Part shown: piece by piece, positions 1-64,000 of the stretch | Numbering within the stretch: the stretch's first letter is position 1 | Layout: every line of letters starts with the position of its first letter | Assembly: GCA_001442985.1 (NCBI GenBank) | Contig: LDYB01000019.1 | Coordinates: 310,001-374,000 of the forward strand | Direction of reading: 5' to 3' | Source: Armatimonadetes bacterium DC | GTDB lineage: Bacteria > Armatimonadota > Fimbriimonadia > Fimbriimonadales > GBS-DC | Length of the DNA: 64,000 nt | Translations under genes and position numbers: made by a program | Notes under the pieces: generated by a model | The model's database searches: none | The model's input: only the letters and a program-made list of their open reading frames with translations | Told to the model about the DNA's origin: nothing

Positions 1-433
1 CATCTTCGTCCAGCCCGTAGTAGCGCATCAGGGCATCCTGAATCTGGGGGCGCGGCGCAACGGCGATTGCAATCTCGCGCCCCGACGCTGTGCGCAAATC
101 GTCCAGCGCCACAATATCGGCGGGGTCTGCCATCGCCACCACGAGCTGCGACCCCTGCACGCCAATCGGCACTGCCTTACAGCGCAGGGCGACCTCGCGA
201 GGCACGAGCGCCAGCGCCTCAGGTTGTACCGTAACGGTTTGGAAATCCAGCAGGGGCACACCATACATGAGGCTCAACACGCGGGCGCGCGTGCGCTCGT
301 CAATCGCACCAACACGCACCAGATACTCATCCACAGGCTCCTGCAGATCGGTTCGCGCCGCAATCAACTCGCCCAGACGCTGGGCGTCCATAATCCCCTC
401 TTCGATCAGCACATCGGTGAAGCGTCGTAGCAT
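1..433 (-). CDS. pilB: Type IV pilus / type II secretion ATPase PilB/GspE, N-terminal part (runs off window)
   Basis: Only the first 144 residues lie in the window. They read MLRRFTDVLIEEGIMDAQ, followed by the MshEN/T2SSE_N-type pattern of short helices and a small alpha/beta unit (VPLLDFQTVTV, then LVPREVALRCKAVPIG and LVVAMADPADIVALDDL). That is the regulatory N-domain of the cytoplasmic hexameric ATPases that power pilin polymerisation or secretion. The Walker motifs would be outside the window. The start is set by AGGAGG seven bases before ATG 433, nine bases after the pilQ stop. It is the last visible gene of the pilN-O-P-Q operon, which supports a pilus/secretion motor role. PilB, GspE and PilT-like cannot be told apart from this fragment, but the N-domain argues against PilT. 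Confidence 0.85.
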   Translation of the reverse strand, partial: MLRRFTDVLIEEGIMDAQRLGELIAARTDLQEPVDEYLVRVGAIDERTRARVLSLMYGVPLLDFQTVTVQPEALALVPREVALRCKAVPIGVQGSQLVVAMADPADIVALDDLRTASGREIAIAVAPRPQIQDALMRYYGLDED

Positions 434-442
434 GGCGACCTC

Positions 443-1780
443 CTATTCGCGTAAGATTTCGGGCTTCAGAAAGATGACCAGTTCGTTCTGCACCGTGGAT
501 TTGCGTCGGCTCTTGAACAGCTCGCCCAGCACGGGCAGGTTGCCCAGAATCGGCACCTGTGAGAGTGTACGCACCTCTTCCTCGCGAATCAGCCCGCCCA
601 GCGCAATCGTTGTACCGTCCTTAACACGGATTTTGGTGCGCAGCTCGCGGGTGGCAATCTGGGGGAAGCTGCTGTCTCCCACGCGCAAAAAGCCCGTAAT
701 CACGCTCACCTGCGGGTAGATATCCAGCGTGATTGTGCCTTCGGGTTCGGCATAAGCGCGCACCACCAGCACAATCCCCACCTGTTGCTCGCGCACATCA
801 AAGAGGGGCGTGCCCGCCGTGGTCGTGCCCGACACGACGGGATACAGCACGCGGTCGCCAATCAGAATCTGCGCCGATTCGCCGTTCAGCACCGAGATGC
901 TGGGGTTCGCGAGCAGTTTCGCGGCGCCACGCTGTTCCAGCGCCTTCAGAGTTGCCTCAAACCCCAGAGGCGCACGCCACACAGTGCTGGTGTCAAAGGG
1001 CTTGAGCAGGGTTTCGTTCGCGATCTGGTCTTTCTCGCTGGTGCGCACAATCTCCTGCAGGCTCAGTTTGCTCCATGTATAGTCCAGTCCCAGCTCTTTG
1101 AGGGCGTTGCGCGACATGTCGGAGACGGTGACCTCAATCCGAATCTGCATCGGGGGCTGGTCCAGGCGTTTTGCGGTTTCCAGCGCCTGCGCTACCCTGT
1201 CGGCGGGACCATAGAGCAGAAGCGTGCGCGCCGATTCCGTGGCTTCAGGAGTGGCGCTTTGCGTGCCGCTCTGCGCCGTGCTGGAAGCGCCGATCCCGCC
1301 GCTGCTGCCGCCCGTAGTGGTGAGTTGTGGTGAATAAGACGGTACGCCTGGCAGAACCTTCACATCAGGATGTACCTGCTGGAGCGTGGTCAGCAGATTC
1401 GCCGCGCTGACAAAGCGCACCGTGTAGACCTCCACAACGGGTGGCTGGGGCGGCGCGGTGTTCTGAGGTGCGGGGATATCCCACACAGCAAGCTGGTCTT
1501 TCTTGCCGACGACATAGCACCCCTCAATGAGGCGATATTCCAGCCCCAGCGGCTTGAGCAGAATCTCCAGCGCCTGCTCCACCCGGACATTCTTCAGGAT
1601 GGCGTTCACTTTCAGGTCTTCGCCCCCTGCCAGCACAATATTGACTTCCGCTTGCCTCGCCAGAGTCTGGAGCGCCATGCCCAGTGGCACGCCCTCCAGT
1701 TCCAGATCAAAGGTTTTCTGGGGATACACAGTCCCCAGCAGGCAAGCAGTCAGGAGCAGAACAAACCAGCTATTTCGCAT
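443..1780 (-). CDS. pilQ: Secretin PilQ/GspD-like outer-membrane channel
   Basis: A 445-residue secretin that would form the outer-membrane ring through which the pilus or secreted cargo passes. It starts with a signal peptide (MRNSWFVLLLTACLLGTVYP). Next comes a short STN-like domain (about 22-90), a secretin N1/NolW repeat (VYTVRFVSAANLLTTL) with a Ser/Thr/Gly-rich insert, then the C-terminal secretin domain with LLANPSISVLNGESAQI, GTTIALGGLI and VPILGNLPVLGELF. The open frame extends upstream, but ATG 1780 has GGAGG at good spacing and directly precedes the signal peptide. It overlaps the upstream gene by 11 bases. It is shorter than proteobacterial PilQ and lacks AMIN domains, resembling GspD/PilQ of Deinococcus-Thermus and Armatimonadota. 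Confidence 0.92.
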   Translation of the reverse strand: MRNSWFVLLLTACLLGTVYPQKTFDLELEGVPLGMALQTLARQAEVNIVLAGGEDLKVNAILKNVRVEQALEILLKPLGLEYRLIEGCYVVGKKDQLAVWDIPAPQNTAPPQPPVVEVYTVRFVSAANLLTTLQQVHPDVKVLPGVPSYSPQLTTTGGSSGGIGASSTAQSGTQSATPEATESARTLLLYGPADRVAQALETAKRLDQPPMQIRIEVTVSDMSRNALKELGLDYTWSKLSLQEIVRTSEKDQIANETLLKPFDTSTVWRAPLGFEATLKALEQRGAAKLLANPSISVLNGESAQILIGDRVLYPVVSGTTTAGTPLFDVREQQVGIVLVVRAYAEPEGTITLDIYPQVSVITGFLRVGDSSFPQIATRELRTKIRVKDGTTIALGGLIREEEVRTLSQVPILGNLPVLGELFKSRRKSTVQNELVIFLKPEILRE

Positions 1781-2423
1781 GGGGTACCTCCACCGTAAAA
1801 GTCTGCTCGCCATACCGAACCACAAGGGCTTCGGAGGTGATTTTGACAATCCGCCATTCAGCGCCGGGCGTGTTGGTGGCGCGAATGAGACGCCCATTCC
1901 ACTCGAGGATCGCGGCTACCTGCCCATCGTTCCGACTTTCTATCCTTCCCCTGAGTCTTGGTGGTGAGACAGCCCCCGCTTCCACCTTTTGTGGGTTGTC
2001 ATCGGGCGCAAGCTCGCGCTGTGTGTTATTCGTTTCAACACCTCCCGCCAGGGAGTCGGGGGGCGTTACGAACACCGGGGGCACAGTAAGCTCTTTCGGC
2101 GGCTCCCATTCGCGCTTGGGTGGCGATTCGGCAGGGACGCCTGACGAGGCAACCAGCCCTGCCGTCGCCGCTTCGGACACAAACGGCTCTGTATGCTCTG
2201 CCCGAAACTGCAACAGCTGGGCACGAATCTGCTGATAGACTTCTGGCGCCAGGGAGGAGGCGGGTGCCGTATTCGGCGTTTCCTCAGGCGTTTCCGCAGC
2301 GGGCGGCGCAGCGCCCTCCACATGGGCAGGAGGGTCGCCCCCCGTGAAAATGCTATAGCCCGCTATCAGCAGGCAGACCCCTGCTCCCAACACCATCACC
2401 GACTGACGGTTGAGCTTTTTCAT
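1770..2423 (-). CDS. PilP-position periplasmic linker protein (pilus assembly)
   Basis: A 217-residue protein with one N-terminal membrane anchor (about 9-26), a long Pro/Ala/Glu-rich low-complexity stretch (30-150), and a small C-terminal beta domain (RLRGRIESRNDGQVAAILEW to the end) of the type seen in PilP/GspC HR domains. Its place between the PilO-like gene and the secretin, with ATGA overlap upstream and an 11-base overlap downstream, makes it the likely link from the inner-membrane PilN/PilO platform to PilQ. The sequence itself is too divergent to name with certainty; position and architecture carry the call. Confidence 0.6.
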   Translation of the reverse strand: MKKLNRQSVMVLGAGVCLLIAGYSIFTGGDPPAHVEGAAPPAAETPEETPNTAPASSLAPEVYQQIRAQLLQFRAEHTEPFVSEAATAGLVASSGVPAESPPKREWEPPKELTVPPVFVTPPDSLAGGVETNNTQRELAPDDNPQKVEAGAVSPPRLRGRIESRNDGQVAAILEWNGRLIRATNTPGAEWRIVKITSEALVVRYGEQTFTVEVPHAK

Positions 2424-3007
2424 GTGGTCGTGGCTCCTTGTTGCGCGTTCGGGTCAGGCAGCAGTACCTCCATCTCCACCACCATCTGCAGGCGCCCGTT
2501 CTGGGAGCCTGCACTGCTCATCTGCACGCCACGCAGTTTGACGACGAGCGGCACACGCTCCAGTTGCATCAGCCAGCCCATCGCCTGCGCTGTGCTACCC
2601 TGCAGCTGAAATCGCAGCAGACGCGGCTTCCAGCCCCCTTCCACAGGGGCGGAGTCCATCACCTCGCTGCTTTCCACGCTCATGACGCTCAGCCCTTGCT
2701 GCTGGGCAGACTGGCTGAGCAGTCCAATCGCATAAGATTGCGGGTTCGGCGCTTGTAGAACTTTTTCGGCAATTGTTGCAATTTCGCGATAAAGTGCCTC
2801 CTCTTCTGGAGGCAGGCTCTGCTCTTGCTGGGGCGTCAGCACCTGCGCTCGCAGGCTTTCGGTTTCCTGATTGACGCGCTGGAGTGTGTAAAACCCAGCG
2901 CCCCACACGACCCCTGTGAGGACCCCTGCAGCCACAGCGCCTTTGCGAACCCGCATGAACGAGGTGGGGTCGAGTGCCAGTCGCGCCCAGAGCCGTGTAA
3001 GGTTCAT
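2420..3007 (-). CDS. pilO: PilO-like inner-membrane pilus assembly protein
   Basis: The 195-residue protein has a short cytoplasmic N-terminus, one transmembrane helix (about 23-43), a coiled-coil stretch (QRVNQETESLRAQVLTPQQE), and a ferredoxin-like periplasmic domain. That domain ends in typical PilO strands (RLLRFQLQGSTAQAMGWLMQ, then LVVKLRGVQMSSA and LQMVVEMEVLL). PilO pairs with PilN to form the alignment platform around the pilus motor. It is coupled by ATGA overlaps to both neighbours, so translation is probably linked. The family is recognised from architecture and gene order rather than strong residue signatures. Confidence 0.72.
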   Translation of the reverse strand: MNLTRLWARLALDPTSFMRVRKGAVAAGVLTGVVWGAGFYTLQRVNQETESLRAQVLTPQQEQSLPPEEEALYREIATIAEKVLQAPNPQSYAIGLLSQSAQQQGLSVMSVESSEVMDSAPVEGGWKPRLLRFQLQGSTAQAMGWLMQLERVPLVVKLRGVQMSSAGSQNGRLQMVVEMEVLLPDPNAQQGATTT

Positions 3008-3591
3008 TCTTGTGCCCCTCCTGTCTCTTCTGTTTGTTGCGTGGCAGGATCAGTGGTGGGGAGTACCAGTCGCATCTCGAATCGGCTCCAGCGCGCCTCG
3101 CCCTCGCTTTCCTGACGACTGACCGATACAGGCGTAATCTCGCTGAAGAGTTTGACAGCGCGCAGCCGCTCCGTAAACGCTTTGATGGGTTCAAATCCCA
3201 GCGTAACGCCACGCAAAGTCAGCACCAGCCCGCTTTCAGGCTGGAAGCTCAGGTGTGCCTCGTGCAGGCGTGCGTCACGCGGGAGCAAGCGCGTGATGGC
3301 AAGTAGCATTATCTGGAACTCGACCGTGCGGGTGCGGGCGTGCTTGACGGCTTCGGGCGGGATAGGCGGCGCGGAGACCTCTTCGGCAGGTGTTTGCATC
3401 CGTTCGGCGCGCGCCTGCCACAGACTGCGCTCTTTGAACGCACGCGGCACCTGCCATGCCATAAACCCAGTGCCCATTGCCAGCGCCAGCGTTCCCAGCA
3501 CCAGCCCTGCTGTCCAGAGCTTCACCTGACGCAGCTCGCCACGGCGCCGTTTCGCCCACTCGTCAATCAGGTTAATCGTAGCCTGGCTCAT
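3004..3591 (-). CDS. pilN: PilN-like fimbrial assembly protein
   Basis: The first gene of the operon. The 195-residue product begins with the PilN-like cytoplasmic tail (MSQATINLIDEW) that in the family docks to PilM. It then has one membrane helix (about 25-45) and a periplasmic ferredoxin-like domain with a pilN-like strand-helix-strand (LVLTLRGVTLGFEPIKAFTE). AGGA lies just upstream of ATG 3591. No pilM precedes it: the next gene upstream, 60 bases away and on the same strand, is a photolyase. The cytoplasmic partner must therefore be encoded elsewhere or be missing. Confidence 0.75.
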   Translation of the reverse strand: MSQATINLIDEWAKRRRGELRQVKLWTAGLVLGTLALAMGTGFMAWQVPRAFKERSLWQARAERMQTPAEEVSAPPIPPEAVKHARTRTVEFQIMLLAITRLLPRDARLHEAHLSFQPESGLVLTLRGVTLGFEPIKAFTERLRAVKLFSEITPVSVSRQESEGEARWSRFEMRLVLPTTDPATQQTEETGGAQE

Positions 3592-3651
3592 AGGCGTCCT
3601 GTCATGTCTACGGGGATATTTTCGGCAGGCGCCTGTGAAGTTTGGAGAGGG

Positions 3652-5226
3652 CTACGCCTTCAACACGGTGCTACGGTGTCGCTCCGCTTGACGGCGGATT
3701 GCCTGACGCTCTTCCTCGCTAAGGCGGCTCAGGTTGCGCACTTGCTGTGCCAGACGGGGATGGTTTTCAAAGCGTGCCTGATGGCGCATCAAAAAGTCCC
3801 AGTAGAGTGTTGTAAATGGGCATGCGTTCTCGCCCACCGCAAGCGCAGGATTATAGGGGCAACGCTGGCAGTAGTTGCTCATCCGCTGGAGATACTTGCC
3901 GCTGGCAACATACGGCTTGGACGACATCAAACCCCCATCGGCAAACTGCGACATTCCGTACACATTCGGCAGTTCCACCCACTCCACGGCGTCCACATAG
4001 ACGGCAAGATACCACTCATGCACCTGCTTCGGGGCGACGCCAAAGAGTAGCGCATACAGTCCCGTGACCATCAGCCGCTGGATGTGATGCGCAAAGCCAT
4101 AGCGCAAAGTTTGCCCGATAACCTCGCGCAGGCACGCCATATCGGTTTCCGCTGTCCAGTAGAAGCGCGGCAGGGGGTGATGGGCGTCAAGCGCGTTATG
4201 CTCCAGATACTCTGGCATAAAGCGCCAGTAGACTCCGCGAATGAACTCGCGCCAGCCCAGAATCTGGCGCACGAAGCCTTCCACGCTTTGAATGGGCGCA
4301 TGTCCCGAATAGTAAGCCTCTACCGCCTTCTGAACAGCGACGCGCGGGTCAAGAATCTTGAGATTCATCGCCGACGAGAGGCGCGAGTGATACAGATACG
4401 GCTCGCCCAGCGCCATCGCGTCCTGATAGGGTCCGAACAGAGGCAGGCGGTTCGCGATAAAGTCATCCAGCGCTTGTTCTGCCTGTTCGGGGGTGATTGC
4501 CCAGTCAAAGTCGCGCAGGCTGCCAGGGTGGTTAGGAAAACGCGCCTCTACCAGCTGTAGCACCTCCTGCGTGATGGCGTCGGGTGCGAAGCCAATCGGT
4601 TGGGGCACCAGCCCCGCCCCCTCAGCTCCGAAACTTTGCCGATTGAGCGCATCGTAGTTCCACGCGCCACCGACAGGCTTGCCGTTTTCCATCAGAATCC
4701 CTGTTCGCTGGCGCATAAAGCGGTAGAAAAACTCCAGCCGGAGCGTCTTGCGCGACTCCGCGTGTTCGTGGAACACCTCCAGCGGAATCAGAAAGTGCGT
4801 GTCGGGGCGGATTTCAACGGGCGTGGCATGCTGTCGGGCGGTCTCCAGAATCATCTGGCGCACGCGCCATTCGCCCGGCTCTGTGAGAATAATCCGTTGT
4901 GGGCGGTGCGTTTGCAAAGCGCGCGCCAGCTCTGTGCGAAAAGACCCCTGATTGGCGGGGTCATCCAGCGTTGTGTAGAGTACGCGCCAGCCTTTCTGCT
5001 CCAGCCATGCCCGATAGTGGCGCATCGCCGCAAGGAAGATGGCAATCCGCGCCTTGTGGCTCCACACATGGGTCGCCTCTTCGGCGACCTCCGCCATCCA
5101 CACCGCATCGGTTTTCGGGTCAAACCCTTCCAGCGCGGGGTTGTTGCGGTCTAACTGATCCCCCAGCACAATCACGAGGTGGCGCATAGGAGTATTAAAC
5201 CTCACATGTTGCAATGCCTGTGCCAT
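3652..5226 (-). CDS. phrB: Fe-S cluster (6-4)-type photolyase / PhrB-family cryptochrome-photolyase
   Basis: This flavoprotein is predicted to repair UV photoproducts in DNA with light. The N-terminal Rossmann part begins LVIVLGDQLDRNNPAL, diagnostic of the deoxyribodipyrimidine photolyase-related (FeS-BCP/PhrB) family. The C-terminal FAD domain carries GWREFIRGVYW and YALLFGVAPKQVHEWY. Four cysteines (one in TDMACLRE, three in SNYCQRCPYNP...ENACPF) match the [4Fe-4S] ligands of PhrB. Length (524 residues) suits the family. ATG 5226 follows GAGGGA; an internal ATG at 5187 would give 511 residues, nearer the family start. It is transcribed divergently from the glycosidase-like gene. Substrate preference (6-4 product versus CPD) is from family knowledge. 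Confidence 0.9.
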   Translation of the reverse strand: MAQALQHVRFNTPMRHLVIVLGDQLDRNNPALEGFDPKTDAVWMAEVAEEATHVWSHKARIAIFLAAMRHYRAWLEQKGWRVLYTTLDDPANQGSFRTELARALQTHRPQRIILTEPGEWRVRQMILETARQHATPVEIRPDTHFLIPLEVFHEHAESRKTLRLEFFYRFMRQRTGILMENGKPVGGAWNYDALNRQSFGAEGAGLVPQPIGFAPDAITQEVLQLVEARFPNHPGSLRDFDWAITPEQAEQALDDFIANRLPLFGPYQDAMALGEPYLYHSRLSSAMNLKILDPRVAVQKAVEAYYSGHAPIQSVEGFVRQILGWREFIRGVYWRFMPEYLEHNALDAHHPLPRFYWTAETDMACLREVIGQTLRYGFAHHIQRLMVTGLYALLFGVAPKQVHEWYLAVYVDAVEWVELPNVYGMSQFADGGLMSSKPYVASGKYLQRMSNYCQRCPYNPALAVGENACPFTTLYWDFLMRHQARFENHPRLAQQVRNLSRLSEEERQAIRRQAERHRSTVLKA

Positions 5227-5258
5227 AAGCCCTATCTCCCTCTTCCCAACCCATTCGG

Positions 5259-5264
5259 TATAAT
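5259..5264. promoter_or_regulatory. Shared divergent -10 box
   Basis: TATAAT on the plus strand reads TATTAT on the minus strand, so one A/T-rich hexamer can serve both the photolyase (minus) and the glycosidase-like gene (plus). Downstream on the plus strand, transcription would begin about 5271. This excludes ATG 5268 and favours ATG 5286. Confidence 0.6.
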
Positions 5265-5285
5265 AGCATGAGCGAGGGTAATGGG

Positions 5286-7106
5286 ATGAAAATTGAGGCG
5301 TACTACCGACCGCATCGTTCGAGCGCACGGATTGCGGAGATTGAGGGACCTCCCCTACGAGAGCTGGGCGGCACTTTCTGGGTGTTTCTGCATAATCCCA
5401 ACCGAACGCCGTTTGTGGTTTCAGCCATTCGCTTGAATGGCACGCCTGTGGAAGCGCTCACCAACGGGCGCGGCTTGAACTGGTTCCGTCTGACGCCAGA
5501 GCCAATTCCTCTGCGCGGCGTGAGCCTGCTGATTTTGAACACTCAGCGCGCTCTGCTCCGTCAAGCGCCCCTCACGCTGGAGATTTTTCAGCGCGAGGGC
5601 GCCATTCACAAGGCGATACTGCCCACCGATACCTCGCCCCTCACGCTCAGCTATGCGTGGACAGAGGGACGCACGCTGACCGTATGGGTGCGCAACGATG
5701 ACCCCCAGCGCGACTGGCAGATTGAGCGTCTGTGCGTGGCAGGGCGCGAAGTTCGCTTCACCACACCCCAGCGCACACTGGCGCCCAGCGAGCTGACTTT
5801 TCTCAAAGCGCGGTTGCCATTCCAGCCCGAACCGCACGCAACACTGCCGCTTCAGCTGTACGGACGCTCAGGTGAAGCCACCACCCTCACAGGCGGTGTA
5901 GTGCGCCCCATGAACCGCCACTTCCCCACAGGCACATGGATGACCGAACTCTGGGACGCGCCAGACCGTATGCGCGAGTGGCGCGAGCGCGGCTTTGACA
6001 CCTTCGTCTACAGCGCAGAAAACACCCTCACCGAGCGCGAGCAGCAGGCTTTCACCGAAACTTGCCCCAAACTGGGGGTCAAAGCGCTCGTTTTCGCAGG
6101 CTACCCTCGCCCCGCAACTGCCTTCATCGAGCGCCGTAAAACCAACCCCCATATCGCCGCCTATATGATTAAGGACGAACCCGACTGGGACGACCCGAAC
6201 AAACATGGGATGCATATCCCGACCCTGTGTGAGCGAATTGCGCAGGTGTTTCGCGACCGTGAGGTGCAGGTGCCACTCTATCTGAACCTTGCCCGCTCGC
6301 GGCGCTTTGGTGAGTTCGCCACAATACCCGATATTGCCTGCTACGACGCCTATCGCGTGGGCGCGCCGATGCCCGACCTCTCGCCTGACCCATGGGGCAA
6401 CCTGCTGGAGCTGGCGGCGACCTACACCGAAGATTTGCGTGCCAACTGCGAGCCGCTCCCCTTCTGGGTGTGGGCGCAGGGAGCGCATACATGGGACGAG
6501 CGCGTATGGGTCAACAATCGGCTGGGGCGCGCCTGCCCCACTCCCGAAGAGATTCGGGTACAGCTGTGGCTCCAGCTCTCGCGCGGCGCGAAAGGCGTCC
6601 TCTGGTTCATCGGGTTTGACGAAGCGCGCTTCCGCAACTACTATATGCGCTCAGATGCGCTCCCTGCGGAAAATCGGGCGCAGCTGGTGGAGACGCTCGT
6701 CCAGCACGGACGCGAAGCGTTTGAAGAACAGACCCGCCTCAATCGGTTTCTGGAGCCGCTGAAGCCGACGCTTCTCCAGACCGAATGGCGCCCGAACGCC
6801 GTGCGCATTCTGAGAGCCACACGCCCCGAACGCCTCGACGCCAGCCTGCTGATTGGCGAGCGTGTCGCCCTCCTCTGGCTCACCAATCTGGACTACATGC
6901 GCCATCCGCAGGGGTATCGCTTCGCCACCCAACGCGGGATAGAGCTGGAAGTAAGCCTGCCGCGCTGGCTGAAGCCGAAAGCGGCGAAACTCCTCGCCCC
7001 CCAAGCAGGCGAGACGCCACTGAAATTCGCGCTCACGGGAGGCAAAGCGGTACTGCAAATCGAGTCGTTGCCCGAACAGGTGGGACTCGTCTGGCTGCAG
7101 GCATAA
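5286..7106 (+). CDS. Putative glycoside hydrolase-like TIM-barrel protein
   Basis: The 606-residue protein has no signal peptide. The first ~210 residues look like beta-sandwich material. A TIM-barrel-like middle follows: TGTWMTELWDAPDRMREW, GFDTFVYSAENTL, then AAYMIKDEPDWDD at a position like the acid/base strand of clan GH-A (compare NEP). Further on are FWVWAQGAHTW and LWLQLSRGAKGVLWF, resembling late-barrel strands of GH42-like or DUF4091-like families. A C-terminal beta domain (VALLWLTNLDYM) ends it. GAGGG seven bases before ATG 5286 and the -10 at 5259 set the start. lipA follows 25 bases later with its own promoter. Substrate unknown; a non-catalytic role is possible. Confidence 0.5.
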   Translation: MKIEAYYRPHRSSARIAEIEGPPLRELGGTFWVFLHNPNRTPFVVSAIRLNGTPVEALTNGRGLNWFRLTPEPIPLRGVSLLILNTQRALLRQAPLTLEIFQREGAIHKAILPTDTSPLTLSYAWTEGRTLTVWVRNDDPQRDWQIERLCVAGREVRFTTPQRTLAPSELTFLKARLPFQPEPHATLPLQLYGRSGEATTLTGGVVRPMNRHFPTGTWMTELWDAPDRMREWRERGFDTFVYSAENTLTEREQQAFTETCPKLGVKALVFAGYPRPATAFIERRKTNPHIAAYMIKDEPDWDDPNKHGMHIPTLCERIAQVFRDREVQVPLYLNLARSRRFGEFATIPDIACYDAYRVGAPMPDLSPDPWGNLLELAATYTEDLRANCEPLPFWVWAQGAHTWDERVWVNNRLGRACPTPEEIRVQLWLQLSRGAKGVLWFIGFDEARFRNYYMRSDALPAENRAQLVETLVQHGREAFEEQTRLNRFLEPLKPTLLQTEWRPNAVRILRATRPERLDASLLIGERVALLWLTNLDYMRHPQGYRFATQRGIELEVSLPRWLKPKAAKLLAPQAGETPLKFALTGGKAVLQIESLPEQVGLVWLQA

Positions 7107-7116
7107 CACCGTCGGG

Positions 7117-7122
7117 TATACT
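7117..7122 (+). promoter_or_regulatory. Leaderless-type -10 box for lipA
   Basis: TCGGGTATACT ends nine bases before ATG 7132, so transcription should begin within about three bases of the start codon. No Shine-Dalgarno sequence lies between. Confidence 0.6.
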
Positions 7123-7131
7123 GTTGGTGCG

Positions 7132-8043
7132 ATGGCAAAGATTGAGATGGTCAACAGGCGTCTGCCCGACTGGCTCACGATTCGCCTGCCGAAGCCCGAC
7201 ACCATCCAGCAAGTGGAGCAGATGATGCGCGAGGCGCGCCTGCACACCGTCTGCGAAAGCGCCCGCTGTCCCAACCTGCCCGAATGCTGGTCTAAAGGCT
7301 CCGCTACCTTTATGATTCTGGGCGACATCTGCACCCGCAGCTGCGGATTCTGCGCTATCAAAACGGGCAAGCCGCTGCCGTTAGACCCTCAGGAACCCCA
7401 GCGACTGGCGGAAATCGCCAAAAAGATGCGCCTCAAGCATATCGTCGTAACCTCCGTCGCCCGCGATGACTTGCCTGATGAGGGCGCAGGGCAGTTCGCC
7501 GCGACCATCCGCGCCCTCCACGAAACGATTCCTCACGCGATTGTGGAAGTGCTGACGCCCGATTTCAAAGCCAAAGCGTGGTGCATACGGCGCGTTGTGG
7601 AAGCAGAACCCGAAATTTTCAATCACAATATCGAGACAGTGGAGCGCCTGCAGACCATCGTGCGCCCTCAGGCGCGCTATGACCGCTCCCTGAAGGTGCT
7701 GGAGATGGTCAAGCAGATGAACCCGAACATCTACACCAAGTCGGGCATTATGCTGGGGCTGGGCGAGACGCGCGAGGAGATCATTCAGACGATGCGCGAC
7801 CTGCGGAATGCGGGCGTCGACGCGCTCACCATCGGGCAATACCTGCGCCCCACCCAGCGCCATCTGCCCGTGCAGGAATACATTCATCCCGACCAGTTCG
7901 CCGAGTACCAGAAGATTGGGGAGGAGATGGGCTTTCTGTTCGTCGCGTCGGGACCGTTCATTCGCAGCTCGTATAACGCGATTGCCTTCTCCCAGCGCGT
8001 GATGGCAGAACGGCTCGCTAAAGTCGGTGCGATGGATTCTTAA
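7132..8043 (+). CDS. lipA: Lipoyl synthase LipA
   Basis: This radical-SAM enzyme inserts two sulfurs into octanoyl chains on lipoyl domains of 2-oxoacid dehydrogenases and the glycine cleavage H protein. The auxiliary-cluster motif is present (CESARCPNLPEC, C-x4-C-x5-C), followed by the radical-SAM motif (CTRSCGFC, C-x3-C-x2-C) and the C-terminal RSSY motif (FIRSSYNA). The length of 303 residues is normal. No lipB or lplA is adjacent. Its last 17 bases overlap the GTG start of tamB, so the two are probably translated from one mRNA. The start is fixed by a -10 box nine bases upstream (leaderless). Confidence 0.97.
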   Translation: MAKIEMVNRRLPDWLTIRLPKPDTIQQVEQMMREARLHTVCESARCPNLPECWSKGSATFMILGDICTRSCGFCAIKTGKPLPLDPQEPQRLAEIAKKMRLKHIVVTSVARDDLPDEGAGQFAATIRALHETIPHAIVEVLTPDFKAKAWCIRRVVEAEPEIFNHNIETVERLQTIVRPQARYDRSLKVLEMVKQMNPNIYTKSGIMLGLGETREEIIQTMRDLRNAGVDALTIGQYLRPTQRHLPVQEYIHPDQFAEYQKIGEEMGFLFVASGPFIRSSYNAIAFSQRVMAERLAKVGAMDS

Positions 8044-11000
8044 TCGCCTCCACTGGGCGTTCTGGAGGCTGGTGCTGGTCGCCCTGCCTGTTGGGCTTAT
8101 CCTGCTGGCGGGAGCGATGTATCTGTGGCAGGTCAAGCTCGCGGTAGAAGAGAGCCTGCCCGCGGTGATACGGGATTACGCTCGCCGCCAGGCGGAGCTG
8201 GAGGTCTCAGTAGGGCGCGTCCGCCTCACCCTGCGCAGTGCGGAGCTGTGGAACCTGCAGGTGCGCACGCTCACGGGCGATACCCTGCTGGAAACCCGCT
8301 ACCTGCGCGTGCAGTACCCTTCTGGAGAAGCCCCCCTGCGCCTCACTGCCGAGCGCCCGCAGGCATGGCTCCAGCGCGACAGGCAGGGGCGATGGAATAT
8401 TGAGCCGTTGCTCCGACGCCCGCCCCCTGAAGAGCCGACACGCCTGCACCTGCTCTTCAACGCAACCGACGGCACGCTGCATTTTGAAGACCTCTACCCC
8501 GAAACTCCAGTCCGCGAAACCATTCAGATTCGCACGCTCCGCATAATACAACCTCTGCAATCAGCGCTGATTCGAGCGGAGGGTGCGAGTCCGCGGCTTG
8601 GCGCGTTCCATTTAGAGGCGCTCACCGACGGGCGACGCTGGCTGGTAAACCTCAACGCTCCCCAGATGGAGGCGGCGTGGCTTCAGGCGTATCTGCCTGC
8701 CAGCGACCTCGCCGCCCGGCAGATTAAAGCCTCGCTCGCCCTTCAGCTGGGCTACGAGCCAGAGAAACCCCTATGGCTGGTGGGGTTTGCAGAAGGGGTG
8801 GCGCAAAGTATTACTTTTCGCCAAAAACCTGTACCATTTCCGGAAGCACGCTTCACGCTCAATTTCACCGAGTCCTTGCTCGCGGGTTCCATCAGGGCGG
8901 AAGGCGCCACACAGCTCGCGCTGCTGGGCAAAGTGGACTGGAGCCGCACGCCGATTGCAATTGCAGGTCAACTCCAGCTCGCAGGAAGCGACGCACAATC
9001 GCTGTGGCGCCTCTTCTCCAACGAGCCGCCCCCAGTCGCTGGCGCGTATCGTGTGGAGGCTCGGTTTGGTAACACGCTCGAGTCGCCTCTCGTTTCAGCA
9101 CAGGTCCATCTCGCCGAAGCGCGTACACCACGCGGCAAACTGCGCCAGATTCGGTTTCCGCTCTTTCTTAAAGGCAAGGAGGCCTGGCTCCCTCAAGTAG
9201 AGGCGCTTTATGAGGGGCGCCCCGTTCACGCTCGGCTTTATGCGAATCTCGCGGGCAAGCAACCCGAATTCAGGCTCTATGCGGCGGTAGAAGATTTTCC
9301 CGTAAACTTAATCACTGAACTCAAGCAGTATCCCCTTACCGCGAAGGCACGGGGGGAGATGGTGGGCTGGGGGACATTAGAAGCGCCTCATCTGGAAGCG
9401 AATCTCACCAGCGACCGCGTGATGTATAACGGCACGCCGCTGGGCACGCTCCGTGCGCGCCTGCGCTACGAGAACCGCCAGATTGACATCCCCCTGGGGG
9501 TTCTGCAGGGCGCTTTGGGCACGCTTCAACTCACAGGCACAGTTGCGCTGACTGGCGAAAAGCCGCGCCTCGACCTCGCCCTGAACGCCCACGCCGTTGA
9601 CCTGAACCGCATCGCCCAGATGCTGGGCTATAGCGAGGGCGCGCTGGTTCAGGACGAGGAGGGCAAACCCCTGCGACTGGATGGGATTGGCTACGCGACG
9701 CTACAGGTGCGCGGCACGCCCGATGCGCCCGAAGCGATTGCCGAGTTCGCCGTGTTCGATGGCAGGCTCGGCGACATCGGCGCGGAAATCACGGCAGGTA
9801 CGCTCACCTTTGCGGATAACACCCTGCTCATTCCTGAGCTGCGTATCCTGCGTCGCTCCGCCCAGATGGTGGCTTCGGGCAGTATAGAGCTCCCCGAAAA
9901 GCCAGACCAGGCGCCCTACTTCGTGTTCAGCGCGAACGCAACTGATCTGGACCTGAAACTCCTCACTGACTGGACACGGCTGGAGATGCCGCTTGCAGGT
10001 GTGGCTTCGGCGAAACTCACTGCCGAGGGCACGCCCCAGCGTTTCATGGTGGAAGGCGAATTCAACGCCCAGAAGGCGCAGGTGGATCGGGTAATCGTTC
10101 AGCAAGCGCAGGCGCGAATGCGCTACGAGCAAGCGCCCGACGGGCGTCGCCTGCGCCTTGAAGAAGGGCGCGCCCAGATTGGCGAGGGAACCCTGCAAGC
10201 GCAGGGCAGCTGGCAAAGCGACGGCACGATTCAGGCGGAATGGCAACTGGAGAACCTGCCCCTGCGTGAAGTGGCGGCTTACCTGCCCCCAGAATACCTC
10301 CTGCAGGGCGCTCTCTCGGCACGCGGGCAGATTCAGAGCACATTAGAGAACCCCGAAGCACAGGTGGAACTCTGGAGCAGTCCGCTGGAGCTCAACCGCG
10401 TCGCCGTCGGCACGCTGGAAGGAACCCTCCTCTGGCACTCCAGCCAGAATCTGTGGGCGAACTTGCGCTGGAGCCTGCCCGAAGGCGAGATTGCCCTTCG
10501 CGACTTGCGCTACAGCCCAGAAACCCAGCAGATTGTGGGCACGGGCGAAGCGCGCGATGTGCCCGTCCAGTGGCTCCACAGGCTGGCGCAGGCGCTACCC
10601 ATTGAACTGCCCGCTGAGGCTCTAACGCGCACGGAGAACTTTTCGGGTGTGCTGAATCTGGCGCTGAATCTTGGCGGCACGCTGGACGCCCCCGCACTCG
10701 CCCTCGATGCCCAGCTCGGCGCTCTGCAGTGGAACGAGCAATCGCTGGGCACACTGACGCTCAAAGGCGAGTGGCAGGGCGCAGTGGATGAGACCCTGCG
10801 CACGCGCGAGGTGCGGCTGGAGCGCGTCCGCTGGCTCGCCGAAAACACACGCCTCGAAGGCTCCGCCCTCTGGACGCCCGACAACCTGCAGGCAGACCTC
10901 GAAATCAGCCAGTTCCCGCTCCACTGGGCGCGCCTGTGGGACCCCGCCCTGCCAGAGATAAAAGGGACAGTAGATATCAGCCTGCTCGCCAGCGGCGCGC

Positions 11001-12565
11001 CCGAATCGCCCGCGCTCACCCTCTCCGCAACCGTGCAGAATCTGGAGTACGAAGGCTATCAGGTAGACCAGATTCTGTTCAGCCAGGTGGATGTGGTGGA
11101 GGGGCGCATCGAGACGGGCGACGCGCTGATACGGGTCAAAGACTATCAGGCGCGCTTGTCGGGCACAATCCCCTTCCGCTGGTCGCCGCTGGAGATACCT
11201 CGCGAGGAGCCGCTCGCGGTTGAAGTGCGCCTGACCGACCAGCCTCTGCGCCTGCTGGAACTGTTCGCGCCGATTGACGCCGAGCGCACAGAAGGCATCC
11301 TGAACGCGCGCCTGCGCCTCGAAGGCACGCTGGAGAACCTGCAGCCGCGTGGAACCCTCTCTGTTGAAAACGGCGCGGTGGGGCTGGAGGCGTTCCAGAC
11401 GGCGCTGCAGGCAATCGGGCTACAGGTGGAATTTGACGGCTCGCAGGCGCGGATTCTGCAGGCGTCGGCGCAATCCTCGCAGGGCGGGAGCATCAGCCTC
11501 AGCGGCACCGTAGACTTCACCGCCGAGAAACCCACGCTCGCGCTGAACGGCACGCTGGACAACTTCACGCTCAGGGAACCCAAACTCCCGTTCGGGGGGA
11601 GCGCCGAGGGCACGGTCCGCGGGGAGTTCTCGCTAAGCGGAGAAGCAAACGCGCCGCTGCTTCAGGCGCGATTGCAGGTGCCGCGCGGCGTGCTGAACCT
11701 GCCTGCCGAGTTCACCCCCTCGGAGACGGGCGCGCCGTTGCCCCTCAATCCCAAACTGGATGTGCGCGTGGCGGTTGCAGAGGGCTTTACCCTGCGTAAC
11801 CCCAATCTGGACGCCCGCATGGAGGGCGAGCTGAACCTGACGGGCACGCTGGAAGCGCTGGAGATGAACGGCGTGTTCCGCATGCCCGGCGGCGTGCTGA
11901 ACCTGCCCACCGCCCGACTGCGGATTGAACCCGACAGCCTCGTAACGGTGCGGTACCCCTACACCCTGCCGACGGGTGAGACGATTGCGCGGATTAACCT
12001 CGATGTGCGGGCGAACACCAGTGTGGTTGCCCCTGACCTCACGGGCGACCCCATCCGCTATCGCGTGGAGGTGGATGTGCGTGGTCCGCTGGATGACCCC
12101 GAACGGCTCCAGCTCACGGCGCGCTCCGACCCGCCATGGCTCTCGGAGCAGCGCATCCTGACCCTGCTGGGGCGCGGCACGGCGCTCTCCGCCCTTGCCC
12201 GCGGCGAAGACCCCAGCAAAGTCTTCCGCGAGCAACTGAGCGACATCCTCACTGCGCAGGTGCTGCCAACCCTCTTCTCCCCGCTGGAAGCCCAGATTGC
12301 CGAAGCGTTTGACCTGGAGCAGTTCGCGGTGGACTATTCAGGGCTGCGCCCCGCCAGCGTCTATCTGGTCAAGAACCTCTTTGACGGCGTGGGCATCGCC
12401 TACCGTCGGAGCCTGATGCTGAGCCAGCAGCCGATGTACGAGGTGCGCCTCTTCTACCGCCTGCCGTTCCGCAATCGGCTCCTCCAGCGCATGCGCATAG
12501 GCGTCGGCTTTGACCAGGCGCAGACCCGTTTCGTGTTTATTGAGGGCACAGTGTTGTTTAAGTGA
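8027..12565 (+). CDS. tamB: TamB-type translocation/assembly module protein (AsmA-like, DUF490)
   Basis: The 1512-residue protein has one N-terminal membrane helix (about 12-35) and then a very long repetitive beta structure. Recurrent patterns such as 'GTL..P.L.L...' and 'A.G.....G.L.L.G....' fit a lipid-conducting or chaperone groove spanning the periplasm. The last ~350 residues match the TamB domain: PRGVLNLPAEF, RMPGGVLNLPTARLRI, LLGRGTALSAL, then the terminal barrel-interaction strand KNLFDGVGIAYRRSL and FVFIEGTVLFK. TamB links inner and outer membranes, so the cell should be diderm. The GTG start lies inside lipA; no TamA/BamA partner is in the window. The stop codon overlaps the next start. 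Confidence 0.88.
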   Translation: MRWILNRLHWAFWRLVLVALPVGLILLAGAMYLWQVKLAVEESLPAVIRDYARRQAELEVSVGRVRLTLRSAELWNLQVRTLTGDTLLETRYLRVQYPSGEAPLRLTAERPQAWLQRDRQGRWNIEPLLRRPPPEEPTRLHLLFNATDGTLHFEDLYPETPVRETIQIRTLRIIQPLQSALIRAEGASPRLGAFHLEALTDGRRWLVNLNAPQMEAAWLQAYLPASDLAARQIKASLALQLGYEPEKPLWLVGFAEGVAQSITFRQKPVPFPEARFTLNFTESLLAGSIRAEGATQLALLGKVDWSRTPIAIAGQLQLAGSDAQSLWRLFSNEPPPVAGAYRVEARFGNTLESPLVSAQVHLAEARTPRGKLRQIRFPLFLKGKEAWLPQVEALYEGRPVHARLYANLAGKQPEFRLYAAVEDFPVNLITELKQYPLTAKARGEMVGWGTLEAPHLEANLTSDRVMYNGTPLGTLRARLRYENRQIDIPLGVLQGALGTLQLTGTVALTGEKPRLDLALNAHAVDLNRIAQMLGYSEGALVQDEEGKPLRLDGIGYATLQVRGTPDAPEAIAEFAVFDGRLGDIGAEITAGTLTFADNTLLIPELRILRRSAQMVASGSIELPEKPDQAPYFVFSANATDLDLKLLTDWTRLEMPLAGVASAKLTAEGTPQRFMVEGEFNAQKAQVDRVIVQQAQARMRYEQAPDGRRLRLEEGRAQIGEGTLQAQGSWQSDGTIQAEWQLENLPLREVAAYLPPEYLLQGALSARGQIQSTLENPEAQVELWSSPLELNRVAVGTLEGTLLWHSSQNLWANLRWSLPEGEIALRDLRYSPETQQIVGTGEARDVPVQWLHRLAQALPIELPAEALTRTENFSGVLNLALNLGGTLDAPALALDAQLGALQWNEQSLGTLTLKGEWQGAVDETLRTREVRLERVRWLAENTRLEGSALWTPDNLQADLEISQFPLHWARLWDPALPEIKGTVDISLLASGAPESPALTLSATVQNLEYEGYQVDQILFSQVDVVEGRIETGDALIRVKDYQARLSGTIPFRWSPLEIPREEPLAVEVRLTDQPLRLLELFAPIDAERTEGILNARLRLEGTLENLQPRGTLSVENGAVGLEAFQTALQAIGLQVEFDGSQARILQASAQSSQGGSISLSGTVDFTAEKPTLALNGTLDNFTLREPKLPFGGSAEGTVRGEFSLSGEANAPLLQARLQVPRGVLNLPAEFTPSETGAPLPLNPKLDVRVAVAEGFTLRNPNLDARMEGELNLTGTLEALEMNGVFRMPGGVLNLPTARLRIEPDSLVTVRYPYTLPTGETIARINLDVRANTSVVAPDLTGDPIRYRVEVDVRGPLDDPERLQLTARSDPPWLSEQRILTLLGRGTALSALARGEDPSKVFREQLSDILTAQVLPTLFSPLEAQIAEAFDLEQFAVDYSGLRPASVYLVKNLFDGVGIAYRRSLMLSQQPMYEVRLFYRLPFRNRLLQRMRIGVGFDQAQTRFVFIEGTVLFK

Positions 12566-13203
12566 GCGGACAGCCCGAGTGTAGTTTTGACAGGTCTGAT
12601 ATTCGCTGGGAACAGGGCGACTTGGGATTCAGATATAGCCTAGCTTATGGCGTTTCGGCGGACGGCTCGGTGGTTGTTGGTCGGGCAGACAACGCCAGCG
12701 GTTATTATCGCCCCTTTCGCTGGACGCAGGCTGAAGGGATGCAAGACCTCGGCACGCTCGGCGGCTCCCAGAGCGCGGCTTATGATGTTTCGGCGGACGG
12801 TAATGTGATTGTCGGTCAGGCAGAGAACGACGGCTATCAATGGCGCCCCTTTCGCTGGACGCCAGCGGGCGGGGTGGAAGACCTGAACCAGACCTACGCC
12901 AGCCTGCTCACAGGCGGCTCGGAGCTGTGGGAAGCCCACGCCATCAGCCCCGACGGGCGGTACATCGTGGGATTTGGCTACAACGCGGCGACAGACCGCG
13001 ACGAGGCGTTCTTGCTGGATACCTGGCGCACGGGCGACACCAACGGCGACGGCTGTATTGACGACGCCGACCTGCTTGCCGTGCTGTTCGCGTTCGGCAC
13101 GCCGGGCTCTGGTCTCACCTGCCACGAAGACATCAACAAGGACGGCGTTGTGGACGACGCGGACTTGCTGACGGTGTTGTTCAACTTTGGGAGTGGGTGT
13201 TAG
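12562..13203 (+). CDS. 5'-truncated HAF-repeat protein with dockerin-like C-terminus
   Basis: The 213-residue frame opens at a GTG overlapping the tamB stop (GTGA), with an in-frame TAA directly before it. It holds HAF-type repeats (SLAYGVSADGSVVVG, LGTLGGSQSAAYDVSADG) normally found in exported beta-propeller-like proteins, yet it has no signal peptide and enters the repeat partway. It ends in a double EF-hand: GDTNGDGCIDDADLLAVLF, a linker with an extra Cys, then [14 protein letters not shown] and a terminal FGSGC. I read it as the surviving 3' part of a secreted protein gene fused by deletion to the end of tamB. It may still be translated by coupling, but the product would probably stay in the cytoplasm. 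Confidence 0.65.
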   Translation: MSGQPECSFDRSDIRWEQGDLGFRYSLAYGVSADGSVVVGRADNASGYYRPFRWTQAEGMQDLGTLGGSQSAAYDVSADGNVIVGQAENDGYQWRPFRWTPAGGVEDLNQTYASLLTGGSELWEAHAISPDGRYIVGFGYNAATDRDEAFLLDTWRTGDTNGDGCIDDADLLAVLFAFGTPGSGLTCHEDINKDGVVDDADLLTVLFNFGSGC

Positions 13204-13232
13204 GGGTAGAGGCTCTCACACCCCGCTTTGCC

Positions 13233-13267
13233 CCCCCTCTCACGGGTTTGGGAGAGGGGGTGTTTTT
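13233..13267 (+). terminator. Rho-independent terminator
   Basis: A perfect 9-bp stem (CCCCCTCTC / GAGAGGGGG) with a 10-base loop is followed by TGTTTTTG. It ends the tamB transcript. Confidence 0.8.
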
Positions 13268-13295
13268 GTAGGGGCGCACGGCTGTGCGCCCCTAC
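13268..13295. repeat. GTAG-headed REP-like palindrome
   Basis: GTAGGGGCGCAC, a four-base loop (GGCT), and GTGCGCCCCTAC form a perfect 12-bp hairpin beginning with GTAG. This is the hallmark layout of REP elements mobilised by RAYT (REP-associated tyrosine) transposases. It sits directly after the terminator. I see one copy and no RAYT gene in the window. Confidence 0.5.
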
Positions 13296-13320
13296 CGCCT
13301 GTTTCTCCTCCAAACGAAAC

Positions 13321-14682
13321 TCAAACCGCCAGCAGCTCCATCAGCGGCTGAAGATTCGCCTGCGAGTCCAGACTCCAGAGGAACCGAAGAACCGCGTCCT
13401 GTCGCTCGCGCGGGAGCGCCCACTCGGTCAGCACATAGAACTTGGCTTCCACCTCCTCATCGCTCATGGGGTTGCGGGCGTGTCCGCGCGGGAAGGTGTT
13501 CTCTTCCGTAAGCGTGCGCCCATCCTTCAGGCGGAGCGTGATGCGGTTCGGGATGCCTTCGGGATAGCGGGCGTCCATGCTGGGGTCGTGGCGCACGGTA
13601 ATCTTTTTGAGGAATGCCAGCAGGTTCGGGTCGGTGTAGCGCGCCTCGTCAAAGGAGCTGAGGTCTACCTTGCCGTCCATCAGCGTGACGCCCACGATGT
13701 AGGGCAGGCTGTGGTCGGCGGTCTCGCGGCTTTTCGGCTCCCACTTTTCGGGTTCCGAGCCGATGATGGAGTAGCACGCTTCGAAGGTGTCAATCTCCAC
13801 CGCCTCAATCTGGCTGAGGTCGCCGCCGATTTGCTCGCGGAGCGCCAGCGCCGCCCACACCGCGCTCTGGGCGTGATACTCCACAGGGTAATACTTGATG
13901 TAGGTTTCGTTAATCATAAACCCGCGTCCTTCTTCCCCGCCGAGCGCGCCGAGCGTGAACTCGCCCGACACCTGCTTCATAAAGCCCATCTTGCCCTCGA
14001 AGATTTCAGAGGGACCCGTCATGCCATATTTAGCGAGCCAGCTGGCGAAGGTGGCATGTCGCGCCGCGTTGGCAAAGGCGCACCCTTTCCACGCGGAGAG
14101 TTCGCCCACGCGCGTCTGGCGCATCGCCAGTCCCGACACGCCCGCGATACTCATCGCGTGCTTCGTGGCTTCGGCGGACAGCCCCATCAAGCGCGACGCC
14201 GCGGCGGACGCCGAGAACAGTCCGTAGTTCACATGGTCCCAGCCGCGCGCCCGCAGGCTCGCCGCGTCGCACAGGCGACACTGAATCTCATATGCCAGCA
14301 CCGTCGCCAGCAACACCTCCTTGCCCGAGCTGCCCTCCGCTTCGGCGACTGCCAGCACCGCCGCGAGGTTATCGCTGGGGTGGGCTGGCTCCTTAGAGAG
14401 ATAGGTATCGTTGTAGTCCAGATAGCGAATCAGCAGCCCGTTGGCGAACGCCGCCCAGTCGGGCGAGGCTTTGTGGCGCGTGCCGATTATCGTCGCCCCA
14501 TAGGGACTGCTCACCTGCGTCGCCACACGGCGCACGAGTTCGGCAGTCTCGGAGCGCCATGCGCCAAACGCACAGGCGATGGAGTCTATGATTCTTCGCT
14601 TGGCTTCATGCACAGCCTCTGCAGGCAACTGCTCGTATTGCAGATTTGTCGCATAATGGGCTAATCGTTCCGCTAACAGCAT
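13321..14682 (-). CDS. MmgE/PrpD family protein (2-methylcitrate dehydratase-like)
   Basis: The 453-residue protein matches MmgE/PrpD along its whole length. The helical domain I includes AVHEAKRRIIDSIACAFGAW, the family motif region HPSDNLAAVLAVAEAEG, and KGCAFANAARHATFASWLA. The smaller alpha/beta lid is followed by a C-terminal helical end. PrpD dehydrates 2-methylcitrate in propionate breakdown, and relatives act as other hydratases or isomerases. With no prpB/prpC neighbours here the substrate cannot be assigned. It is a single-gene unit with its own -10 box and faces the tamB terminator. Confidence 0.85.
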   Translation of the reverse strand: MLLAERLAHYATNLQYEQLPAEAVHEAKRRIIDSIACAFGAWRSETAELVRRVATQVSSPYGATIIGTRHKASPDWAAFANGLLIRYLDYNDTYLSKEPAHPSDNLAAVLAVAEAEGSSGKEVLLATVLAYEIQCRLCDAASLRARGWDHVNYGLFSASAAASRLMGLSAEATKHAMSIAGVSGLAMRQTRVGELSAWKGCAFANAARHATFASWLAKYGMTGPSEIFEGKMGFMKQVSGEFTLGALGGEEGRGFMINETYIKYYPVEYHAQSAVWAALALREQIGGDLSQIEAVEIDTFEACYSIIGSEPEKWEPKSRETADHSLPYIVGVTLMDGKVDLSSFDEARYTDPNLLAFLKKITVRHDPSMDARYPEGIPNRITLRLKDGRTLTEENTFPRGHARNPMSDEEVEAKFYVLTEWALPRERQDAVLRFLWSLDSQANLQPLMELLAV

Positions 14683-14740
14683 CGTTCGTTACCTCGCTTT
14701 CGTTAAATTTGGGCGACAGGCTCTGTCGCCGTGTGCAGGG

Positions 14741-14746
14741 AGTATA
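14741..14746 (-). promoter_or_regulatory. -10 box for the MmgE/PrpD gene, with a hairpin at the predicted mRNA 5' end
   Basis: GGGTATACT on the minus strand predicts a start near 14734. Immediately inside the transcript, 14730-14712 forms an 8-bp stem with a 3-base loop (GGCGACAG...CTGTCGCC). The hairpin could also act at the 3' end of yvcK, but no U-run follows. Confidence 0.5.
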
Positions 14747-14752
14747 CCCGCT

Positions 14753-16057
14753 TTACCGTCCCAGTTTGAGGATGGCTTCCGCGAGTCGGATAGGGTCGTG
14801 GCGCACGAAATCGCTCTCGCTGATGAAGTTGCCCGCCACCACGCGATAGCCCATCGCGCGAATACGGTCTATATCGGGTTCCACCATCTCCTGTCCGCTG
14901 GCGCGGTAGCGCTCCAGCAGTTCGGGGCTGGGCGTCGCGGTGTTGACCAGCACATAATCGCACACGCGCCTGCCCGCGTGCGCCTCTATCGCCCGCACAT
15001 GGTCGGACGCGGTGAAGTTGTCCGTCTCGCCGGGCTGGGTCATCACATTGCACACATAAACGCGCACCGCCCGCGTGCTGACCAGCGCGTCCACAATTCG
15101 CGGCACCAGCAGGTTGGGAATCACGCTGGTGAAGAGACTCCCCGGACCCAGCACCACAATCTCGGCGTTGCGGATGGCTTCCACCACCTCTTCGGGCGGC
15201 TCGGGGTCGGGCGGCACGAGGTGCATGCGGCGGATTCGGGCAGGGTGTGCCACAATCGCGGTCTCGCCTTCCACGCAGGAGCCGTCGTCCATCTCGGCAC
15301 GCAGGTTCACATGACTCAGTGTGGAGGGGAGAACGCGCCCGCGGATCGCCAGCACCTTGCTGATTTCCTGAATCGCCTTCTCAAAATCGCCCCCTGTAAT
15401 CTGGGTCATCGCCGCCAGCAGCAGGTTGCCGACCGAGTGCCCTGCCAGCGTGCCCGACGCTGCGGGGAAACGGTGCTGAAGCAGAGCGTTCATCGCGCCT
15501 TCGGCGTCTGCCAGTGCGGTCAGACAGTTGCGAATATCGCCCGGTGGCAGGATGCCCAGTTCCTCACGCAGGCGCCCGGAGGAGCCGCCGTCGTCTGTTA
15601 CCGTCACGACCGCCACAATATTCGCCGTGTAGCGTTTGAGACCACGCAACATCGTGGAAAGCCCGGTGCCGCCGCCAATCACCACCACGCGCCGCCCGTG
15701 CTTGAGCAAAATCTGTCGGGACAGCACATCCCACACGCGCCCGCTGGCGCGCGGCTGCAGAATGCGCACCAGCGTGCGCCACGCCCGCCGCAGCCCCCAC
15801 CACCACACGCCACCCCCAATTGCCACGAGCGTCAGCCCCAGCGCGATTCGCAGCACCTGCTCGCCTCGCGCGGTGGTCGCCCAGCGGTGAATCTGTGCCT
15901 CCACCGCCCGATAGAGCGCGTCCAGCCACTGGGTGGGTTTGCCTCCTAACAGCACCCACACACCAATCAGCGCAATTACCACCCCCAGCGCGGAGACCAG
16001 CAGCCAGCGCTTGACATCAATCCCGGGCAACAGCCATCGCCAGCGTCCTTCACTCAT
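14753..16057 (-). CDS. yvcK: YvcK/CofD-like gluconeogenesis factor with N-terminal membrane segments
   Basis: The 434-residue protein has two N-terminal membrane helices (about 17-37 and 65-87) before the YvcK domain. That domain carries VVVIGGGTGLSTMLRGLKRY, VTVTDDGGSSGRLREELG, PPGDIRNCLTALAD and LGPGSLFTSVIPNLLV. YvcK proteins bind UDP-sugars and are needed for cell shape and growth on gluconeogenic carbon in Bacillus and Mycobacterium. The membrane extension occurs in several non-Firmicute homologues. It overlaps rapZ by four bases, the conserved rapZ-yvcK pairing. Confidence 0.93.
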   Translation of the reverse strand: MSEGRWRWLLPGIDVKRWLLVSALGVVIALIGVWVLLGGKPTQWLDALYRAVEAQIHRWATTARGEQVLRIALGLTLVAIGGGVWWWGLRRAWRTLVRILQPRASGRVWDVLSRQILLKHGRRVVVIGGGTGLSTMLRGLKRYTANIVAVVTVTDDGGSSGRLREELGILPPGDIRNCLTALADAEGAMNALLQHRFPAASGTLAGHSVGNLLLAAMTQITGGDFEKAIQEISKVLAIRGRVLPSTLSHVNLRAEMDDGSCVEGETAIVAHPARIRRMHLVPPDPEPPEEVVEAIRNAEIVVLGPGSLFTSVIPNLLVPRIVDALVSTRAVRVYVCNVMTQPGETDNFTASDHVRAIEAHAGRRVCDYVLVNTATPSPELLERYRASGQEMVEPDIDRIRAMGYRVVAGNFISESDFVRHDPIRLAEAILKLGR

Positions 16058-16917
16058 GGTTCTCCCTCTCCCCGTGCCACATCACGATGCTCCACCGAAA
16101 CCCGATAGCCCTGCTCTTGAAGCCACGCGCCCAGTTCCTCGCTCAGCACCACCGAGCGGTGGCGCCCGCCCGTGCAGCCAATCGCTACGGTCAGGTACGC
16201 CTTGCCCTCACGAAGGTAGCGCGGCAGCAGCCAGCCCAGAAAACGGCGCGTCTCCTTGAGGAACTGGCGTGTCTCCTGATCCTTCATCACATAATCGCGC
16301 ACGGCAGGCTCGGTGCCCGGCAGCGGCTTCAGCTCAGGCACATAGTGTGGATTGCGCAGGAAGCGCACATCCAGCACGAGGTCGGCATCGGCGGGCACGC
16401 CATACTTGAAGCCAAATGAGACCACCCGCACCCGCATCGGCGCAAGGTGACTCCCAGTGCCATAGCGGGCACGAATCTCCTGACGCAAATCCTGAGGGCG
16501 AAACAGCGTGGTGTCCAGCACATAGTCGGCAATCGCTCGGAGGGGCGCCAGCAACGCGCGTTCCTTCTGGAGCGCCCTTTCCAGATTCGGCTCCTGCTCC
16601 GCCAGCGGATGAGGGCGACGGGTCTCCTTGAAGCGGCGCAGGAGAACCTCGTCTGTGCAGTCCAGAAACAGCACTTCCACGGGGACGCCTGCCTGCTTCA
16701 TCTGTAGCAATGCCTGCTCGGCGGTTTCCAGCGGTTCGCGAGCGCGCGTGTCCACCACAACCGCCACATCCCGACAGTCCTGCGCGTAATTCTGCACCTG
16801 CGTCAACATAGAGGGCGGCAGATTGTCTACACAGAAATAGCCGATGTCTTCCAGCGTTTGCAGAGCGAGCGTCTTCCCCGCGCCCGAAACCCCCGTGACC
16901 ACCACCAGCCGCCCCAT
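16054..16917 (-). CDS. rapZ: RapZ/YvcJ nucleotide-binding RNase adaptor
   Basis: This is a 287-residue P-loop protein. Walker A is at GVSGAGKT (9-16), with GYFCVDNLPPSML and SFGFKYGVP following. The C-terminal RapZ domain has AIGCTGGRHRSVVLSEEL. In enterobacteria RapZ targets small RNA GlmZ to RNase E to control amino-sugar synthesis; in Gram-positives YvcJ binds nucleotides. Which role holds here is unknown. It sits between a membrane protein gene and yvcK, with ATGA overlap to yvcK. Confidence 0.95.
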   Translation of the reverse strand: MGRLVVVTGVSGAGKTLALQTLEDIGYFCVDNLPPSMLTQVQNYAQDCRDVAVVVDTRAREPLETAEQALLQMKQAGVPVEVLFLDCTDEVLLRRFKETRRPHPLAEQEPNLERALQKERALLAPLRAIADYVLDTTLFRPQDLRQEIRARYGTGSHLAPMRVRVVSFGFKYGVPADADLVLDVRFLRNPHYVPELKPLPGTEPAVRDYVMKDQETRQFLKETRRFLGWLLPRYLREGKAYLTVAIGCTGGRHRSVVLSEELGAWLQEQGYRVSVEHRDVARGEGEP

Positions 16918-16919
16918 CG

Positions 16920-17432
16920 TTATGCCTCCTCGCGTCGCCCGCGCGGCACTTCAAACACCAGCGACGCCACCAGCCCCTGCACCAGCCCCACCAGCCCCCC
17001 CACCGTGAACACGGGCGCTTTCTGCTGGATAAGATACCCCGCAAACACCTGCTCATTCAGCAGGTAGAGCAGGTAAAAAGTCAGCATGCTGGCGATAACG
17101 CTCAACACTGTCAACCGCCCCCACAGTCGCCTGCGGAACGCGAGCGCGCCCGCCCCCACAAACAGCGCGACGGGCAGGCTCATCAGCGCGCTCATGCCCA
17201 GCGACTCTGCCCAATACATGCTGGGCTGCACATCCAGCGCGACCACCAGCCATTCGGCATTCGTGTAAGGCGGCTCGCGATCCACCACCTCCGCGCCGTA
17301 GCGGTCTTCAAAGCGGGTCTCCAGCTGCATACGCAGGCGATCCAGCCCCCATAGCATGCCAAAATGGACGGCGGTCAGCAGCACATAGACCCCAATCCAC
17401 AGCGCCAGCCCACGCAGAAAGCGACCCAGCAT
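16920..17432 (-). CDS. Small multi-pass membrane protein of the rapZ-yvcK operon
   Basis: The 170-residue protein has about four predicted membrane helices: GLALWIGVYVLLTAVHFGML near the start, MSALMSLPVALFVGAGALAF, LTVLSVIASMLTFYLLYLL, and VGGLVGLVQGLVASLVF. A charged extracytoplasmic loop after helix 1 includes RYGAEVVDREPPYTN. I do not recognise a family. It begins three bases after the holin-like gene and ends two bases before rapZ, so the four genes form one transcription unit. Confidence 0.6.
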   Translation of the reverse strand: MLGRFLRGLALWIGVYVLLTAVHFGMLWGLDRLRMQLETRFEDRYGAEVVDREPPYTNAEWLVVALDVQPSMYWAESLGMSALMSLPVALFVGAGALAFRRRLWGRLTVLSVIASMLTFYLLYLLNEQVFAGYLIQQKAPVFTVGGLVGLVQGLVASLVFEVPRGRREEA

Positions 17433-17435
17433 GCT

Positions 17436-17813
17436 CTATCGCCTCTTCCTGTCCTCGTCGTTCAACAACACGCCCGACAGAATCGCGTTAATCAGCCCCA
17501 GCACCAGCGAGCCGTACAGCGCCGCCCAGAAGTTGCCGACCCGAAAGTTGAACGGCGCCAGCGCAAACACCAGCCAGAACAGAATCGTGTTCACCAGCAG
17601 CCCCACCAGCCCCAGCGTCAGGCAATTCAGGGGAAACAGCGCCCAGCGCAGGGTGGGGCGTATCAGCGCGTTCACCAGCCCCAGCAGGAGCGCCATAATC
17701 AGGTTGTCCTGCCAGTACGGGCTGGGCTTCATATCCAGTCCGAACGCCTGCCCGCTCCAGAAAGTCAAATGCAACGCCACCGCAAAAACAACCCACTTCA
17801 ACAGAAAACGCAT
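17436..17813 (-). CDS. Phage-holin-IV-like (Phage_holin_4_2) small membrane protein
   Basis: The 125-residue four-helix membrane protein shows the family features PYWQDNLIMALLLGLVNALI, RPTLRWALFPLNCLTLGLVG and NAILSGVL. Despite the name, chromosomal members are widespread bacterial housekeeping membrane proteins of unclear function and are not evidence of prophage. The frame is open far upstream, but the -10 box at 17821-17826 places transcription start on ATG 17813. It is the first gene of the rapZ-yvcK operon. Confidence 0.8.
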   Translation of the reverse strand: MRFLLKWVVFAVALHLTFWSGQAFGLDMKPSPYWQDNLIMALLLGLVNALIRPTLRWALFPLNCLTLGLVGLLVNTILFWLVFALAPFNFRVGNFWAALYGSLVLGLINAILSGVLLNDEDRKRR

Positions 17814-17820
17814 CGGCAAG

Positions 17821-17826
17821 ATTATA
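17821..17826 (-). promoter_or_regulatory. Leaderless-type -10 box for the holin-like/rapZ/yvcK operon
   Basis: CTGGGTATAAT on the minus strand ends seven bases before ATG 17813, so the mRNA is predicted to begin at the start codon. Confidence 0.65.
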
Positions 17827-17861
17827 CCCAGCCCCATGCCTCTGGGAGCGTCCCGCACGGG

Positions 17862-17867
17862 TATACT
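17862..17867 (+). promoter_or_regulatory. Leaderless-type -10 box for the restriction-modification pair
   Basis: ACGGGTATACT ends nine bases before ATG 17877 and diverges from the box at 17821. Confidence 0.6.
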
Positions 17868-17876
17868 TCTTATGGT

Positions 17877-18770
17877 ATGGGAGCGGTCTATGACGCACAA
17901 CTTGCGCCGTTTCTGAATCGAATCCTGCACGGCGACTGCCGTGAGGTGCTGAAAATGCTCCCCGACGCGAGCATAGACCTGATTATCACCTCGCCTCCTT
18001 ATGCCGACCAGCGCAAGAATGTCTACGGGGGAGTCCATCCAGACCACTATGTGGAGTGGTTCCTGCCCATCTCGGCGGAGCTGTTGCGCGTGCTGAAGCC
18101 GACAGGCTCTTTTGTGCTGAACATCAAAGAGCGTGTCGTGAACGGGGAGCGCCATACCTATGTGCTGGAGCTGATTATGGCGATGCGTCAGCAGGGCTGG
18201 CTCTGGACAGAAGAATACATCTGGCACAAGAAAAACTGCTACCCCGGTAAGTGGCCCAACCGCTTCCGCGATGCTTGGGAACGCCTGCTCCACTTCACTA
18301 AGCAACGCCAGTTCAAAATGTTTCAGGAGGCGGTGATGGTGCCGATGGGCGAGTGGCGCCATGGCAGGCTCAAAAAACTGGGGCAAAATGACCTGCACAG
18401 GTTCAACTCCAGGGCGGGTAGCGGCTTCGGAAAGCGTGTCGCGAACTGGATTGGACGCGAATATGCTTATCCCACCAATGTGTTGCATATGGCGACCGAG
18501 TGTTATAACCGCTATCACGCCGCAACCTTCCCTGTGGAACTCCCTGCGTGGTTCATTAAGCTCTTCACAGAACCCGGCGATGTGGTGTTAGACCCCTTCA
18601 TGGGTTCGGGCACAACCGCCGTTGCCTGTGTTCGTCTGGACCGCCGCTATATTGGCATCGAGATTATGGAGGAGTATGTCCGCCTCGCCGAAGAGCGGAT
18701 TGCGAAGGAGCAACCGCAACCTAATCTGTATACTTTTGCCGAGGGGCGAGCTGACTATGAGCCTAAATGA
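17877..18770 (+). CDS. Type II DNA methyltransferase (beta class, probable N4-cytosine)
   Basis: This 297-residue S-adenosylmethionine-dependent DNA methylase has the catalytic motif first (LIITSPPY, residues 35-42) and the cofactor motif near the C-terminus (VVLDPFMGSGTTAVACVRL). That is the beta arrangement. TSPPY rather than DPPY favours N4-methylcytosine. It would protect the host sequence from the nuclease encoded directly downstream, whose start overlaps this gene by 14 bases. ATG 17877 fits the -10 box at 17862; the longer open frame upstream overlaps the divergent operon and is not used. Recognition sequence is unknown. Confidence 0.9.
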   Translation: MGAVYDAQLAPFLNRILHGDCREVLKMLPDASIDLIITSPPYADQRKNVYGGVHPDHYVEWFLPISAELLRVLKPTGSFVLNIKERVVNGERHTYVLELIMAMRQQGWLWTEEYIWHKKNCYPGKWPNRFRDAWERLLHFTKQRQFKMFQEAVMVPMGEWRHGRLKKLGQNDLHRFNSRAGSGFGKRVANWIGREYAYPTNVLHMATECYNRYHAATFPVELPAWFIKLFTEPGDVVLDPFMGSGTTAVACVRLDRRYIGIEIMEEYVRLAEERIAKEQPQPNLYTFAEGRADYEPK

Positions 18771-19497
18771 ATTGGAATCACTGATTCGTGACTGCCTTGA
18801 GGAGTTTTACCGCAGGCGCATCGAGAACCTGTCCAAGTTGAGCCTGAAAAAAGTTCTCCAACGCAAGAACCCGTATCTCATGCGCGCTCTCGGAATCCGC
18901 ACGGCTGCGGAGTTAGTCGAGTACCTCTTGCAGATTCATACACAGGCTTCAGACGAGACGATATTTGGCGACGCTTTTGTTGAACCAATCGTGCTGAAAG
19001 TGTGCGAAGCGTACGGAGGAAAGAAGTCCAGCGCGAAAGGTATCGATGTTGAGATAGACTCAGGAAACATTTACAGGGCAATCGCGGTCAAGTCAGGACC
19101 GAACATTTTCAATTCCAGTCAGACCGCCCGTATGAATGACGAGTTTCAGGAACTACAAAACCGTCTCCGCCAGCATTTGCGCAATCTCGGCAAACAATTT
19201 GACCCGATTCTGGGATGCTCTTATGGTAGGCGTGTTAGCGAGCCGACCAGAACTCGACGGTACAGGATTGTGTCAGGGCAGGCATTCTGGCGTGAGTTAA
19301 CAGGGGATGACGAGTTTTACCTCAAACTGATTCGGCTGATGAAGGACTATCCCGAAAAGCAGCGCGAAATCTATCAGCAGGAATGGGACAAGGCAATAAA
19401 CCGCTTCACACGCGACTTGCTTAACGAGTTTGCAGGTGAAGACGGAGCACTAGACTGGGAAAAGATTGTCCGATTTAACTCCGAGCAGCCGAAATAA
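18757..19497 (+). CDS. Type II restriction endonuclease, PmeII-like family
   Basis: The 246-residue protein resembles PmeII-family restriction enzymes: ECLEEFYRRRIENL-type N-terminus (here DCLEEFYRRRIENL), LQRKNPYLMRALGIRTA, and SDETIFGDAFVEPIV. The putative PD-(D/E)xK-like core is KGIDVEID (94-101) followed by IAVKSGPNIFNSSQ, with Lys112 as the likely catalytic lysine. The family assignment is from memory of the motif pattern. GAGGGG precedes ATG 18757. Its 3' end overlaps the convergent FAD-oxidase gene by 23 bases, unusual for a mobile cassette and a sign that the insertion is tight or old. It forms a complete R-M pair with the methylase. Confidence 0.75.
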   Translation: MSLNELESLIRDCLEEFYRRRIENLSKLSLKKVLQRKNPYLMRALGIRTAAELVEYLLQIHTQASDETIFGDAFVEPIVLKVCEAYGGKKSSAKGIDVEIDSGNIYRAIAVKSGPNIFNSSQTARMNDEFQELQNRLRQHLRNLGKQFDPILGCSYGRRVSEPTRTRRYRIVSGQAFWRELTGDDEFYLKLIRLMKDYPEKQREIYQQEWDKAINRFTRDLLNEFAGEDGALDWEKIVRFNSEQPK

Positions 19498-20554
19498 CCC
19501 CCTCTGCCACGCGCTTGCCGTTCAAAATCGCGAACTTGAAGCCGTGCCCGGAGCAGGCGCTGGCGTACCAGATTCGCGGCTCACCTGCAAGAGGCTGAAT
19601 CACAAACCGCTCGTCGGGCGTGCTGGTGTAAAGGCAGGCATGGGCAGAAAGCGCCTCCGTGCCGAGGTCAGGAAAACGCCGCGCAACCGCTTGCTGGAGC
19701 GGAGCCAGATCGCGCTCGTCGGGTGCGCGAGCCACCATATCAGGGTCATGCGGCTCGCCAGGTTTATGCTGGGCTATTTTGACCCCGGGCTGGACGCCCT
19801 CATGCGGAAAACCGTAAAAGTGCGCGGTCGCCTCAATCCACACAGGATGGCGCTCTGGCATAAAGTGGCTCGGTTCGCCGCGTATCGGGAAGTAGGCGTA
19901 AACCTGTCGCGTAACGCGAAGCTGCGGCGCGACCTCGGAGACCCACTTCGGGAGCCAGCCGCCAAGCGTCAACACCACGCCGTCAAAGCGTTCGGCGTGC
20001 CCCGATTCAAACTCCAGCACAATCCCGTTGGATTCGGAGCGCCAGCCCTGCAGACGCATAGGCGCGTGAACCTGAGCGCCATAACGCTGGGCGAGGCGCA
20101 CGCAAGCACGCACACAGGCGTCCGCTCGCAAAAAGCCGCCCTCCGCCTGAAACAGCGCCCGCTCCGATGGCTGGAGACGAAACGCGGGAAACTGCGCATG
20201 CACCGCTTCGGGCGTCAGCCATTCGTAGGACACGCCTGCCTGCTGGAGTGTGGCGCGAATCGCGTTCAGCTCGGCATCGTCCTCCGCGCCAATCCAGAGG
20301 ACGCCGCAGGGCACGATAAGCTCCTCCCCTGCTTCAGCCTGCAGAGTCTGCCAGAGGGGGAGCGCCTCTTTCATCATCTGCGTGTAAGTGGGGTCGGCGT
20401 AGGTGAGCCGATAGATTCGACTCGCGCCGTGCGAGCTGCCGCGCGTGTGTCCCACCTCGAACTGCTCGTAGCCGACGGCTTCGATGCCCTGCTTTGCGAG
20501 GTGGTAGAGGGCGGCGGCGCCCACCGCCCCCAATCCGACCACCGCGATGCGCAT
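19475..20554 (-). CDS. FAD-dependent oxidase of the sarcosine / N-methyltryptophan oxidase family
   Basis: The 359-residue flavoenzyme starts with the dinucleotide fold VVGLGAVGAAALYHLAKQG. It continues with the family pattern TRGSSHGASRIYRLTY, in which the histidine and arginines line the flavin in monomeric sarcosine oxidases. Near the C-terminus, HACLYTSTPDERFVI contains the cysteine that binds FAD covalently in MSOX/MTOX, and CSGHGFKFA follows. It should oxidise a secondary or N-methyl amine to release H2O2. Start ATG 20554 begins exactly at the MRIAVVG strand, one base from the preceding gene's stop, so it is co-transcribed with the SurA-like gene. Confidence 0.88.
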   Translation of the reverse strand: MRIAVVGLGAVGAAALYHLAKQGIEAVGYEQFEVGHTRGSSHGASRIYRLTYADPTYTQMMKEALPLWQTLQAEAGEELIVPCGVLWIGAEDDAELNAIRATLQQAGVSYEWLTPEAVHAQFPAFRLQPSERALFQAEGGFLRADACVRACVRLAQRYGAQVHAPMRLQGWRSESNGIVLEFESGHAERFDGVVLTLGGWLPKWVSEVAPQLRVTRQVYAYFPIRGEPSHFMPERHPVWIEATAHFYGFPHEGVQPGVKIAQHKPGEPHDPDMVARAPDERDLAPLQQAVARRFPDLGTEALSAHACLYTSTPDERFVIQPLAGEPRIWYASACSGHGFKFAILNGKRVAEGVISAARS

Positions 20555-20555
20555 A

Positions 20556-22307
20556 TTACCGCCCCTGTGTTGCCGGCGCGTTATTTTGCCCGGGCGTGGC
20601 GGCATTCCCCTGAGTGCCTGACTGTGCCGCGTTGCTGCCCGGAGTCGTCTTCTGGGCTTCGGCTTGCTTCTTCTCTTCCGCTGCGCGCTGTTTCTGCGCT
20701 TCTATCTGACGTCGGAGCATTTCCTCAAACTGGCGCTGCTGTTCCTTCAGCAGTTCCTCAGCGCGTTTCTGGGCTTTCTGGGCGAGGTCCTTGCGCCCTG
20801 CCTTGTTGTAAAGCTCGGCAATCCGCTGCTGCAGGAACGAGTCGCCAGGGCGGAACGCCAGCCCCGAAGCAATTTCCAGGTCGTCCAGCGCCTGCTGTTT
20901 GGCTCCTGCCTCCAGCAACCGTTCAGCCCGCATCAGGCGAAGGTTCAAATCCTCACCGCCCTCAGTAAAGAAGCGGTTCAGCGCAGTGATCAGACGCTCG
21001 CCGTAGGTCTTCTCCGTCTCCTTGTCCTTGACCTCTTTCGCAGTGGCGACCAGCATGTTCAGCACCTGAATCTGGAGCCATTGCGCTAACCTCAGGTTCG
21101 GGTCAGAAGAGGCGACAATCGGGGTGAGCGCCTGATCGATCTCCTTGAGGGTTTTGAGGCGCTGTGGCGCAGGCTGGCTGAAAGCAGTGTTCAACTTCTC
21201 GTACTGCACCAGCACCGCGTCCTTGAACTCAATCTTATAGTTCTTCATCGCCTCGAGGAAGACCGCCTGCTGCTCAAACTGCGAGCGCATCATGGCGTAG
21301 CTCTTGCGGTAGTCCTCTTTTTTCTGCTCAAAATCCTTTGGCAGCACGAGCTTGCGCTCGGCGATTGTGAAGATGTAGTATGCTTTCTTGTCTTTGTCGG
21401 GAGTGGGCGCGGTATATTCGCCCGGCTTGAGGCTCAGCACCCGCTGAGCGAACTCTCCCGAAAACAGGCTGGAGAGATTGTTCAATACCTCGTAGTAGCC
21501 CGAACCGGTGATGCGTCCGCCTTGCTTGAGAATCGGCTCCGGGTCATCGGAGAACTGCTTGACCACCTCGGCGAACGGCTTCCCCGCTTTGAGCGCGTTA
21601 TAGGCTTCCTGAGCGCGCGCTTCCGCCTTGTCTTTGTGCTTCTCCACGGAGACCATAATCCGCGCCGGGTAGACCTGTTCGAACATCAGGCGCAATTGCT
21701 CGTCGGTGGGCTTGGCGTACTTCTCCTCGACGCTTTTCGTGAACTTCTGTCCAATAACCTGCGCCTCGAAGAGAAATTCGGGCACTTCCGCCAGCAGGCG
21801 CTCGCGCAACTGCTTCAGCGAGCTGCCGCGTTCTCGCAGAGCTTTGTCCAGATCGCTGTCCGTGCCTTTGCCCTCTGGCAAAAGCTGCATGCGGTACTGC
21901 TCCAGTCGCTGTTTCAGGTATTCCTCTTTCGCCTGTTCAATCTCGTCGTCGCTGGCGGTGAATCCGCGCTTTTTCAGCTCCTGCACCAGCGCCATCTGCT
22001 GACCTACCTGCTGTGCCAGCTGGAATCGCAATCCCAGCAGCTGACCATATTCGGCGGGTGGGCTGGATTGGGTTTGCAGGTTAATCAAGCGAGTCAAGTC
22101 CGCCTCACTTAGAGTGAAATCCCCTACGACGACGACAGGGCGTTGCAGTTCCGCAGGCAGCCCCCCTGTAGTGGTCGGTCCGATGTAAGGCACATAGGCA
22201 AAGAAAATCACCATCGAAAGCGCAATCAGAATAAGGACCAGTAGCCCGGCACCTCGCACCAGCTTGCGTTTCAGCAGATTCCGGAAAGTACGCACGGTAA
22301 TAGGCAT
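20556..22307 (-). CDS. SurA/PpiC-like peptidyl-prolyl isomerase chaperone
   Basis: The 583-residue membrane-anchored protein has a membrane helix at about 19-40 and a SurA_N-like helical region (TLSEADLTRLINLQTQ to residue 200). A parvulin-type PPIC core follows (about 213-320; KAGKPFAEVVKQFSDDPEPI, GRITGSGYYEVL). A TPR-like helical section and a C-terminal coiled, Gln/Ala/Lys-rich tail (from about 520) end it. It probably assists folding of exported proteins. AGGAGG before ATG 22307 and a -10 box at 22334 support the start. Parvulin catalytic residues are only weakly conserved, so chaperone function is safer than isomerase activity. Confidence 0.78.
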   Translation of the reverse strand: MPITVRTFRNLLKRKLVRGAGLLVLILIALSMVIFFAYVPYIGPTTTGGLPAELQRPVVVVGDFTLSEADLTRLINLQTQSSPPAEYGQLLGLRFQLAQQVGQQMALVQELKKRGFTASDDEIEQAKEEYLKQRLEQYRMQLLPEGKGTDSDLDKALRERGSSLKQLRERLLAEVPEFLFEAQVIGQKFTKSVEEKYAKPTDEQLRLMFEQVYPARIMVSVEKHKDKAEARAQEAYNALKAGKPFAEVVKQFSDDPEPILKQGGRITGSGYYEVLNNLSSLFSGEFAQRVLSLKPGEYTAPTPDKDKKAYYIFTIAERKLVLPKDFEQKKEDYRKSYAMMRSQFEQQAVFLEAMKNYKIEFKDAVLVQYEKLNTAFSQPAPQRLKTLKEIDQALTPIVASSDPNLRLAQWLQIQVLNMLVATAKEVKDKETEKTYGERLITALNRFFTEGGEDLNLRLMRAERLLEAGAKQQALDDLEIASGLAFRPGDSFLQQRIAELYNKAGRKDLAQKAQKRAEELLKEQQRQFEEMLRRQIEAQKQRAAEEKKQAEAQKTTPGSNAAQSGTQGNAATPGQNNAPATQGR

Positions 22308-22333
22308 CGCTATTTTCCTCCTGAAGTTGCGGA

Positions 22334-22339
22334 ATTATA
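22334..22339 (-). promoter_or_regulatory. -10 box for the SurA-like gene
   Basis: GAGGTATAAT on the minus strand lies 26 bases before ATG 22307, leaving a short leader that includes an AGGAGG ribosome-binding site. Confidence 0.55.
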
Positions 22340-22344
22340 CCTCG

Positions 22345-23184
22345 CTACACGGCTCTTAGCAGCCGCGCCATCGCTTGCAGGCATCGGCGTGAGACTTCCG
22401 CCTGCGTTAAACCTGCCACCTGCGCGTGGGTCTCCAGCGATAGAAACCCACGATAGCCGCTCTGGGCAATCTGACGGAAATGCTCGGCGTAGCCGATTTC
22501 GCCTTCTCCCACAATCACCCAGCGAATGGAGCCATCGGGTTCGCGAACTCCATCCTTGATGTGGATGTGGCACACGCTGGCGTGGCACGCCGCGAAGCCC
22601 TCCTGCGCCGATTCGCCCAGCACGAAAGCGTTGCCAGGATCCCACACACCTTTCAGGTAGGGCGTGTTGAAGTGGCGAAGGATTTGTGCCAGCTCTTTGC
22701 CCGTGCCCACCTGACAGGCGTGTTCGTTCTCCAGACCCAGCACGACACCAGTCCGCTCCGCGTAGGGGAGGGCGCGCTCCAGCATTGCCACAATCTGCGC
22801 TTCGCGCTCTGGGGTGAGTTCGCCCGCACGCCAGAAGGCGAAGATTCGCACCAACGGCGCCTCAAAAAATTGTGCAACCTTCAGACAACGCTGGAGCAGT
22901 TCCCAGTGTGCTTCCACAGGGCGTTCGGTGGCGGCGTGCATGCGCCCGCGCTCCCGCGTGCCGAACAAATCCGCCTTGAACACAGGCGATGCGATACTGC
23001 ACACGCCTATCCCGTACTCGCGAAGAAGCGCGCGTGCGCGGTTGAGGACCTCCTCGTCCGCATCGGCTATATTCGCGCCCCACAGGGAACGCAGTTCCAC
23101 CTGCTCAATAGGGAATTCAGAAGCGACCTGCAGAGCCTCCTGCAGGTCGGGACTAATTTCATCAGTTATTACCGAAAGCTTCAT
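22345..23184 (-). CDS. Xylose-isomerase-like TIM-barrel sugar isomerase/epimerase
   Basis: The 279-residue AP-endonuclease-2-type barrel begins MKLSVITDEISPDLQEAL. Metal-ligand style motifs are visible: VVLGLENEHACQVGTG (Glu), YLKGVWDPGNAF (Asp), VCHIHIKDGV (His, Asp) and FLSLETHAQV (Glu). This is the usual set for Mn2+-dependent sugar isomerases, epimerases and inosose dehydratase relatives. Substrate is unassigned. The start codon overlaps the stop of the ANTAR regulator gene by four bases, so the two are translated together. Whether the regulator controls it is unknown. Confidence 0.82.
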   Translation of the reverse strand: MKLSVITDEISPDLQEALQVASEFPIEQVELRSLWGANIADADEEVLNRARALLREYGIGVCSIASPVFKADLFGTRERGRMHAATERPVEAHWELLQRCLKVAQFFEAPLVRIFAFWRAGELTPEREAQIVAMLERALPYAERTGVVLGLENEHACQVGTGKELAQILRHFNTPYLKGVWDPGNAFVLGESAQEGFAACHASVCHIHIKDGVREPDGSIRWVIVGEGEIGYAEHFRQIAQSGYRGFLSLETHAQVAGLTQAEVSRRCLQAMARLLRAV

Positions 23185-23783
23185 TGCGAGGGGTTCTGAA
23201 TGGTATGGGCAATAATGATGGCTTCCGCGATTTCGCGCATGCTCTTGCGCGTGTTCATGCTCTGCACCTGGATGCGGCGATATGCCTCCTGCTCGCGTAA
23301 GCCATAGGTGTCCATCAGGATGCCTTTGGCGCGCTCGATAATCTTGCGGGTCTCCAGCGCGTCCTTGAGGTCGTTGACCTGCTGCTCCAGCTCCAGCGTA
23401 TCGTGGTAGCGCGAGAGGGCAATCTCAATGGCGGGCATCAGGTCTGCCTGCTTGAAGGGCTTGACGAGGTAGCCGTAGACGCCCGCTTGTTTCGCCCGCT
23501 CGATGAGCTCTCGGTCGCTGTAGGCTGTCAGAATCAGCACGGGTGCGAGGCGCTCCTGATGGAGAATGCGCGCCGCCTCGATGCCGTCCATCTCTGGCAT
23601 CTTGATATCGAGAATCGCCAGATCGGGCTTGAGCTGGCGCACTTTCTCGACGGCTTGCCTGCCGTCGCTCGCCTCGCCGACCACCGAGATGCCCAGCTCT
23701 TCCAGCATCTGGCGCAGGTCCAGCAAGATAATCGGCTCGTCATCTGCGATTACAACCCTCAGTTTATGCATACGGTTCATCAC
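23181..23783 (-). CDS. ANTAR-domain response regulator (RNA-binding antiterminator)
   Basis: The 200-residue two-domain regulator has an N-terminal receiver with the acidic pair VVIADDEP, phospho-acceptor DLAILDIKMPEMDG (Asp about 59), a threonine in LILTAYSD and the lysine in GYLVKPF. A coiled linker leads to an ANTAR domain (ETRKIIERAKGILMDTYGLR, then EAYRRIQVQSMNTRKSMREI). ANTAR regulators bind paired hairpins in nascent RNA to prevent termination. No partner kinase lies nearby, which is common. The -10 box at 23793 sits nine bases before GTG 23783, so that start is favoured; ATG 23780 and 23771 are alternatives. Confidence 0.93.
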   Translation of the reverse strand: MMNRMHKLRVVIADDEPIILLDLRQMLEELGISVVGEASDGRQAVEKVRQLKPDLAILDIKMPEMDGIEAARILHQERLAPVLILTAYSDRELIERAKQAGVYGYLVKPFKQADLMPAIEIALSRYHDTLELEQQVNDLKDALETRKIIERAKGILMDTYGLREQEAYRRIQVQSMNTRKSMREIAEAIIIAHTIQNPSQ

Positions 23784-23792
23784 CTGTGCTTA

Positions 23793-23798
23793 AGTATA
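23793..23798 (-). promoter_or_regulatory. Leaderless-type -10 box for the ANTAR regulator
   Basis: GGGGTATACT on the minus strand ends nine bases before GTG 23783. Confidence 0.55.
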
Positions 23799-23900
23799 CC
23801 CCTCGCCCCTGAGTCGTTTCGCCCAAAAAAGTTGTCGCTTGGGCGGTAGCAATCGGGCGTTGCGTGAGGTCATAATTGAGCCAGTCTTAAGGAGGCAGAT

Positions 23901-24725
23901 ATGAGAACGAGTGTGTTTGGATTGGTAGCGTTGCTGATGGCGTCGTCGGGCGCGCAGTCGGTGTTTCAAGCCGCCCCGACCGATGATGTGTGGTACTACG
24001 ATCATGCATTCAATCCGGGTTTCACTTCTATCCTGCGTGTATGGGGCACGCAACAGCACGCAGTAGACCCCACGGGCGCGCCCCCTGCCCTGAACTACTC
24101 TTATTCGCTGGCGAAGTGGGATGTGTCGGGCATCCGCGCGGGGGTAACCTATCAGGTGCTTTCCGCCGAGATTCGGGTAGTGCAGACCGCGCCGCCGGGC
24201 TACACCCAGCAGGAGGGCGAACAGTTCCCGCTGGAGGCACGCACGCTCACTCGCTCCGACTTCAGCGAACAAACCTGGAACTATAGCGACCCCAATAACC
24301 CCTACCCCACCGAGACCTTGCTCGGTGTCAGCACGATGGAGTTTTACAATCCGAATGGGACTTTCGTCATCCCGATTCGGCTTGACCCTGTGGCGTTCGA
24401 GCCGTACTTTAACGAAGCGGTGAACGGTTCTGGGGCGCTGGGGATTGGCTTCGTCTCACGCATGGATCCTGGCGCTCAGGGCGGCACGCGCTTCTATCGC
24501 TTCTATTCCCGCAACGATGCAGGCGGTCGGGGTCCTGTGCTGGAAGTGCGCTATCGCGTGGCAGGCGATGTGAACGGCGACGGGTGCGTGGACGATGCCG
24601 ACCTGCTGACCGCGCTCTTCCAGTTCGGCGCTACGGGCGAGTCGCCCGCCGACCTGAACGGGGACGGCGTGGTGGACGACGCTGACCTGCTGACCGTGCT
24701 GTTCCACTTCGGCAATGGCTGCTGA
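23901..24725 (+). CDS. Exported DNRLRE-like protein with dockerin-like C-terminus
   Basis: The 274-residue protein has a signal peptide ([20 protein letters not shown]). A beta-sandwich follows that resembles DNRLRE/CBM96-type domains: [16 protein letters not shown], then [10 protein letters not shown] and DFSEQTWNY. This kind of fold is used for carbohydrate binding or as a spacer on cell-surface proteins. The last ~52 residues are two EF-hand loops, [14 protein letters not shown] and [14 protein letters not shown], each followed by LF-x-FG and closing with FGNGC. AAGGAGG precedes ATG 23901. The partner of the EF-hand tail is unknown. Confidence 0.78.
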
Positions 24726-24739
24726 GACCTGTGGCAAAT

Positions 24740-24770
24740 GGGGCGAGGCATATCGCTTCGCCCCTTCTTT
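24740..24770 (+). terminator. Weak intrinsic terminator
   Basis: GGGGCGAGG pairs with CTTCGCCCC (one G-U) around a seven-base loop and is followed by TTCTTT. It separates the dockerin-tailed gene from the prepilin gene and may let some transcription through. Confidence 0.5.
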
Positions 24771-24786
24771 CGCGAGGTGGAAGTTT

Positions 24787-25539
24787 ATGCGAAAAGCTTT
24801 TACTCTGATTGAACTGCTGGTGGTGATTGCGATTATTGCGATTCTGGGGGCAATCCTGTTTCCTGTGTTTGCACAGGCGCGTGAGAAGGCGCGCCAGAGC
24901 CAGTGTCTGGCTAACCTGCGTCAGGTGTCGCTTGCGGCACTGATGTATTTGCAGGATTACGACGAGCGGTTCTTCCCTGCCTTTTTCGTTGGACCCGACA
25001 ACCTCGCGCCTGTGCGCACCTATGGCTACTACGGCTGGCCGTGGCTGCTCTATCCCTACACGAAGGTTTATGGGGTCTTCTGGTGCCCTTCCGAGCCAGA
25101 GAGCAACTGCCGCAAGCCCGATAACCCTTACTTTGGCTATGTTTTCGGGCGCTTCCCCGCGTGGGGGATGAACCAGCTCACGCTCTCGCCCGGCATGGAT
25201 CCCTACAACCCCAACGAGATGCCCTATCTGGGGGTCAAGCTCTCCAGTATCGAGCGCCCTGCAGAGATTCTGATGTTTGTGGAGAGCGCCACTCTGGAGC
25301 GGCGAGGCGGTATCCAGTGTACGGGCTATGAGCGCATCGGCAACTACCGTGTGGAACCTCCCGACCGCTGGCTGGGCGCGCCGCCCTTACAGCCACTCAG
25401 CTATGGGCATGTCTGGCCCCGCCACCACCTCTCGGTGGACGACCGGGTTCGGGACGGCTTCGCCAGTGTCGTGTTTGTGGACGGGCATGTGAAAGCGTTC
25501 CGACTGGACGCCCTGCGCCGCATCGACTACTGGCGTTAG
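24787..25539 (+). CDS. Type IV prepilin-like protein with H-x9-DG tail (DUF1559-like)
   Basis: The 250-residue protein starts with a class III signal, [20 protein letters not shown]. Glu at position +5 and the [13 protein letters not shown] helix mark it for cleavage and N-methylation by a prepilin peptidase. The helix continues with a conserved [20 protein letters not shown] and [11 protein letters not shown]. The C-terminus has [21 protein letters not shown], the H-x-DG motif shared by the large families of such pseudopilins in Planctomycetes and Armatimonadota. It would be assembled or anchored by the pilus machinery seen at 1-3.6 kb. GAGG lies upstream of ATG 24787. Confidence 0.88.
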
Positions 25540-26450
25540 GTTCTGGGGAACACGCGCCAGCCGTAAGGCGTCGCCGTCGCTTCGTAGCCCGTGTCGAGGA
25601 GCAGTTTCTCCAGCGCTTCCTGCAGGGTGGCGTCCTGTACCTCCAGCACGACCTTGGGGTTGCGCCCGTCCTCTGCGGGAACCCACTCGATGGTGGTCTG
25701 ATAGGTGGACGCCAGCTGCGCCAGTGCTTCGTGGAGCGAGGCGTTCAAGCGCACGCTCGCGCGGCGGGCGGGCGGATAGCCCGCAGGCACAAAAAAGGCG
25801 CGATGACGGTCTTCCACGCTCCACCACAGCATGGCGACGCGCTCCGAGAGATTCTGCATCAGCGGTGTGAGGGGCAGCTCCAGTGCGCGGTCGGGGTTCA
25901 GCTCGCCCTGCCACACAATCTGTCCGTCGCGTGGCGCGGCGTTTGGCTCTGTCGTGAACACCAGATGCGCCGCCGCTTTGCGCGGATAGCCTGCCACCAG
26001 CACAGGGATTCGGGTTCCGTTCGCCAGCGTGCGCCATTCCACATGGGCGCCGACGATTTTAGGCGTGGTGAGTTCTTTCTGCTGGCTGGTTGTGCCGCGT
26101 CCGAAGCCTGCCTGCACACCGCCGCCTGACTGTGATACAAAGAACACCAGCGCTATCAACGCCGCGGCGACCGCGCTCGCGCCCAGCCAGCGCCAGAACA
26201 GTACCCGCTGCTGTGCCTGACGGGTGCGCGTATGGGCGCGCACATGGGTCATGATGCGTGCATGCAAATCGGCTGGGGCGGGTTCGGCGGGCAGGCTTGC
26301 CAGCTCGCGCCACACCGTGGACAGAAACTGATGCTCACGCCGACACGAATCGCAGACGCGCAGGTGCGCCGCGATTGCCTCGGCAATCCCCCGATTCAAA
26401 GTACCCTCTAAATAGTCGTTCAGTAATCCCCGTACCTGTTCACACCGCAT
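25536..26450 (-). CDS. Anti-sigma factor with zinc finger, membrane helix and STN-like C-terminus
   Basis: The 304-residue protein has a zf-HC2-type N-terminus ([12 protein letters not shown]-x3-C-x2-C), a membrane helix (about 88-108: [18 protein letters not shown]), a beta-rich extracytoplasmic region, and a final ~70-residue STN/secretin-TonB short N-domain ([20 protein letters not shown], then [14 protein letters not shown]). It should hold the adjacent ECF sigma factor inactive and sense an envelope signal. The STN fold at the end resembles the C-terminal domain of FecR-type regulators. GAGG precedes ATG 26450, which overlaps the sigma gene by 11 bases. Confidence 0.83.
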
Positions 26451-27084
26451 CGCTTGCCTCCTCGAGGTCTTCACCTATCTGACGGGTGGAGTAGCCAAAA
26501 AGTTCCCGATGGGGTTCCAGCAGTTCGCGCAGGGCATTTCGGGCGCGGTTCAGGCGCGATTTAATCGTGCCCAGCGGCAGTCCTGTAATCTGGGCAATCT
26601 CCTCATAGGGGCGCTCCTCAATATGGAACAGGATCAGCACCATCCGCTGGTAGTCGGGCAGTTTCTGGATGGCTTCCATCAGCACGCGCTTGCGCTCCTG
26701 CTCCAGCACATGCGCCTCCAGGTCTATGCTCTCGTCGGGGATGGGACGCTCCATCGGCTCGTCATCGTCCTCGCTCTGAATCTCCAGGGGCAGGTGTTCG
26801 TGGCGTTGCTCGCGCTTGCGAAAGTCAAAAAACACATTGCTGACGATACGGTAGAGCCAGGTGGAGAGCTGGGCGTCGCCTCGAAAGCGTTTGAGCGCGT
26901 TATACATGCGCAGGAAGGTCTCGGCGACCACATCGGCGGCGTCGTCGGGGTTGCGGGTGAGGCGGTAGGCGTACTGGTAGACTTTTTGCTCGTAGCGTCG
27001 CACCAGCATATCGAAGGCGAGGTCGTCGCCTTCTTTGAAGCGCTCGATGAGCTGTTCGTCGCTCAGTTCGTAGCCGCCGAGCAT
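26440..27084 (-). CDS. ECF-family RNA polymerase sigma factor
   Basis: The 214-residue sigma factor has region 2 (AFDMLVRRYEQKVYQYAYRL, then DAADVVAETFLRMYNALKRF and STWLYRIVSNVFFDF) and region 4 (LPDYQRMVLILFHIEERPYE, with helix-turn-helix LPLGTIKSRLNRARNALRE). An acidic linker separates them. Its position directly before a zinc-finger membrane anti-sigma factor is the classic ECF regulatory pair. Target promoters are not identifiable here. It follows a DUF4446 gene by 15 bases, so the three genes are probably one operon. Confidence 0.95.
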   Translation of the reverse strand: MLGGYELSDEQLIERFKEGDDLAFDMLVRRYEQKVYQYAYRLTRNPDDAADVVAETFLRMYNALKRFRGDAQLSTWLYRIVSNVFFDFRKREQRHEHLPLEIQSEDDDEPMERPIPDESIDLEAHVLEQERKRVLMEAIQKLPDYQRMVLILFHIEERPYEEIAQITGLPLGTIKSRLNRARNALRELLEPHRELFGYSTRQIGEDLEEASDAV

Positions 27085-27099
27085 GCTGTCCCTCTCCCA

Positions 27100-27582
27100 C
27101 TATCGGGCGCGCGCCTCACGCAGGGCGGTCTGCTCCTCCTCCGAAAGCCCAATTGAGGAGGTGTAGCCCCGAATGGGCTTGGCGTAAACCCGCATCTCCT
27201 GACGGCTGTGGATGCCGCTCAACACCACGCCGTCGCCGTGTTTGTCTACCAGAGCAATCGCGAAGCTCTGCTGTCCCCCCATATCGGGGAACGCATCGTA
27301 GCGCAAAACGCCCACCTGCTGCAGGCATCTGTCTGTTTGACTCTGGAGTGCCTGCAGATGGTTCCCGTGTGCTTTAAGAATTTCTTCCAGTTGTGTAACG
27401 CGCCGTAAGGTTTCGTAGAGCGCATGCTCCAGCGAGCCGCCTTCAGAATGAGTTAGCAGCTGGCGCCAGCGTTTCTGGAACTTGAGCCAGCGCCATGTCA
27501 GCCACAGGTTCCAGAGCGCCAGCACACCCGTAATGCCCAGCAACACCATAACCCACTCGTTCGGTTGTAGGGTCTCTATCAT
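27100..27582 (-). CDS. DUF4446 family membrane-anchored protein
   Basis: The 160-residue protein has one N-terminal helix (about 10-31), a coiled-coil stretch (SLEHALYETLRRVTQLEEIL to ALQSQTDRC), and the compact conserved end of DUF4446: VGVLRYDAFPDMGGQQSFA, DKHGDGVVLSGIHSRQEMR and YAKPIRGYTSSIGLSEEE. Function of the family is unknown. GGAG precedes ATG 27582, with a possible TAGAAT -10 at 27598-27603. It heads the sigma/anti-sigma operon. Confidence 0.88.
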   Translation of the reverse strand: MIETLQPNEWVMVLLGITGVLALWNLWLTWRWLKFQKRWRQLLTHSEGGSLEHALYETLRRVTQLEEILKAHGNHLQALQSQTDRCLQQVGVLRYDAFPDMGGQQSFAIALVDKHGDGVVLSGIHSRQEMRVYAKPIRGYTSSIGLSEEEQTALREARAR

Positions 27583-27632
27583 CGCCTGCTCCGCTGAATT
27601 CTACCTGAAGTAGGGGCTGAGCGCGACTTCGG

Positions 27633-27638
27633 TATAAT
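27633..27638 (+). promoter_or_regulatory. Leaderless-type -10 box for the HEPN gene
   Basis: TTCGGTATAAT ends seven bases before GTG 27646, putting the predicted mRNA 5' end on the start codon. Confidence 0.6.
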
Positions 27639-27645
27639 ATGCTGG

Positions 27646-28959
27646 GTGACTAAAATGGCAAGCCAACGCTATGAAGTTTACTTTATGCCCTGGGCGCCCT
27701 TCGACTGGGATGAGATTGGGGGTGAGCTCCGTGTTGGCAGAACCGTTTTCCGTCCGTTTAGCGACGAGATAGTCAAAGACCTGGACACACAAGTGGCGGA
27801 TTTCCTGCGTCTCCTTTTTAACCAATACCGTGACTTATATAACAATCCTGTAAAAACCATCACTGTGTGCCACTACGATCCAGAGCATCGGGGGCTGCTG
27901 GAACCGCTGAGCGACGAACAAATAAAGGAACTCGCCTCAACGATAGATGTTCTAATTTTCTGCAGCGTCTGGGATGAGCTGCGCGGAGCTTTTGCCGAAG
28001 GAGGACGCATAGTACCACCACCTAATTCTGAAACCTTCGAGTGGTATGGGCAATCTTTTGCCCCTGACCCTTTTGAAGGGGAGCCAATGGTGACTCTTGT
28101 GGTTCACGGCTTGTGGCATATGGAAGAATTGAGAAAGCTCCACTTTCAAATTCCGATGCCAGCCCATCATCGCGGCATGATTCTGCCTAACAGGGAGCTG
28201 CTTGCGCTTCTCAACGAGATGTTCAGCGACACCTTCAGCGCTGACCTGCGGGATCGCCTGCTTCGAAGCCTACGCTGGTTCCGTATTGCTCATAAACGAG
28301 TCCAGGATGTCGACGCTGAGACCCAGATTGTGCAGATTGCGACCGCCTTCGAGACGCTCCTGAATCTGCAAGAGGAGCGTGGCAAGAAGCGCGCGTTTGT
28401 GAAAAGCATCGAAAGTTGGGTCAAGGAGACATGGGACGATAAAGTTGAACCTGCCCGTGATCCAAGCAGCGATAAGTACACGACAGCCGCAGGTCAGTGG
28501 GCTTGGGAATTTTACGAGTTGCGGAACAAAATTGTCCACGAAGGGGTAGACCCAGAAGAAGAACTTTTGTATCCCACAGTGGACTGTTATGGTAGACTGG
28601 TGAAGGTAACCCAGCTGGATGTCGCCTCCCTCGTCTTTGGAGCGTTGCTCATTCGGGAAATAGACGAAGAAACACAATATGTTCACTCTTCCGCGCGTAG
28701 TTGGAGCGAACTTTCTCCAGAAGACCTCAAGTTGATGAACTATCTCTACAAAAACAGGGATTGGGGAGTACGCAGTTGTTTGGAACGTTTGGGATGGGTG
28801 CGTCCACATACCCCACCACCTGAGCTGGCTGAGATTTTGAGAGAAGAGTGGACAAAAACCGACGACGCTCTGGGAGGCATTCTCTCCAGTGAGCAGATTA
28901 TCGCGGAACGCAGCGAGATGCGAGGAGACGCGGTCAAACCAGAAACACATAAGGAATGA
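27646..28959 (+). CDS. Apea-like HEPN domain protein
   Basis: The 437-residue cytoplasmic protein has an N-terminal alpha/beta region of no recognised family (1-200). A helical domain follows whose pattern QIATAFETLLNLQEERGKKR ... FYELRNKIVHEGV matches Apea-like HEPN proteins. The R-x4-H signature of HEPN ribonucleases is intact (Arg293, His298). HEPN proteins often act as RNases in toxin-antitoxin or antiviral systems, though Apea-like members are mostly uncharacterised. Start: GTG 27646 (at the predicted TSS) or ATG 27655. The stop overlaps the start of a decayed PIN-domain gene, suggesting the two once worked as a pair. Codon use looks less GC-rich than neighbouring housekeeping genes. Confidence 0.68.
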   Translation: MTKMASQRYEVYFMPWAPFDWDEIGGELRVGRTVFRPFSDEIVKDLDTQVADFLRLLFNQYRDLYNNPVKTITVCHYDPEHRGLLEPLSDEQIKELASTIDVLIFCSVWDELRGAFAEGGRIVPPPNSETFEWYGQSFAPDPFEGEPMVTLVVHGLWHMEELRKLHFQIPMPAHHRGMILPNRELLALLNEMFSDTFSADLRDRLLRSLRWFRIAHKRVQDVDAETQIVQIATAFETLLNLQEERGKKRAFVKSIESWVKETWDDKVEPARDPSSDKYTTAAGQWAWEFYELRNKIVHEGVDPEEELLYPTVDCYGRLVKVTQLDVASLVFGALLIREIDEETQYVHSSARSWSELSPEDLKLMNYLYKNRDWGVRSCLERLGWVRPHTPPPELAEILREEWTKTDDALGGILSSEQIIAERSEMRGDAVKPETHKE

Positions 28960-29471
28960 AAGTCTACATTCTCGACTCCAGCGCATGGATTAAGCGATAC
29001 AAGCAAGAAGAGGGTTCCGAGAAGGTGGACACTCTATTCAAAAAGGCGGGGAACGGGAGTTTGGAACTGTTCCTTTTGCCGATAGTTTATTACGAGGTGT
29101 TCGCAAGGATTCGCGGTTCGGAACCGCTCTGACCCGAACCTGTTGGGCAGTCTAAGGACGCGCCCCTCACTGCTTCGGGATGTGCTGGAGTACGACAGAA
29201 GCCGCATGAAATCAATTCGGGAAGCGCTTGGCACGGAAGACAGTTCAGATAGCATCGCTGAAGTCAATCCCAAAGTGACTTCCGTGATGGAGAAATACGC
29301 CATCGGACAAGTGATGCAATTATTCTGGTTCAGTTGACAGAGATGAAGAGTATTCTGGCTGGGCAAGGACGCCCTCTTGTGTTCGTTTGCTCGGATGAGG
29401 CACTTGGGGATGCTGTCAAAAGCCTCGTCCAGTGCGAGGTCAAAAACCCAAAAACAGACGAACTGCCCTGA
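28956..29471 (+). pseudogene. Frameshifted PIN-domain (VapC-like) ribonuclease remnant
   Basis: Frame 1 reads a PIN start, MKVYILDSSAWIKRYKQEEG, to a stop at 29130. A second frame continues from about 29120 (SDPNLLGSLRTRPSLL to KYAIGQV). A third, from about 29315, supplies the expected PIN C-terminal half (SDAIILVQLTEMKSILAG, RPLVFVCSDEALGDAVKSL) ending at 29471. Joined, they make one ~170-residue PIN domain with the conserved acids D7, the D of SDAIIL and the D of CSDEAL. At least two indels therefore break the gene. It begins on the ATGA overlap with the HEPN gene. Confidence 0.8.
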
Positions 29472-29561
29472 AAGCACAGGCTCCCTCCCCTTAACCCACC
29501 CTTAACCCACACATCGGGTATCCTCTTCATGGGCGCTATGCCCGAAAGGAGGTTATGCCCT

Positions 29562-30692
29562 ATGAGAAACTGGATGGTTTTGGGATTGACCGCAGCGCTG
29601 GTCGCTTCGCTGTCTGCCCAGGTCGTGCTGGGCGACGGCAAGGGCAAGGTGCGTGCAGTGAACGCGCTTGCTCAAATCGCGGCTACAGAGAACTTGCTTG
29701 AATGGAGCCGACGCGATTTTCAAGATGCAGCCAACTTCTCCAGCTTCGGCTTTTGGCCTGGCTACACTATTCAGGTGGCGCAAGACCTGTTCGACGCGCT
29801 GGGGAATCAGGTTGGCTTCGGCGACAGTACGAACCCCGTGTCCATTACCACCGTTGACTCGCTGGTGACGGCAGGGTGGCCGAGCTCGTTCTCCGTACCC
29901 GAATCGCTGTTTCGCCAGGGCGGTGCCTACACGAACAACAGCCTGAACGGCGACCACAACCCCATCGGCGCGGTCTGGATTAAGTATGAACTGGACGATT
30001 CCAACCCCGACGGCTGGAATGTGCGCAAGGTGCAAATCTTCGCATGGGATGTGCGCGACCTGATTCACAAATCGTCTGGCACCAAAACCCGCCCCTTCTC
30101 CGACACTGCCGCGCCGTACCGAATCGATGTGTATGTCGCCAGCAACGACCCGAACCCTGCCTCAGACCCCACCACCGACTCCAACTGGACTTTCGTGGGC
30201 ACGCTGAGCAAAGCGAACGGCACACTGCCGAATGTCTGCCAGTGGGACCCGAACACAGGCAACACCTTCGGTGAGTGCCCGCAGGCAACGCTGGACTACC
30301 TGAGCGGCAACAACCCTCTGGGAATCGCGTTCTATCAAGACCCCACCAACGAAATCTGGTACTCCACGCTCACCGTTTCGGGTCAGAGCGGCATCAAATA
30401 TGTCGCACTGGTGATTCCGGAAGGCAACCAGTATGGTAAAGACCCCACCCTCAACGCCAGCAGCCGCACCAGCTCCAGCCTGCGCTACACCAACATTACC
30501 GATGTGCGCGTGGTTGCAGGCGTCGAGGGCGATGTGAACGGCGACGGGTGCGTGGACGATGCCGACCTGCTCGCTGTGCTGTTCGCCTTTGGGCAGACGG
30601 GTTCAGGCTTGCCTGAAGATGTGAACAGCGACGGCGTGGTGGACGACGCTGACTTGCTTGCTGTGCTGTTTGCTTTCGGCACAGGTTGCTAA
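29562..30692 (+). CDS. Exported protein with dockerin-like C-terminus
   Basis: The 376-residue protein has a signal peptide (MRNWMVLGLTAALVASLSAQ) and a large domain I do not recognise. That domain is rich in Asn, Asp and aromatic residues (FSSFGFWPGYTIQVAQDLFD, WIKYELDDSNPDGWNVRKVQ, IRYVAL-like strands near the end) and looks like an all-beta extracellular module. It ends in a tandem EF-hand pair, [20 protein letters not shown] and [20 protein letters not shown], closing with FGTGC. AGGAGG sits ten bases before ATG 29562; a -10-like TATCCT lies at 29519-29524. An in-frame ATG at 29529 lies too close to that box to be used. Confidence 0.75.
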   Translation: MRNWMVLGLTAALVASLSAQVVLGDGKGKVRAVNALAQIAATENLLEWSRRDFQDAANFSSFGFWPGYTIQVAQDLFDALGNQVGFGDSTNPVSITTVDSLVTAGWPSSFSVPESLFRQGGAYTNNSLNGDHNPIGAVWIKYELDDSNPDGWNVRKVQIFAWDVRDLIHKSSGTKTRPFSDTAAPYRIDVYVASNDPNPASDPTTDSNWTFVGTLSKANGTLPNVCQWDPNTGNTFGECPQATLDYLSGNNPLGIAFYQDPTNEIWYSTLTVSGQSGIKYVALVIPEGNQYGKDPTLNASSRTSSSLRYTNITDVRVVAGVEGDVNGDGCVDDADLLAVLFAFGQTGSGLPEDVNSDGVVDDADLLAVLFAFGTGC

Positions 30693-30700
30693 ATACTGAA

Positions 30701-30723
30701 CGGGGCGGCGACACGCCGCCCCG
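30701..30723. terminator. Bidirectional hairpin between convergent genes
   Basis: A perfect 10-bp stem (CGGGGCGGCG / CGCCGCCCCG) with a three-base loop lies between the converging exported-protein and WD40 genes. Neither side has a strong T-run, so it is a probable but not certain terminator. Confidence 0.5.
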
Positions 30724-30745
30724 ACTCCCTTACCTCCGCCCAACC

Positions 30746-32701
30746 TTACTCCAGAGGTGTCTGTGCAACTACTATAACCCCATCCTCGCGACCGTATGCG
30801 AACCATCTTCCGTCGGGCGCGAAGCGAATCGCCGTGACCCCGCGTCCCACCTCGCGGGTATAGATGGGGTTCAGTGTTCTCGTCCTCGTGTTCCAGAACA
30901 GCAGGGCGCGGTAGGTTCCTATCGCCAGCCACTTGCCGTCGGGCGAGAATGCCAGCGCAAGGACGGGACCTGCCTCTGGGTAAGGCTCGCTGGTGTAGCC
31001 GCAGAGCGGATGGGGCAGGCTCAGGGTGTGCGCCAGAGCCGCTTCGGGCATTTTCCAGAGTCGAATAACGCCTTTGCCATCTCCACTGGCGAGCCATTTG
31101 CCATCGGGCGAGAACGCCAACGACCAGACCCCACCCTCATGGTTCCCCCAGCGACGCACCAGTTTGCCGCTGGAGACCTCCCATAGAGTAATTTGGGGCG
31201 AAGTCGGTTCGCAACGGGGCACGCAGCTCATCGCGCGTTGAAACTCTTTGAGACCCGCCGAGCCACTCACAAGGTAGCGTCCATCAGGCGAGAACGCGAG
31301 CGTGTGTGCAGGGTTCTCTTTGGTGAGGGTGCGGTCTCGCGCCGTATCCAGATGGAGGCGCCCTGTACGGCAGTTCCAGATTCGCAAATAACTGCCGCCA
31401 GTCGCTGCCCACATTCCGTCTGCTGAGAGGTCAAAGCCTGTGTTCAGCGCCAGAATGCCTGGTTTCAGATGTTTCCACTCACGACCGTCTGGCGTCAGCA
31501 AGGAGATTGTGCCGTTCGTGTAGAACGCGGCGTAGCGGCGGTTATCGGGCAAGTATTCTGCTGCTGCTGGGAAAGAGGCTGCATCTCCGCTCTGCACAGG
31601 TTCACCGCGACGCGCAGCGACTTGCCACCGACGCATCGGCTCCTCAAACGCGCAGCTGAGCATCTGTCGCCCGTCGGGAGCGATATCGATAGTCCTCACA
31701 GGGCGGCTGTGCCCGTCCACAAAATCCAACTTTCCAGAGCGCAGGTCATACTTGAAGACATAGGAAGCCGCTGACGCACTGCGCAGCGCCTCGTTGGCGT
31801 AGCCGACCAGTGCCTCGCCGCCGGGCAGGAACGCAACGCCGCCGAGCCGAGCCTCTTGCAACCTGAACTGAGCGAACAGGGCGCGTGGCGAAAACTCAGC
31901 CACCTTCTGAGCTGAATCGGTGTGCAGAATCGTCACAGGATCGGTCGAGTGCCACTCACGACACACCGCTGCCAACTGCCCATCGTTGGAAATCGCGAGC
32001 GGAAAGGTGGGAAATCTATAGTTTCCTCCCAGAACCCGAATCTGTGCCCGTCGCAGGTCCCACAGAACCAGTTCGCTGGGATACTTTCCACGACATATCG
32101 CCCACTCGCTGTTGGCGCTGAAACAAAGTGCGAGATTCGGCTCGTAGTTTCGCTCACACACCAGCCTCGCACGAAACATGTCGCTGGAGGTATCCAGCGC
32201 GATAAGACTGAGCTCCTCCCAGACAAACAGCCAGCGCCCATCGGGCGAGAAGCAAACTGACTCAATAAGGTGATCGGGCAGTTCAGCCATCTCTTGCCCT
32301 GTGTGAGCGTTCACCAGAGCCGTTCGGAGACCTCTCTGTTCGAGGCGTATTGCAAGCGGCGGGTTCCGGCTCACATCCACGGCATGGCAATAAGAGCGGT
32401 CGTCGTAGCGGCAAAGTTGTGCCTCTGTGCGCAGGTCGTACACCGAGACTTCGCGAGAAGAAACTACCCCAAGGCGCGAACCATCAAGCGAGAGCGTGAT
32501 TCGGGAAGAGTTCGGAATAGTCCCAATTGGCACAGTCCGCTGCAGGCTCAGGTCTGAGGCACGCCAGAAAAAGACGCCTGTGCCGATACCGATAATCTGG
32601 CTGCCGTCGGAAGAGACTGCCACCTTCACGAGGTTGCTTCCACGCCCTGCCATCCATATGATGGAAGGCGCATGCCCTTCGGGAACCGTTTTTACAGACA
32701 T
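30746..32701 (-). CDS. WD40-repeat beta-propeller protein
   Basis: The 651-residue protein is built from many WD40-like repeats. The clearest are SVCFSPDGRWLFVWE, TLAFSPDGRYLVSGS, SLAFSPDGKWLASGDGKGVI, ALAFSPDGKWLAIGTY and AIRFAPDGRWFAYG, enough for about two seven-bladed propellers. No signal peptide, kinase domain or catalytic domain is visible, so it is probably an intracellular interaction scaffold; its partner is unknown. GGAGG precedes ATG 32701 with a TATAAT box at 32723. It stands alone, convergent with the exported dockerin-tailed gene. Confidence 0.82.
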   Translation of the reverse strand: MSVKTVPEGHAPSIIWMAGRGSNLVKVAVSSDGSQIIGIGTGVFFWRASDLSLQRTVPIGTIPNSSRITLSLDGSRLGVVSSREVSVYDLRTEAQLCRYDDRSYCHAVDVSRNPPLAIRLEQRGLRTALVNAHTGQEMAELPDHLIESVCFSPDGRWLFVWEELSLIALDTSSDMFRARLVCERNYEPNLALCFSANSEWAICRGKYPSELVLWDLRRAQIRVLGGNYRFPTFPLAISNDGQLAAVCREWHSTDPVTILHTDSAQKVAEFSPRALFAQFRLQEARLGGVAFLPGGEALVGYANEALRSASAASYVFKYDLRSGKLDFVDGHSRPVRTIDIAPDGRQMLSCAFEEPMRRWQVAARRGEPVQSGDAASFPAAAEYLPDNRRYAAFYTNGTISLLTPDGREWKHLKPGILALNTGFDLSADGMWAATGGSYLRIWNCRTGRLHLDTARDRTLTKENPAHTLAFSPDGRYLVSGSAGLKEFQRAMSCVPRCEPTSPQITLWEVSSGKLVRRWGNHEGGVWSLAFSPDGKWLASGDGKGVIRLWKMPEAALAHTLSLPHPLCGYTSEPYPEAGPVLALAFSPDGKWLAIGTYRALLFWNTRTRTLNPIYTREVGRGVTAIRFAPDGRWFAYGREDGVIVVAQTPLE

Positions 32702-32722
32702 CGGAAATCCCTCCGCGCTAAT

Positions 32723-32728
32723 ATTATA
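32723..32728 (-). promoter_or_regulatory. -10 box for the WD40 gene
   Basis: GTCTATAAT on the minus strand is followed by a short leader with GGAGG before ATG 32701. Confidence 0.6.
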
Positions 32729-32750
32729 GACGATTAGAAATGGAGATTTG

Positions 32751-33914
32751 TTACTCGCTTTCCAGTATCGCCTTCACCCGTGGGTTTACGATGGCTCCCC
32801 CATGCGCCACGAGGGTCTCCCGCGCAATCGTGTCGGCGATTTCGGGGTTGGGTTGGGGCAGCATGCCCACCTTTTTGAGGTGGCTGATGAAGTTGTAGAG
32901 GTTGCGTGCGTAGAGCAGGCTGGCGTCGGTCGGCACAGTCGCCGCGAGGTTGACCGCCCCCACAATCTTCACGCCGTGATGCTCCACAATCTCGTTCGGC
33001 TGAGTGAGTTCGCAGTTGCCCCCGTACTCCGCAACGAGGTCTATAATCACCGCGCCGGGGCGCATCTGTTCCACAACCCGTTTCGGAATCAGCAAAGGGG
33101 CGCGCTTGCCAGGCACGGCGGCGGTGCAAATCACCACTTCCTGCCGAATCAGGTGTTCGCCCAGCAGGTCCTGCTGTTTGCGCAGGGTCTCTTCTTCCAG
33201 TGCGCGTGCGTAGCCCCCAGCGGTCTCCGCCTGAGCGACCTCCAGCGGAATCTCCACAAATTTTGCGCCGACGCTTTCCACCTGTTCGCGCGTGGTGGGG
33301 CGCACATCGTAGCCCTCCACCGCCGCGCCCAGTCGCTTCGCGGTTGCCATCGCCTGTAGCCCTGCCACGCCCGCGCCAATCACGAACACCCGTGCAGGCG
33401 AGACCGTGCCCGCGGCGGTCATCAGCAGGGGGAACATTCGAGGGGCGAGGTTCGCCGCCAGCAGCACCGCCTTGTAGCCCGCCACCGTCGCCATCGAGCT
33501 CAGCACATCCATGCTCTGGGCGCGCGTTTCACGGGGCATCAGCTCCATCGCGAAAACCGTCACGCCCCTTTCCGCCAGCGGCGCCATATACGACGCCCGA
33601 TACAACGGCTCCACCAAGCCAATCAGAATCTGTCCGGGGCGCAGCTCGTGGCGCTCCTGCTCAAAGCGTTCGGGATTCGCCCCCGCATAGCGCACGGCGA
33701 GAATAATCTCTGCCTGCTCAATCACCGCCGCGCGGTTCGGCAGCACATTCGCGCCTGCCTGCTGGTATGCCTCATCGGAAAATTGGGCGGCTGCCCCCGC
33801 GCCCGACTCCACAAAAACCTCAAACCCCGCACGACGATACGCTTCTACCACCGGGGGCACAACCGCCACACGCTTCTCAAGGGGATGGGTCTCTTTCAGC
33901 ACGCCAATCCGCAT
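32751..33914 (-). CDS. pntA: NAD(P) transhydrogenase subunit alpha, domain I part
   Basis: The 387-residue soluble NAD(H)-binding subunit begins MRIGVLKETHPLEKRVAVVP. It has the PntA hallmark PRETRAQSMDVLSSMATVAG (rather than the alanine dehydrogenase version), the Rossmann motif VIGAGVAGLQAMATAKRL, and SVGAKFVEIPLEVAQAETAG. In the full enzyme it passes hydride to the NADP subunit across a proton-pumping membrane domain. Length fits the split form (PntAA). No pntAB or pntB gene adjoins it. The -10 box at 33921 puts the mRNA start at ATG 33914. Confidence 0.85.
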   Translation of the reverse strand: MRIGVLKETHPLEKRVAVVPPVVEAYRRAGFEVFVESGAGAAAQFSDEAYQQAGANVLPNRAAVIEQAEIILAVRYAGANPERFEQERHELRPGQILIGLVEPLYRASYMAPLAERGVTVFAMELMPRETRAQSMDVLSSMATVAGYKAVLLAANLAPRMFPLLMTAAGTVSPARVFVIGAGVAGLQAMATAKRLGAAVEGYDVRPTTREQVESVGAKFVEIPLEVAQAETAGGYARALEEETLRKQQDLLGEHLIRQEVVICTAAVPGKRAPLLIPKRVVEQMRPGAVIIDLVAEYGGNCELTQPNEIVEHHGVKIVGAVNLAATVPTDASLLYARNLYNFISHLKKVGMLPQPNPEIADTIARETLVAHGGAIVNPRVKAILESE

Positions 33915-33920
33915 AGCAAG

Positions 33921-33926
33921 AGTATA
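33921..33926 (-). promoter_or_regulatory. Leaderless-type -10 box for pntA
   Basis: GAGGTATACT on the minus strand ends six bases before ATG 33914. It lies inside the short gap after the larE stop. Confidence 0.6.
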
Positions 33927-33929
33927 CCT

Positions 33930-34790
33930 CTACTCCCCTGCCCCCTTTAGCACATCGTTCATCTTGCCAGAGCGATAGCCCTCAAGGTCAAGGGTAATGT
34001 AGGTGTATCCCAGGGCGCGCATGTGTTGCACGATGGCGCTGGCGTGTTCCAGCAGGCGTGAGAAGTCTTCGGGAGGCACTTCAATCCGCAGAATCGTGTC
34101 GTGATGGCGGGCGCGCACCTGTCGGAAGCCCAGCTCACGCAAAAAGCGCTCGGCGCGGTCTACCTTCTGGAGCAGCTCGCGTGTAATCACCGTGCCGTAG
34201 GGGAATCGGCTGGAAAGGCACGCGAATGAGGGCTTATCCCAGATGGGCAGACCGAGCCAGCGCGCCAGCGCCCGGATGTCCAGCTTGGTCAGCCCTGCCT
34301 CCAGCAGGGGCGAGCGCACGCCCCACTCCTGCCCTGCCCGCATGCCGGGGCGATAGTCGCCCAGATCGTCCGCGTGGGAGCCGTCGGCAATATACGGCAA
34401 GCCCTCTTCATCCGCTACCTGACGCAATATGCGAAAGAGTTCGGTTTTGCAATGGTAGCACCTGTCGGGGCGGTTCACCTGAAACAGGGGGTTTTCCAGC
34501 TCATGTGTGGGCACAATCCGCACACGCACCCCGATTTGTTCTGCCAGCCGTAGCGCTTCGTCGATTTCACCCTCGGGAAACGCTTCGGATTTGCCAATCA
34601 CGGCGACGCACCGCTTGCCCAGCACGCGATGCGCCACCGCGGTCAGCAGCGTGCTATCCACCCCGCCCGACAAGCCAATCACCACACCCCCCATCTCCCG
34701 CAGGATGGCGCACAGGCGTTCGTACTTCGCCTTGAGTGCAGGCGGTAGCGGCTCGCGTGGCTTCGTTCCCAACTCCGTTCTTATGCTCAT
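33930..34790 (-). CDS. larE: ATP-dependent sacrificial sulfur transferase LarE
   Basis: The 286-residue PP-loop enzyme has VVIGLSGGVDSTLLTAVAHR (PP-loop SGGVDS, 41-46), the CYHCK motif (about 111-115) and KPSFACLSSRFPYG with Cys191. That cysteine matches the one LarE sacrifices to sulfurise the pyridinium dinucleotide precursor of the nickel-pincer cofactor. LarB and LarC, the other two enzymes of that pathway, are not in the window. ATG 34790 overlaps the preceding stop (ATGA); an upstream ATG at 34811 has no ribosome-binding site. Confidence 0.92.
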   Translation of the reverse strand: MSIRTELGTKPREPLPPALKAKYERLCAILREMGGVVIGLSGGVDSTLLTAVAHRVLGKRCVAVIGKSEAFPEGEIDEALRLAEQIGVRVRIVPTHELENPLFQVNRPDRCYHCKTELFRILRQVADEEGLPYIADGSHADDLGDYRPGMRAGQEWGVRSPLLEAGLTKLDIRALARWLGLPIWDKPSFACLSSRFPYGTVITRELLQKVDRAERFLRELGFRQVRARHHDTILRIEVPPEDFSRLLEHASAIVQHMRALGYTYITLDLEGYRSGKMNDVLKGAGE

Positions 34791-35281
34791 AGCCCCAGAA
34801 TCGTCTCCCATGTCAAGCCGTTAACCCTGACGACTTTCCATTCCTCATACGGGAAGAGTCCCCAGCGTCGCCCCTGCTCTTTGCGGAACTCCACCTCCAG
34901 CGGACCGTAGCGCTGGGCGTTCGGACCTATCTCATCCCAGGAGATGCTCACCTCGGTTCGGGCGATTGCCTTCGCCCCAAACACCTCAATCTGGAGCGGC
35001 TCCTTGTAGCGAGCGCGGGGGTTGTTGATATTTCTGAAAAACTGCACCAGTTGCAGGCGCAGGCGCTGCTTGTCCATGCCGTCCCATTCAAAATCGTCGG
35101 CGAGCATCGCCATCAGGGCGTCCACATCCTTCGCCTCGAACGCGGCTTTGCCCTCGCGGAACATCTGCTGGATACGCTCCTGCGGTGGGATTGGAGGCGG
35201 CTGATTGAACAGGGTGAGCCGAAGCCCCAGCAGGATTATAAGCACCGCACCCACCGCAATTGCCGCCCGCGTGCGTGTCAT
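34787..35281 (-). CDS. NTF2-like (SnoaL-type) membrane-anchored protein
   Basis: The 164-residue protein has an N-terminal helix (about 5-25) that anchors or exports it, a Pro-rich linker, then an NTF2-like alpha+beta cone: FREGKAAFEAKDVDALMAML, DDFEWDGMDKQRLRLQLVQF, and a curved sheet ending WGLFPYEEWKVVRVNG. No catalytic residues can be assigned. It lies between the short aldehyde dehydrogenase and larE with overlap or near-overlap on each side. ATG 35281 is three bases from the previous stop; a GTG at 35290 is an alternative start. Confidence 0.65.
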   Translation of the reverse strand: MTRTRAAIAVGAVLIILLGLRLTLFNQPPPIPPQERIQQMFREGKAAFEAKDVDALMAMLADDFEWDGMDKQRLRLQLVQFFRNINNPRARYKEPLQIEVFGAKAIARTEVSISWDEIGPNAQRYGPLEVEFRKEQGRRWGLFPYEEWKVVRVNGLTWETILGL

Positions 35282-35283
35282 CG

Positions 35284-36153
35284 TTACCACCCAATCGGAT
35301 GCCAGACGGTTTTCATCTCCACGAACGGCTCAATCCAGCCCAAGCCGCACGCCTTGTCGGAGCGCCACTCCTCGGCGGTGTAGGTGGGGCTGTGATGAAG
35401 CCGCTTCACACTTTCGCTGGCAAGAATCTCGTACTCCGCGCGCGCGTCGGGAGGCACCCCACACAGATCCAGTGCGTCCACATCCACATGCTGACACAGG
35501 TGAGGCAGTAGCTCCGTATGCGACCCCGAGAGCATATTCACCACCCCGTTGGGCAGGTCGGAAGTCGCCAGAATCTCAGCGAAGGTCAACCCCACGGTGG
35601 GTGTCGCTTCTGGTAGTAGCACCACGCAGGTGTTTCCGCTCACAATCACGGGGGCAATCAGGCTGCTGAGCGAGGCGAGGGGCGCTTCAGGTGGGCACAC
35701 AATCCCCACCACGCCCGTCGGCTCTGGTTGCGTGAAGTTGTGCATGGGCATCGCGACGGGGTTCAAGGTAGAGACCAGCGCGCTCCATTTGTCGCTCCAG
35801 CCTGCGTAATAGACCCAGCGGTCTACGGCGCTGTCAATCTCCTGTTCCACCACTTCGGGCGGATCGCCTGTCGCGGCTATCAGTTCCGCACGCATCGCCT
35901 CGCGGCGGGTTTCGAGCATCTCCGCGACCCGATAGAGAATCTGCCCCCGATTGTAGGCGGTGCGTTTCGCCCATCCCGACTGTGCCTGGCGGGCGAACTG
36001 CACAGCGTCGCGTAAATCTTTGCGGGAGCCAAGCGGCACATTCGCGAAGAAGCGCCCCTGCGCATCGGAGACCTCGTAGGCGCGCCCCGACTCGGAACGC
36101 ACAAACTGACCGCCCAACCACATCTTATAGGTCTTTCGGACTGTCGTGCGCAT
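35284..36153 (-). CDS. Short aldehyde-dehydrogenase-like protein lacking the catalytic domain
   Basis: The 289-residue protein aligns with the NAD-binding first half of aldehyde dehydrogenases: YKMWLGGQFVRSESGRAYEV, YNRGQILYRVAEMLETRRE, EPTGVVGIVCPPEAPLASL and LPNGVVNMLSG. It stops where the catalytic domain should begin. The nucleophilic cysteine and its motif are absent; DALDLCGVPPDARAEYE replaces the usual GSTEVG segment. The end KTVWHPIGW looks like a natural terminus rather than a random stop. It is probably a pseudoenzyme or partner of a full-length paralogue elsewhere. It is leaderless, with a -10 box at 36163. Confidence 0.75.
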   Translation of the reverse strand: MRTTVRKTYKMWLGGQFVRSESGRAYEVSDAQGRFFANVPLGSRKDLRDAVQFARQAQSGWAKRTAYNRGQILYRVAEMLETRREAMRAELIAATGDPPEVVEQEIDSAVDRWVYYAGWSDKWSALVSTLNPVAMPMHNFTQPEPTGVVGIVCPPEAPLASLSSLIAPVIVSGNTCVVLLPEATPTVGLTFAEILATSDLPNGVVNMLSGSHTELLPHLCQHVDVDALDLCGVPPDARAEYEILASESVKRLHHSPTYTAEEWRSDKACGLGWIEPFVEMKTVWHPIGW

Positions 36154-36162
36154 AACAGGGGG

Positions 36163-36168
36163 ATTGTA
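36163..36168 (-). promoter_or_regulatory. Leaderless-type -10 box for the ALDH-NTF2-larE operon
   Basis: TCGGGTACAAT on the minus strand ends nine bases before ATG 36153. It diverges from the rpsT promoter. Confidence 0.6.
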
Positions 36169-36183
36169 CCCGATTCCATCGGG

Positions 36184-36189
36184 TATAAT
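36184..36189 (+). promoter_or_regulatory. -10 box for rpsT
   Basis: TCGGGTATAAT is followed by a leader of about 15 bases with AGGAGG (36198-36203) before ATG 36211. Confidence 0.7.
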
Positions 36190-36210
36190 CTGGGCATAGG
36201 AGGAACAGCG

Positions 36211-36501
36211 ATGCCAAACACCAAATCGGCGAAGAAGGCTCTGATCAAGTCGCGGGAGCGCTATCTCCGCAACCGCGCCACCAAGTCCGCGATTAAGACC
36301 TACTCGCGGCGGGTCAAGGAGCTGGCGGAGAAAGGCGAGGTGGAGGCAGCGCTCTCAACCCTGCGTCGCGCCATCAGCTTGATTGACAAGGCGGTCAAGC
36401 GCGGGATTCTGCACAAGAACACGGGGAACCGCAAGAAGTCGCGCTTGATGATTGCCCTCAACAAGCGGCTGGCGCAACTGCGGGCAGGTGAGAGCGAATG
36501 A
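36211..36501 (+). CDS. rpsT: 30S ribosomal protein S20
   Basis: The 96-residue, strongly basic helical-bundle protein binds 16S rRNA early in 30S assembly. MPNTKSAKKALIKSRERYLR and RNRATKSAIKTYSRRVKEL are characteristic, with KGILHKNTGNRKKSRL-type residues (here KRGILHKNTGNRKKSRLMIA) near the C-terminus. A consensus promoter and ribosome-binding site precede it and a strong terminator follows. It is monocistronic and faces the RNase P RNA gene. Confidence 0.97.
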   Translation: MPNTKSAKKALIKSRERYLRNRATKSAIKTYSRRVKELAEKGEVEAALSTLRRAISLIDKAVKRGILHKNTGNRKKSRLMIALNKRLAQLRAGESE

Positions 36502-36535
36502 AAGCCGACCCTGCGAGTCGTCCTTTCAAACCCTG

Positions 36536-36574
36536 AGAGCGCAACTCGGAATAGAGTTGCGCTCTTTGTTTTTT
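36536..36574 (+). terminator. rpsT terminator
   Basis: A perfect 12-bp stem (AGAGCGCAACTC / GAGTTGCGCTCT) with a six-base loop is followed by TTGTTTTTT. It also sits just past the 3' end of the convergent RNase P RNA. Confidence 0.92.
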
Positions 36575-36576
36575 GC

Positions 36577-36914
<338 letters not shown>

Positions 36915-36919
36915 AGTTA

Positions 36920-36925
36920 ATTATA
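36920..36925 (-). promoter_or_regulatory. -10 box for rnpB
   Basis: CGCGTATAATTAAC on the minus strand ends six bases before the predicted RNA 5' end. It lies between the methylase stop and rnpB. Confidence 0.7.
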
Positions 36926-36940
36926 CGCGAACCGATAGCT

Positions 36941-37897
36941 TCATGGCGCATCCTCTTGAAAGAGGGACGGACTCCATTCACTCAAACGACGCTGGGCGAT
37001 TGCAATATATTCTGGATTGATGTCGACGCCTATAAAGTGTCGTCCTGTGCTCCGCGCGGCAATTGCGGTCGTGCCGCTTCCAATAAACGGATCCAGCACG
37101 ATCGCTTGAGGGAGGGTTGACAGACGAATCAGGTGTTCACACAGTGCAACAGGCTTCACCGACGGGTGGGTGTTGTAAGCTCCCTTCTCCTGAACATCAG
37201 GCTTGGGCACAAGAAAGTAACGATCCAGCATCGCCCCGAAGCTGTCGACGATCAAAACATTTGCGGGGTACATATTGCTTCCAATACGCACCTCCGTGTT
37301 GAACAGCCCCACCTGATGCTTCAGCATGTTTTCCAGCAAAGTGCCTTCGTAAGGCTTTTGCGCAACAACAATCGGTTCATAGCAGGACTTAACCTGCGGC
37401 GTTTTCCAACCTCGCAGTTTTGCCTTGAGTTGCTGTTTCACCGCTTCGCTGACAGGCAGGCGCTCTATGAAATGGTCAAGCCCCATCGCCTTGGGTTGGT
37501 TCTGCAGGTAAAGCCATATGAAGCTATCGCGAATCCAGAACCCGGCATCCTCCACAGCGGCAGTAAGGCGATGATACAGGCGCGGGCTGGAAAAACAGAA
37601 GAAAAACCCGCCTGGCTTCAGGATACGCAGCAGCTCCTGCGCCACTTTGAGAAACCAGCGATAGAACTCGCGCCCCTGATTGGGGTCAAACTTCATGCCC
37701 GGAGGCAGGTGTGTGATCACTCGCTGGCTGGGCAAACGCTTCTCTACCTGCTCCAGACTCCACTGGTTGTCCAGTTTGTCCAGAAAGTAGGGCGGGTCTG
37801 TTACTACGGCGTCCACGAACTCCGAAGGCATTTCAGGAAGCACCTGAAGCGCATCGCCGCAGATAAGCTGGTCAACCCAATCGTGAATTGTTTTCAT
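36941..37897 (-). CDS. Type II DNA methyltransferase (beta class, probable N6-adenine)
   Basis: The 318-residue methylase has DAVVTDPPYFLDKLDNQW (catalytic DPPY at 34-37) near the N-terminus, LLRILKPGGFFFCFSSPRLY in the middle, and the cofactor motif DPFIGSGTTAIAARSTGRHF from about 269. DPPY favours N6-methyladenine. It overlaps the HNH endonuclease gene by four bases and is translated after it, forming a second restriction-modification pair in this window. Nuclease-first order means expression from the shared promoter reaches the nuclease gene before the methylase gene. Confidence 0.9.
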   Translation of the reverse strand: MKTIHDWVDQLICGDALQVLPEMPSEFVDAVVTDPPYFLDKLDNQWSLEQVEKRLPSQRVITHLPPGMKFDPNQGREFYRWFLKVAQELLRILKPGGFFFCFSSPRLYHRLTAAVEDAGFWIRDSFIWLYLQNQPKAMGLDHFIERLPVSEAVKQQLKAKLRGWKTPQVKSCYEPIVVAQKPYEGTLLENMLKHQVGLFNTEVRIGSNMYPANVLIVDSFGAMLDRYFLVPKPDVQEKGAYNTHPSVKPVALCEHLIRLSTLPQAIVLDPFIGSGTTAIAARSTGRHFIGVDINPEYIAIAQRRLSEWSPSLFQEDAP

Positions 37898-38670
37898 GAA
37901 GAGTCGCCTCCCGCACGCTTTACGAGAAAATCCTTCAACTTCTCAACTTCTGCCTCAGGCAAATACCGCTTCTTGATTGAATTGATAACAACCTCTGCTT
38001 TCGCCACCCCAACAACGCGCCCCCTTTTGTCGTAAACCCACTTGTCCCTATCCGCACGGTTGCACCGTTCACAGAGGGGAATTACATTATCGCCCGTCAA
38101 CGGCTTATGCGGATTCCTATGGGCTTCCTGTAAGCGCGTTGTTTCGCCAGGGTATCGCAAATTCGCTTCGCCCTCTCTCGAACCGCAGGTAGCGCATCGA
38201 TAGCCGTAGTTTTTCTTGATACTTTCAAAGTCTATGTCCTCAACCTTTTGTCTTTTTGGTATCCAGCTGGGATGCGGTCTTTCTAAAGTCATCAACCGAT
38301 ATGCATTCCTTGGAGCATTTTTCAACTCTTCCTCATTGAGACCATTCCTGCGCTGTGACGACGCAACATAGAAGCCCCTCTGCATTCCCAAGTGCCTGCC
38401 CTCTTGCACATCGGGCGTTTTGGGATGATAATTGCGGACGAACTCGGTGAGCTCTTCCTTAGTTACCCAACGGGTGTTCGGATAACCCCACGCCAGATAT
38501 ACAAGCACGAGAGCCGCTTTTGTGTAGTTCCCCTCTCGCTGCAGTTGGGGAAGCGGACCGACTCCGTGTTTCTTCAGGTAATCTTCCCAGTACCGCTTCA
38601 CGAGGGCATAGATGTTTTCTATCTCCTCGTCGCTCAGCGCTACCACCAGTCCCTGTCCTCCCCTGTTCAC
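37894..38670 (-). CDS. HNH-type restriction endonuclease
   Basis: The 258-residue protein has an N-terminal helical region (1-90) and a C-terminal HNH nuclease with structural zinc site: CATCGSREGE (Cys159, Cys162), RLQEAHRNPHKPLTGDN (His184 in the EAH position), VIPLCERCNRADRDKW (Cys200, Cys203). The arrangement resembles HNH enzymes of type II R-M systems. It overlaps the DPPY methylase downstream. The start is GTG 38670, six bases after a GGGTATAAT box, so the mRNA is predicted leaderless. Recognition sequence unknown. Confidence 0.82.
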   Translation of the reverse strand: MNRGGQGLVVALSDEEIENIYALVKRYWEDYLKKHGVGPLPQLQREGNYTKAALVLVYLAWGYPNTRWVTKEELTEFVRNYHPKTPDVQEGRHLGMQRGFYVASSQRRNGLNEEELKNAPRNAYRLMTLERPHPSWIPKRQKVEDIDFESIKKNYGYRCATCGSREGEANLRYPGETTRLQEAHRNPHKPLTGDNVIPLCERCNRADRDKWVYDKRGRVVGVAKAEVVINSIKKRYLPEAEVEKLKDFLVKRAGGDSS

Positions 38671-38676
38671 AGTGCG

Positions 38677-38682
38677 ATTATA
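38677..38682 (-). promoter_or_regulatory. Leaderless-type -10 box for the HNH restriction operon
   Basis: GGGTATAAT on the minus strand ends six bases before GTG 38670. Confidence 0.6.
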
Positions 38683-38733
38683 CCCTCAAGGGTGCAAAAA
38701 CCCGACTTCACTGGCAGATAGTTAAATGTGAGG

Positions 38734-38739
38734 TACAAT
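38734..38739 (+). promoter_or_regulatory. Leaderless-type -10 box for the SDR gene
   Basis: GAGGTACAAT ends nine bases before ATG 38749, which decides against the upstream in-frame GTG at 38728. Confidence 0.55.
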
Positions 38740-38748
38740 TCCCGCACT

Positions 38749-39408
38749 ATGGGAACCCTGTTACTTATCGGAGCGGACAGTTCTATCGGTCAGAATGTTG
38801 CTAAGGCGTTTATAGAGGACGAGTGGCAGGTGTTCGCGATTGGGCGCCATCCGGAGCGTTTCGCGAACGGCGTTCACTTCGCGCACGCCATTACCGATGT
38901 GAGCGACCCTGTTTCGCTGGAGCAGGCGCGCGACGCCCTGCAAAACTACCTGCAGTCCAGCGGCAACCCCCCGATTGAGGTGGTGGTTTACACTGTCGGC
39001 GACATTCTCGCTCGCAAGGTAACCGAGATGTCGCCTGAAGAGTGGCTCCGAATTCTGAACGCCAACCTCACGGGAGCATTTTTAGCAACTCGCGTCTTTG
39101 CGCCGTTGTTCTCTGCCGAGCCACACCTGTTTTATGTGGGCGCGCTCACGGAGAAACTGATTCTGCCTGGTTTGAGCGCGTACGCGACAGCGAAAGCAGG
39201 TCTGGAGGTGTTCGCGCAGGTGCTGGCGAAAGAGAACCCGCGCTGGCGCGTTACTGTCGTGCGCCCTGCGGCGGTGGCAACACGATTCTGGGAGCGCGTG
39301 CCCTTCCGCCTGCCCCCGAACGCGCTGAACCCAGAAATCGTCGCACTCCGCATCCCGGAGGCTTACTACAACGAGCAGAAGGGCACGCTGGACATTCTGC
39401 CAGGATAG
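38749..39408 (+). CDS. Short-chain dehydrogenase/reductase-like protein
   Basis: The 219-residue Rossmann protein begins MGTLLLIGADSSIGQNVAKA, an altered TGxxxGxG cofactor motif. It keeps the active-site pair Tyr145 and Lys149 (SAYATAKAGLEVFAQ) and NANLTGAF (Asn of the tetrad). Thirteen residues before the tyrosine, where SDR enzymes carry the catalytic serine, it has Gly-Ala (FYVGALTE). Catalysis may therefore be altered or lost, and a binding or sensory role is possible. Substrate unknown. It is a single gene, convergent with the rhodanese gene. Confidence 0.75.
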   Translation: MGTLLLIGADSSIGQNVAKAFIEDEWQVFAIGRHPERFANGVHFAHAITDVSDPVSLEQARDALQNYLQSSGNPPIEVVVYTVGDILARKVTEMSPEEWLRILNANLTGAFLATRVFAPLFSAEPHLFYVGALTEKLILPGLSAYATAKAGLEVFAQVLAKENPRWRVTVVRPAAVATRFWERVPFRLPPNALNPEIVALRIPEAYYNEQKGTLDILPG

Positions 39409-39409
39409 C

Positions 39410-39838
39410 CTACCGCTCAATCGGCTTTCCTTCCGCTTGCCAGCGTAGCATGCCCCCCTCCAGATTGCCAATCGCGTCTGGGGGGTACCCCTGATCTAAC
39501 AGCAGTCGCGCCGCTTTAGACGAGCGGTTGCCGCTGCGACACACCAGCACGAGACGCTTGTCTTTGGGAACCTCGTCCAGCCGATGAGACAGCTCGCCCA
39601 GCGGAATGTTTTTCGCCTGCGGGATGTGCCCTTCCGCAAACTCGAAGGGTTCACGCACATCAATCACGAGAGCGCCTTCATTAATCCACTTCTCTGCCTG
39701 CTCGATAGTGAGTTTCTGATAGCTTTTGGAACCCGAATCGTCCGTGCGTTCCGTTGCAGGGATTGCCTGCCACGCCAGAATGCTCAGAATCAACAGCCCT
39801 ATCCAGAACGGCAGCCCACGCTTGCACACGCTACACAT
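39410..39838 (-). CDS. Membrane-anchored rhodanese-like protein
   Basis: The 142-residue protein has an N-terminal membrane helix (about 10-27, PFWIGLLILSILAWQAI) and a single rhodanese domain outside the membrane: LVIDVREPFEFAEGHIPQAK, then the active-site loop LVLVCRSGNRSSKAARLLL with Cys, and GYPPDAIGNLEGGMLRWQ. Rhodaneses carry sulfur as a persulfide on that cysteine. AGGAGGG precedes ATG 39838; the longer open frame upstream is intergenic. The 221 bases between it and the next gene hold only a promoter and a leader. Confidence 0.88.
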   Translation of the reverse strand: MCSVCKRGLPFWIGLLILSILAWQAIPATERTDDSGSKSYQKLTIEQAEKWINEGALVIDVREPFEFAEGHIPQAKNIPLGELSHRLDEVPKDKRLVLVCRSGNRSSKAARLLLDQGYPPDAIGNLEGGMLRWQAEGKPIER

Positions 39839-39947
39839 AGGTTTTTCCCTCCTCTGCCCTGTTAGAGGCAGGGAGAAGCGGAAACGATTCAATCGGCATC
39901 TGAAACTGATGTCTTCCAAAAAATTTCTCGATTCGTGAAAAATGGTG

Positions 39948-39953
39948 TATAAT
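39948..39953 (+). promoter_or_regulatory. -10 box with a ~100-base leader for the exported cassette
   Basis: GTGTATAAT predicts a start near 39960, giving a leader of about 100 bases to ATG 40060, much longer than elsewhere in the window. The leader contains two near copies of GCCAGCCA separated by CATCGGCA. I recognise no riboswitch in it. Confidence 0.5.
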
Positions 39954-40059
39954 AGAGTATCGGCGCCACCGAAAGATAGAGATAACCTGGTCGCCAGCCA
40001 CATCGGCAGCCAGCCATTTCCTCTCTCGACCGCTGAAATTCCTTGAAGGAGGCTATGCA

Positions 40060-41499
40060 ATGCGCAGTGTGTTCTGCAGTTTGGCTTTAGCCGTGTCGCT
40101 GGCGCTTGGGTGCGCCCAACCGTTCACCTATCAGGGGTCGCTCAGAGACGGCGGCAACCCTGCGAATGGCAACTATCAGATGACTTTTCGGCTCTATAAC
40201 GCCGCCGCTGGCGGTACGCTGTTGGGTACGGTGGGTCCCGTTGCCGTACCTGTGAGCAACGGTTTGTTCAGTGTAGAGCTGAATTTCCCTGCTTCGATCT
40301 GGGATGGTGGAACCCGCTACCTGGAGATCCAGGTCGGCGCCACGACCCTTTCGCCCCGTGTGAAGATTAACCCAACGCCCTATGCCAGTACTTTACGCCT
40401 GTTTGAAAGTGGTGTTTCGAATCCTGATCGAATGGTGATTGCCCACTCGCCCGCTTTCACGAACTGGGGTCTGATGTATCGGGATACTACCGATGAGTTC
40501 CATTTTATGGGGAGCGGTAGCAGCAGCCTTTCTGTGCGTCTCCTGGATGGGGACATGAGTTTCTACGACGATCAGGGAAGCATTATCTTCTCCACAGCGG
40601 ATGCCACCAACGCGCCGATGATGATGATGTTCAGCTCGGGTGCCAACAACGCCGACCGCATGGTGATTGCCCATTCGCCCGCTTTCACGAACTGGGGCTT
40701 ACAGTATCGTGACTCGGACGATAAGTTCAACTTCATGGGTGGCGGTCTCACGGCGATGAGTATCGATCTGGCGAATCTCTATGTAGGCGTGCGCACCTTT
40801 GTGCCCGAAGTGCCGCTCCATGTCGCCAGCGGCACCGACAGCTCCCCCAGCGGCGGCGGTTTTGTTCAGATAGGGCTGACCTCGGGGGCGAACCTCAGCA
40901 TGGACAGCAACGAGATTATGGCGCGCAATAATGGGGCAGCCGCCACCCTCTCTTTGAACCACAACGGTGGTGATGTGATTATCAACGGCACCAACGCCGC
41001 GGGCAATGTGGGCATCGGCACGACCAGCCCTGCCGCCAAACTGCATGTGAACGGCACGGCGCGCGTGAGGGTGCTGGAAATCACGGGCGCCGATTTCGCC
41101 GAAAAGTTCCCCACCACTGAACCCGTCCAACCCGGCATGGTCGTCGAGATTGACCCCGACAACCCCGGCAACCTCCGCCTCGCACGCGGCGCCTATAACA
41201 AGCGCGTGGCAGGCATCGTCGCGGGCGCAAACGGGTTGTCCAAAGGCATCGTGCTGGGCAACACCGAAGGCAGTGAAAACCACACCCCCATCGCCATCAG
41301 CGGGCGCGTGTGGGTCTACGCCGACGCTGCCGAACACGCGATTGAACCCGGCGACTTCCTGACCACGGCGGAGCGCGCGGGCTACGCGATGAAGGCGACC
41401 GACCTGCAAAAAGCACAGGGTGCGATTCTGGGCAAGGCGATGACCCGCCTTGAGCAGGGTAAGACGGGCTTTGTGCTGGTGCTGGTCAATCTGCAGTAA
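40060..41499 (+). CDS. Exported fibre-like protein with internal repeat and G2-peptidase-like C-terminus
   Basis: The 479-residue protein has a signal peptide (MRSVFCSLALAVSLALGCAQ; Cys18 is a weak lipobox). A beta-sandwich follows (FTYQGSLRDGGNPANGNYQM to SPRVKINPTPYA), as found in many exported proteins of this type. A 29-residue repeat occurs twice (123-151 and 199-227; DRMVIAHSPAFTNWGL, YRD, FMG), then a tail-fibre-like hinge (NVGIGTTSPAAKLHVNGTA). The last ~140 residues (ADFAEKFPTTEPVQPGMVVE to the end) recall the autoproteolytic/trimer-forming C-termini of phage tail fibres (peptidase G2-like). AAGGAGG precedes ATG 40060. A metalloprotease gene follows 13 bases downstream. Confidence 0.6.
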   Translation: MRSVFCSLALAVSLALGCAQPFTYQGSLRDGGNPANGNYQMTFRLYNAAAGGTLLGTVGPVAVPVSNGLFSVELNFPASIWDGGTRYLEIQVGATTLSPRVKINPTPYASTLRLFESGVSNPDRMVIAHSPAFTNWGLMYRDTTDEFHFMGSGSSSLSVRLLDGDMSFYDDQGSIIFSTADATNAPMMMMFSSGANNADRMVIAHSPAFTNWGLQYRDSDDKFNFMGGGLTAMSIDLANLYVGVRTFVPEVPLHVASGTDSSPSGGGFVQIGLTSGANLSMDSNEIMARNNGAAATLSLNHNGGDVIINGTNAAGNVGIGTTSPAAKLHVNGTARVRVLEITGADFAEKFPTTEPVQPGMVVEIDPDNPGNLRLARGAYNKRVAGIVAGANGLSKGIVLGNTEGSENHTPIAISGRVWVYADAAEHAIEPGDFLTTAERAGYAMKATDLQKAQGAILGKAMTRLEQGKTGFVLVLVNLQ

Positions 41500-41512
41500 G
41501 GAGGCAACCGCC

Positions 41513-43009
41513 ATGAAAACACCCAGAGGATTTTGGGCGGTTGTGGTCTTCAGCACGCTCTGGCTGGGCGGGCAGACGCAATCGGCTGCCCCATCCCTCT
41601 TTACGCCAGTGAAGGCGACCGTGCCTGCAGACGCCCCTGCGTTGCGCAACGCACAAGCCTACCAGCCTGTGCGCATCCGCTGGCAGGTGGTGCAGAGTCT
41701 GCAACCGGGCAGCCGCGTGCTGTTCAACCTGCTGGAAGGGGTCAACCCGATAGGCGTGGTGGAGCGTGTGGAGCGGCGGGATGAGCAGCGCTACTCCTGC
41801 TTCGGACGCCTGGAGGGGCTGGATGGCAGCCACTTTATTCTGGTGGTAGAGGAAGACGCGCTTGCATTATTCGTTTCCACGCCGATGTACGGGGCGGTGT
41901 TTGACCTGCGCTATTACAAAGACGACCTGTATGTGGTGGTGCAGGTTGGCGAGGAGCCGCCCTGCGGGAATCAGGAGAACGAGACGCCGCCGCCGTTTGA
42001 GATGACACCCGAAGACGCCGAGTGGCACGCCCGCTTTGCCAATCAGGATATTGAGATGGCAGGGGACGATGATTTCGGCACGGCTGCCTGCACACAGCCG
42101 CGAGCCGTGCTGGACATCGCCGTGTACTACACCACGCAGGCGCGTCAGGCGATTGGTGGGGTCAACCAGATGAACGCGCGCATCCAGTTGTTTATCGACC
42201 AGTGCAACGAAGCCTACCAGAACAGTCAGGTCAGCTTGACGGCGCGTTTAGTGCGGCGGCTGGAAGTGAACTATCCTGGCGAAGGGAACGGAGACAGCGG
42301 CACGCAGCTGAGTCACCTGACCGATCCCAACGACGGCGTAATGGACGGTATTCACGCCGATCGCACCAACTTTCGTGCCGATCAGGTCATCCTGCTATTG
42401 AACAGCATGGATGCCTGCGGGCGCGCATGGTGCGGGGATGGCAGCGACCCGGAACGCGCGTTTGGCGTGGTTCAGTACACCTGCACAACCTACACCTTCC
42501 CACACGAGATTGGGCACAACCAAGGCTGTGGGCACGACCGGGATAATGGCGGGTGTGATTTCCGTTCGTACGGGTTCGGCTGGCGGTTCAACGGCAACGA
42601 TGGCGTGCAGTACCGTACAGTGATGGCGTATGCGCCCGGTACCCGCATTCCCTACTTCTCGAACCCGGATGTGACCTATCAGGGCGTGCCGACGGGTGTG
42701 CCGATAGGACAGCCTAATGAAGCGCATAACGCGATGGTGATTACCGAGACTCGGCGGTCGCGCGAGCTCTACCGCCTGCTGGACATCTGGGTGGACTTCA
42801 GCGCAGGTTTTATCGAGCTGGGCACCTTCAGCTTCCCCTATAATACGGTGATCGAGGGGGCGAACGCGATAACGACCTCTGTGGACACGGCGGTGCTGGA
42901 CTTCCCGACGCTCTATATCAAGGCGGGTTCGCGTACCGAAGGCATCACTATCAGCAAGCGGATGCGCCTTGAGGCGTGCGGTGGGCTGGTACGGATCAGC
43001 GCGCCGTGA
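41513..43009 (+). CDS. Secreted reprolysin-like zinc metalloprotease
   Basis: The 498-residue protein has a signal peptide (residues 1-25), a propeptide-like N-terminal beta region (to ~190), then a metzincin catalytic domain: AVLDIAVYYTTQARQAIGG, FIDQCNEAYQNSQV, zinc site HEIGHNQGCGHD (331-342) and a Met-turn VMAYAPG (370-376). Cysteines around the domain (Cys193, 231, 302, 307, 324, 339, 348) suggest disulfides. The consensus HExxHNxGxxHD places it with M12B/reprolysin-like peptidases. A ~80-residue C-terminal extension ends it. AAGGAGG at the stop of the fibre-like gene drives its start, so both are co-expressed. It could mature or shed the neighbouring exported proteins. Confidence 0.85.
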   Translation: MKTPRGFWAVVVFSTLWLGGQTQSAAPSLFTPVKATVPADAPALRNAQAYQPVRIRWQVVQSLQPGSRVLFNLLEGVNPIGVVERVERRDEQRYSCFGRLEGLDGSHFILVVEEDALALFVSTPMYGAVFDLRYYKDDLYVVVQVGEEPPCGNQENETPPPFEMTPEDAEWHARFANQDIEMAGDDDFGTAACTQPRAVLDIAVYYTTQARQAIGGVNQMNARIQLFIDQCNEAYQNSQVSLTARLVRRLEVNYPGEGNGDSGTQLSHLTDPNDGVMDGIHADRTNFRADQVILLLNSMDACGRAWCGDGSDPERAFGVVQYTCTTYTFPHEIGHNQGCGHDRDNGGCDFRSYGFGWRFNGNDGVQYRTVMAYAPGTRIPYFSNPDVTYQGVPTGVPIGQPNEAHNAMVITETRRSRELYRLLDIWVDFSAGFIELGTFSFPYNTVIEGANAITTSVDTAVLDFPTLYIKAGSRTEGITISKRMRLEACGGLVRISAP

Positions 43010-43025
43010 CGCCCTCACCCCTGCC

Positions 43026-43089
43026 CCCTCTCCCACGCTGCGGGAGAGGGAGGGGACACCCACCTTCCCCCCTGCTTGCGGGGGGAGGG
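43026..43089. repeat. Two GC-rich hairpins between the metalloprotease and dockerin-like genes
   Basis: Hairpin 1 is CCCTCTCCC / GGGAGAGGG (43026-43050, seven-base loop). Hairpin 2 is CCTTCCCCCC / GGGGGGAGGG (43063-43089, seven-base loop, one G-U). No T-run follows. The sequence resembles the stem at 13233 and the one at 43533, so this looks like a small family of CCCTCTCCC-type intergenic hairpins. Confidence 0.55.
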
Positions 43090-43117
43090 CACAACGAAAC
43101 GATGGAGGCAAACAACG

Positions 43118-43522
43118 ATGAGAACAGTGACGATGTGCGCGATTCTTGCGACCCTGATGGGCGTCGCCAACGCCCAATCGGGCGGCAACTACGATCTCAG
43201 CTGGTGGACGATTGATGGCGGCGGCATCACCTTCGCCACCGGCGGCACTTTCAACTTGGGCGGCACCGTCGGTCAGCCCGATGCCAGCAACCCCCTCACA
43301 GGGGGCAGTTTCAGCCTCACGGGCGGCTTCTGGGTCGCCCCTGCCTGCATCCCCACGAATGGCGACGCCGACGGCAGCGGTTGCGTGGACGACGCTGACC
43401 TGTTGACGGTGCTGTTCGCCTTCGGCGCAACGGGCGCCAACCCCGCCGATGTGAACTGCGACGCCACCGTCGACGACGCTGACCTGCTGGTGGTGCTGTT
43501 CAACTTCGGCAGTGGGTGTTGA
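43118..43522 (+). CDS. Small exported protein with dockerin-like C-terminus
   Basis: The 134-residue protein has a signal peptide (MRTVTMCAILATLMGVANAQ). A short beta motif follows, YDLSWWTIDGGGITFATGG then FNLGGTVGQPDA and GGSFSLTGGFW, a pattern common in surface proteins of environmental bacteria. The last ~55 residues are the tandem EF-hand ([40 protein letters not shown]) ending FGSGC. The second loop is slightly degenerate (DATV instead of DGVV). GGAGG precedes ATG 43118. It follows the protease gene by 108 bases containing two hairpins, so it may be separately expressed. Confidence 0.75.
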   Translation: MRTVTMCAILATLMGVANAQSGGNYDLSWWTIDGGGITFATGGTFNLGGTVGQPDASNPLTGGSFSLTGGFWVAPACIPTNGDADGSGCVDDADLLTVLFAFGATGANPADVNCDATVDDADLLVVLFNFGSGC

Positions 43523-43532
43523 TGTGCCCTTC

Positions 43533-43562
43533 CCCCCTCGCCTGCCGCTGTGGGCGAGGGGG
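43533..43562 (+). terminator. Intergenic hairpin after the dockerin-like gene
   Basis: CCCCCTCGCC pairs with GGCGAGGGGG over 10 bp with a 10-base loop, between convergent genes. No T-run follows, so factor-independent termination is uncertain. Confidence 0.5.
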
Positions 43563-43571
43563 CGTCCCTGC

Positions 43572-43952
43572 TCACTGCGTCTCTAACGGCGCCGCAAAGC
43601 GCAGGGTGTTCCCATCGGGGTCTTTGAGGGTCATCTCCCGACGCCCCCACGGGGTCTCTTCAGGGGGTTCGGGTTGCGTCACGCCGCGCTGACAGACCTC
43701 CTGATAAAAAGCGTCCAGATTGTCCAGCACAATATACGCCGCGCCGCCGACCTGACAATCGCCTGCGTGTTCGGTCAGGAACAGCGCGCGTCCCTCGCGG
43801 CTCACCTGCGCGAAAACGGGCATGTCGGGAGCAAACCGGTGAATCCAGTCCACCTGAAAGCCCAGTCCCTCCACATAGAAGCGATGCGCACGGCTCCAGT
43901 CTGTGATGCGTAGTTGCGGGAAAACATTTTGAATCGGTTGAGAGTTTGCCAT
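43572..43952 (-). CDS. VOC-superfamily (glyoxalase/bleomycin-resistance-like) protein
   Basis: The 126-residue single-domain protein shows the two beta-alpha-beta3 halves of the vicinal-oxygen-chelate fold: FPQLRITDWSRAHRFYVEGL, VDWIHRF, then AYIVLDNLDAFYQEVCQRGV and MTLKDPDGNTLRFAAP. It most resembles bleomycin-resistance-type binders. Resistance function is not implied by sequence alone. It starts one base after the zwf stop and so belongs to the nuoM-zwf transcript. Confidence 0.82.
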   Translation of the reverse strand: MANSQPIQNVFPQLRITDWSRAHRFYVEGLGFQVDWIHRFAPDMPVFAQVSREGRALFLTEHAGDCQVGGAAYIVLDNLDAFYQEVCQRGVTQPEPPEETPWGRREMTLKDPDGNTLRFAAPLETQ

Positions 43953-43953
43953 T

Positions 43954-45411
43954 TTATCCTCCTAACGGACGCCAGCGGTGATGCTCCGAATCCAGAATCC
44001 GCACGGCTTCTTCGGGACCTTCGGAACCAGCAGGGTAGGTCGGCAGGGGGCTATCGTCGCTCTGCCACGCTTTGAGAATGGGGTCTAACACACGCCACGC
44101 CCACTCCACCTCGTCAAAGCGCAGGAAATGCTGGCGGTTGCCCTCCAGCACATCCAGCAGGAGCGTGGTGTAGGCGTCAAACCCCTCCTGATGCGGTTCG
44201 CGATAGGCGGCGCGTAGCACAATGGTGCGTGGGGTCAGCTCCAGCCCCACCTTTTTCGCCTGCGCCACCAGCGAAATCGCTTCCGAAGGCTTCATCTCGA
44301 AGATAAACCAGTTCGGCTCCAGCCGATCCAGTGGGGTCTCACGGAACAGGTGCAAAGGCGGCGTCTTGAACTGAATCGCGATCTCGCTCCGGTCGGCGCT
44401 GAGGCGCTTGCCCGTGCGCAGGTAAAACGGCACGCCGCGCCAGCGCCAGTTATCCACATAGAGTTTGACCGCCGCATAGGTCTCGGTCGTGGAGTTGTGG
44501 GGAATCCCCTCCTCTTCCAGATAGCCGGGCACGCGCTCGCCTTTCACGACGCCCGCAGTGTATTGCGCCCGCACCGCGAAGGCGTTCACCGCACTGCGCG
44601 GGATGGGACGCACGCTTTTGAGAACCTTCACCTTCTCCGTGCGCAGGTCGTCATACACCAGGCTGGAAGGCGGCTCCATCGCGGTCAGGGTGAAGAGCTG
44701 AATCAGGTGGTTTTGCACCATATCGCGCAGGGCGCCCGCCTGATCGTAGTAGCTGGCGCGCCCCTCCAGCCCGGCGGTCTCCGCCGCGGTAATCTGCACA
44801 TGCTCCACATGGTTGCGGTTCCACAGCGGCTCCAGCAGCAGGTTCGCGAACCGAAACACGAGAATATTCTGAACGGTCTCCTTGCCCAGGTAGTGGTCAA
44901 TCCGGAAAATCTGCTCTTCGCGCCAGTGGGCGCGTACCTGCTGATCCAGAGCGCGAGCGCTTTCAATATCGTAGCCGAAGGGCTTCTCGATCACCAATCG
45001 GCGATAGCCGTGGGTTTCATCGTGGAAACCCAGCTGTGCCAGCAGTTCCGCCGCATGCGCAAACACCCCCGGCGGCAACGCCAGATAGAATACGGCGTTC
45101 GCTTTTATCCAGGCGTTCAACTGCTCAAGACTTTTTTCGTCCAGACCGCCCTGCACATACGCCACAAAGCGCGGGGTGAACTGTTTCCAGCCGTCTAACT
45201 TTTTACCCTCCGCCCGAAGCGACTGCTCCACCTCGGTCAGGTACTGCTCCAGCGTGTAGGGGCGTCGGGCGTAGAGCAAGATTCGCACATTTTCGGGGAG
45301 CATGTGCGCATGGCAGAGCTGATACAGCGCGGGAATGAGCAGGTTTCGGGCGAGGTCGCCCGTCGCCCCGAAAATCACAATCACCGTTTCCTTCTCAACT
45401 GTTGTGCGCAT
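43954..45411 (-). CDS. zwf: Glucose-6-phosphate 1-dehydrogenase
   Basis: The 485-residue enzyme of the oxidative pentose-phosphate pathway makes 6-phosphogluconolactone and NADPH. The nucleotide motif is [20 protein letters not shown], with EKPFGYD and the active-site signature [13 protein letters not shown] (catalytic His in DHYLGK). The C-terminal beta+alpha domain contains [20 protein letters not shown]. No gnd or pgl gene adjoins it, but rpiB is nearby in the next operon. It starts 17 bases after the nuoM stop and is co-transcribed with it, an unusual pairing. Confidence 0.97.
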
Positions 45412-45428
45412 TGCGCTCCCCCTCGCGG

Positions 45429-46952
45429 CTACCGTTGCTGATGTGCGGAGAGAACCCCCGCTGGCTGGCTGTGCAAAGTCTCATAGGCAGTGGTAATCGG
45501 CTTGGTGAAGGTGACGGGGCGGACGCCAATCCAGAAAATCAGCGCGATCAGGGGCAACACCAGCGCCACCTCATGCGGACGCAGGTCGGGGATGCCGCGC
45601 AGGTGTTCCGGCGTCGGTCCGTAAAACGCCCGCTGGAACATCCAGAGCATATAGACCACCGACAGGATTGTGCCCAGCACGCCCAGCACCACCCAGCCCA
45701 CGGGTACATCGCCCGCCTGTGCCGACTGGAACGCGCCCAGCAGGCACAGAAACTCGCCCACGAAGCCGTTCGTGCCTGGCAACGCCACCGACGCCAGCAG
45801 CACAATCAGAAACAGGGCAGAAAAGAGGGGCATCTGGTGCTTGAGACCGCCGAGCCTGTCCACATCCAGCGTGCGTGTGCGCAGGTACAGAAACCCCAGC
45901 AGCAGGAACATCGCGCCCATCGTTACGCCGTGATTAATCTGCTGCAGCACGCTGCCGACAAAGCCCTGCTCGTTTCGGGCGAACAGTCCCATCATAATAA
46001 ACCCCGCGTGGCTCAGCACGGCATAAAGCGCGACCTGACGCATATCAAACTGCATCGTTGCCAGAATCGCGGCGTAGACCACCGCAATCGCGGCGAGCGC
46101 CATCCCCAGAGGCGCAAACGCCTGCGCCTCTTCCGGGAACATCGGCAACGCAAAGCGCAAAAAGCCGTATGCGCCTGTCTTGAGAAACACCACCACCACG
46201 GGCAGGGGCGCCTCGCCCATCGCGTGGGGCCACCATGTGTGGAACGGCACCAGCGGCAACTTCACCGCAAACGCAATCGCGAAGCCCAGAAAGAGCCATG
46301 TGCGCAAATCCGCCGCCACGCCCCCCTGACGCAGAAACTCCTCCAGGCGCATCAGCTCAAAAGTCATCACATTCGTCGCCTTATAATGCTCAAACGCCAG
46401 CACAATAGACGCCAGCAGCATAAACAGCGAACCGAAAAAGGTGTAAAGGAAAAACTTGAGCGCCGCGCTCGCACGGTCGCGCCCACCCCAGAGCGCAATC
46501 AAAAAGTAGGTCGGTACCAGTGTCAGCTCAAAAAAGACATAAAAGAGGATTAAATCCAGCGCCATAAAAACGCCCAGCAGTGCGCTCTCCAGCAGCAACA
46601 TCAGAATCAAGAACTCTTTTACGCGCTCGGTGATGCTGAAGGAGAAAAAGAGCGCCAGCACGCTCAATAAGGCTGTCAGCGCCACCAGCCACAGGCTCAC
46701 CCCGTCCACACCGAGCAGGTACTGCACGCCGTAATCGGGCAGCCAGTCCACGCGCTCCATGAATTGATAGCGGCGATCGTTGGGGTCAAAGCTTGCCACC
46801 AGCACGCCTGCCAGCCCCAGCGTGATTAGCGCGAACACCGTCGCAATCCCTCGCGCCATCAGCTCCTGGCGACGGGGAATCCAGAGCAGCACGAAAGCGC
46901 CGATCACCGGCATCCAGAGAGTCCAGCTCAGTATCTTGGTCGCCCATTCCAT
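45429..46952 (-). CDS. nuoM: NADH-quinone oxidoreductase subunit M
   Basis: The 507-residue antiporter-like membrane subunit of complex I has about 14 helices. Visible signatures are [31 protein letters not shown]-type helix 5 (here [20 protein letters not shown] with the key Glu), [18 protein letters not shown] (key Lys and the PFHTWWP loop), and [16 protein letters not shown]. It would translocate protons as part of complex I. No other nuo gene is near it; the neighbours are hflX and zwf. A GGGTACAAT box nine bases upstream predicts a leaderless mRNA. Confidence 0.93.
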
Positions 46953-46961
46953 GGCGAGGCA

Positions 46962-46967
46962 ATTGTA
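46962..46967 (-). promoter_or_regulatory. Leaderless-type -10 box for the nuoM-zwf operon
   Basis: ACGGGTACAAT on the minus strand ends nine bases before ATG 46952, in the 22-base gap after hflX. Confidence 0.6.
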
Positions 46968-46974
46968 CCCGTTT

Positions 46975-48228
46975 TCACTTCCCTGCCTCGCGCAGGCGGC
47001 TGGCTACCGCAGGAATCACCTGCGCCCGCAAATGGATGCCCTCCTCCGTGTAGTCCACCGACAGCACGAAGCCGTACTCGTAGCACTCGGCAAGCAGGGC
47101 GGTCGCGCTGTAGGGCAGCCACACATCCACGCTGACCAGCATCGAGCGAATGGTATGCACCAGCCGATCCATCAGATGAGGAATGCCCTGCGCCTGTCGC
47201 GCCGAGATATAGACCGAGTTGGGCGTTTCGGCAACAAGCCGGGTGAGCCACGCCCTGTCGCTGACCTTATCCGCCTTGTTGAACACGGTAATCACAGGTT
47301 TCTGATCCACGCCCAGCTCCACGAGTGTCGTTTCCACCGCGTCGCGTTGCAGCTCCCAGTGCGGACTGGAGATGTCAATCACATGAATCAGAAAATCGGC
47401 TTCCTGCACCTCTTCCAGCGTGGCATAAAACGCTTCCAGCAGCATTGGGGGCAAGTTCTCCACAAATCCGACGGTATCGGTCAGCAGCACCGACCAGCCG
47501 TCGGGCAGCACCACGCGCCGGGTGGTGGGGTCCAGCGTGGCGAACACGCGGTTATCCACCAGCACCTCCGCGCCCGAAAGCACATTCAGCAGGGTGGACT
47601 TGCCCGCGTTCGTGTAGCCGACAATCGCCCCGTGCGGGAAGGGCAGCTTGCGTCGGGAGCTGCGCTGGTGGGCGCGCTTGCGACGCACCTCCTCAATCTC
47701 CTGACGCAGGTGGGCGATTCGCTCGCGCACGCGACGCTTATCAATCTCCAGCTTCGTCTCTCCGGGACCGCGCGTGCCGATGCCGCCGCCCAGTCGCGAG
47801 AGCGCTGTGCCCAGCCCTGACAGGCGCGGCATCAGATAGAGCAGTTGCGCCAGTTCCACCTGCAGGGCGCCTTCGCGCGTGCGGGCACGCTGGGCGAAGA
47901 TGTCGAGAATCAGCTGGGTGCGGTCTATCACGCGGGTCTGGGTGATTTCTTCCAGATTGCGCTGCTGGACGGGGGTGAGTTCTGTGTCGAAGATAATCAC
48001 ATCTGCCTGCTTTTCGCGGGCGAGCGCGAAGAGCTCCTCGGCTTTGCCGCGCCCGATGGCGGTGGCGACATCCAGCGCGTGGCGTTTCTGGCGCATCTCG
48101 GCGACGAGTTTTACCCCTGCCGAGTGCGCCAGCGCACGCATCTCTTCCGCCCAGTAAGATTCCTCATCCCCCATCTCAGGGTGGCAAAACACCAGCACCG
48201 CGCGCTCGGGCGCGCCGACTTCACTCAT
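46975..48228 (-). CDS. hflX: GTPase HflX
   Basis: The 417-residue ribosome-associated GTPase has the HflX N-domain ([20 protein letters not shown], then [19 protein letters not shown]), the glycine-rich [20 protein letters not shown], and a G domain with GYTNAGKST (204-212), DTVGF and NKAD. HflX splits stalled 70S ribosomes, notably under heat stress. It is the last gene of the S41-S41-rpiB-hflX operon and overlaps rpiB by four bases. Confidence 0.96.
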
Positions 48229-48692
48229 TCGGTGCGAGATAAGGGTTCACCTCCTGCGCTCAGCTCCAGCTTCGCCACGCGCTGCTGGTGGCGTGGCTCG
48301 GCGCTGAAGGGCGTTTGCAGAAACGCCGACACAATCCCCTTCGCAAGCTCCTCGCCCACGATGCGCGCTCCAAGGCACAGCACATTCGCATCGTTATGGG
48401 CACGCGCCAGCGAGGCAGACACAGGGTCGCTGGCATGCGCCGCGCGAATCCCGCTGCGCTTGTTCGCCGCGATGCACATGCCAATTCCCGTGCCACAGAT
48501 CAGAACCCCAAGCGCGTCGGGAAGTTCCTGCAAGCGTGCGGTGAGCGCGTGCGCCACATCGGGGTAATCCGCAGGCGAGTCCGAGTGGACACCGACATCT
48601 TCCACGCGGTAGCCCTGCTCCTGAAGGAACGCCTTCAGCGCCTCTTTGAGCGCGTAGCCTGCGTGGTCAGAACCGATCAGTACCGTTCTCAT
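48225..48692 (-). CDS. rpiB: Ribose-5-phosphate isomerase B
   Basis: The 155-residue enzyme interconverts ribose 5-phosphate and ribulose 5-phosphate in the non-oxidative pentose-phosphate pathway. It begins [20 protein letters not shown], the phosphate-binding start of RpiB, with [20 protein letters not shown] (catalytic Cys and the anion hole) and [15 protein letters not shown]. It overlaps both neighbours by four bases. With zwf only ~3 kb away in another operon, two steps of the same pathway lie close together. Confidence 0.96.
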
Positions 48693-50029
48693 CGTCTCTC
48701 CGTCTCGTCGGCAGAGGCGCGCATCGCCGCGGCGCCCGCCAGCGGCGCGTTCAACTTCTCCCGAAGCACCTCCAGCGCTTTCTGGAGCTGCTTGTCTTTG
48801 GAGCGATCCTCGTCGGTGATGCGCCAGTTCTCGTCGGCTTTGACCTCAATATCGGGTTTCAGCCCGCCCACGCGCTTGCCGTCCACAATCTTCGCGTTCA
48901 GGTCGGTGCCGTTTGGCGTGAGGTACTTGGCGGTGGTAATCGCGACGGCGGTCTCCTGCGAGGTGGGGATTACTGTTTGCACCAGTCCCTTCCCGAAGGA
49001 GTCTTCGCCAATCAGAATCGCCACCTTATGGTCCCGAAGCGCCCCCGCCACAATCTCCGACGCGCTGGCGCTGCTGCCGTTCATCAGCACCACAATCGGC
49101 ATCTGCAGATTCAGATACAGCGACGGGTCCGAATGGAGCTGGTCTATCAGTCCCTGACGCCCCACAATCTGCACGACGGTCTTGCGTCCCGGCACAAACA
49201 GGCTCGCCACCTTCACCGCCGAGTCCAGCAGTCCGCCAGGGTTGGTGCGCAAGTCTAAAATCACGGCGCGCCCCCCGTTTTTCTGGATGTCGCGCAGGGC
49301 TTTTGCGACGAGATCGGGCGCTTTCTCGTTGAACTGCTGGAGCCAGATGCGATAGATTTTGTTCTCGGTGTCTTCCAGGTAGACATCCACCGTGGGGCTT
49401 TCAATTACATCCCGTCGGATAGTGATTTTGAGGGGCGCCGGTTCACCCTCGCGGCGCACGGTCAGCACCACGGTGGAATAGCGCGGTCCGCGAATGAGGC
49501 GCACCGCCTCATCTACGGAGATGCGCTCCAGGCTCTTGCCGTCCACGGCGATAATCACATCGCCCGCTTTCAAGCCTGCCTTTTCCGCAGGGCTGTTCGG
49601 CAGAGGGCGCACTACACGCGCACCGCCGGGGGCGTCTTCCAGCAGCGCGCCGATGCCTGTGAACTTGCCTGAGGTGTCTTCCTGCATCCGCTTGAAGGCT
49701 TCAGGCTCCATGAAGCGGGTGTAGGGGTCGCCCACCGCGCTGAGCATGCCATCGATGCTGGTATAGGTCAGCTTATCGATGGCAGGGGGCTTGCCGTAGT
49801 AATGGTTCTCAATCTCTGCCAGCACGCTCTGAAAGGCTTCCACGGGGTCTATTTTTGCCGCGCTGTCAGGGGCAATAGGATTCCAGCGGCTGCGCAGGAG
49901 CGCCAGCGCCTCGTGGGGGCGTCCCGTAGGGTTCGCCCACATATCAGCGCTCACAAACCCCAGAATAAACAGCAATCCGAGCGCAGGCAAAAGAAGCAGC
50001 GCCTGCCACAGTGCGCGTCCCCTTCTCAT
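48689..50029 (-). CDS. ctpA: S41-family C-terminal processing peptidase (active)
   Basis: The 446-residue membrane-anchored protease has an N-terminal helix (about 9-28), a helical region with DPYTRFMEPEAFKRM, a PDZ domain (about 110-200; LPNSPAEKAGLKAGDVIIAV) and a tail-specific protease core. The catalytic dyad is intact: Ser322 in NGSSASASEIVAGAL and Lys347 in EDSFGKGLVQTV, 25 residues apart as in CtpB. It should trim or degrade periplasmic proteins from their C-termini. ATG 50029 with GGAGG overlaps the preceding paralogue's stop. Confidence 0.93.
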   Translation of the reverse strand: MRRGRALWQALLLLPALGLLFILGFVSADMWANPTGRPHEALALLRSRWNPIAPDSAAKIDPVEAFQSVLAEIENHYYGKPPAIDKLTYTSIDGMLSAVGDPYTRFMEPEAFKRMQEDTSGKFTGIGALLEDAPGGARVVRPLPNSPAEKAGLKAGDVIIAVDGKSLERISVDEAVRLIRGPRYSTVVLTVRREGEPAPLKITIRRDVIESPTVDVYLEDTENKIYRIWLQQFNEKAPDLVAKALRDIQKNGGRAVILDLRTNPGGLLDSAVKVASLFVPGRKTVVQIVGRQGLIDQLHSDPSLYLNLQMPIVVLMNGSSASASEIVAGALRDHKVAILIGEDSFGKGLVQTVIPTSQETAVAITTAKYLTPNGTDLNAKIVDGKRVGGLKPDIEVKADENWRITDEDRSKDKQLQKALEVLREKLNAPLAGAAAMRASADETERR

Positions 50030-51477
50030 GAGCGTGCCTCCTTCTGTACCTGAGTGAGCCATGCCAGTGCTTTATCCAGCGCAGGGTCGCCGTTGGGCTG
50101 TCCGCGCATAGTGGGCGCTGCGGCGATGCGTTCGTCCGGTTGAACCCCGCGCTTGTCGAAACTGCTGCCGTCGGCGCCATAATAGCGCCCCACGGTCAGC
50201 GTGAACGCCGAGTTGTCTTTCAGGCGATAGAGCGCCGTCTGCGCCGCGTCGCCAGCGGTCGGTACGCCGAACAGACGCGCCTTCGCACCCGTTTTGAGCG
50301 CGAGCGCAACAAGTTCAGCGACATTATAAGTGCCCTGATCCACCAGCACGGCAATTGGGAGCGCTTTCCCGCGAGGCTCGGCGGGCAGGTTCAGCGGGCG
50401 TTTTTTGTAGGTGTTTCCCTCACGGTACTCTACTGTGCCGACGCGCCGCGTGCGCACCAGCTGGCTCAGAATCTTGAGCGCTGGCTCCTGCTGCCCAATC
50501 GCGGTCTGGCGCAGGTCAATCACCAGCCCTTTCGCGCCGCCCTGCTGAAGCGTGCGCAACGCCTGCGTGAACTCGCGCTCTGCCTGCACATTCAAGGCGT
50601 TCAGGCGAATGTAGCCAAACTGCCCGCGCACGCGCCCGTATTCCACAGGCTTGACCTTCGTGAGCGCGCGGCTTACCTTCACCTCCAGAGTCTGTCCCCC
50701 GCGCTGCACTTTGAGGGTCAGTTCGGGCTTTTCGTTGGGTTTGGGCACCTCCGTCAACTTCTGAATGGCTTCGCTAATTGTAATGGACTTGCGGAGCCGC
50801 TCGCGGGCGCGGCGGTCGGCATCTAAAATCTGCTGGCGCTCCCGGTGCAAACGCTGGAGACCCACCACCTCGGCAAACGGGTCTTCCGACAGCACCCACT
50901 GCCCCTCAATTTCCGTAATCAGGTCGCCCGATTTCAGCCCTGCCTTTTCGGCGGGCGAGCCGGGCAGCACCGCCACCACCTGAATCAGGCGCTGTTCTAC
51001 GGGAACCGTTTCCTCTGTGTTGCCGAGCTTGACCGTTGATTTCCGCTGGAGCAGGCTCAGCACGGCGCCGATTCCGCTCACTTCCCCGCTCAGCGCCCTG
51101 AGGTATTGCTCAAACCGCTGGGGTTCCATGTATTGCGAATGCGGATCGTCTAACGCGGCGAGCATCGCATCGAGCGAGCTGCGCATCAGTTTCGTCTCGT
51201 CTACAGGCTCCACATATTCGCGCTTAACAAGGTCCAGCACGCGCCAGTAGAGCGCGACCATCGACGGCTCCGAGACGGATGCATCCGATTTGGGAGTTCG
51301 CGCATCGGCAATCATCGGAGTGAAATCGCGTTGCACCACAACCGAGCTGCCTGCAGACGAGGCATAGGGGCGCATCGACATCCGCGCCCACCAACCGCCC
51401 CCAAAAGCAAGCCCCAGCAGGAGCAGGCTAACGGCTCCACCTATCCATTTGCGTTTCACGCTCTTGTTGACCTCCAT
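50026..51477 (-). CDS. Inactive S41-protease-like paralogue with PDZ domain
   Basis: The 483-residue protein matches the adjacent CtpA over its whole length: membrane helix 12-32, DDPHSQYMEPQRFEQYL, PDZ with LPGSPAEKAGLKSGDLITEI, and a core with GQFGYIRLNALN and GAKGLVIDLRQ. The dyad is gone: Asn385 replaces the serine (DQGTYNVAELVALAL) and Asp410 replaces the lysine (VPTAGDAAQT). It has a ~60-residue charged insert after the PDZ (LHRERQQILDADRRARERLR). It is probably a pseudoprotease acting as a scaffold or regulator of the active partner. The start is ATG 51477, at the TSS predicted from the -10 at 51483. Confidence 0.88.
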   Translation of the reverse strand: MEVNKSVKRKWIGGAVSLLLLGLAFGGGWWARMSMRPYASSAGSSVVVQRDFTPMIADARTPKSDASVSEPSMVALYWRVLDLVKREYVEPVDETKLMRSSLDAMLAALDDPHSQYMEPQRFEQYLRALSGEVSGIGAVLSLLQRKSTVKLGNTEETVPVEQRLIQVVAVLPGSPAEKAGLKSGDLITEIEGQWVLSEDPFAEVVGLQRLHRERQQILDADRRARERLRKSITISEAIQKLTEVPKPNEKPELTLKVQRGGQTLEVKVSRALTKVKPVEYGRVRGQFGYIRLNALNVQAEREFTQALRTLQQGGAKGLVIDLRQTAIGQQEPALKILSQLVRTRRVGTVEYREGNTYKKRPLNLPAEPRGKALPIAVLVDQGTYNVAELVALALKTGAKARLFGVPTAGDAAQTALYRLKDNSAFTLTVGRYYGADGSSFDKRGVQPDERIAAAPTMRGQPNGDPALDKALAWLTQVQKEARS

Positions 51478-51482
51478 CCTAT

Positions 51483-51488
51483 ATTGTA
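51483..51488 (-). promoter_or_regulatory. Leaderless-type -10 box for the S41-S41-rpiB-hflX operon
   Basis: GGGATACAAT on the minus strand ends five bases before ATG 51477. Confidence 0.6.
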
Positions 51489-51502
51489 TCCCAAACGGCG
51501 TC

Positions 51503-51676
51503 TTATCGATATGCCTCCTGTGGCACAGTTTCGGCGAGTTGGGCAATCTTCTGTATCGCTCCCCCAATAATACCGTGAATCCATCTGTCCAGTTCCGCCC
51601 CGATGTCCTGCCTCCAGCAGGCGCGGGGTGAGCCACCCCCTACATACCCCGTTGTCCCCAGCACCAGCACACGCAT
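51503..51676 (-). pseudogene. Remnant of an NAD(P)-binding epimerase-like gene
   Basis: From ATG 51676 the frame begins MRVLVLGTTGYVGG, a textbook Rossmann start of nucleoside-sugar epimerases. A frameshift is then needed to keep the expected WLTPRLLEAGH helix. In the original frame it stops at 51503 after 57 residues. A TATCCT box six bases before the ATG (51683-51688) looks intact. Only the first beta-alpha unit survives. Confidence 0.45.
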
Positions 51677-51729
51677 AGAAATAGGATACCCAGAACAATT
51701 CCCCCGCCCCTGCGTCTATAGCCATCGGG

Positions 51730-51735
51730 TATCCT
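51730..51735 (+). promoter_or_regulatory. -10-like box for the efflux adaptor gene
   Basis: TCGGGTATCCT is followed by GGAAGGG and ATG 51753, a leader of about 11 bases. Confidence 0.45.
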
Positions 51736-51752
51736 ATGGAAGGGTCAAAGCT

Positions 51753-53477
51753 ATGAAAAGGCGCGTTGTGGTGATTGTGGCAATCGTTGTTGCCGTCGCA
51801 GCGGTTTTCTGGTGGCGCGGACGCGCCAATCAGGAAACTCAGAATAACCAGCCCGAATTCCGCACTGCCGAAGTAACCCGCGAGGATGTGGTGCGAACCA
51901 TTAATGCGACGGGCGTTTTGCGAACCTACAATATCGTCGATGTGAAATCCAAAGCGGGGGGCATCGTCAGCGAGCTGCTGGTGGATGTGGGCGATGTCGT
52001 GCAAAAAGGGCAGCTGCTGGCGCGAATTGACCCCGCCGATACACTTGCGGTTTATAATCAGGCAAAAGCCGACCTCGAAGCCGCGAACGCCCGTATCGAG
52101 CAGGCAGAGGAGAGCCTGCGTCTTCAGCGCGAGCAGAGCGAGTTAGCGTTGCGCCAGGCAGAGGCGAACCTGGAAGCGGCACGCGCACGGCTCCAGCAAG
52201 CCGAAGAACGCGCACGCATCCAGCCGACCCTCACCGAATCGCAGATTCAGTCCGCACGCACCGCGCTGGAAACTGCCCGTAAGAATCTGGAGCAGCTGGA
52301 GAAAGTTACCATCCCGCAGGAGCGTGCGCAGGCGCAAGCGAATTACAACGCCGCCCGCCAGCAGGTGGAAACCGCCCAGCGCAACTATGAACGCCTGCAG
52401 TCGCTCCTGCAGAAAGGGTTCGTCTCCCAGCAACAGGTGGATAATGCGCTGGCGCAGCTGGAAAATGCCCGAAGCCAGCTCGTCGCGGCGGAAAAACGCC
52501 TTCAGACCCTTGAGGCGGATATCCAGACACGGTTAGAGACAGCACGCGCTCGCGTTCAGGAAGCGGAAGCGAACCTGAGATCGGCGGAAGCCAACCGCGC
52601 TCAGGTGGAGCTGGTCAAGCAGGCGCTGGAAGAGGCACGCTCGCAGTATCGTCAGGCGCAGGTTGCCTTAGAACAGGCGCGCGCGAACCTCCGGCAGATT
52701 CGCCTGCGTGAGGCGGATATCGCCGCGGCAAAAGCCCAGCGCGCCCGCGCCGACGCCCAGCTCTATAACGCCAAAGTCCAGCTGGATAGCACGACCATCA
52801 CCGCACCCCTCAGCGGCGTCGTGATTGCCCGGTTTGTGGAGCGTGGTACAATTGTGCCCCCAGGCACCTCGCTCTTCTCGCAGGGCAACACCCTTCTGCA
52901 AATAGCCGATACCTCGCGCATGTATGTGGAGGTCTCGGTAGACGAAGCCGATATTGGGAATGTCAAAATCGGTCAGCCCGTCACCATTCGGATTGACGCC
53001 TACCCGCGCGAAAAATTCCGCGGCAAGGTGAGTCGCATAGACCCGCAGGCAGTCGTGGAACAAAATGTAACGGTGGTGAAAGTGCGCGTGGAGATCGAAA
53101 AGCCCGACCCGCGTCTCAAGCCGGGCTTAAACGCTTCGTGCGAATTTCTGGTTGCCCGCAAGGAGGATGTCCTTGCTGTCCCCAACGAGGCGGTCAACGA
53201 ATCGCCGGAGGGCGCTTATGTGGAGGTTATGGTCAACGGGCGTCCGCAGCGCCGTGCTGTGAAAGTCGGGGTGCAGGGCAACGAGAAGACCGAAATTATT
53301 GATGGTCTGCGTGAGGGCGAAGTCGTGGTTACTGGGCGCATCTTCACTCAGCAGGATGAAGGACCTGGCTCGCCGTTCGGGCGTCCGTTTGGACCGCGCA
53401 TGGGTGGCTCGCAGCGTCCGGGCGCAGGCGGTGGTGGTGGCGCTGGCATGCGCGGCGGAGGCGGGGGAGGGCGCTAA
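51753..53477 (+). CDS. RND/MacA-type periplasmic adaptor (HlyD family)
   Basis: The 574-residue membrane-fusion protein has a membrane anchor (about 4-20), first half-lipoyl (NIVDVKSKAGGIVSELLVDV), and an unusually long Ala/Glu/Gln-rich coiled-coil hairpin (about 105-335). The second lipoyl half follows (STTITAPLSGVVIARFVERG), then the beta-barrel (IGQPVTIRIDAYPREKFRGK) and membrane-proximal domain. It finishes in a Gly/Arg/Pro-rich tail (from about 540). Such proteins bridge an inner-membrane pump to an outer-membrane tunnel. No permease, ATPase or TolC-like gene is adjacent. ATG 51753 follows GGAAGGG. Confidence 0.9.
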   Translation: MKRRVVVIVAIVVAVAAVFWWRGRANQETQNNQPEFRTAEVTREDVVRTINATGVLRTYNIVDVKSKAGGIVSELLVDVGDVVQKGQLLARIDPADTLAVYNQAKADLEAANARIEQAEESLRLQREQSELALRQAEANLEAARARLQQAEERARIQPTLTESQIQSARTALETARKNLEQLEKVTIPQERAQAQANYNAARQQVETAQRNYERLQSLLQKGFVSQQQVDNALAQLENARSQLVAAEKRLQTLEADIQTRLETARARVQEAEANLRSAEANRAQVELVKQALEEARSQYRQAQVALEQARANLRQIRLREADIAAAKAQRARADAQLYNAKVQLDSTTITAPLSGVVIARFVERGTIVPPGTSLFSQGNTLLQIADTSRMYVEVSVDEADIGNVKIGQPVTIRIDAYPREKFRGKVSRIDPQAVVEQNVTVVKVRVEIEKPDPRLKPGLNASCEFLVARKEDVLAVPNEAVNESPEGAYVEVMVNGRPQRRAVKVGVQGNEKTEIIDGLREGEVVVTGRIFTQQDEGPGSPFGRPFGPRMGGSQRPGAGGGGGAGMRGGGGGGR

Positions 53478-54907
53478 AAACCCAGCCCCCAGCGTGCCAG
53501 AGTCAGCGTAATCAGCGTGGTGAGCGCGATACAATATAAATTGAGCGCCAGCCCTGCACGCGCCATCTCGTGAACCCGAATTTCGCCCGAAGCAAAAACG
53601 ATTGCGTTCGGCGGCGTGGCAACAGGCAGCATAAACGCCGCTGACGCGCCTACCGCCGTTGGAATCGTGAGCAGGCGGGGGTCTAACCCCAAGCCCACCG
53701 CCACTGCCGATACCACAGGCAAAAAAGTAGCCGTTACGGCGGTATTGGAGGTCAACTCCGTCAGAAAGATGACCAGAGTTGCAACGCCCAGTGTCAGCAC
53801 CCACGGGCTAACTGCTCCCAGCGCCTCCACGCTGGAGCCAATTGCCTTTGCCAAGCCTGTGCTTTCAAAGGCGCTCGCCAGCGCCAGCCCCCCGCCGAAT
53901 AGCAGAAGCACGCCCCACGGGATTTGCTCCGCCGTGCGCCAGTCCAGAATGGCGCGTCCCTTGCCTGCTGGCAACACGAACAACAAAAGCGCCCCTGCAA
54001 TCGCAACCGTGCTGTCGGAAATGGGCAAACCCGTCCATTCCGCCAGCTTCGCCCGAAACAACCAGCCGAACACCACCAGCCCGAAAACGGTCAGAACCCC
54101 CTTCTCCGCCCGGCTAAGAGGGGTTGTGGTTGTCTCTGCCCACTGAACGCGCAACTCCCGGAACGCTCCTCCATGGTCTCCCAGCCCACGGGTGAGCCAG
54201 AACCATGTGAAGGGGAGCATCAATCCCACAAACGGCAAACCGATCCAGAGCCAGTCCAGCATCGTGAGCGTGTAGCCGTAGTTTTCCTTGAGGAAGCCCG
54301 CGAGCAGGGCATTCGGGGCAGTGCCGATTAGAGTACCCACACCGCCAATAGACGAAGCATAGGCGATGCCCAGCATCAGCGCCACATTGAAGCCTCGCGC
54401 TTCCTCGCCCCCCACTCCCTGACGCAGGGTTTGCAGAATCGGCAAGCTCACAGCGTACATCATCATCGCCGTGGAGGTGTTGTTGACCCACATCGAGATA
54501 AATGCCGTGGCGAGCATAAAGCCCCCGATCAGCCCCTTTGGAGTATGCCCCAGTCGCTGGATAATCCAGAAGGCAATCCGCTGGTGCAAGCCGCTCTCCT
54601 GCATCCCCTGCGCAATGATGAAACCGCCCAGAAACAAAAAGATGATGGGGTCTGCGTAGCGCGAGGCGGTGGCTTTCTCCTCCATAATCCCTGTGAGGGG
54701 CATCCACACCAGCGGGATAAGCGCCGTGGCAGGGATGGGAATACACTCGGTGAACCACCACAGCGCCATCCACACCGCCAGCCCCAGCGTCTGCCACGCC
54801 GATTGGGAAACGCCATGCAAGGGGGAAGGTGTCAACACCGTGAGAAACGCGAAGAGCGGTCCCAAAACCATCGCCGCCCCGCGCAGCCAGCGAAGCCATG
54901 CCTTCAT
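53474..54907 (-). CDS. DASS-family Na+-coupled anion/dicarboxylate transporter (SLC13-like)
   Basis: The 477-residue transporter has 11-12 predicted helices. Family motifs are ALWWFTECIPIPATALIPLV, the SNT signatures FISMWVNNTSTAMMMYAV (first) and ELTSNTAVTATFLPVV (second), IGTAPNALLAGF, and near the end LPVATPPNAIVFASG. Those SNT motifs bind Na+ and the substrate carboxylate in VcINDY. The substrate could be a C4-dicarboxylate, citrate or sulfate. It begins 38 bases after cdsA on the same strand and is probably the last gene of nfeD-cdsA-DASS. It converges with the adaptor gene, overlapping by four bases. Confidence 0.9.
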   Translation of the reverse strand: MKAWLRWLRGAAMVLGPLFAFLTVLTPSPLHGVSQSAWQTLGLAVWMALWWFTECIPIPATALIPLVWMPLTGIMEEKATASRYADPIIFLFLGGFIIAQGMQESGLHQRIAFWIIQRLGHTPKGLIGGFMLATAFISMWVNNTSTAMMMYAVSLPILQTLRQGVGGEEARGFNVALMLGIAYASSIGGVGTLIGTAPNALLAGFLKENYGYTLTMLDWLWIGLPFVGLMLPFTWFWLTRGLGDHGGAFRELRVQWAETTTTPLSRAEKGVLTVFGLVVFGWLFRAKLAEWTGLPISDSTVAIAGALLLFVLPAGKGRAILDWRTAEQIPWGVLLLFGGGLALASAFESTGLAKAIGSSVEALGAVSPWVLTLGVATLVIFLTELTSNTAVTATFLPVVSAVAVGLGLDPRLLTIPTAVGASAAFMLPVATPPNAIVFASGEIRVHEMARAGLALNLYCIALTTLITLTLARWGLGF

Positions 54908-54945
54908 CGGGGAAGTGAATTCTCTTTCAGAACTGTCTTTTCCTG

Positions 54946-55782
54946 CTACACCCAGTACGCCACAACCCACCACACAAACGGCGCACTGAACAACAGGCTA
55001 TCAAACCGATCCAGAACGCCCCCATGCCCTGGCAGAATCCCCCCAAAATCTTTGACGCCGACTGCCCGCTTGAGCGCCGACTCAAACAAATCCCCCAGCT
55101 GCCCCAGCACCCCCACGCCCAACCCTGTGGCTATGGCTACAGGAGCCGAAACCCCTACTGCCAGCCCCACGCCGTAGCCCACCAGTGCGCAAAGTATAAG
55201 ATTTGCAACAGAACCCTCTACTGTTTTAGCTGGGCTAATAGAAGGTGCAATTTTTCGCTTCCCTATGAGCTTTCCGGCAAAGTAGGCGCCCGAATCACCC
55301 GTCCAGAGCATCGCCATCAGCCATACGACCCACAACACTCCCTGCTCTATGGGGAGTTCATACATCGTTTGGGGAGTGAAATCGTTTCGTAAGCGTACCG
55401 CGAAGCTCATCAGCCAGCCGATGTAGAGCGCCCCAAACAGCGCATAACTCAGGTTCGGCACTATTGGCGCTACGCCCTGACGCCACGCCCGCGCCAGCTC
55501 CCACAGAAAACTCGCCCCCAGCACAGGAAGCAGGCTCTCATGAAGCGCCATATCGGGAAACAGGCGCGTCAAGAGCGGCAAGCTTGCCCCCCACACCAGC
55601 AAAACTGGATTAAGGTGATAGCGATGTCCCTCTCTCTCACTATACACACTGCGAAATTCCAGAATGCCCACTCCAGCCAGCAGCGAACACACCCCAGCGA
55701 AAAGCCATCCGCCCGGCGCCCACAGCGCAACCAGAAACAGCGGAATCCCCACAACGGCGGTCAAGACACGGGTGCGTAGCAT
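54946..55782 (-). CDS. cdsA: Phosphatidate cytidylyltransferase
   Basis: The 278-residue membrane enzyme makes CDP-diacylglycerol, the precursor of most bacterial phospholipids. About seven helices are visible, with the CdsA pattern WTGDSGAYFAGKLIGKRKIA (Mg2+-binding Asp), SISPAKTVEGSVANL and the C-terminal signature KRAVGVKDFGGILPGHGG. It starts directly at the nfeD stop, so the two are co-transcribed. No uppS or dxr neighbour is present, unlike the common bamA-side cluster. Confidence 0.95.
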   Translation of the reverse strand: MLRTRVLTAVVGIPLFLVALWAPGGWLFAGVCSLLAGVGILEFRSVYSEREGHRYHLNPVLLVWGASLPLLTRLFPDMALHESLLPVLGASFLWELARAWRQGVAPIVPNLSYALFGALYIGWLMSFAVRLRNDFTPQTMYELPIEQGVLWVVWLMAMLWTGDSGAYFAGKLIGKRKIAPSISPAKTVEGSVANLILCALVGYGVGLAVGVSAPVAIATGLGVGVLGQLGDLFESALKRAVGVKDFGGILPGHGGVLDRFDSLLFSAPFVWWVVAYWV

Positions 55783-57138
55783 CTATGCGTTTCCGTCCTC
55801 CTGACGCGCCGCAGGCACAGGCGATGCCCCTCCTATGGAAGGCGCCCAGCGCACATACAGCGTCAACCCCTCTACACGCTCCACCTGAACCGACTCGCCT
55901 TCTTCAATAGGAGGGTCTTGCGCTATCGCACGCCAGAGCGTGCCATCCACAAAAACCAGCCCTTCGGGATCCAGCCGCTTGCGCACGCGCCCAATCATGC
56001 CAATCAACCGCTCCTGACCGCTCACCTTCCTGCGAAACTGCGCCCGCACGCCCGAATAGGTGATGAACAAAAAGAACCCCGCCGTCAGCACCGTCATCGT
56101 GCCAATCAACCAGAGACTCACCCGCATTACAGGGGAGTCGGACTGGAACAGAATGATGGAGCCAATCAAAAACGACACAATCGCGCCGAAGGTGAGCGCG
56201 CCATGCGTGGGGGTGAACAAATCGGCGACAAACAGCGCGAACGCCACCAGAATCAACGCCACCCCCAGCGCATTTACAGGCAACACCGACATCGCGTACA
56301 GCGCCAGCAGCAGGCTAATCAGTCCAATCACGCCCGGAAAGGTCGCGCCAGGGTTCTGGAGTTCCGCAATTAGCCCGTAAAACGCCAGCAGGAACAGAAA
56401 GTAAAACACATTCGGATGAGCAATAAACATCAACAGCGTTTCGCGCCATGTTTTGGGGATTTCCTGAAACGGCGCGTCTTTTGTACGCAGGGTGAGCGTC
56501 TTGCCGTTTGCCAGCGTGATTTTGCGCCCGTTCATTTTGTTAAGCAGGTCAGCGGGGGTTGTGGCGATAAGGTCAATCACCTTAAGCTTCAGCGCGTCGG
56601 TTTCAGGAATGGAGGCGGCTTCTGTAACGGCTTTGACCACCCACTCCTCGTTGCGCCCGCGCTGGCGGGCAATCGTCTTGGCGAAGGCAACCGTGTCGTT
56701 TACGACTTTTTTGCGCATATCCTCGCCGATGTCTTCCCCGCTGCCGCTCACAGGGGTTGCCGCGCCGATATTCGTGCCGGGTGCCATCGCCGCCACATGG
56801 GCAGAAATCGTGATGAACACACCCGCAGACCCTGCCCGCGCACCTGATGGATACACGAAGACCGCTGTCGGGATGGGGCTATTCAACAGGGCGCTTGCAA
56901 TATCGCGTGTCGCCTGCAGCTCGCCCCCTGGCGTATCCAGCAACACGACAAACGCCGCCGCGTTCCGCGCAGAGGCTTCCTGAAGCGCCCGAATCAGATA
57001 ATCCGCCGAAGCGCGATGCACAATCTCTTTGAACTGGATGTAGTACACCACTCCCGATGGGGCATCTGCGAAGGCTACCCCCAGCCCCCACATCAGCCAG
57101 AGCCATCCCAGCCACCACAAGCGCTTCATTGGTCTCAC
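55783..57138 (-). CDS. nfeD: Long-form NfeD-type membrane-bound ClpP-class protease
   Basis: The 451-residue protein has a signal peptide, a ClpP-like serine protease domain (VVLLDTPGGELQATRDIASA; catalytic Ser in GARAGSAGVFITISAHVAAM; Lys in EDMRKKVVND), four to five membrane helices, and a C-terminal OB-fold NfeD domain (IGMIGRVRKRLDPEGLVFVD). In archaea the homologue cleaves stomatin. A stomatin/SPFH gene, the usual neighbour, is not seen here. GTG 57138 sits eight bases after a GGGTACAAT box; ATG 57129 is the alternative start. Confidence 0.92.
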   Translation of the reverse strand: MRPMKRLWWLGWLWLMWGLGVAFADAPSGVVYYIQFKEIVHRASADYLIRALQEASARNAAAFVVLLDTPGGELQATRDIASALLNSPIPTAVFVYPSGARAGSAGVFITISAHVAAMAPGTNIGAATPVSGSGEDIGEDMRKKVVNDTVAFAKTIARQRGRNEEWVVKAVTEAASIPETDALKLKVIDLIATTPADLLNKMNGRKITLANGKTLTLRTKDAPFQEIPKTWRETLLMFIAHPNVFYFLFLLAFYGLIAELQNPGATFPGVIGLISLLLALYAMSVLPVNALGVALILVAFALFVADLFTPTHGALTFGAIVSFLIGSIILFQSDSPVMRVSLWLIGTMTVLTAGFFLFITYSGVRAQFRRKVSGQERLIGMIGRVRKRLDPEGLVFVDGTLWRAIAQDPPIEEGESVQVERVEGLTLYVRWAPSIGGASPVPAARQEDGNA

Positions 57139-57146
57139 CAGAGGGA

Positions 57147-57152
57147 ATTGTA
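57147..57152 (-). promoter_or_regulatory. Leaderless-type -10 box for nfeD-cdsA
   Basis: ACGGGTACAAT on the minus strand ends eight bases before GTG 57138. Confidence 0.55.
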
Positions 57153-57191
57153 CCCGTCTTGAGTTTCCTCTCTAACTACTTCTGCAGGCGG

Positions 57192-57197
57192 TATACT
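57192..57197 (+). promoter_or_regulatory. -10 box for the polysaccharide locus
   Basis: GCGGTATACT ends 13 bases before ATG 57211, predicting a leader of about seven bases without a ribosome-binding site. Confidence 0.5.
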
Positions 57198-57210
57198 TCT
57201 TTGCGCAAGC

Positions 57211-58503
57211 ATGCGCTGGGAGAGATTTCGCCTGGGAGAGGCTCTGCGTTCGCGTCCTGCGCTTCGCCACATCAGCGAGCTGATGCTGGGCGCACTAATA
57301 GGGCAAGCTATCCTCTTCGTAACCGCGCCCTTGCTGACTCGTCTCTATACTCCTTCCGAATACGGGGTGCTGGCGAGCTATAGCGCCCTGGTGGTCATTC
57401 TTAGCGTGGTAGTGACCCTGCGTTACGAACTGGCGATTTTGCTACCAGCAGACCATGAGGAGGCTGAGCGCCTTGCCTCAGTGTCGTTGATAGGAGTGGT
57501 ATTCCTCTCGCTGCTGGCGGGCGTGGTCTTGTGGGGGCTCGCGCATGGCTTGAATCTTGCTTTCCTGCAAAATGTGAAGCCCTATCTGGGGTGGCTAACA
57601 GTGGGGATTGCCCTGTATGGGGCATCGCAAATTCTCTCTTTTCGGCGAACTCGCCTTCAGCAGTTCCGGGCACAAGCGTATAGCCGGTGGTTGCTCGCGC
57701 TCGCGTATGTGCTGACCCAGATCGTTGGGGGCTTACAAAAGCTTGGCGCGTTAGGGCTGATACTGGGTCAAGTGGTGGGTCAGCTGGTTGCGTTGCTGGT
57801 ATTGGGCTGGCGATGGCGTCCTGATGTAGGAGCGTGGCGCTCAGCGTCTTCTCTGCTCAGGCGCTACTGGCAGTTCCCTGCCTATAGTGTGCCTGCCGCT
57901 CTTCTGAACACCCTGAGCCAGCAACTGCCCTTGCTGTTGACAGCAAGCCTTTACTCTTTGAAAGAGGCAGGCTGGCTCGCCTTGGGACTGCGCCTGATTG
58001 GAACCCCTGTTGATCTGGCAGGCGCCTCCATCGGGCAGGTCTATCTGGGGCGTGCAGCAGAATACAGCCGCCGTTCCCCAGAAGAATTACGCGCGCTGGT
58101 GTGGCGTACCCTAAGGGCGCTTTTTATGATTGGCATTCTGCCTACCTTACTGCTGATGGCATTTGCGCCTCCTGTGTTCGCTTTCGTGTTCGGTTCCGAA
58201 TGGCGCATGACAGGGGAGTATCTGCAGATTCTGATGCCTCTTTTTTTATTGCGATTAACAATTGCTCCTATAGACAGAACACTGATAGTTGTTAATCGCC
58301 TGCCTACTCACCTTTTATGGGAGGCAATACGGACTGCATTAGTAACTGCCAGCATTGTGTTTCCTGCGTACCTGGGGTGGCCTTTTCAGGCAGCACTTGT
58401 GGGGTATACTACTGTGAGCGGTCTGAGTCTGGTTCTGCTGATTCTACTGATAATGTATTACCTTTCGTCGAGCAAAACTATATGTGACAACAGCCACACC
58501 TGA
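57211..58503 (+). CDS. Wzx-type polysaccharide flippase
   Basis: The 430-residue protein of the MATE/MVF-like exporter family has about 12 predicted helices. It begins cytoplasmic and basic, then LMLGALIGQAILFVTAPLLT, RLYTPSEYGVLASYSALVVI (the typical Wzx start 'LYTPSEYG'), and YELAILLPADHEEAERL. The family flips lipid-linked sugar repeat units to the periplasmic face. It is the first gene of the polysaccharide locus. The 3' part (about 58.2-58.5 kb) is richer in A/T than the 5' part. Confidence 0.88.
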   Translation: MRWERFRLGEALRSRPALRHISELMLGALIGQAILFVTAPLLTRLYTPSEYGVLASYSALVVILSVVVTLRYELAILLPADHEEAERLASVSLIGVVFLSLLAGVVLWGLAHGLNLAFLQNVKPYLGWLTVGIALYGASQILSFRRTRLQQFRAQAYSRWLLALAYVLTQIVGGLQKLGALGLILGQVVGQLVALLVLGWRWRPDVGAWRSASSLLRRYWQFPAYSVPAALLNTLSQQLPLLLTASLYSLKEAGWLALGLRLIGTPVDLAGASIGQVYLGRAAEYSRRSPEELRALVWRTLRALFMIGILPTLLLMAFAPPVFAFVFGSEWRMTGEYLQILMPLFLLRLTIAPIDRTLIVVNRLPTHLLWEAIRTALVTASIVFPAYLGWPFQAALVGYTTVSGLSLVLLILLIMYYLSSSKTICDNSHT

Positions 58504-58505
58504 CC

Positions 58506-59627
58506 ATGATCATGAGCGAGGTTGCCGCGCCGAAGGATAATCTGATAGCCTTATTCGTACCTTCTCTTCGCAGCGGGGGCGCTGAGCGTGTAATGCTCCT
58601 GCTGGCTCAAGGTTTTGCTCAGCGGGGTATTGCCGTTGATCTGGTACTGGCAAAAGCTGAGGGCGCCTATCTCAAGCAGGTACCCCACGAAGTGCGCATG
58701 CTGAACCTCGAGGCATCTCGGGTGCTGGGGAGCCTTCCCCGGTTGATCCGCTATCTGAGGCGCAGGCGCCCTTCCGCCCTCCTCTCTGCCCTCGATCATG
58801 CAAACATCATAGCAATTCTTGCCCAGCGAATTGCTCGAACACCCACCAGAGTGGTCGTGAGCGTGCATAGCATGACGAGCGTTGCACTCAAGGAATCCCC
58901 ACTGGCGCGCGCTCGCTGGATTCCGTTTCTGGCACGCTTGCTTTTCCCCTTAGCCGATAAGATCGTTGCCGTTTCTACAGGCGTAGCGGAAGACATTTCA
59001 CAACTGTACTGCCTTCGTGGGAACCAGGTGGAGGTCATATACAACCCCGTTGTAACACCAGATCTTCTCAATCTAGCGCTGCAGCCTTTGAGTCACCCAT
59101 GGTTTGCTGAGGGTCAACCTCCTGTGATTCTTGGAGCAGGACGTCTTGCTGCACCCAAAGATTTCCACACCCTAATCCATGCCTTTGCCCGCGTGCGCCA
59201 GCAACGCCCAGCACGTCTGATTATTCTGGGCGAGGGAGAAGAACGCCCTGTCTTAGAGTCGCTGATCAGGCAACTGGGAATAGAACGGGATGCTGCCTTG
59301 CTCGGCTTCGTGGACAATCCGTTCGCATACATGAAGCGTGCAGCGGTGTTCGTGTTATCATCGCGTTGGGAGGCATTTGGGAATGTATTGGTGGAAGCGA
59401 TGGCGTGCGGTACGCCTGTTGTCTCAACAGACTGTCCCTACGGTCCACGCGAGATTCTGGAGGGCGGGAAATGGGGTAAACTGGTACCAGTAGGTGACCC
59501 GGACAAGCTGGCAGAGGCGCTTCTGGAAACGCTGGACAGCCGCCCTGCGTATGACCCTTCCGTTCGTGCAAGGGACTTTTCGCTGGAGCGGGCAGTGGAG
59601 GCTTACCTGAATGTTCTCGGCTTATAG
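58506..59627 (+). CDS. GT4-family glycosyltransferase (EPS locus)
   Basis: The 373-residue GT-B enzyme begins IALFVPSLRSGGAERVMLLL, the acceptor-side glycine-rich motif. It then has VVVSVHSMTSVALKE, the donor-side PVILGAGRLAAPKDFHTLIH, and the catalytic EX7E region FVLSSRWEAFGNVLVEAMAC with TDCPYGPREIL. It should add one sugar to the lipid-linked repeat unit. Two bases separate it from wzx, and its end overlaps the polymerase gene by 17 bases. Confidence 0.92.
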   Translation: MIMSEVAAPKDNLIALFVPSLRSGGAERVMLLLAQGFAQRGIAVDLVLAKAEGAYLKQVPHEVRMLNLEASRVLGSLPRLIRYLRRRRPSALLSALDHANIIAILAQRIARTPTRVVVSVHSMTSVALKESPLARARWIPFLARLLFPLADKIVAVSTGVAEDISQLYCLRGNQVEVIYNPVVTPDLLNLALQPLSHPWFAEGQPPVILGAGRLAAPKDFHTLIHAFARVRQQRPARLIILGEGEERPVLESLIRQLGIERDAALLGFVDNPFAYMKRAAVFVLSSRWEAFGNVLVEAMACGTPVVSTDCPYGPREILEGGKWGKLVPVGDPDKLAEALLETLDSRPAYDPSVRARDFSLERAVEAYLNVLGL

Positions 59628-61116
59628 CACTGCGTTGCAAAGTGCAGGCAGAACTAATTGGTCTGTAGGAAGCTTGGGAGCATGGCTCTCAGGTATGGGG
59701 CTGACATCCGCGCTTAGCCTGTTGTTTATGCTGGGTATCCCTTCTCCGATTTTCTGGGTAACCGCGGGCTCTTTGTTGATTGCGTGGGGACTCTGGGCTT
59801 GGCTATATCCGTTACCGGCGTTTGCTTGTCTCATATCAGTGTGGACAACAGTATACCAACGCACGACAATACCCCTCCTTCCAGGAGAAGGAGGGGACAG
59901 CCTTAGCGGCATTTCTTTAGGGGACCTGATGTGGGGTGCATACATCAGCGGGTGGCTCTGGAGAGGGCTTCATTTTCAACGCGAATCCAAGAATCCCCCA
60001 GCTGTACCATTTAACTTCATCACGGCTCTTATGGTTCCTTACCTAATACTGTCAATGATACTCCCCATACTGGGGGTACTTGCGTACGGTTTTCCCCCTT
60101 CTTTCGCCTTCATAGTAGCACGCCACCTGCAGTGGTTGAGCTTTGCTCTGCTGGGATACTGGGTAATCAAGGTCTACGGATGGAAGCCAATATTTATAGC
60201 GCTCGTATTCGCTTACACGATATCGGTTTTCGCTGACTGGACTTATTCAGCAATTCAGTTGATGGTCTCAGCAGGCACCCTGACAAAAGATTACCTGGCT
60301 TTAGACAACACATTTGCTGAGAGGTTTCACATGGGCTCGTTTTTCTACTTTCGCACGAGCGGTCTGCAAACCAACCCTAATGCTCATGGGGCTTTTGGCG
60401 CGATTGCTTTGACTTTCTTTATTTGCTCTTTCCTTTTCAGATTGAGGGAGGTTGTTACCTTGAGGTTAACAGGCTCTCTTCTCGCTGCTCTAATACTCCT
60501 CACCTCGGGTTCACGCGGAGCGATACTTGCCTTTTGCGTGAATCTAATAATACTGTGTTTCATAGCAGCAAGCCACGCGCTGGTACACAGGAGGCACCAG
60601 TTCTTACTCAGACTCCTCCTCTCGTTTCTTGGATTGGCTTTAGCACTGTGCCTTGTGCTACCCTTAGTTTGGGCAACCACCCCCCATGCTTTGCAGAGGC
60701 TTCAACTGTCTTTATCTTTCGTTCTGGATCAAGGTTTGGACGAGAATGCTGCCACTCGAATCGAGAATTGGCAATTAGCCCTTACGAAACTGGAGACCGA
60801 GTTTCCCTTAGGCACCTGGGTTCCCGCGGACTACGCCACAGGCATAAGCATACACAACCGATATATTAGCCTTCTGGCTCAAGGCTTGCCATTCTACCTG
60901 CTCGCTTTTATAATGACACTTTGCGCCCCGTTATTAGCGGGATACAAGATGAGCTTGCATGAAGCGCCCTATGTAGGCGTGATAGGGATGTTTGCAATGT
61001 CCTCAATCATATTTCTTTCTGTGTTTTGGCTAACCGAAAACTACTCGCAACCATTGCCACTTTGGCTACTGCTTGGCATTAGCTCATCAGGGTGGAGGCT
61101 TGAGCAGCGGGGATGA
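59611..61116 (+). CDS. O-antigen polymerase/ligase-like membrane protein
   Basis: The 501-residue protein has about 12 helices and the Wzy_C/WaaL pattern: long periplasmic loop between late helices, GLQTNPNAHGAFGAIALTFF, LASRGA-like ILLTSGSRGAILAFCVNLII, and a loop with GTWVPADYATGISIHNRYIS. The latter matches the H-N-x-Y pattern of O-antigen ligases. It joins repeat units or attaches polymer to its anchor. DNA composition is visibly more A/T-rich than the flanking genes, as is common for polysaccharide-specific genes acquired by transfer. Confidence 0.82.
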   Translation: MFSAYSTALQSAGRTNWSVGSLGAWLSGMGLTSALSLLFMLGIPSPIFWVTAGSLLIAWGLWAWLYPLPAFACLISVWTTVYQRTTIPLLPGEGGDSLSGISLGDLMWGAYISGWLWRGLHFQRESKNPPAVPFNFITALMVPYLILSMILPILGVLAYGFPPSFAFIVARHLQWLSFALLGYWVIKVYGWKPIFIALVFAYTISVFADWTYSAIQLMVSAGTLTKDYLALDNTFAERFHMGSFFYFRTSGLQTNPNAHGAFGAIALTFFICSFLFRLREVVTLRLTGSLLAALILLTSGSRGAILAFCVNLIILCFIAASHALVHRRHQFLLRLLLSFLGLALALCLVLPLVWATTPHALQRLQLSLSFVLDQGLDENAATRIENWQLALTKLETEFPLGTWVPADYATGISIHNRYISLLAQGLPFYLLAFIMTLCAPLLAGYKMSLHEAPYVGVIGMFAMSSIIFLSVFWLTENYSQPLPLWLLLGISSSGWRLEQRG

Positions 61117-62237
61117 GAAAGATTCTCTTCGTGTCTACCGGTTTAGCCTACGGCGGCGCGGAGACCCAGCTGAAAGAGGTGGCGATTCGGCTGAAGCAAC
61201 GGGGCTGGGGAGTACGGGTCGTCTCGCTATTGCCGCCCGCCGCATATGTGGAGGAACTCCAGCAAGCAGGAATCCATGTGGACAGCCTGCAGATGCGGCG
61301 CAAAGTCCCTGACCCGCGCGCCCTGCTTCGTTTAGCGCGGATCATCCGCGAAGAACGCCCAGATGTGGTTCACGCTTATATGTTTCACGCCAATTTGATA
61401 GCGCGCTTCGTGCGCCTGTTAGCCCCCGTGCCTGTGCTTGTGTGTTCTATCCGAAGCCTCCGGGAAGGAGGCTGGTTCCGAGAACGCGCCTATCAGGTTA
61501 CCGATTGGCTTGCCGACATCACCACCCATGTGAGCCAGCGGGGTTTAGAGCGCTATGTATGTGCCGGGGTGGTACCAGTACACAAAATTGAGTATATCCC
61601 GAACGGGGTAGACCTGAGCCGATTTGCGCCTAATCCACAGGAACGCCCTCAAAAGCGCCACACCATGAATTTGCACGAAAACTTTGTGTGGCTGGCGGTA
61701 GGCAGGCTGGAGGCGCCGAAAGACTATCCTCTTATGCTCAACGCCTTCCACCAAGTCTATCGCCAGTTCCCTCAAGCGCGACTGCTGATTATCGGTGATG
61801 GCATGCTTCGTCTCGCTCTAGAGCGCCAAATTGCAGACATAGAGCTTGTGAACGCGGTTCAGCTATTGGGCATTCGGCAGGATGTGCCCGACTGGATGCG
61901 AATCGCCGATGCCTATGTCATGTCCTCCGCCTGGGAGGGCATGCCGAATGTATTGCTGGAAGCCCATGCCAGCGGGTTGCCTGTTGTCTGCACGGATGTG
62001 GGCGGGTGTGCTGAGATTGTACAGCATAGGGTCAGTGGCTTCCTTGTGCCCCCAGGGGATGCTGACGCGCTGGCGCAGGCGATGATACAGATGATGAGCC
62101 TCTCAGAAGCGGAGCGTCAGGCGATGGGGCAGGCAGGCAGAGCCCATGTGATGGCGAACTTTGAAATAGAACAGGTGGTTTCTCGATGGGAAGCCCTCTA
62201 TTGCGAGTGGATCGAACGGAAGGCATGCCGAAAGTAA
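61113..62237 (+). CDS. GT4-family glycosyltransferase (EPS locus)
   Basis: The 374-residue GT-B enzyme begins MRKILFVSTGLAYGGAETQL. It has EERPDVVHAYMFHANLIARF, IEYIPNGVDLSRFAPNPQER, WLAVGRLEAPKDYPLMLNAF, and YVMSSAWEGMPNVLLEAHAS (EX7E) with PVVCTDVGGCAEIV. The glycosyltransferase adds a later sugar of the repeat unit. It overlaps its upstream neighbour by four bases. It and the previous GT4 share the domain layout but differ enough to have distinct donors. Confidence 0.93.
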   Translation: MRKILFVSTGLAYGGAETQLKEVAIRLKQRGWGVRVVSLLPPAAYVEELQQAGIHVDSLQMRRKVPDPRALLRLARIIREERPDVVHAYMFHANLIARFVRLLAPVPVLVCSIRSLREGGWFRERAYQVTDWLADITTHVSQRGLERYVCAGVVPVHKIEYIPNGVDLSRFAPNPQERPQKRHTMNLHENFVWLAVGRLEAPKDYPLMLNAFHQVYRQFPQARLLIIGDGMLRLALERQIADIELVNAVQLLGIRQDVPDWMRIADAYVMSSAWEGMPNVLLEAHASGLPVVCTDVGGCAEIVQHRVSGFLVPPGDADALAQAMIQMMSLSEAERQAMGQAGRAHVMANFEIEQVVSRWEALYCEWIERKACRK

Positions 62238-63388
62238 TCGCTCGCCCGAAACGGGTCGCGCTCATTTCGCCGTATGCGCAGACGATTATCAGCTTTCGCG
62301 GCGCGTTGATTGGCGATCTGATTGCGCACGGTGCCGAAGTTTTCGTGCTGGCGCCTGACTATACACCTGAAATTCGCGAAGCGGTCGTCCAGCTGGGTGC
62401 TACACCTGTTGAGTACCCGTTGAACCGAACAGGAATGAATCCCTTTCAGGATGCACGCACCCTGCTTGCTTTAACGCGCATCTTGTACCGCCTTCGTCCC
62501 GATGCGGTCCTCCCCTACACCACCAAGCCTGTGATTTATGGTACGCTTGCGGCTTCCCTCACCGGAGTACCCCAGCGTGTAGCACTGATTACAGGATTAG
62601 GCTACGCTTTCATCGAGACGCTGAGTACTTCCCCCAAGCTATACCTTACTCGCACGCTTGTAAAAATACTTTATCACGCAGCACTAAAGCGGGCACAAGT
62701 AGTGCTGTTCCAGAACCCTGACGATTTGAGCAGGTTCGTAGAGGAACATCTCGTAGAGCCTGCAAAGGCGCGCCTAGTGGGTGCCACAGGGGTTAATCTG
62801 ACAGAATGGCAACCTGCGCCCCCGGTGTTGGAGCCAGTCACCTTCACGCTGGCGGCACGCTTGCTTCGCGAGAAGGGCATTGTAGAATTTGCAGAAGCGG
62901 CGCGGGTTATAAAAGCGCGCTATCCCAACACGCGCTTTTTGCTGCTGGGCGAGCTGGACACCAATCCGGGCGCGCTCACCCGGCAACAGGTGGAAGCGTG
63001 GGTGCAACAGGGGATTCTGGAGTGGCTGGGGCATGTGCCCGATGTGCGTCCCTACTTTGCGCAGACCAGTGTGTATGTGCTGCCCTCCTATCGTGAGGGA
63101 GTTCCCCGCAGCACGCAGGAGGCGATGGCGATGGCGCGCCCTATCATCACCACCGACGCACCTGGCTGCAGGGAAACGGTTGTGCATGGTTTAAATGGCT
63201 TTCTGGTGCCGCCCCGCGACGCGAACGCGCTGGCTGAAGCGATGGAGCAGTTCATTCGACAACCCGACTTAATCATCACGATGGGGCAGGCGAGCCGCAG
63301 ACTGGCAGAAGAGCGATTTGACGCGCGCCAGATCAACGCCCGCCTGTGCGCCCTCTTGCTTGGGGTACAATCGGAAGCGAAGCGATGA
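62225..63388 (+). CDS. GT4-family glycosyltransferase (EPS locus)
   Basis: The 387-residue GT-B enzyme starts MPKVIARPKRVALISPYAQT. It carries RPDAVLPYTTKPVIYGTLAA and ALITGLGYAFIE, typical of the galactosyl/N-acetylgalactosaminyl-transferases (PglA/EpsD-like) that act on lipid-linked sugars. FTLAARLLREKGIVEFAEAA, YVLPSYREGVPRSTQEAMAM (EX7E) and TDAPGCRETVVHGLNGFLVP follow. It overlaps the upstream gene by 13 bases. ATG 62225 begins just before the first strand; an in-frame ATG at 62186 lies inside the previous gene. Confidence 0.92.
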   Translation: MPKVIARPKRVALISPYAQTIISFRGALIGDLIAHGAEVFVLAPDYTPEIREAVVQLGATPVEYPLNRTGMNPFQDARTLLALTRILYRLRPDAVLPYTTKPVIYGTLAASLTGVPQRVALITGLGYAFIETLSTSPKLYLTRTLVKILYHAALKRAQVVLFQNPDDLSRFVEEHLVEPAKARLVGATGVNLTEWQPAPPVLEPVTFTLAARLLREKGIVEFAEAARVIKARYPNTRFLLLGELDTNPGALTRQQVEAWVQQGILEWLGHVPDVRPYFAQTSVYVLPSYREGVPRSTQEAMAMARPIITTDAPGCRETVVHGLNGFLVPPRDANALAEAMEQFIRQPDLIITMGQASRRLAEERFDARQINARLCALLLGVQSEAKR

Positions 63389-64000
63389 AAAGGTTCCACC
63401 TGTGGCATCGCATCGGACGCTCACAACACCTCAAGCGCCTGTTTGATCTGGTTGGCGCTTCCTTACTGTTGATTCTACTGGGTATTCCGATGGCGGTGAT
63501 CGCCTTGCTCGTGCGCCTCAAGCTGGGGGCGCCTGTGCTGTTCAAACAGGTGCGTCCCGGGCTGCATGGGAAGCCGTTTACGCTTTATAAGTTCCGCACC
63601 ATGACCAACGCCCGCGATAGCCGCGGCAGGCTTCTCCCCGACGAACAGCGTCTGACACCTTTTGGGGCATGGCTCCGCTCCACCAGTTTAGACGAACTGC
63701 CCGAGCTCTGGAATGTGATTAAGGGCGACATGAGCCTCGTAGGACCGCGTCCCCTGCTGATGGAGTACCTTGATCGGTACACTCCTGAACAGGCGCGCCG
63801 TCATGAGGTCAAGCCCGGCATCACAGGATGGGCGCAAATCAACGGACGCAACGCCCTCAGCTGGGAAGAGAAGTTTAAACTGGATGTCTGGTATGTGGAC
63901 AACTGGAACCTCTGGCTGGATTTTAAAATCCTGCTCAAGACCATCCTTATCGTTTTGCGCCGTGAAGGCGTTCAGCATGCCCAGCATGTCTCCATGCCAC
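63385..64000 (+). CDS. Polyprenyl-phosphate sugar-1-phosphate transferase (initiating PGT), 3' end outside window
   Basis: The 205 visible residues form the short, monotopic PglC-like core: reentrant helix region HLKRLFDLVGASLLLILLGI, then FKQVRPGLHGKPFTLYKFRT, SLDELPELWNVIKGDMSLVG with PRPLL, and GITGWAQINGRN. The motif set (catalytic Asp-Glu of LDELPELWN, PRP) is complete. It transfers a sugar phosphate onto undecaprenyl phosphate, starting the repeat unit that the GT4 enzymes extend. Length so far matches the full small form, with few residues missing. It overlaps the preceding GT by four bases. The donor sugar cannot be told from sequence. Confidence 0.95.
   Translation, partial: MKRFHLWHRIGRSQHLKRLFDLVGASLLLILLGIPMAVIALLVRLKLGAPVLFKQVRPGLHGKPFTLYKFRTMTNARDSRGRLLPDEQRLTPFGAWLRSTSLDELPELWNVIKGDMSLVGPRPLLMEYLDRYTPEQARRHEVKPGITGWAQINGRNALSWEEKFKLDVWYVDNWNLWLDFKILLKTILIVLRREGVQHAQHVSMP

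Follow-up and report, generated by a model that had tools for sequence, protein, structure and literature searches.

The best explanation for the exported three-gene cassette found in the window (the whole stretch of DNA analysed, 64,000 nucleotides) is, with a probability of roughly one half, that the fibre protein encoded by the first gene serves as a scaffold and that a C-terminal tail docks or sorts the enzyme encoded by the second gene onto it. The docking we infer from gene order, a fold match, the exchange of enzyme folds at one operon position, a tail common to these enzymes, the near-confinement of that tail to the position and its tracking of one fibre domain, all of them computed. 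Gene 1 (40060..41499, + strand) encodes a fibre-like exported protein of 479 aa, in which a signal peptide is followed by an N-terminal domain (fibN), a variable shaft and a C-terminal domain (fibC), an architecture like that of mosaic adhesive trimer (MAT) fibres. Gene 2 (41513..43009, + strand), separated from gene 1 by 13 bases, encodes a secreted metzincin (reprolysin-like) zymogen of 498 aa. Gene 3 (43118..43522, + strand), which starts at the ATG at 43118 preceded by a ribosome-binding site, encodes a small exported protein of 134 aa with a g3N domain and a dockerin-like tail ending in GSGC. Signal-peptide-like N-termini are present on all three products, and the genes, the 13-base gap included, were found as a preliminary description had given them.

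The same description placed a single promoter with a leader of about 100 bases ahead of gene 1. A perfect TATAAT occupies positions 39948-39953 (+ strand), some 100 bases 5' of the gene, and is a probable −10 element, similar AT-rich TATAAT stretches being present upstream of two other cassettes (L080 and L088). No −35 upstream of gene 1 passed the consensus scan, and the signals in the promoter and terminator consensus scans were not above those of shuffles; an operon promoter 5' of gene 1 is plausible from the sequence. The protease gene and gene 3 are separated by one or more G+C-rich stem-loops (43010..43095, + strand), whose location 3' of the protease was kept in 9/9 cassettes inspected and whose sequence was not. 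Because this strong stem-loop separates genes 2 and 3, co-transcription of gene 3 is uncertain.

Fibre, protease and small dockerin-tailed protein were found in the same order in 14 other neighbourhoods, of which one is another cassette of the source genome itself. Since the order recurs across many genomes, the refutation that the preliminary description had set for itself, a gene order conserved in no relative, fails, and the set of exported fibre-like protein, metzincin and dockerin-tailed protein is more than a chance one. No description of this gene set was found in the open-access literature, including that on GC-type dockerins, MAT follow-ups and G2 operons, in agreement with the earlier remark that no described system of this kind was known to its author. 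The pairing at fibC also occurs in Planctomycetota (L072) and Bacteroidota (L185), the survey of fibC being complete for Armatimonadota only.

Gene 1 would be a trimeric, phage-tail-fibre-like surface protein. Its fibN (residues 22-109; 40123..40386, + strand) is common to other fibre proteins of the source genome, residues 302-338 match phage tail-fibre PHROGs (E 0.0015), and fibC (residues 327-479; 41038..41496, + strand) is a C-terminal chaperone-fold domain of the phi29 gp12/G2 type. The G2-peptidase-like C-terminus noticed earlier is supported by the match of the predicted fold to the phi29 gp12 fragment: VIA-align gave Z values of 12.8 to 3gqh and 12.7 to 3suc, with rmsd 3.1-3.3, residues 47-179 of the fibC model being aligned against gp12 692-854 over 114 residues at 20% identity (3gqh). 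Foldseek gave a weak E-value of 0.011 to 3gqh, and its top matches were phage head-decoration proteins. The likeness was revealed by fold comparison alone; the PF11962 (Peptidase_G2) profile had no match in the source genome at E ≤ 10, gene 1 included, and PDB sequence searches with fibC returned nothing. PF13884 (Peptidase_S74) had no match in gene 1 either; it does match other fibres of the family, and fibre paralogues of the source genome and of a relative end in Peptidase_S74. A prophage remnant was rejected, as fibC had no match in 50,697 phage genomes and just a few in viral contigs.

In the fold comparison D345 aligns with residue 692 of gp12, where that protein is cleaved, and it forms with E348 an invariant acidic pair, D345-x-A-E348 (41092..41103, + strand), D-x-[AS]-E being present in every fibC row that covers the region; fibC thereby has the acidic residue at the cleavage site by which gp12-type autochaperones are recognized. 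The residue preceding the invariant D is usually A; its gp12 counterpart is Ser691. The last residue of mature gp12 is 691 (PMC6542822). As an intramolecular chaperone of the gp12 fold, fibC is expected to bring about trimerisation and folding of the shaft, and it may cut itself at A344|D345. Because the fold is that of a self-cutting domain and the segment ADFAEKF lies at the equivalent self-cleavage site, any cleavage close to this segment would be explained most easily by self-cleavage and would not point to the adjacent protease. Within the fibre this domain is also the best conserved, its mean identity being 0.73 versus 0.46 for the trypsin-like protease.

The assignment of gene 2 to the reprolysin-like proteases holds: it matches Pfam Reprolysin_5 (E 3.9e-18, 66.8 bits versus a cut-off of 27), contains the zinc-binding motif HEIGHNQGCGHD (42503..42538, + strand) and has the Met-turn VMAY at residues 370-373, so that the HExxHxxGxxHD motif, the Met-turn and the above-cut-off family profile that define M12B metzincins are all present. 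It scored 94.9 bits, over residues 199-408 only, against the Mep72 equivalog NF052434, which begins above 645 bits. Cys151 of the prodomain (41963..41965, + strand), invariant in five homologues, is a possible cysteine switch. The AlphaFold model of gene 2 was too poor (mean pLDDT 42.6) and was set aside. The protein ends in a tail (A2/A10; 42791..43006, + strand) common to unrelated cargo enzymes of the same slot, the position directly behind fibC.

What occupies this slot changes, and it is mostly a peptidase. In Armatimonadota, 32/39 readable genes directly downstream of fibC encode one (22 trypsin-like, 6 metzincin, 3 C10, the last with Spi-like inhibitor domains, and 1 S8), versus 1/23 directly behind fibres without fibC (Fisher p 9e-10, the loci not being independent); propeller and beta-helix proteins, which are not peptidases, are rarer occupants. 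In the reverse direction, the trypsin-like family has 22 copies in the taxonomic family to which the window belongs (f1); every one is found at a fibC locus, and 21 follow fibC directly. Well-supported branches of the fibC tree force at least six switches between metzincin and trypsin-like partners; the fibC of the window is 93% identical to that of L079, yet the partner in L079 is a trypsin-like protease. The repeated swap of protease folds at a fixed operon position amounts to a natural experiment, in which the slot would select activity and tail, not fold.

The tail, of about 70 residues, is common to metzincin, trypsin-like, C10, S8, propeller and beta-helix proteins and is borne by most cargo proteins, some non-peptidases among them. 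In the source genome it occurs only on the two fibC-adjacent metzincins, and of the 39 tail matches that reach 45 bits across 291 genomes, 34 are immediately behind fibC. Tail distances follow those of fibC (rank r 0.61-0.76 at trypsin-like loci and 0.88 at metzincin loci) more closely than those of the tail's own catalytic domain (rank r 0.32-0.38). In L108, where no fibC is close by, a metzincin homologue has a dockerin tail instead. Matches in L213, L214, L215 and L218 were discarded, being N-terminal coils of ordinary beta-helix proteins and not C-terminal tails. Several observations were counted against the scaffold: the tail profile was derived from fibC-adjacent genes, which makes its confinement partly circular; metzincin and trypsin-type tails, at about 30-45% identity, differ enough to be in part specific to their cargo; fibN is tracked by the tail as well (rank r 0.54-0.67), and the linked partner could therefore be the whole fibre; some fibC-side cargo lacks the tail (viral-contig loci, FlgD_ig, F5/8 C); and in L103 a metzincin has the tail with no fibC in the vicinity.

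Under the scaffold reading, gene 2 would be a fibre-carried enzyme, its tail tying the metzincin zymogen to fibC-type fibres through docking or co-sorting, and at other loci the same slot and tail would serve for trypsin-like, C10 or S8 proteases, with a propeller or beta-helix protein as a rarer load. The outcome would be an extracellular protease kept at the cell surface, probably to digest outside protein from prey, mat or biofilm. Recombination that swaps just the catalytic part between fixed flanks would give the same pattern, a point against the scaffold. A broader proposal is more tentative, namely an undescribed kind of fibre-cargo docking in which a gp12-type domain receives the dedicated tail of about 70 residues, any enzyme that acquires the tail could be loaded, and the cargo, from Armatimonadota, Planctomycetota and Bacteroidota, would comprise four or more peptidase folds as well as non-peptidases. 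The description of bacterial fibres that have phage-type chaperone domains is just beginning, and it treats them as adhesins. Should the slot prove to be where tail-tagged enzymes are loaded, it would represent a new way of displaying enzymes on a surface, based on a short portable tag, and a role could be assigned to a C-terminal domain that annotations in several phyla now call 'hypothetical protein'.

Among the other readings, it is unlikely that fibC serves the protease in trans as a chaperone or inhibitor dedicated to it, in the manner of BamI for Mep72 and CpaB for CpaA, the released domain keeping the protease safe or folding it during export. Gene 2 does resemble Mep72 and CpaA in sequence, each of which has a neighbour-encoded partner, and the protease-linked part of the fibre is its most conserved part; however, gene 2 has its own prodomain, the C10 partners have their inhibitor domains, non-enzyme cargo exists, and one chaperone would hardly suit at least four unrelated folds unless it acted on the shared tail. 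Quite unlikely is mere co-expression, in which fibre and secreted protease serve one life-style of surface attachment and protein digestion and never touch. The short operon spacing suffices for it, and secreted hydrolases may plausibly cluster with adhesins by function, no contact being needed, but it leaves unexplained the tail on unrelated folds, its near-confinement to the slot, its tracking of fibC over its own enzyme and the absence of the partner behind fibres without fibC. Cutting of the fibre near ADFAEKF by the adjacent protease, for maturation or release, as the preliminary description proposed, was dropped as first choice in spite of the strict adjacency of fibC and protease, because one slot accommodates unrelated folds as well as non-enzymes (four or more peptidase folds, presumably of different specificities, beside a slowly evolving fibC, and propeller and beta-helix proteins with the same tail), and, given also that fibC has the fold of a self-cleaving domain, it is a very improbable, weaker rival of the scaffold.

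With two dockerin-like calcium loops and the GSGC end, gene 3 to this extent fits its earlier description as dockerin-tailed; the curated dockerin cut-offs were not reached, NCBIfam dockerin_GC (NF041540) giving 16.3 bits, below its cut-off of 29, and PF00404 having no match in gene 3. A cellulosome was rejected because no cohesin (PF00963) was found at E ≤ 1 in the source genome, which is 95% complete. The gene is also found behind fibres without protease, hence is not specific to the protease, and would encode a small protein that binds calcium and acts as an accessory or anchor of fibres generally.

The cohesin-dockerin pairs of cellulosomes resemble the cassette in that unrelated enzymes carry one C-terminal scaffold tag, and the tail of gene 3 is dockerin-like; they differ in that the tag of gene 2 is not a dockerin, the genome has no detected cohesin and gene 3 falls below the dockerin cut-offs. 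In Pseudomonas aeruginosa the gene next to Mep72 encodes the Mep72-binding protein BamI (PMC4334185), and in Acinetobacter the neighbour-encoded CpaB is needed for the export of CpaA (PMC4713064). Both are secreted metzincins beside a partner gene and similar in sequence to gene 2, but neither partner is a fibre protein, the scores of gene 2 stay far under the model cut-offs, and the available portions of the two papers report no exchange of protease folds (PMC4334185, PMC4713064). The phi29 gp12/Peptidase_G2 domain (PDB 3gqh, 3suc) has a fold like that of fibC, the domain starting at the equivalent of residue 692, whereas gene 1 lies on a bacterial chromosome, has a secretion signal and is unmatched by PF11962. 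The MAT fibres of Bdellovibrio bacteriovorus have, according to the available portion of their description, a signal peptide, a conserved N-terminal domain, a shaft and a C-terminal chaperone domain, with several paralogues per genome, some ending in S74 and some not (PMC10769870). In the window fibC is gp12-like, not S74, and that portion mentions no neighbouring protease or tailed cargo (PMC10769870); MAT fibres and gene 1 are alike in domain architecture, the comparison of their N-terminal domains being one of architecture, and in their multiple paralogues.

The three cassette genes lie on one strand (gene 1, 40060-41499; gene 2, 41513-43009; gene 3, 43118-43522) and are intact; each is preceded by a ribosome-binding site, and each product starts with what resembles a signal peptide. 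TATAAT stands at 39948, about 100 bases 5' of gene 1. No -35 consensus was found upstream of the window cassette; those of L080 and L088 are likewise preceded by an AT-rich TATAAT stretch. A strong stem-loop (window 43010-43095) separates genes 2 and 3, and in 9 of 9 cassettes inspected (counterparts in L073, L079, L080, L082, L088, L093, L117 and L128) its position is kept and its sequence varies; since none carries a T-run there, the element is perhaps an attenuator or an mRNA stabiliser. The preliminary description had proposed looking for the three-gene order in relatives, and the order recurs both there and as a second copy in the window genome (a 2.85 Mb draft, 26 contigs, 95% complete), on contig C11. 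It exists with a metzincin (L073 on C11, L080, L088) and with a trypsin-like protease (L079, L082, L093, L113, L115, L116, L117, L120, L123, L126, L128), and in L163 the third gene is a variant. The window's family includes Fimbriimonadales bacterium KatS3mg018 (G004, AP024673). One relative has a tandem of fibC-fibre, trypsin-like, fibC-fibre, trypsin-like and metzincin genes, every cargo tailed (L099:3009-11890).

The position behind fibC appears as an exchangeable slot. A phylum-wide search of 291 genomes detected fibC in 24, and among the 39 fibC genes having a readable same-strand neighbour a peptidase follows directly in 32: 22 trypsin-like, 6 metzincin, 3 C10 (with Spi-like prodomains) and 1 S8. 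The slot otherwise holds a Vps10-type propeller, a beta-helix protein, F5/8 C, PhoD, FlgD_ig and unknown proteins. Where the fibre has fibN alone, in contrast, a single peptidase, an M23, occurs among 23 neighbours (Fisher p 9e-10, related loci not being independent). At least six switches between metzincin and trypsin-like partners are needed over the starred branches of the fibC tree, and the window fibC is nested in a group that includes, at 93% fibC identity, a locus with a trypsin-like partner.

Gene 2 encodes a reprolysin-like metzincin with a prodomain, whose cysteine is conserved in five homologues, HEIGHNQGCGHD, a Met-turn and a tail of about 70 residues. The same C-terminal motif occurs on metzincins, trypsin-like proteases, one of the C10 slot proteins (L167), the S8 peptidase (L170), the propeller (L097) and beta-helix proteins (L165), and resembles the opening coil of a right-handed beta-helix. 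Within the window genome it is confined to the two fibC-adjacent metzincins. Matches of at least 45 bits number 39 across the phylum, and 34 of them sit immediately downstream of fibC, a count partly circular because fibC neighbours were used to train the profile. Of the other five, one is on the opposite strand beside fibC, one is a fragment, one stands at a contig start (L212), one (L213) is a coil at the N-terminus of an ordinary beta-helix protein, and one is L103. The L212 protein (L212:3-995) is an RCC1-like repeat protein with an A2-like tail at its end, possibly a further cargo type whose fibC was cut off.

The reverse search, which took the trypsin-like protease without its tail through 61 genomes, is not circular: every one of the 22 copies in the window's taxonomic family is at a fibC locus, and one 27%-identical protein lies outside that family. 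Of ten metzincin matches, eight are at fibC loci, one of them as a remnant; L103 has the tail and no fibC nearby, and L108 (L108:3865-5214) lacks both, with a dockerin-like tail where fibC-linked copies have the A2 tail. Tail pairwise distances follow those of fibC, a different protein (rank r 0.61-0.76 in the trypsin-like set, 0.88 in metzincins), better than those of their own catalytic domain (0.32-0.38), the difference being positive in all leave-one-out runs; against fibN the values are 0.54-0.67. The most economical account is that the fibre would act as a scaffold, bearing a cargo enzyme tagged by the shared tail.

In gene 1 a variable shaft joins fibN (residues 22-109) to fibC (residues 327-479). 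The window genome encodes several further fibN proteins. Peptidase_S74 is the endosialidase chaperone; it lies near the C-terminus of two fibN proteins tested from that genome and one from a relative, and therefore fibC occupies the position of a fibre chaperone. Alternatively, fibC may be an in-trans chaperone of the protease, with Mep72-BamI (PMC4334185) and CpaA-CpaB (PMC4713064) as precedents in which a metzincin gene adjoins a partner gene.

Sequence profile searches of Pfam, NCBIfam and PDB gave no match to fibC, and PF11962 had none across the window genome. With nine homologues as input, AlphaFold gave a model (mean pLDDT 75, 83-97 in the core) that aligned structurally with the phi29 gp12 C-terminal fragment at Z 12.8 over 114 residues. 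The fold family is broad, since the best Foldseek matches include phage head-decoration proteins, and the predicted agreement of cleavage position singles out gp12: D345 (model residue 47) is placed at gp12 residue 692, and residue 691 is the last of mature gp12 (PMC6542822). The motif D-x-[AS]-E is present in every fibC row covering the region. The earlier proposal that the adjacent protease cuts the fibre near ADFAEKF is thereby weakened, because a gp12-type domain cuts itself at that position.

Gene 3 consists of a short g3N domain and two dockerin-like loops ending in GSGC. A cellulosome role was rejected: such tails occur at no fewer than 69 places in the window genome and no cohesin was detected in that 95% complete assembly, so the tail is a general secreted-protein tag. 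GC-ending dockerin-like C-termini close many secreted proteins (window 12562-13200, 23901-24722, 29529-30689 and at least 65 other places). Genes of the g3 type also follow fibres having neither fibC nor protease (L076, L078, L083, L129, L197, L198, L203), and g3 therefore goes with the fibre. On a viral-collection contig a fibN-fibC gene precedes a small g3N-like protein ending differently, in YLPLVLRDS (L190:3218-4757), which suggests that the fibre-g3 pair exists beyond Armatimonadota with another C-terminal signal.

Outside the phylum, fibC is followed by two tailed metzincins in Planctomycetota (L072) and, on a Bacteroidota plasmid (L185), by a trypsin-like protein, apparently degenerate on inspection of its sequence, that carries the tail as well as a T9SS sorting domain. 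Weak metallopeptidase matches lie near fibC in Paraburkholderia (L177) and Rhodobacteraceae (L184). On viral contigs, a tailless protein near fibC carries HEMGHGHGLKD, by inspection (L135), and the tailless 444-residue protein directly behind fibC at L134:6457-7788, without a Pfam match, is possibly a papain/C39-type cysteine protease, judging from Cys, His and Asp motifs. Plasmids of Streptomyces, Rhodococcus and Hymenobacter have other neighbours, so the peptidase pairing is not universal.

In the open-access literature searched, no account was found of a fibre whose partner proteases are exchangeable and share a tail. The likeness of Mep72 and CpaA to gene 2 is limited to the catalytic domain, and the nearest described bacterial fibres to that of gene 1 are the MAT proteins of Bdellovibrio (PMC10769870).
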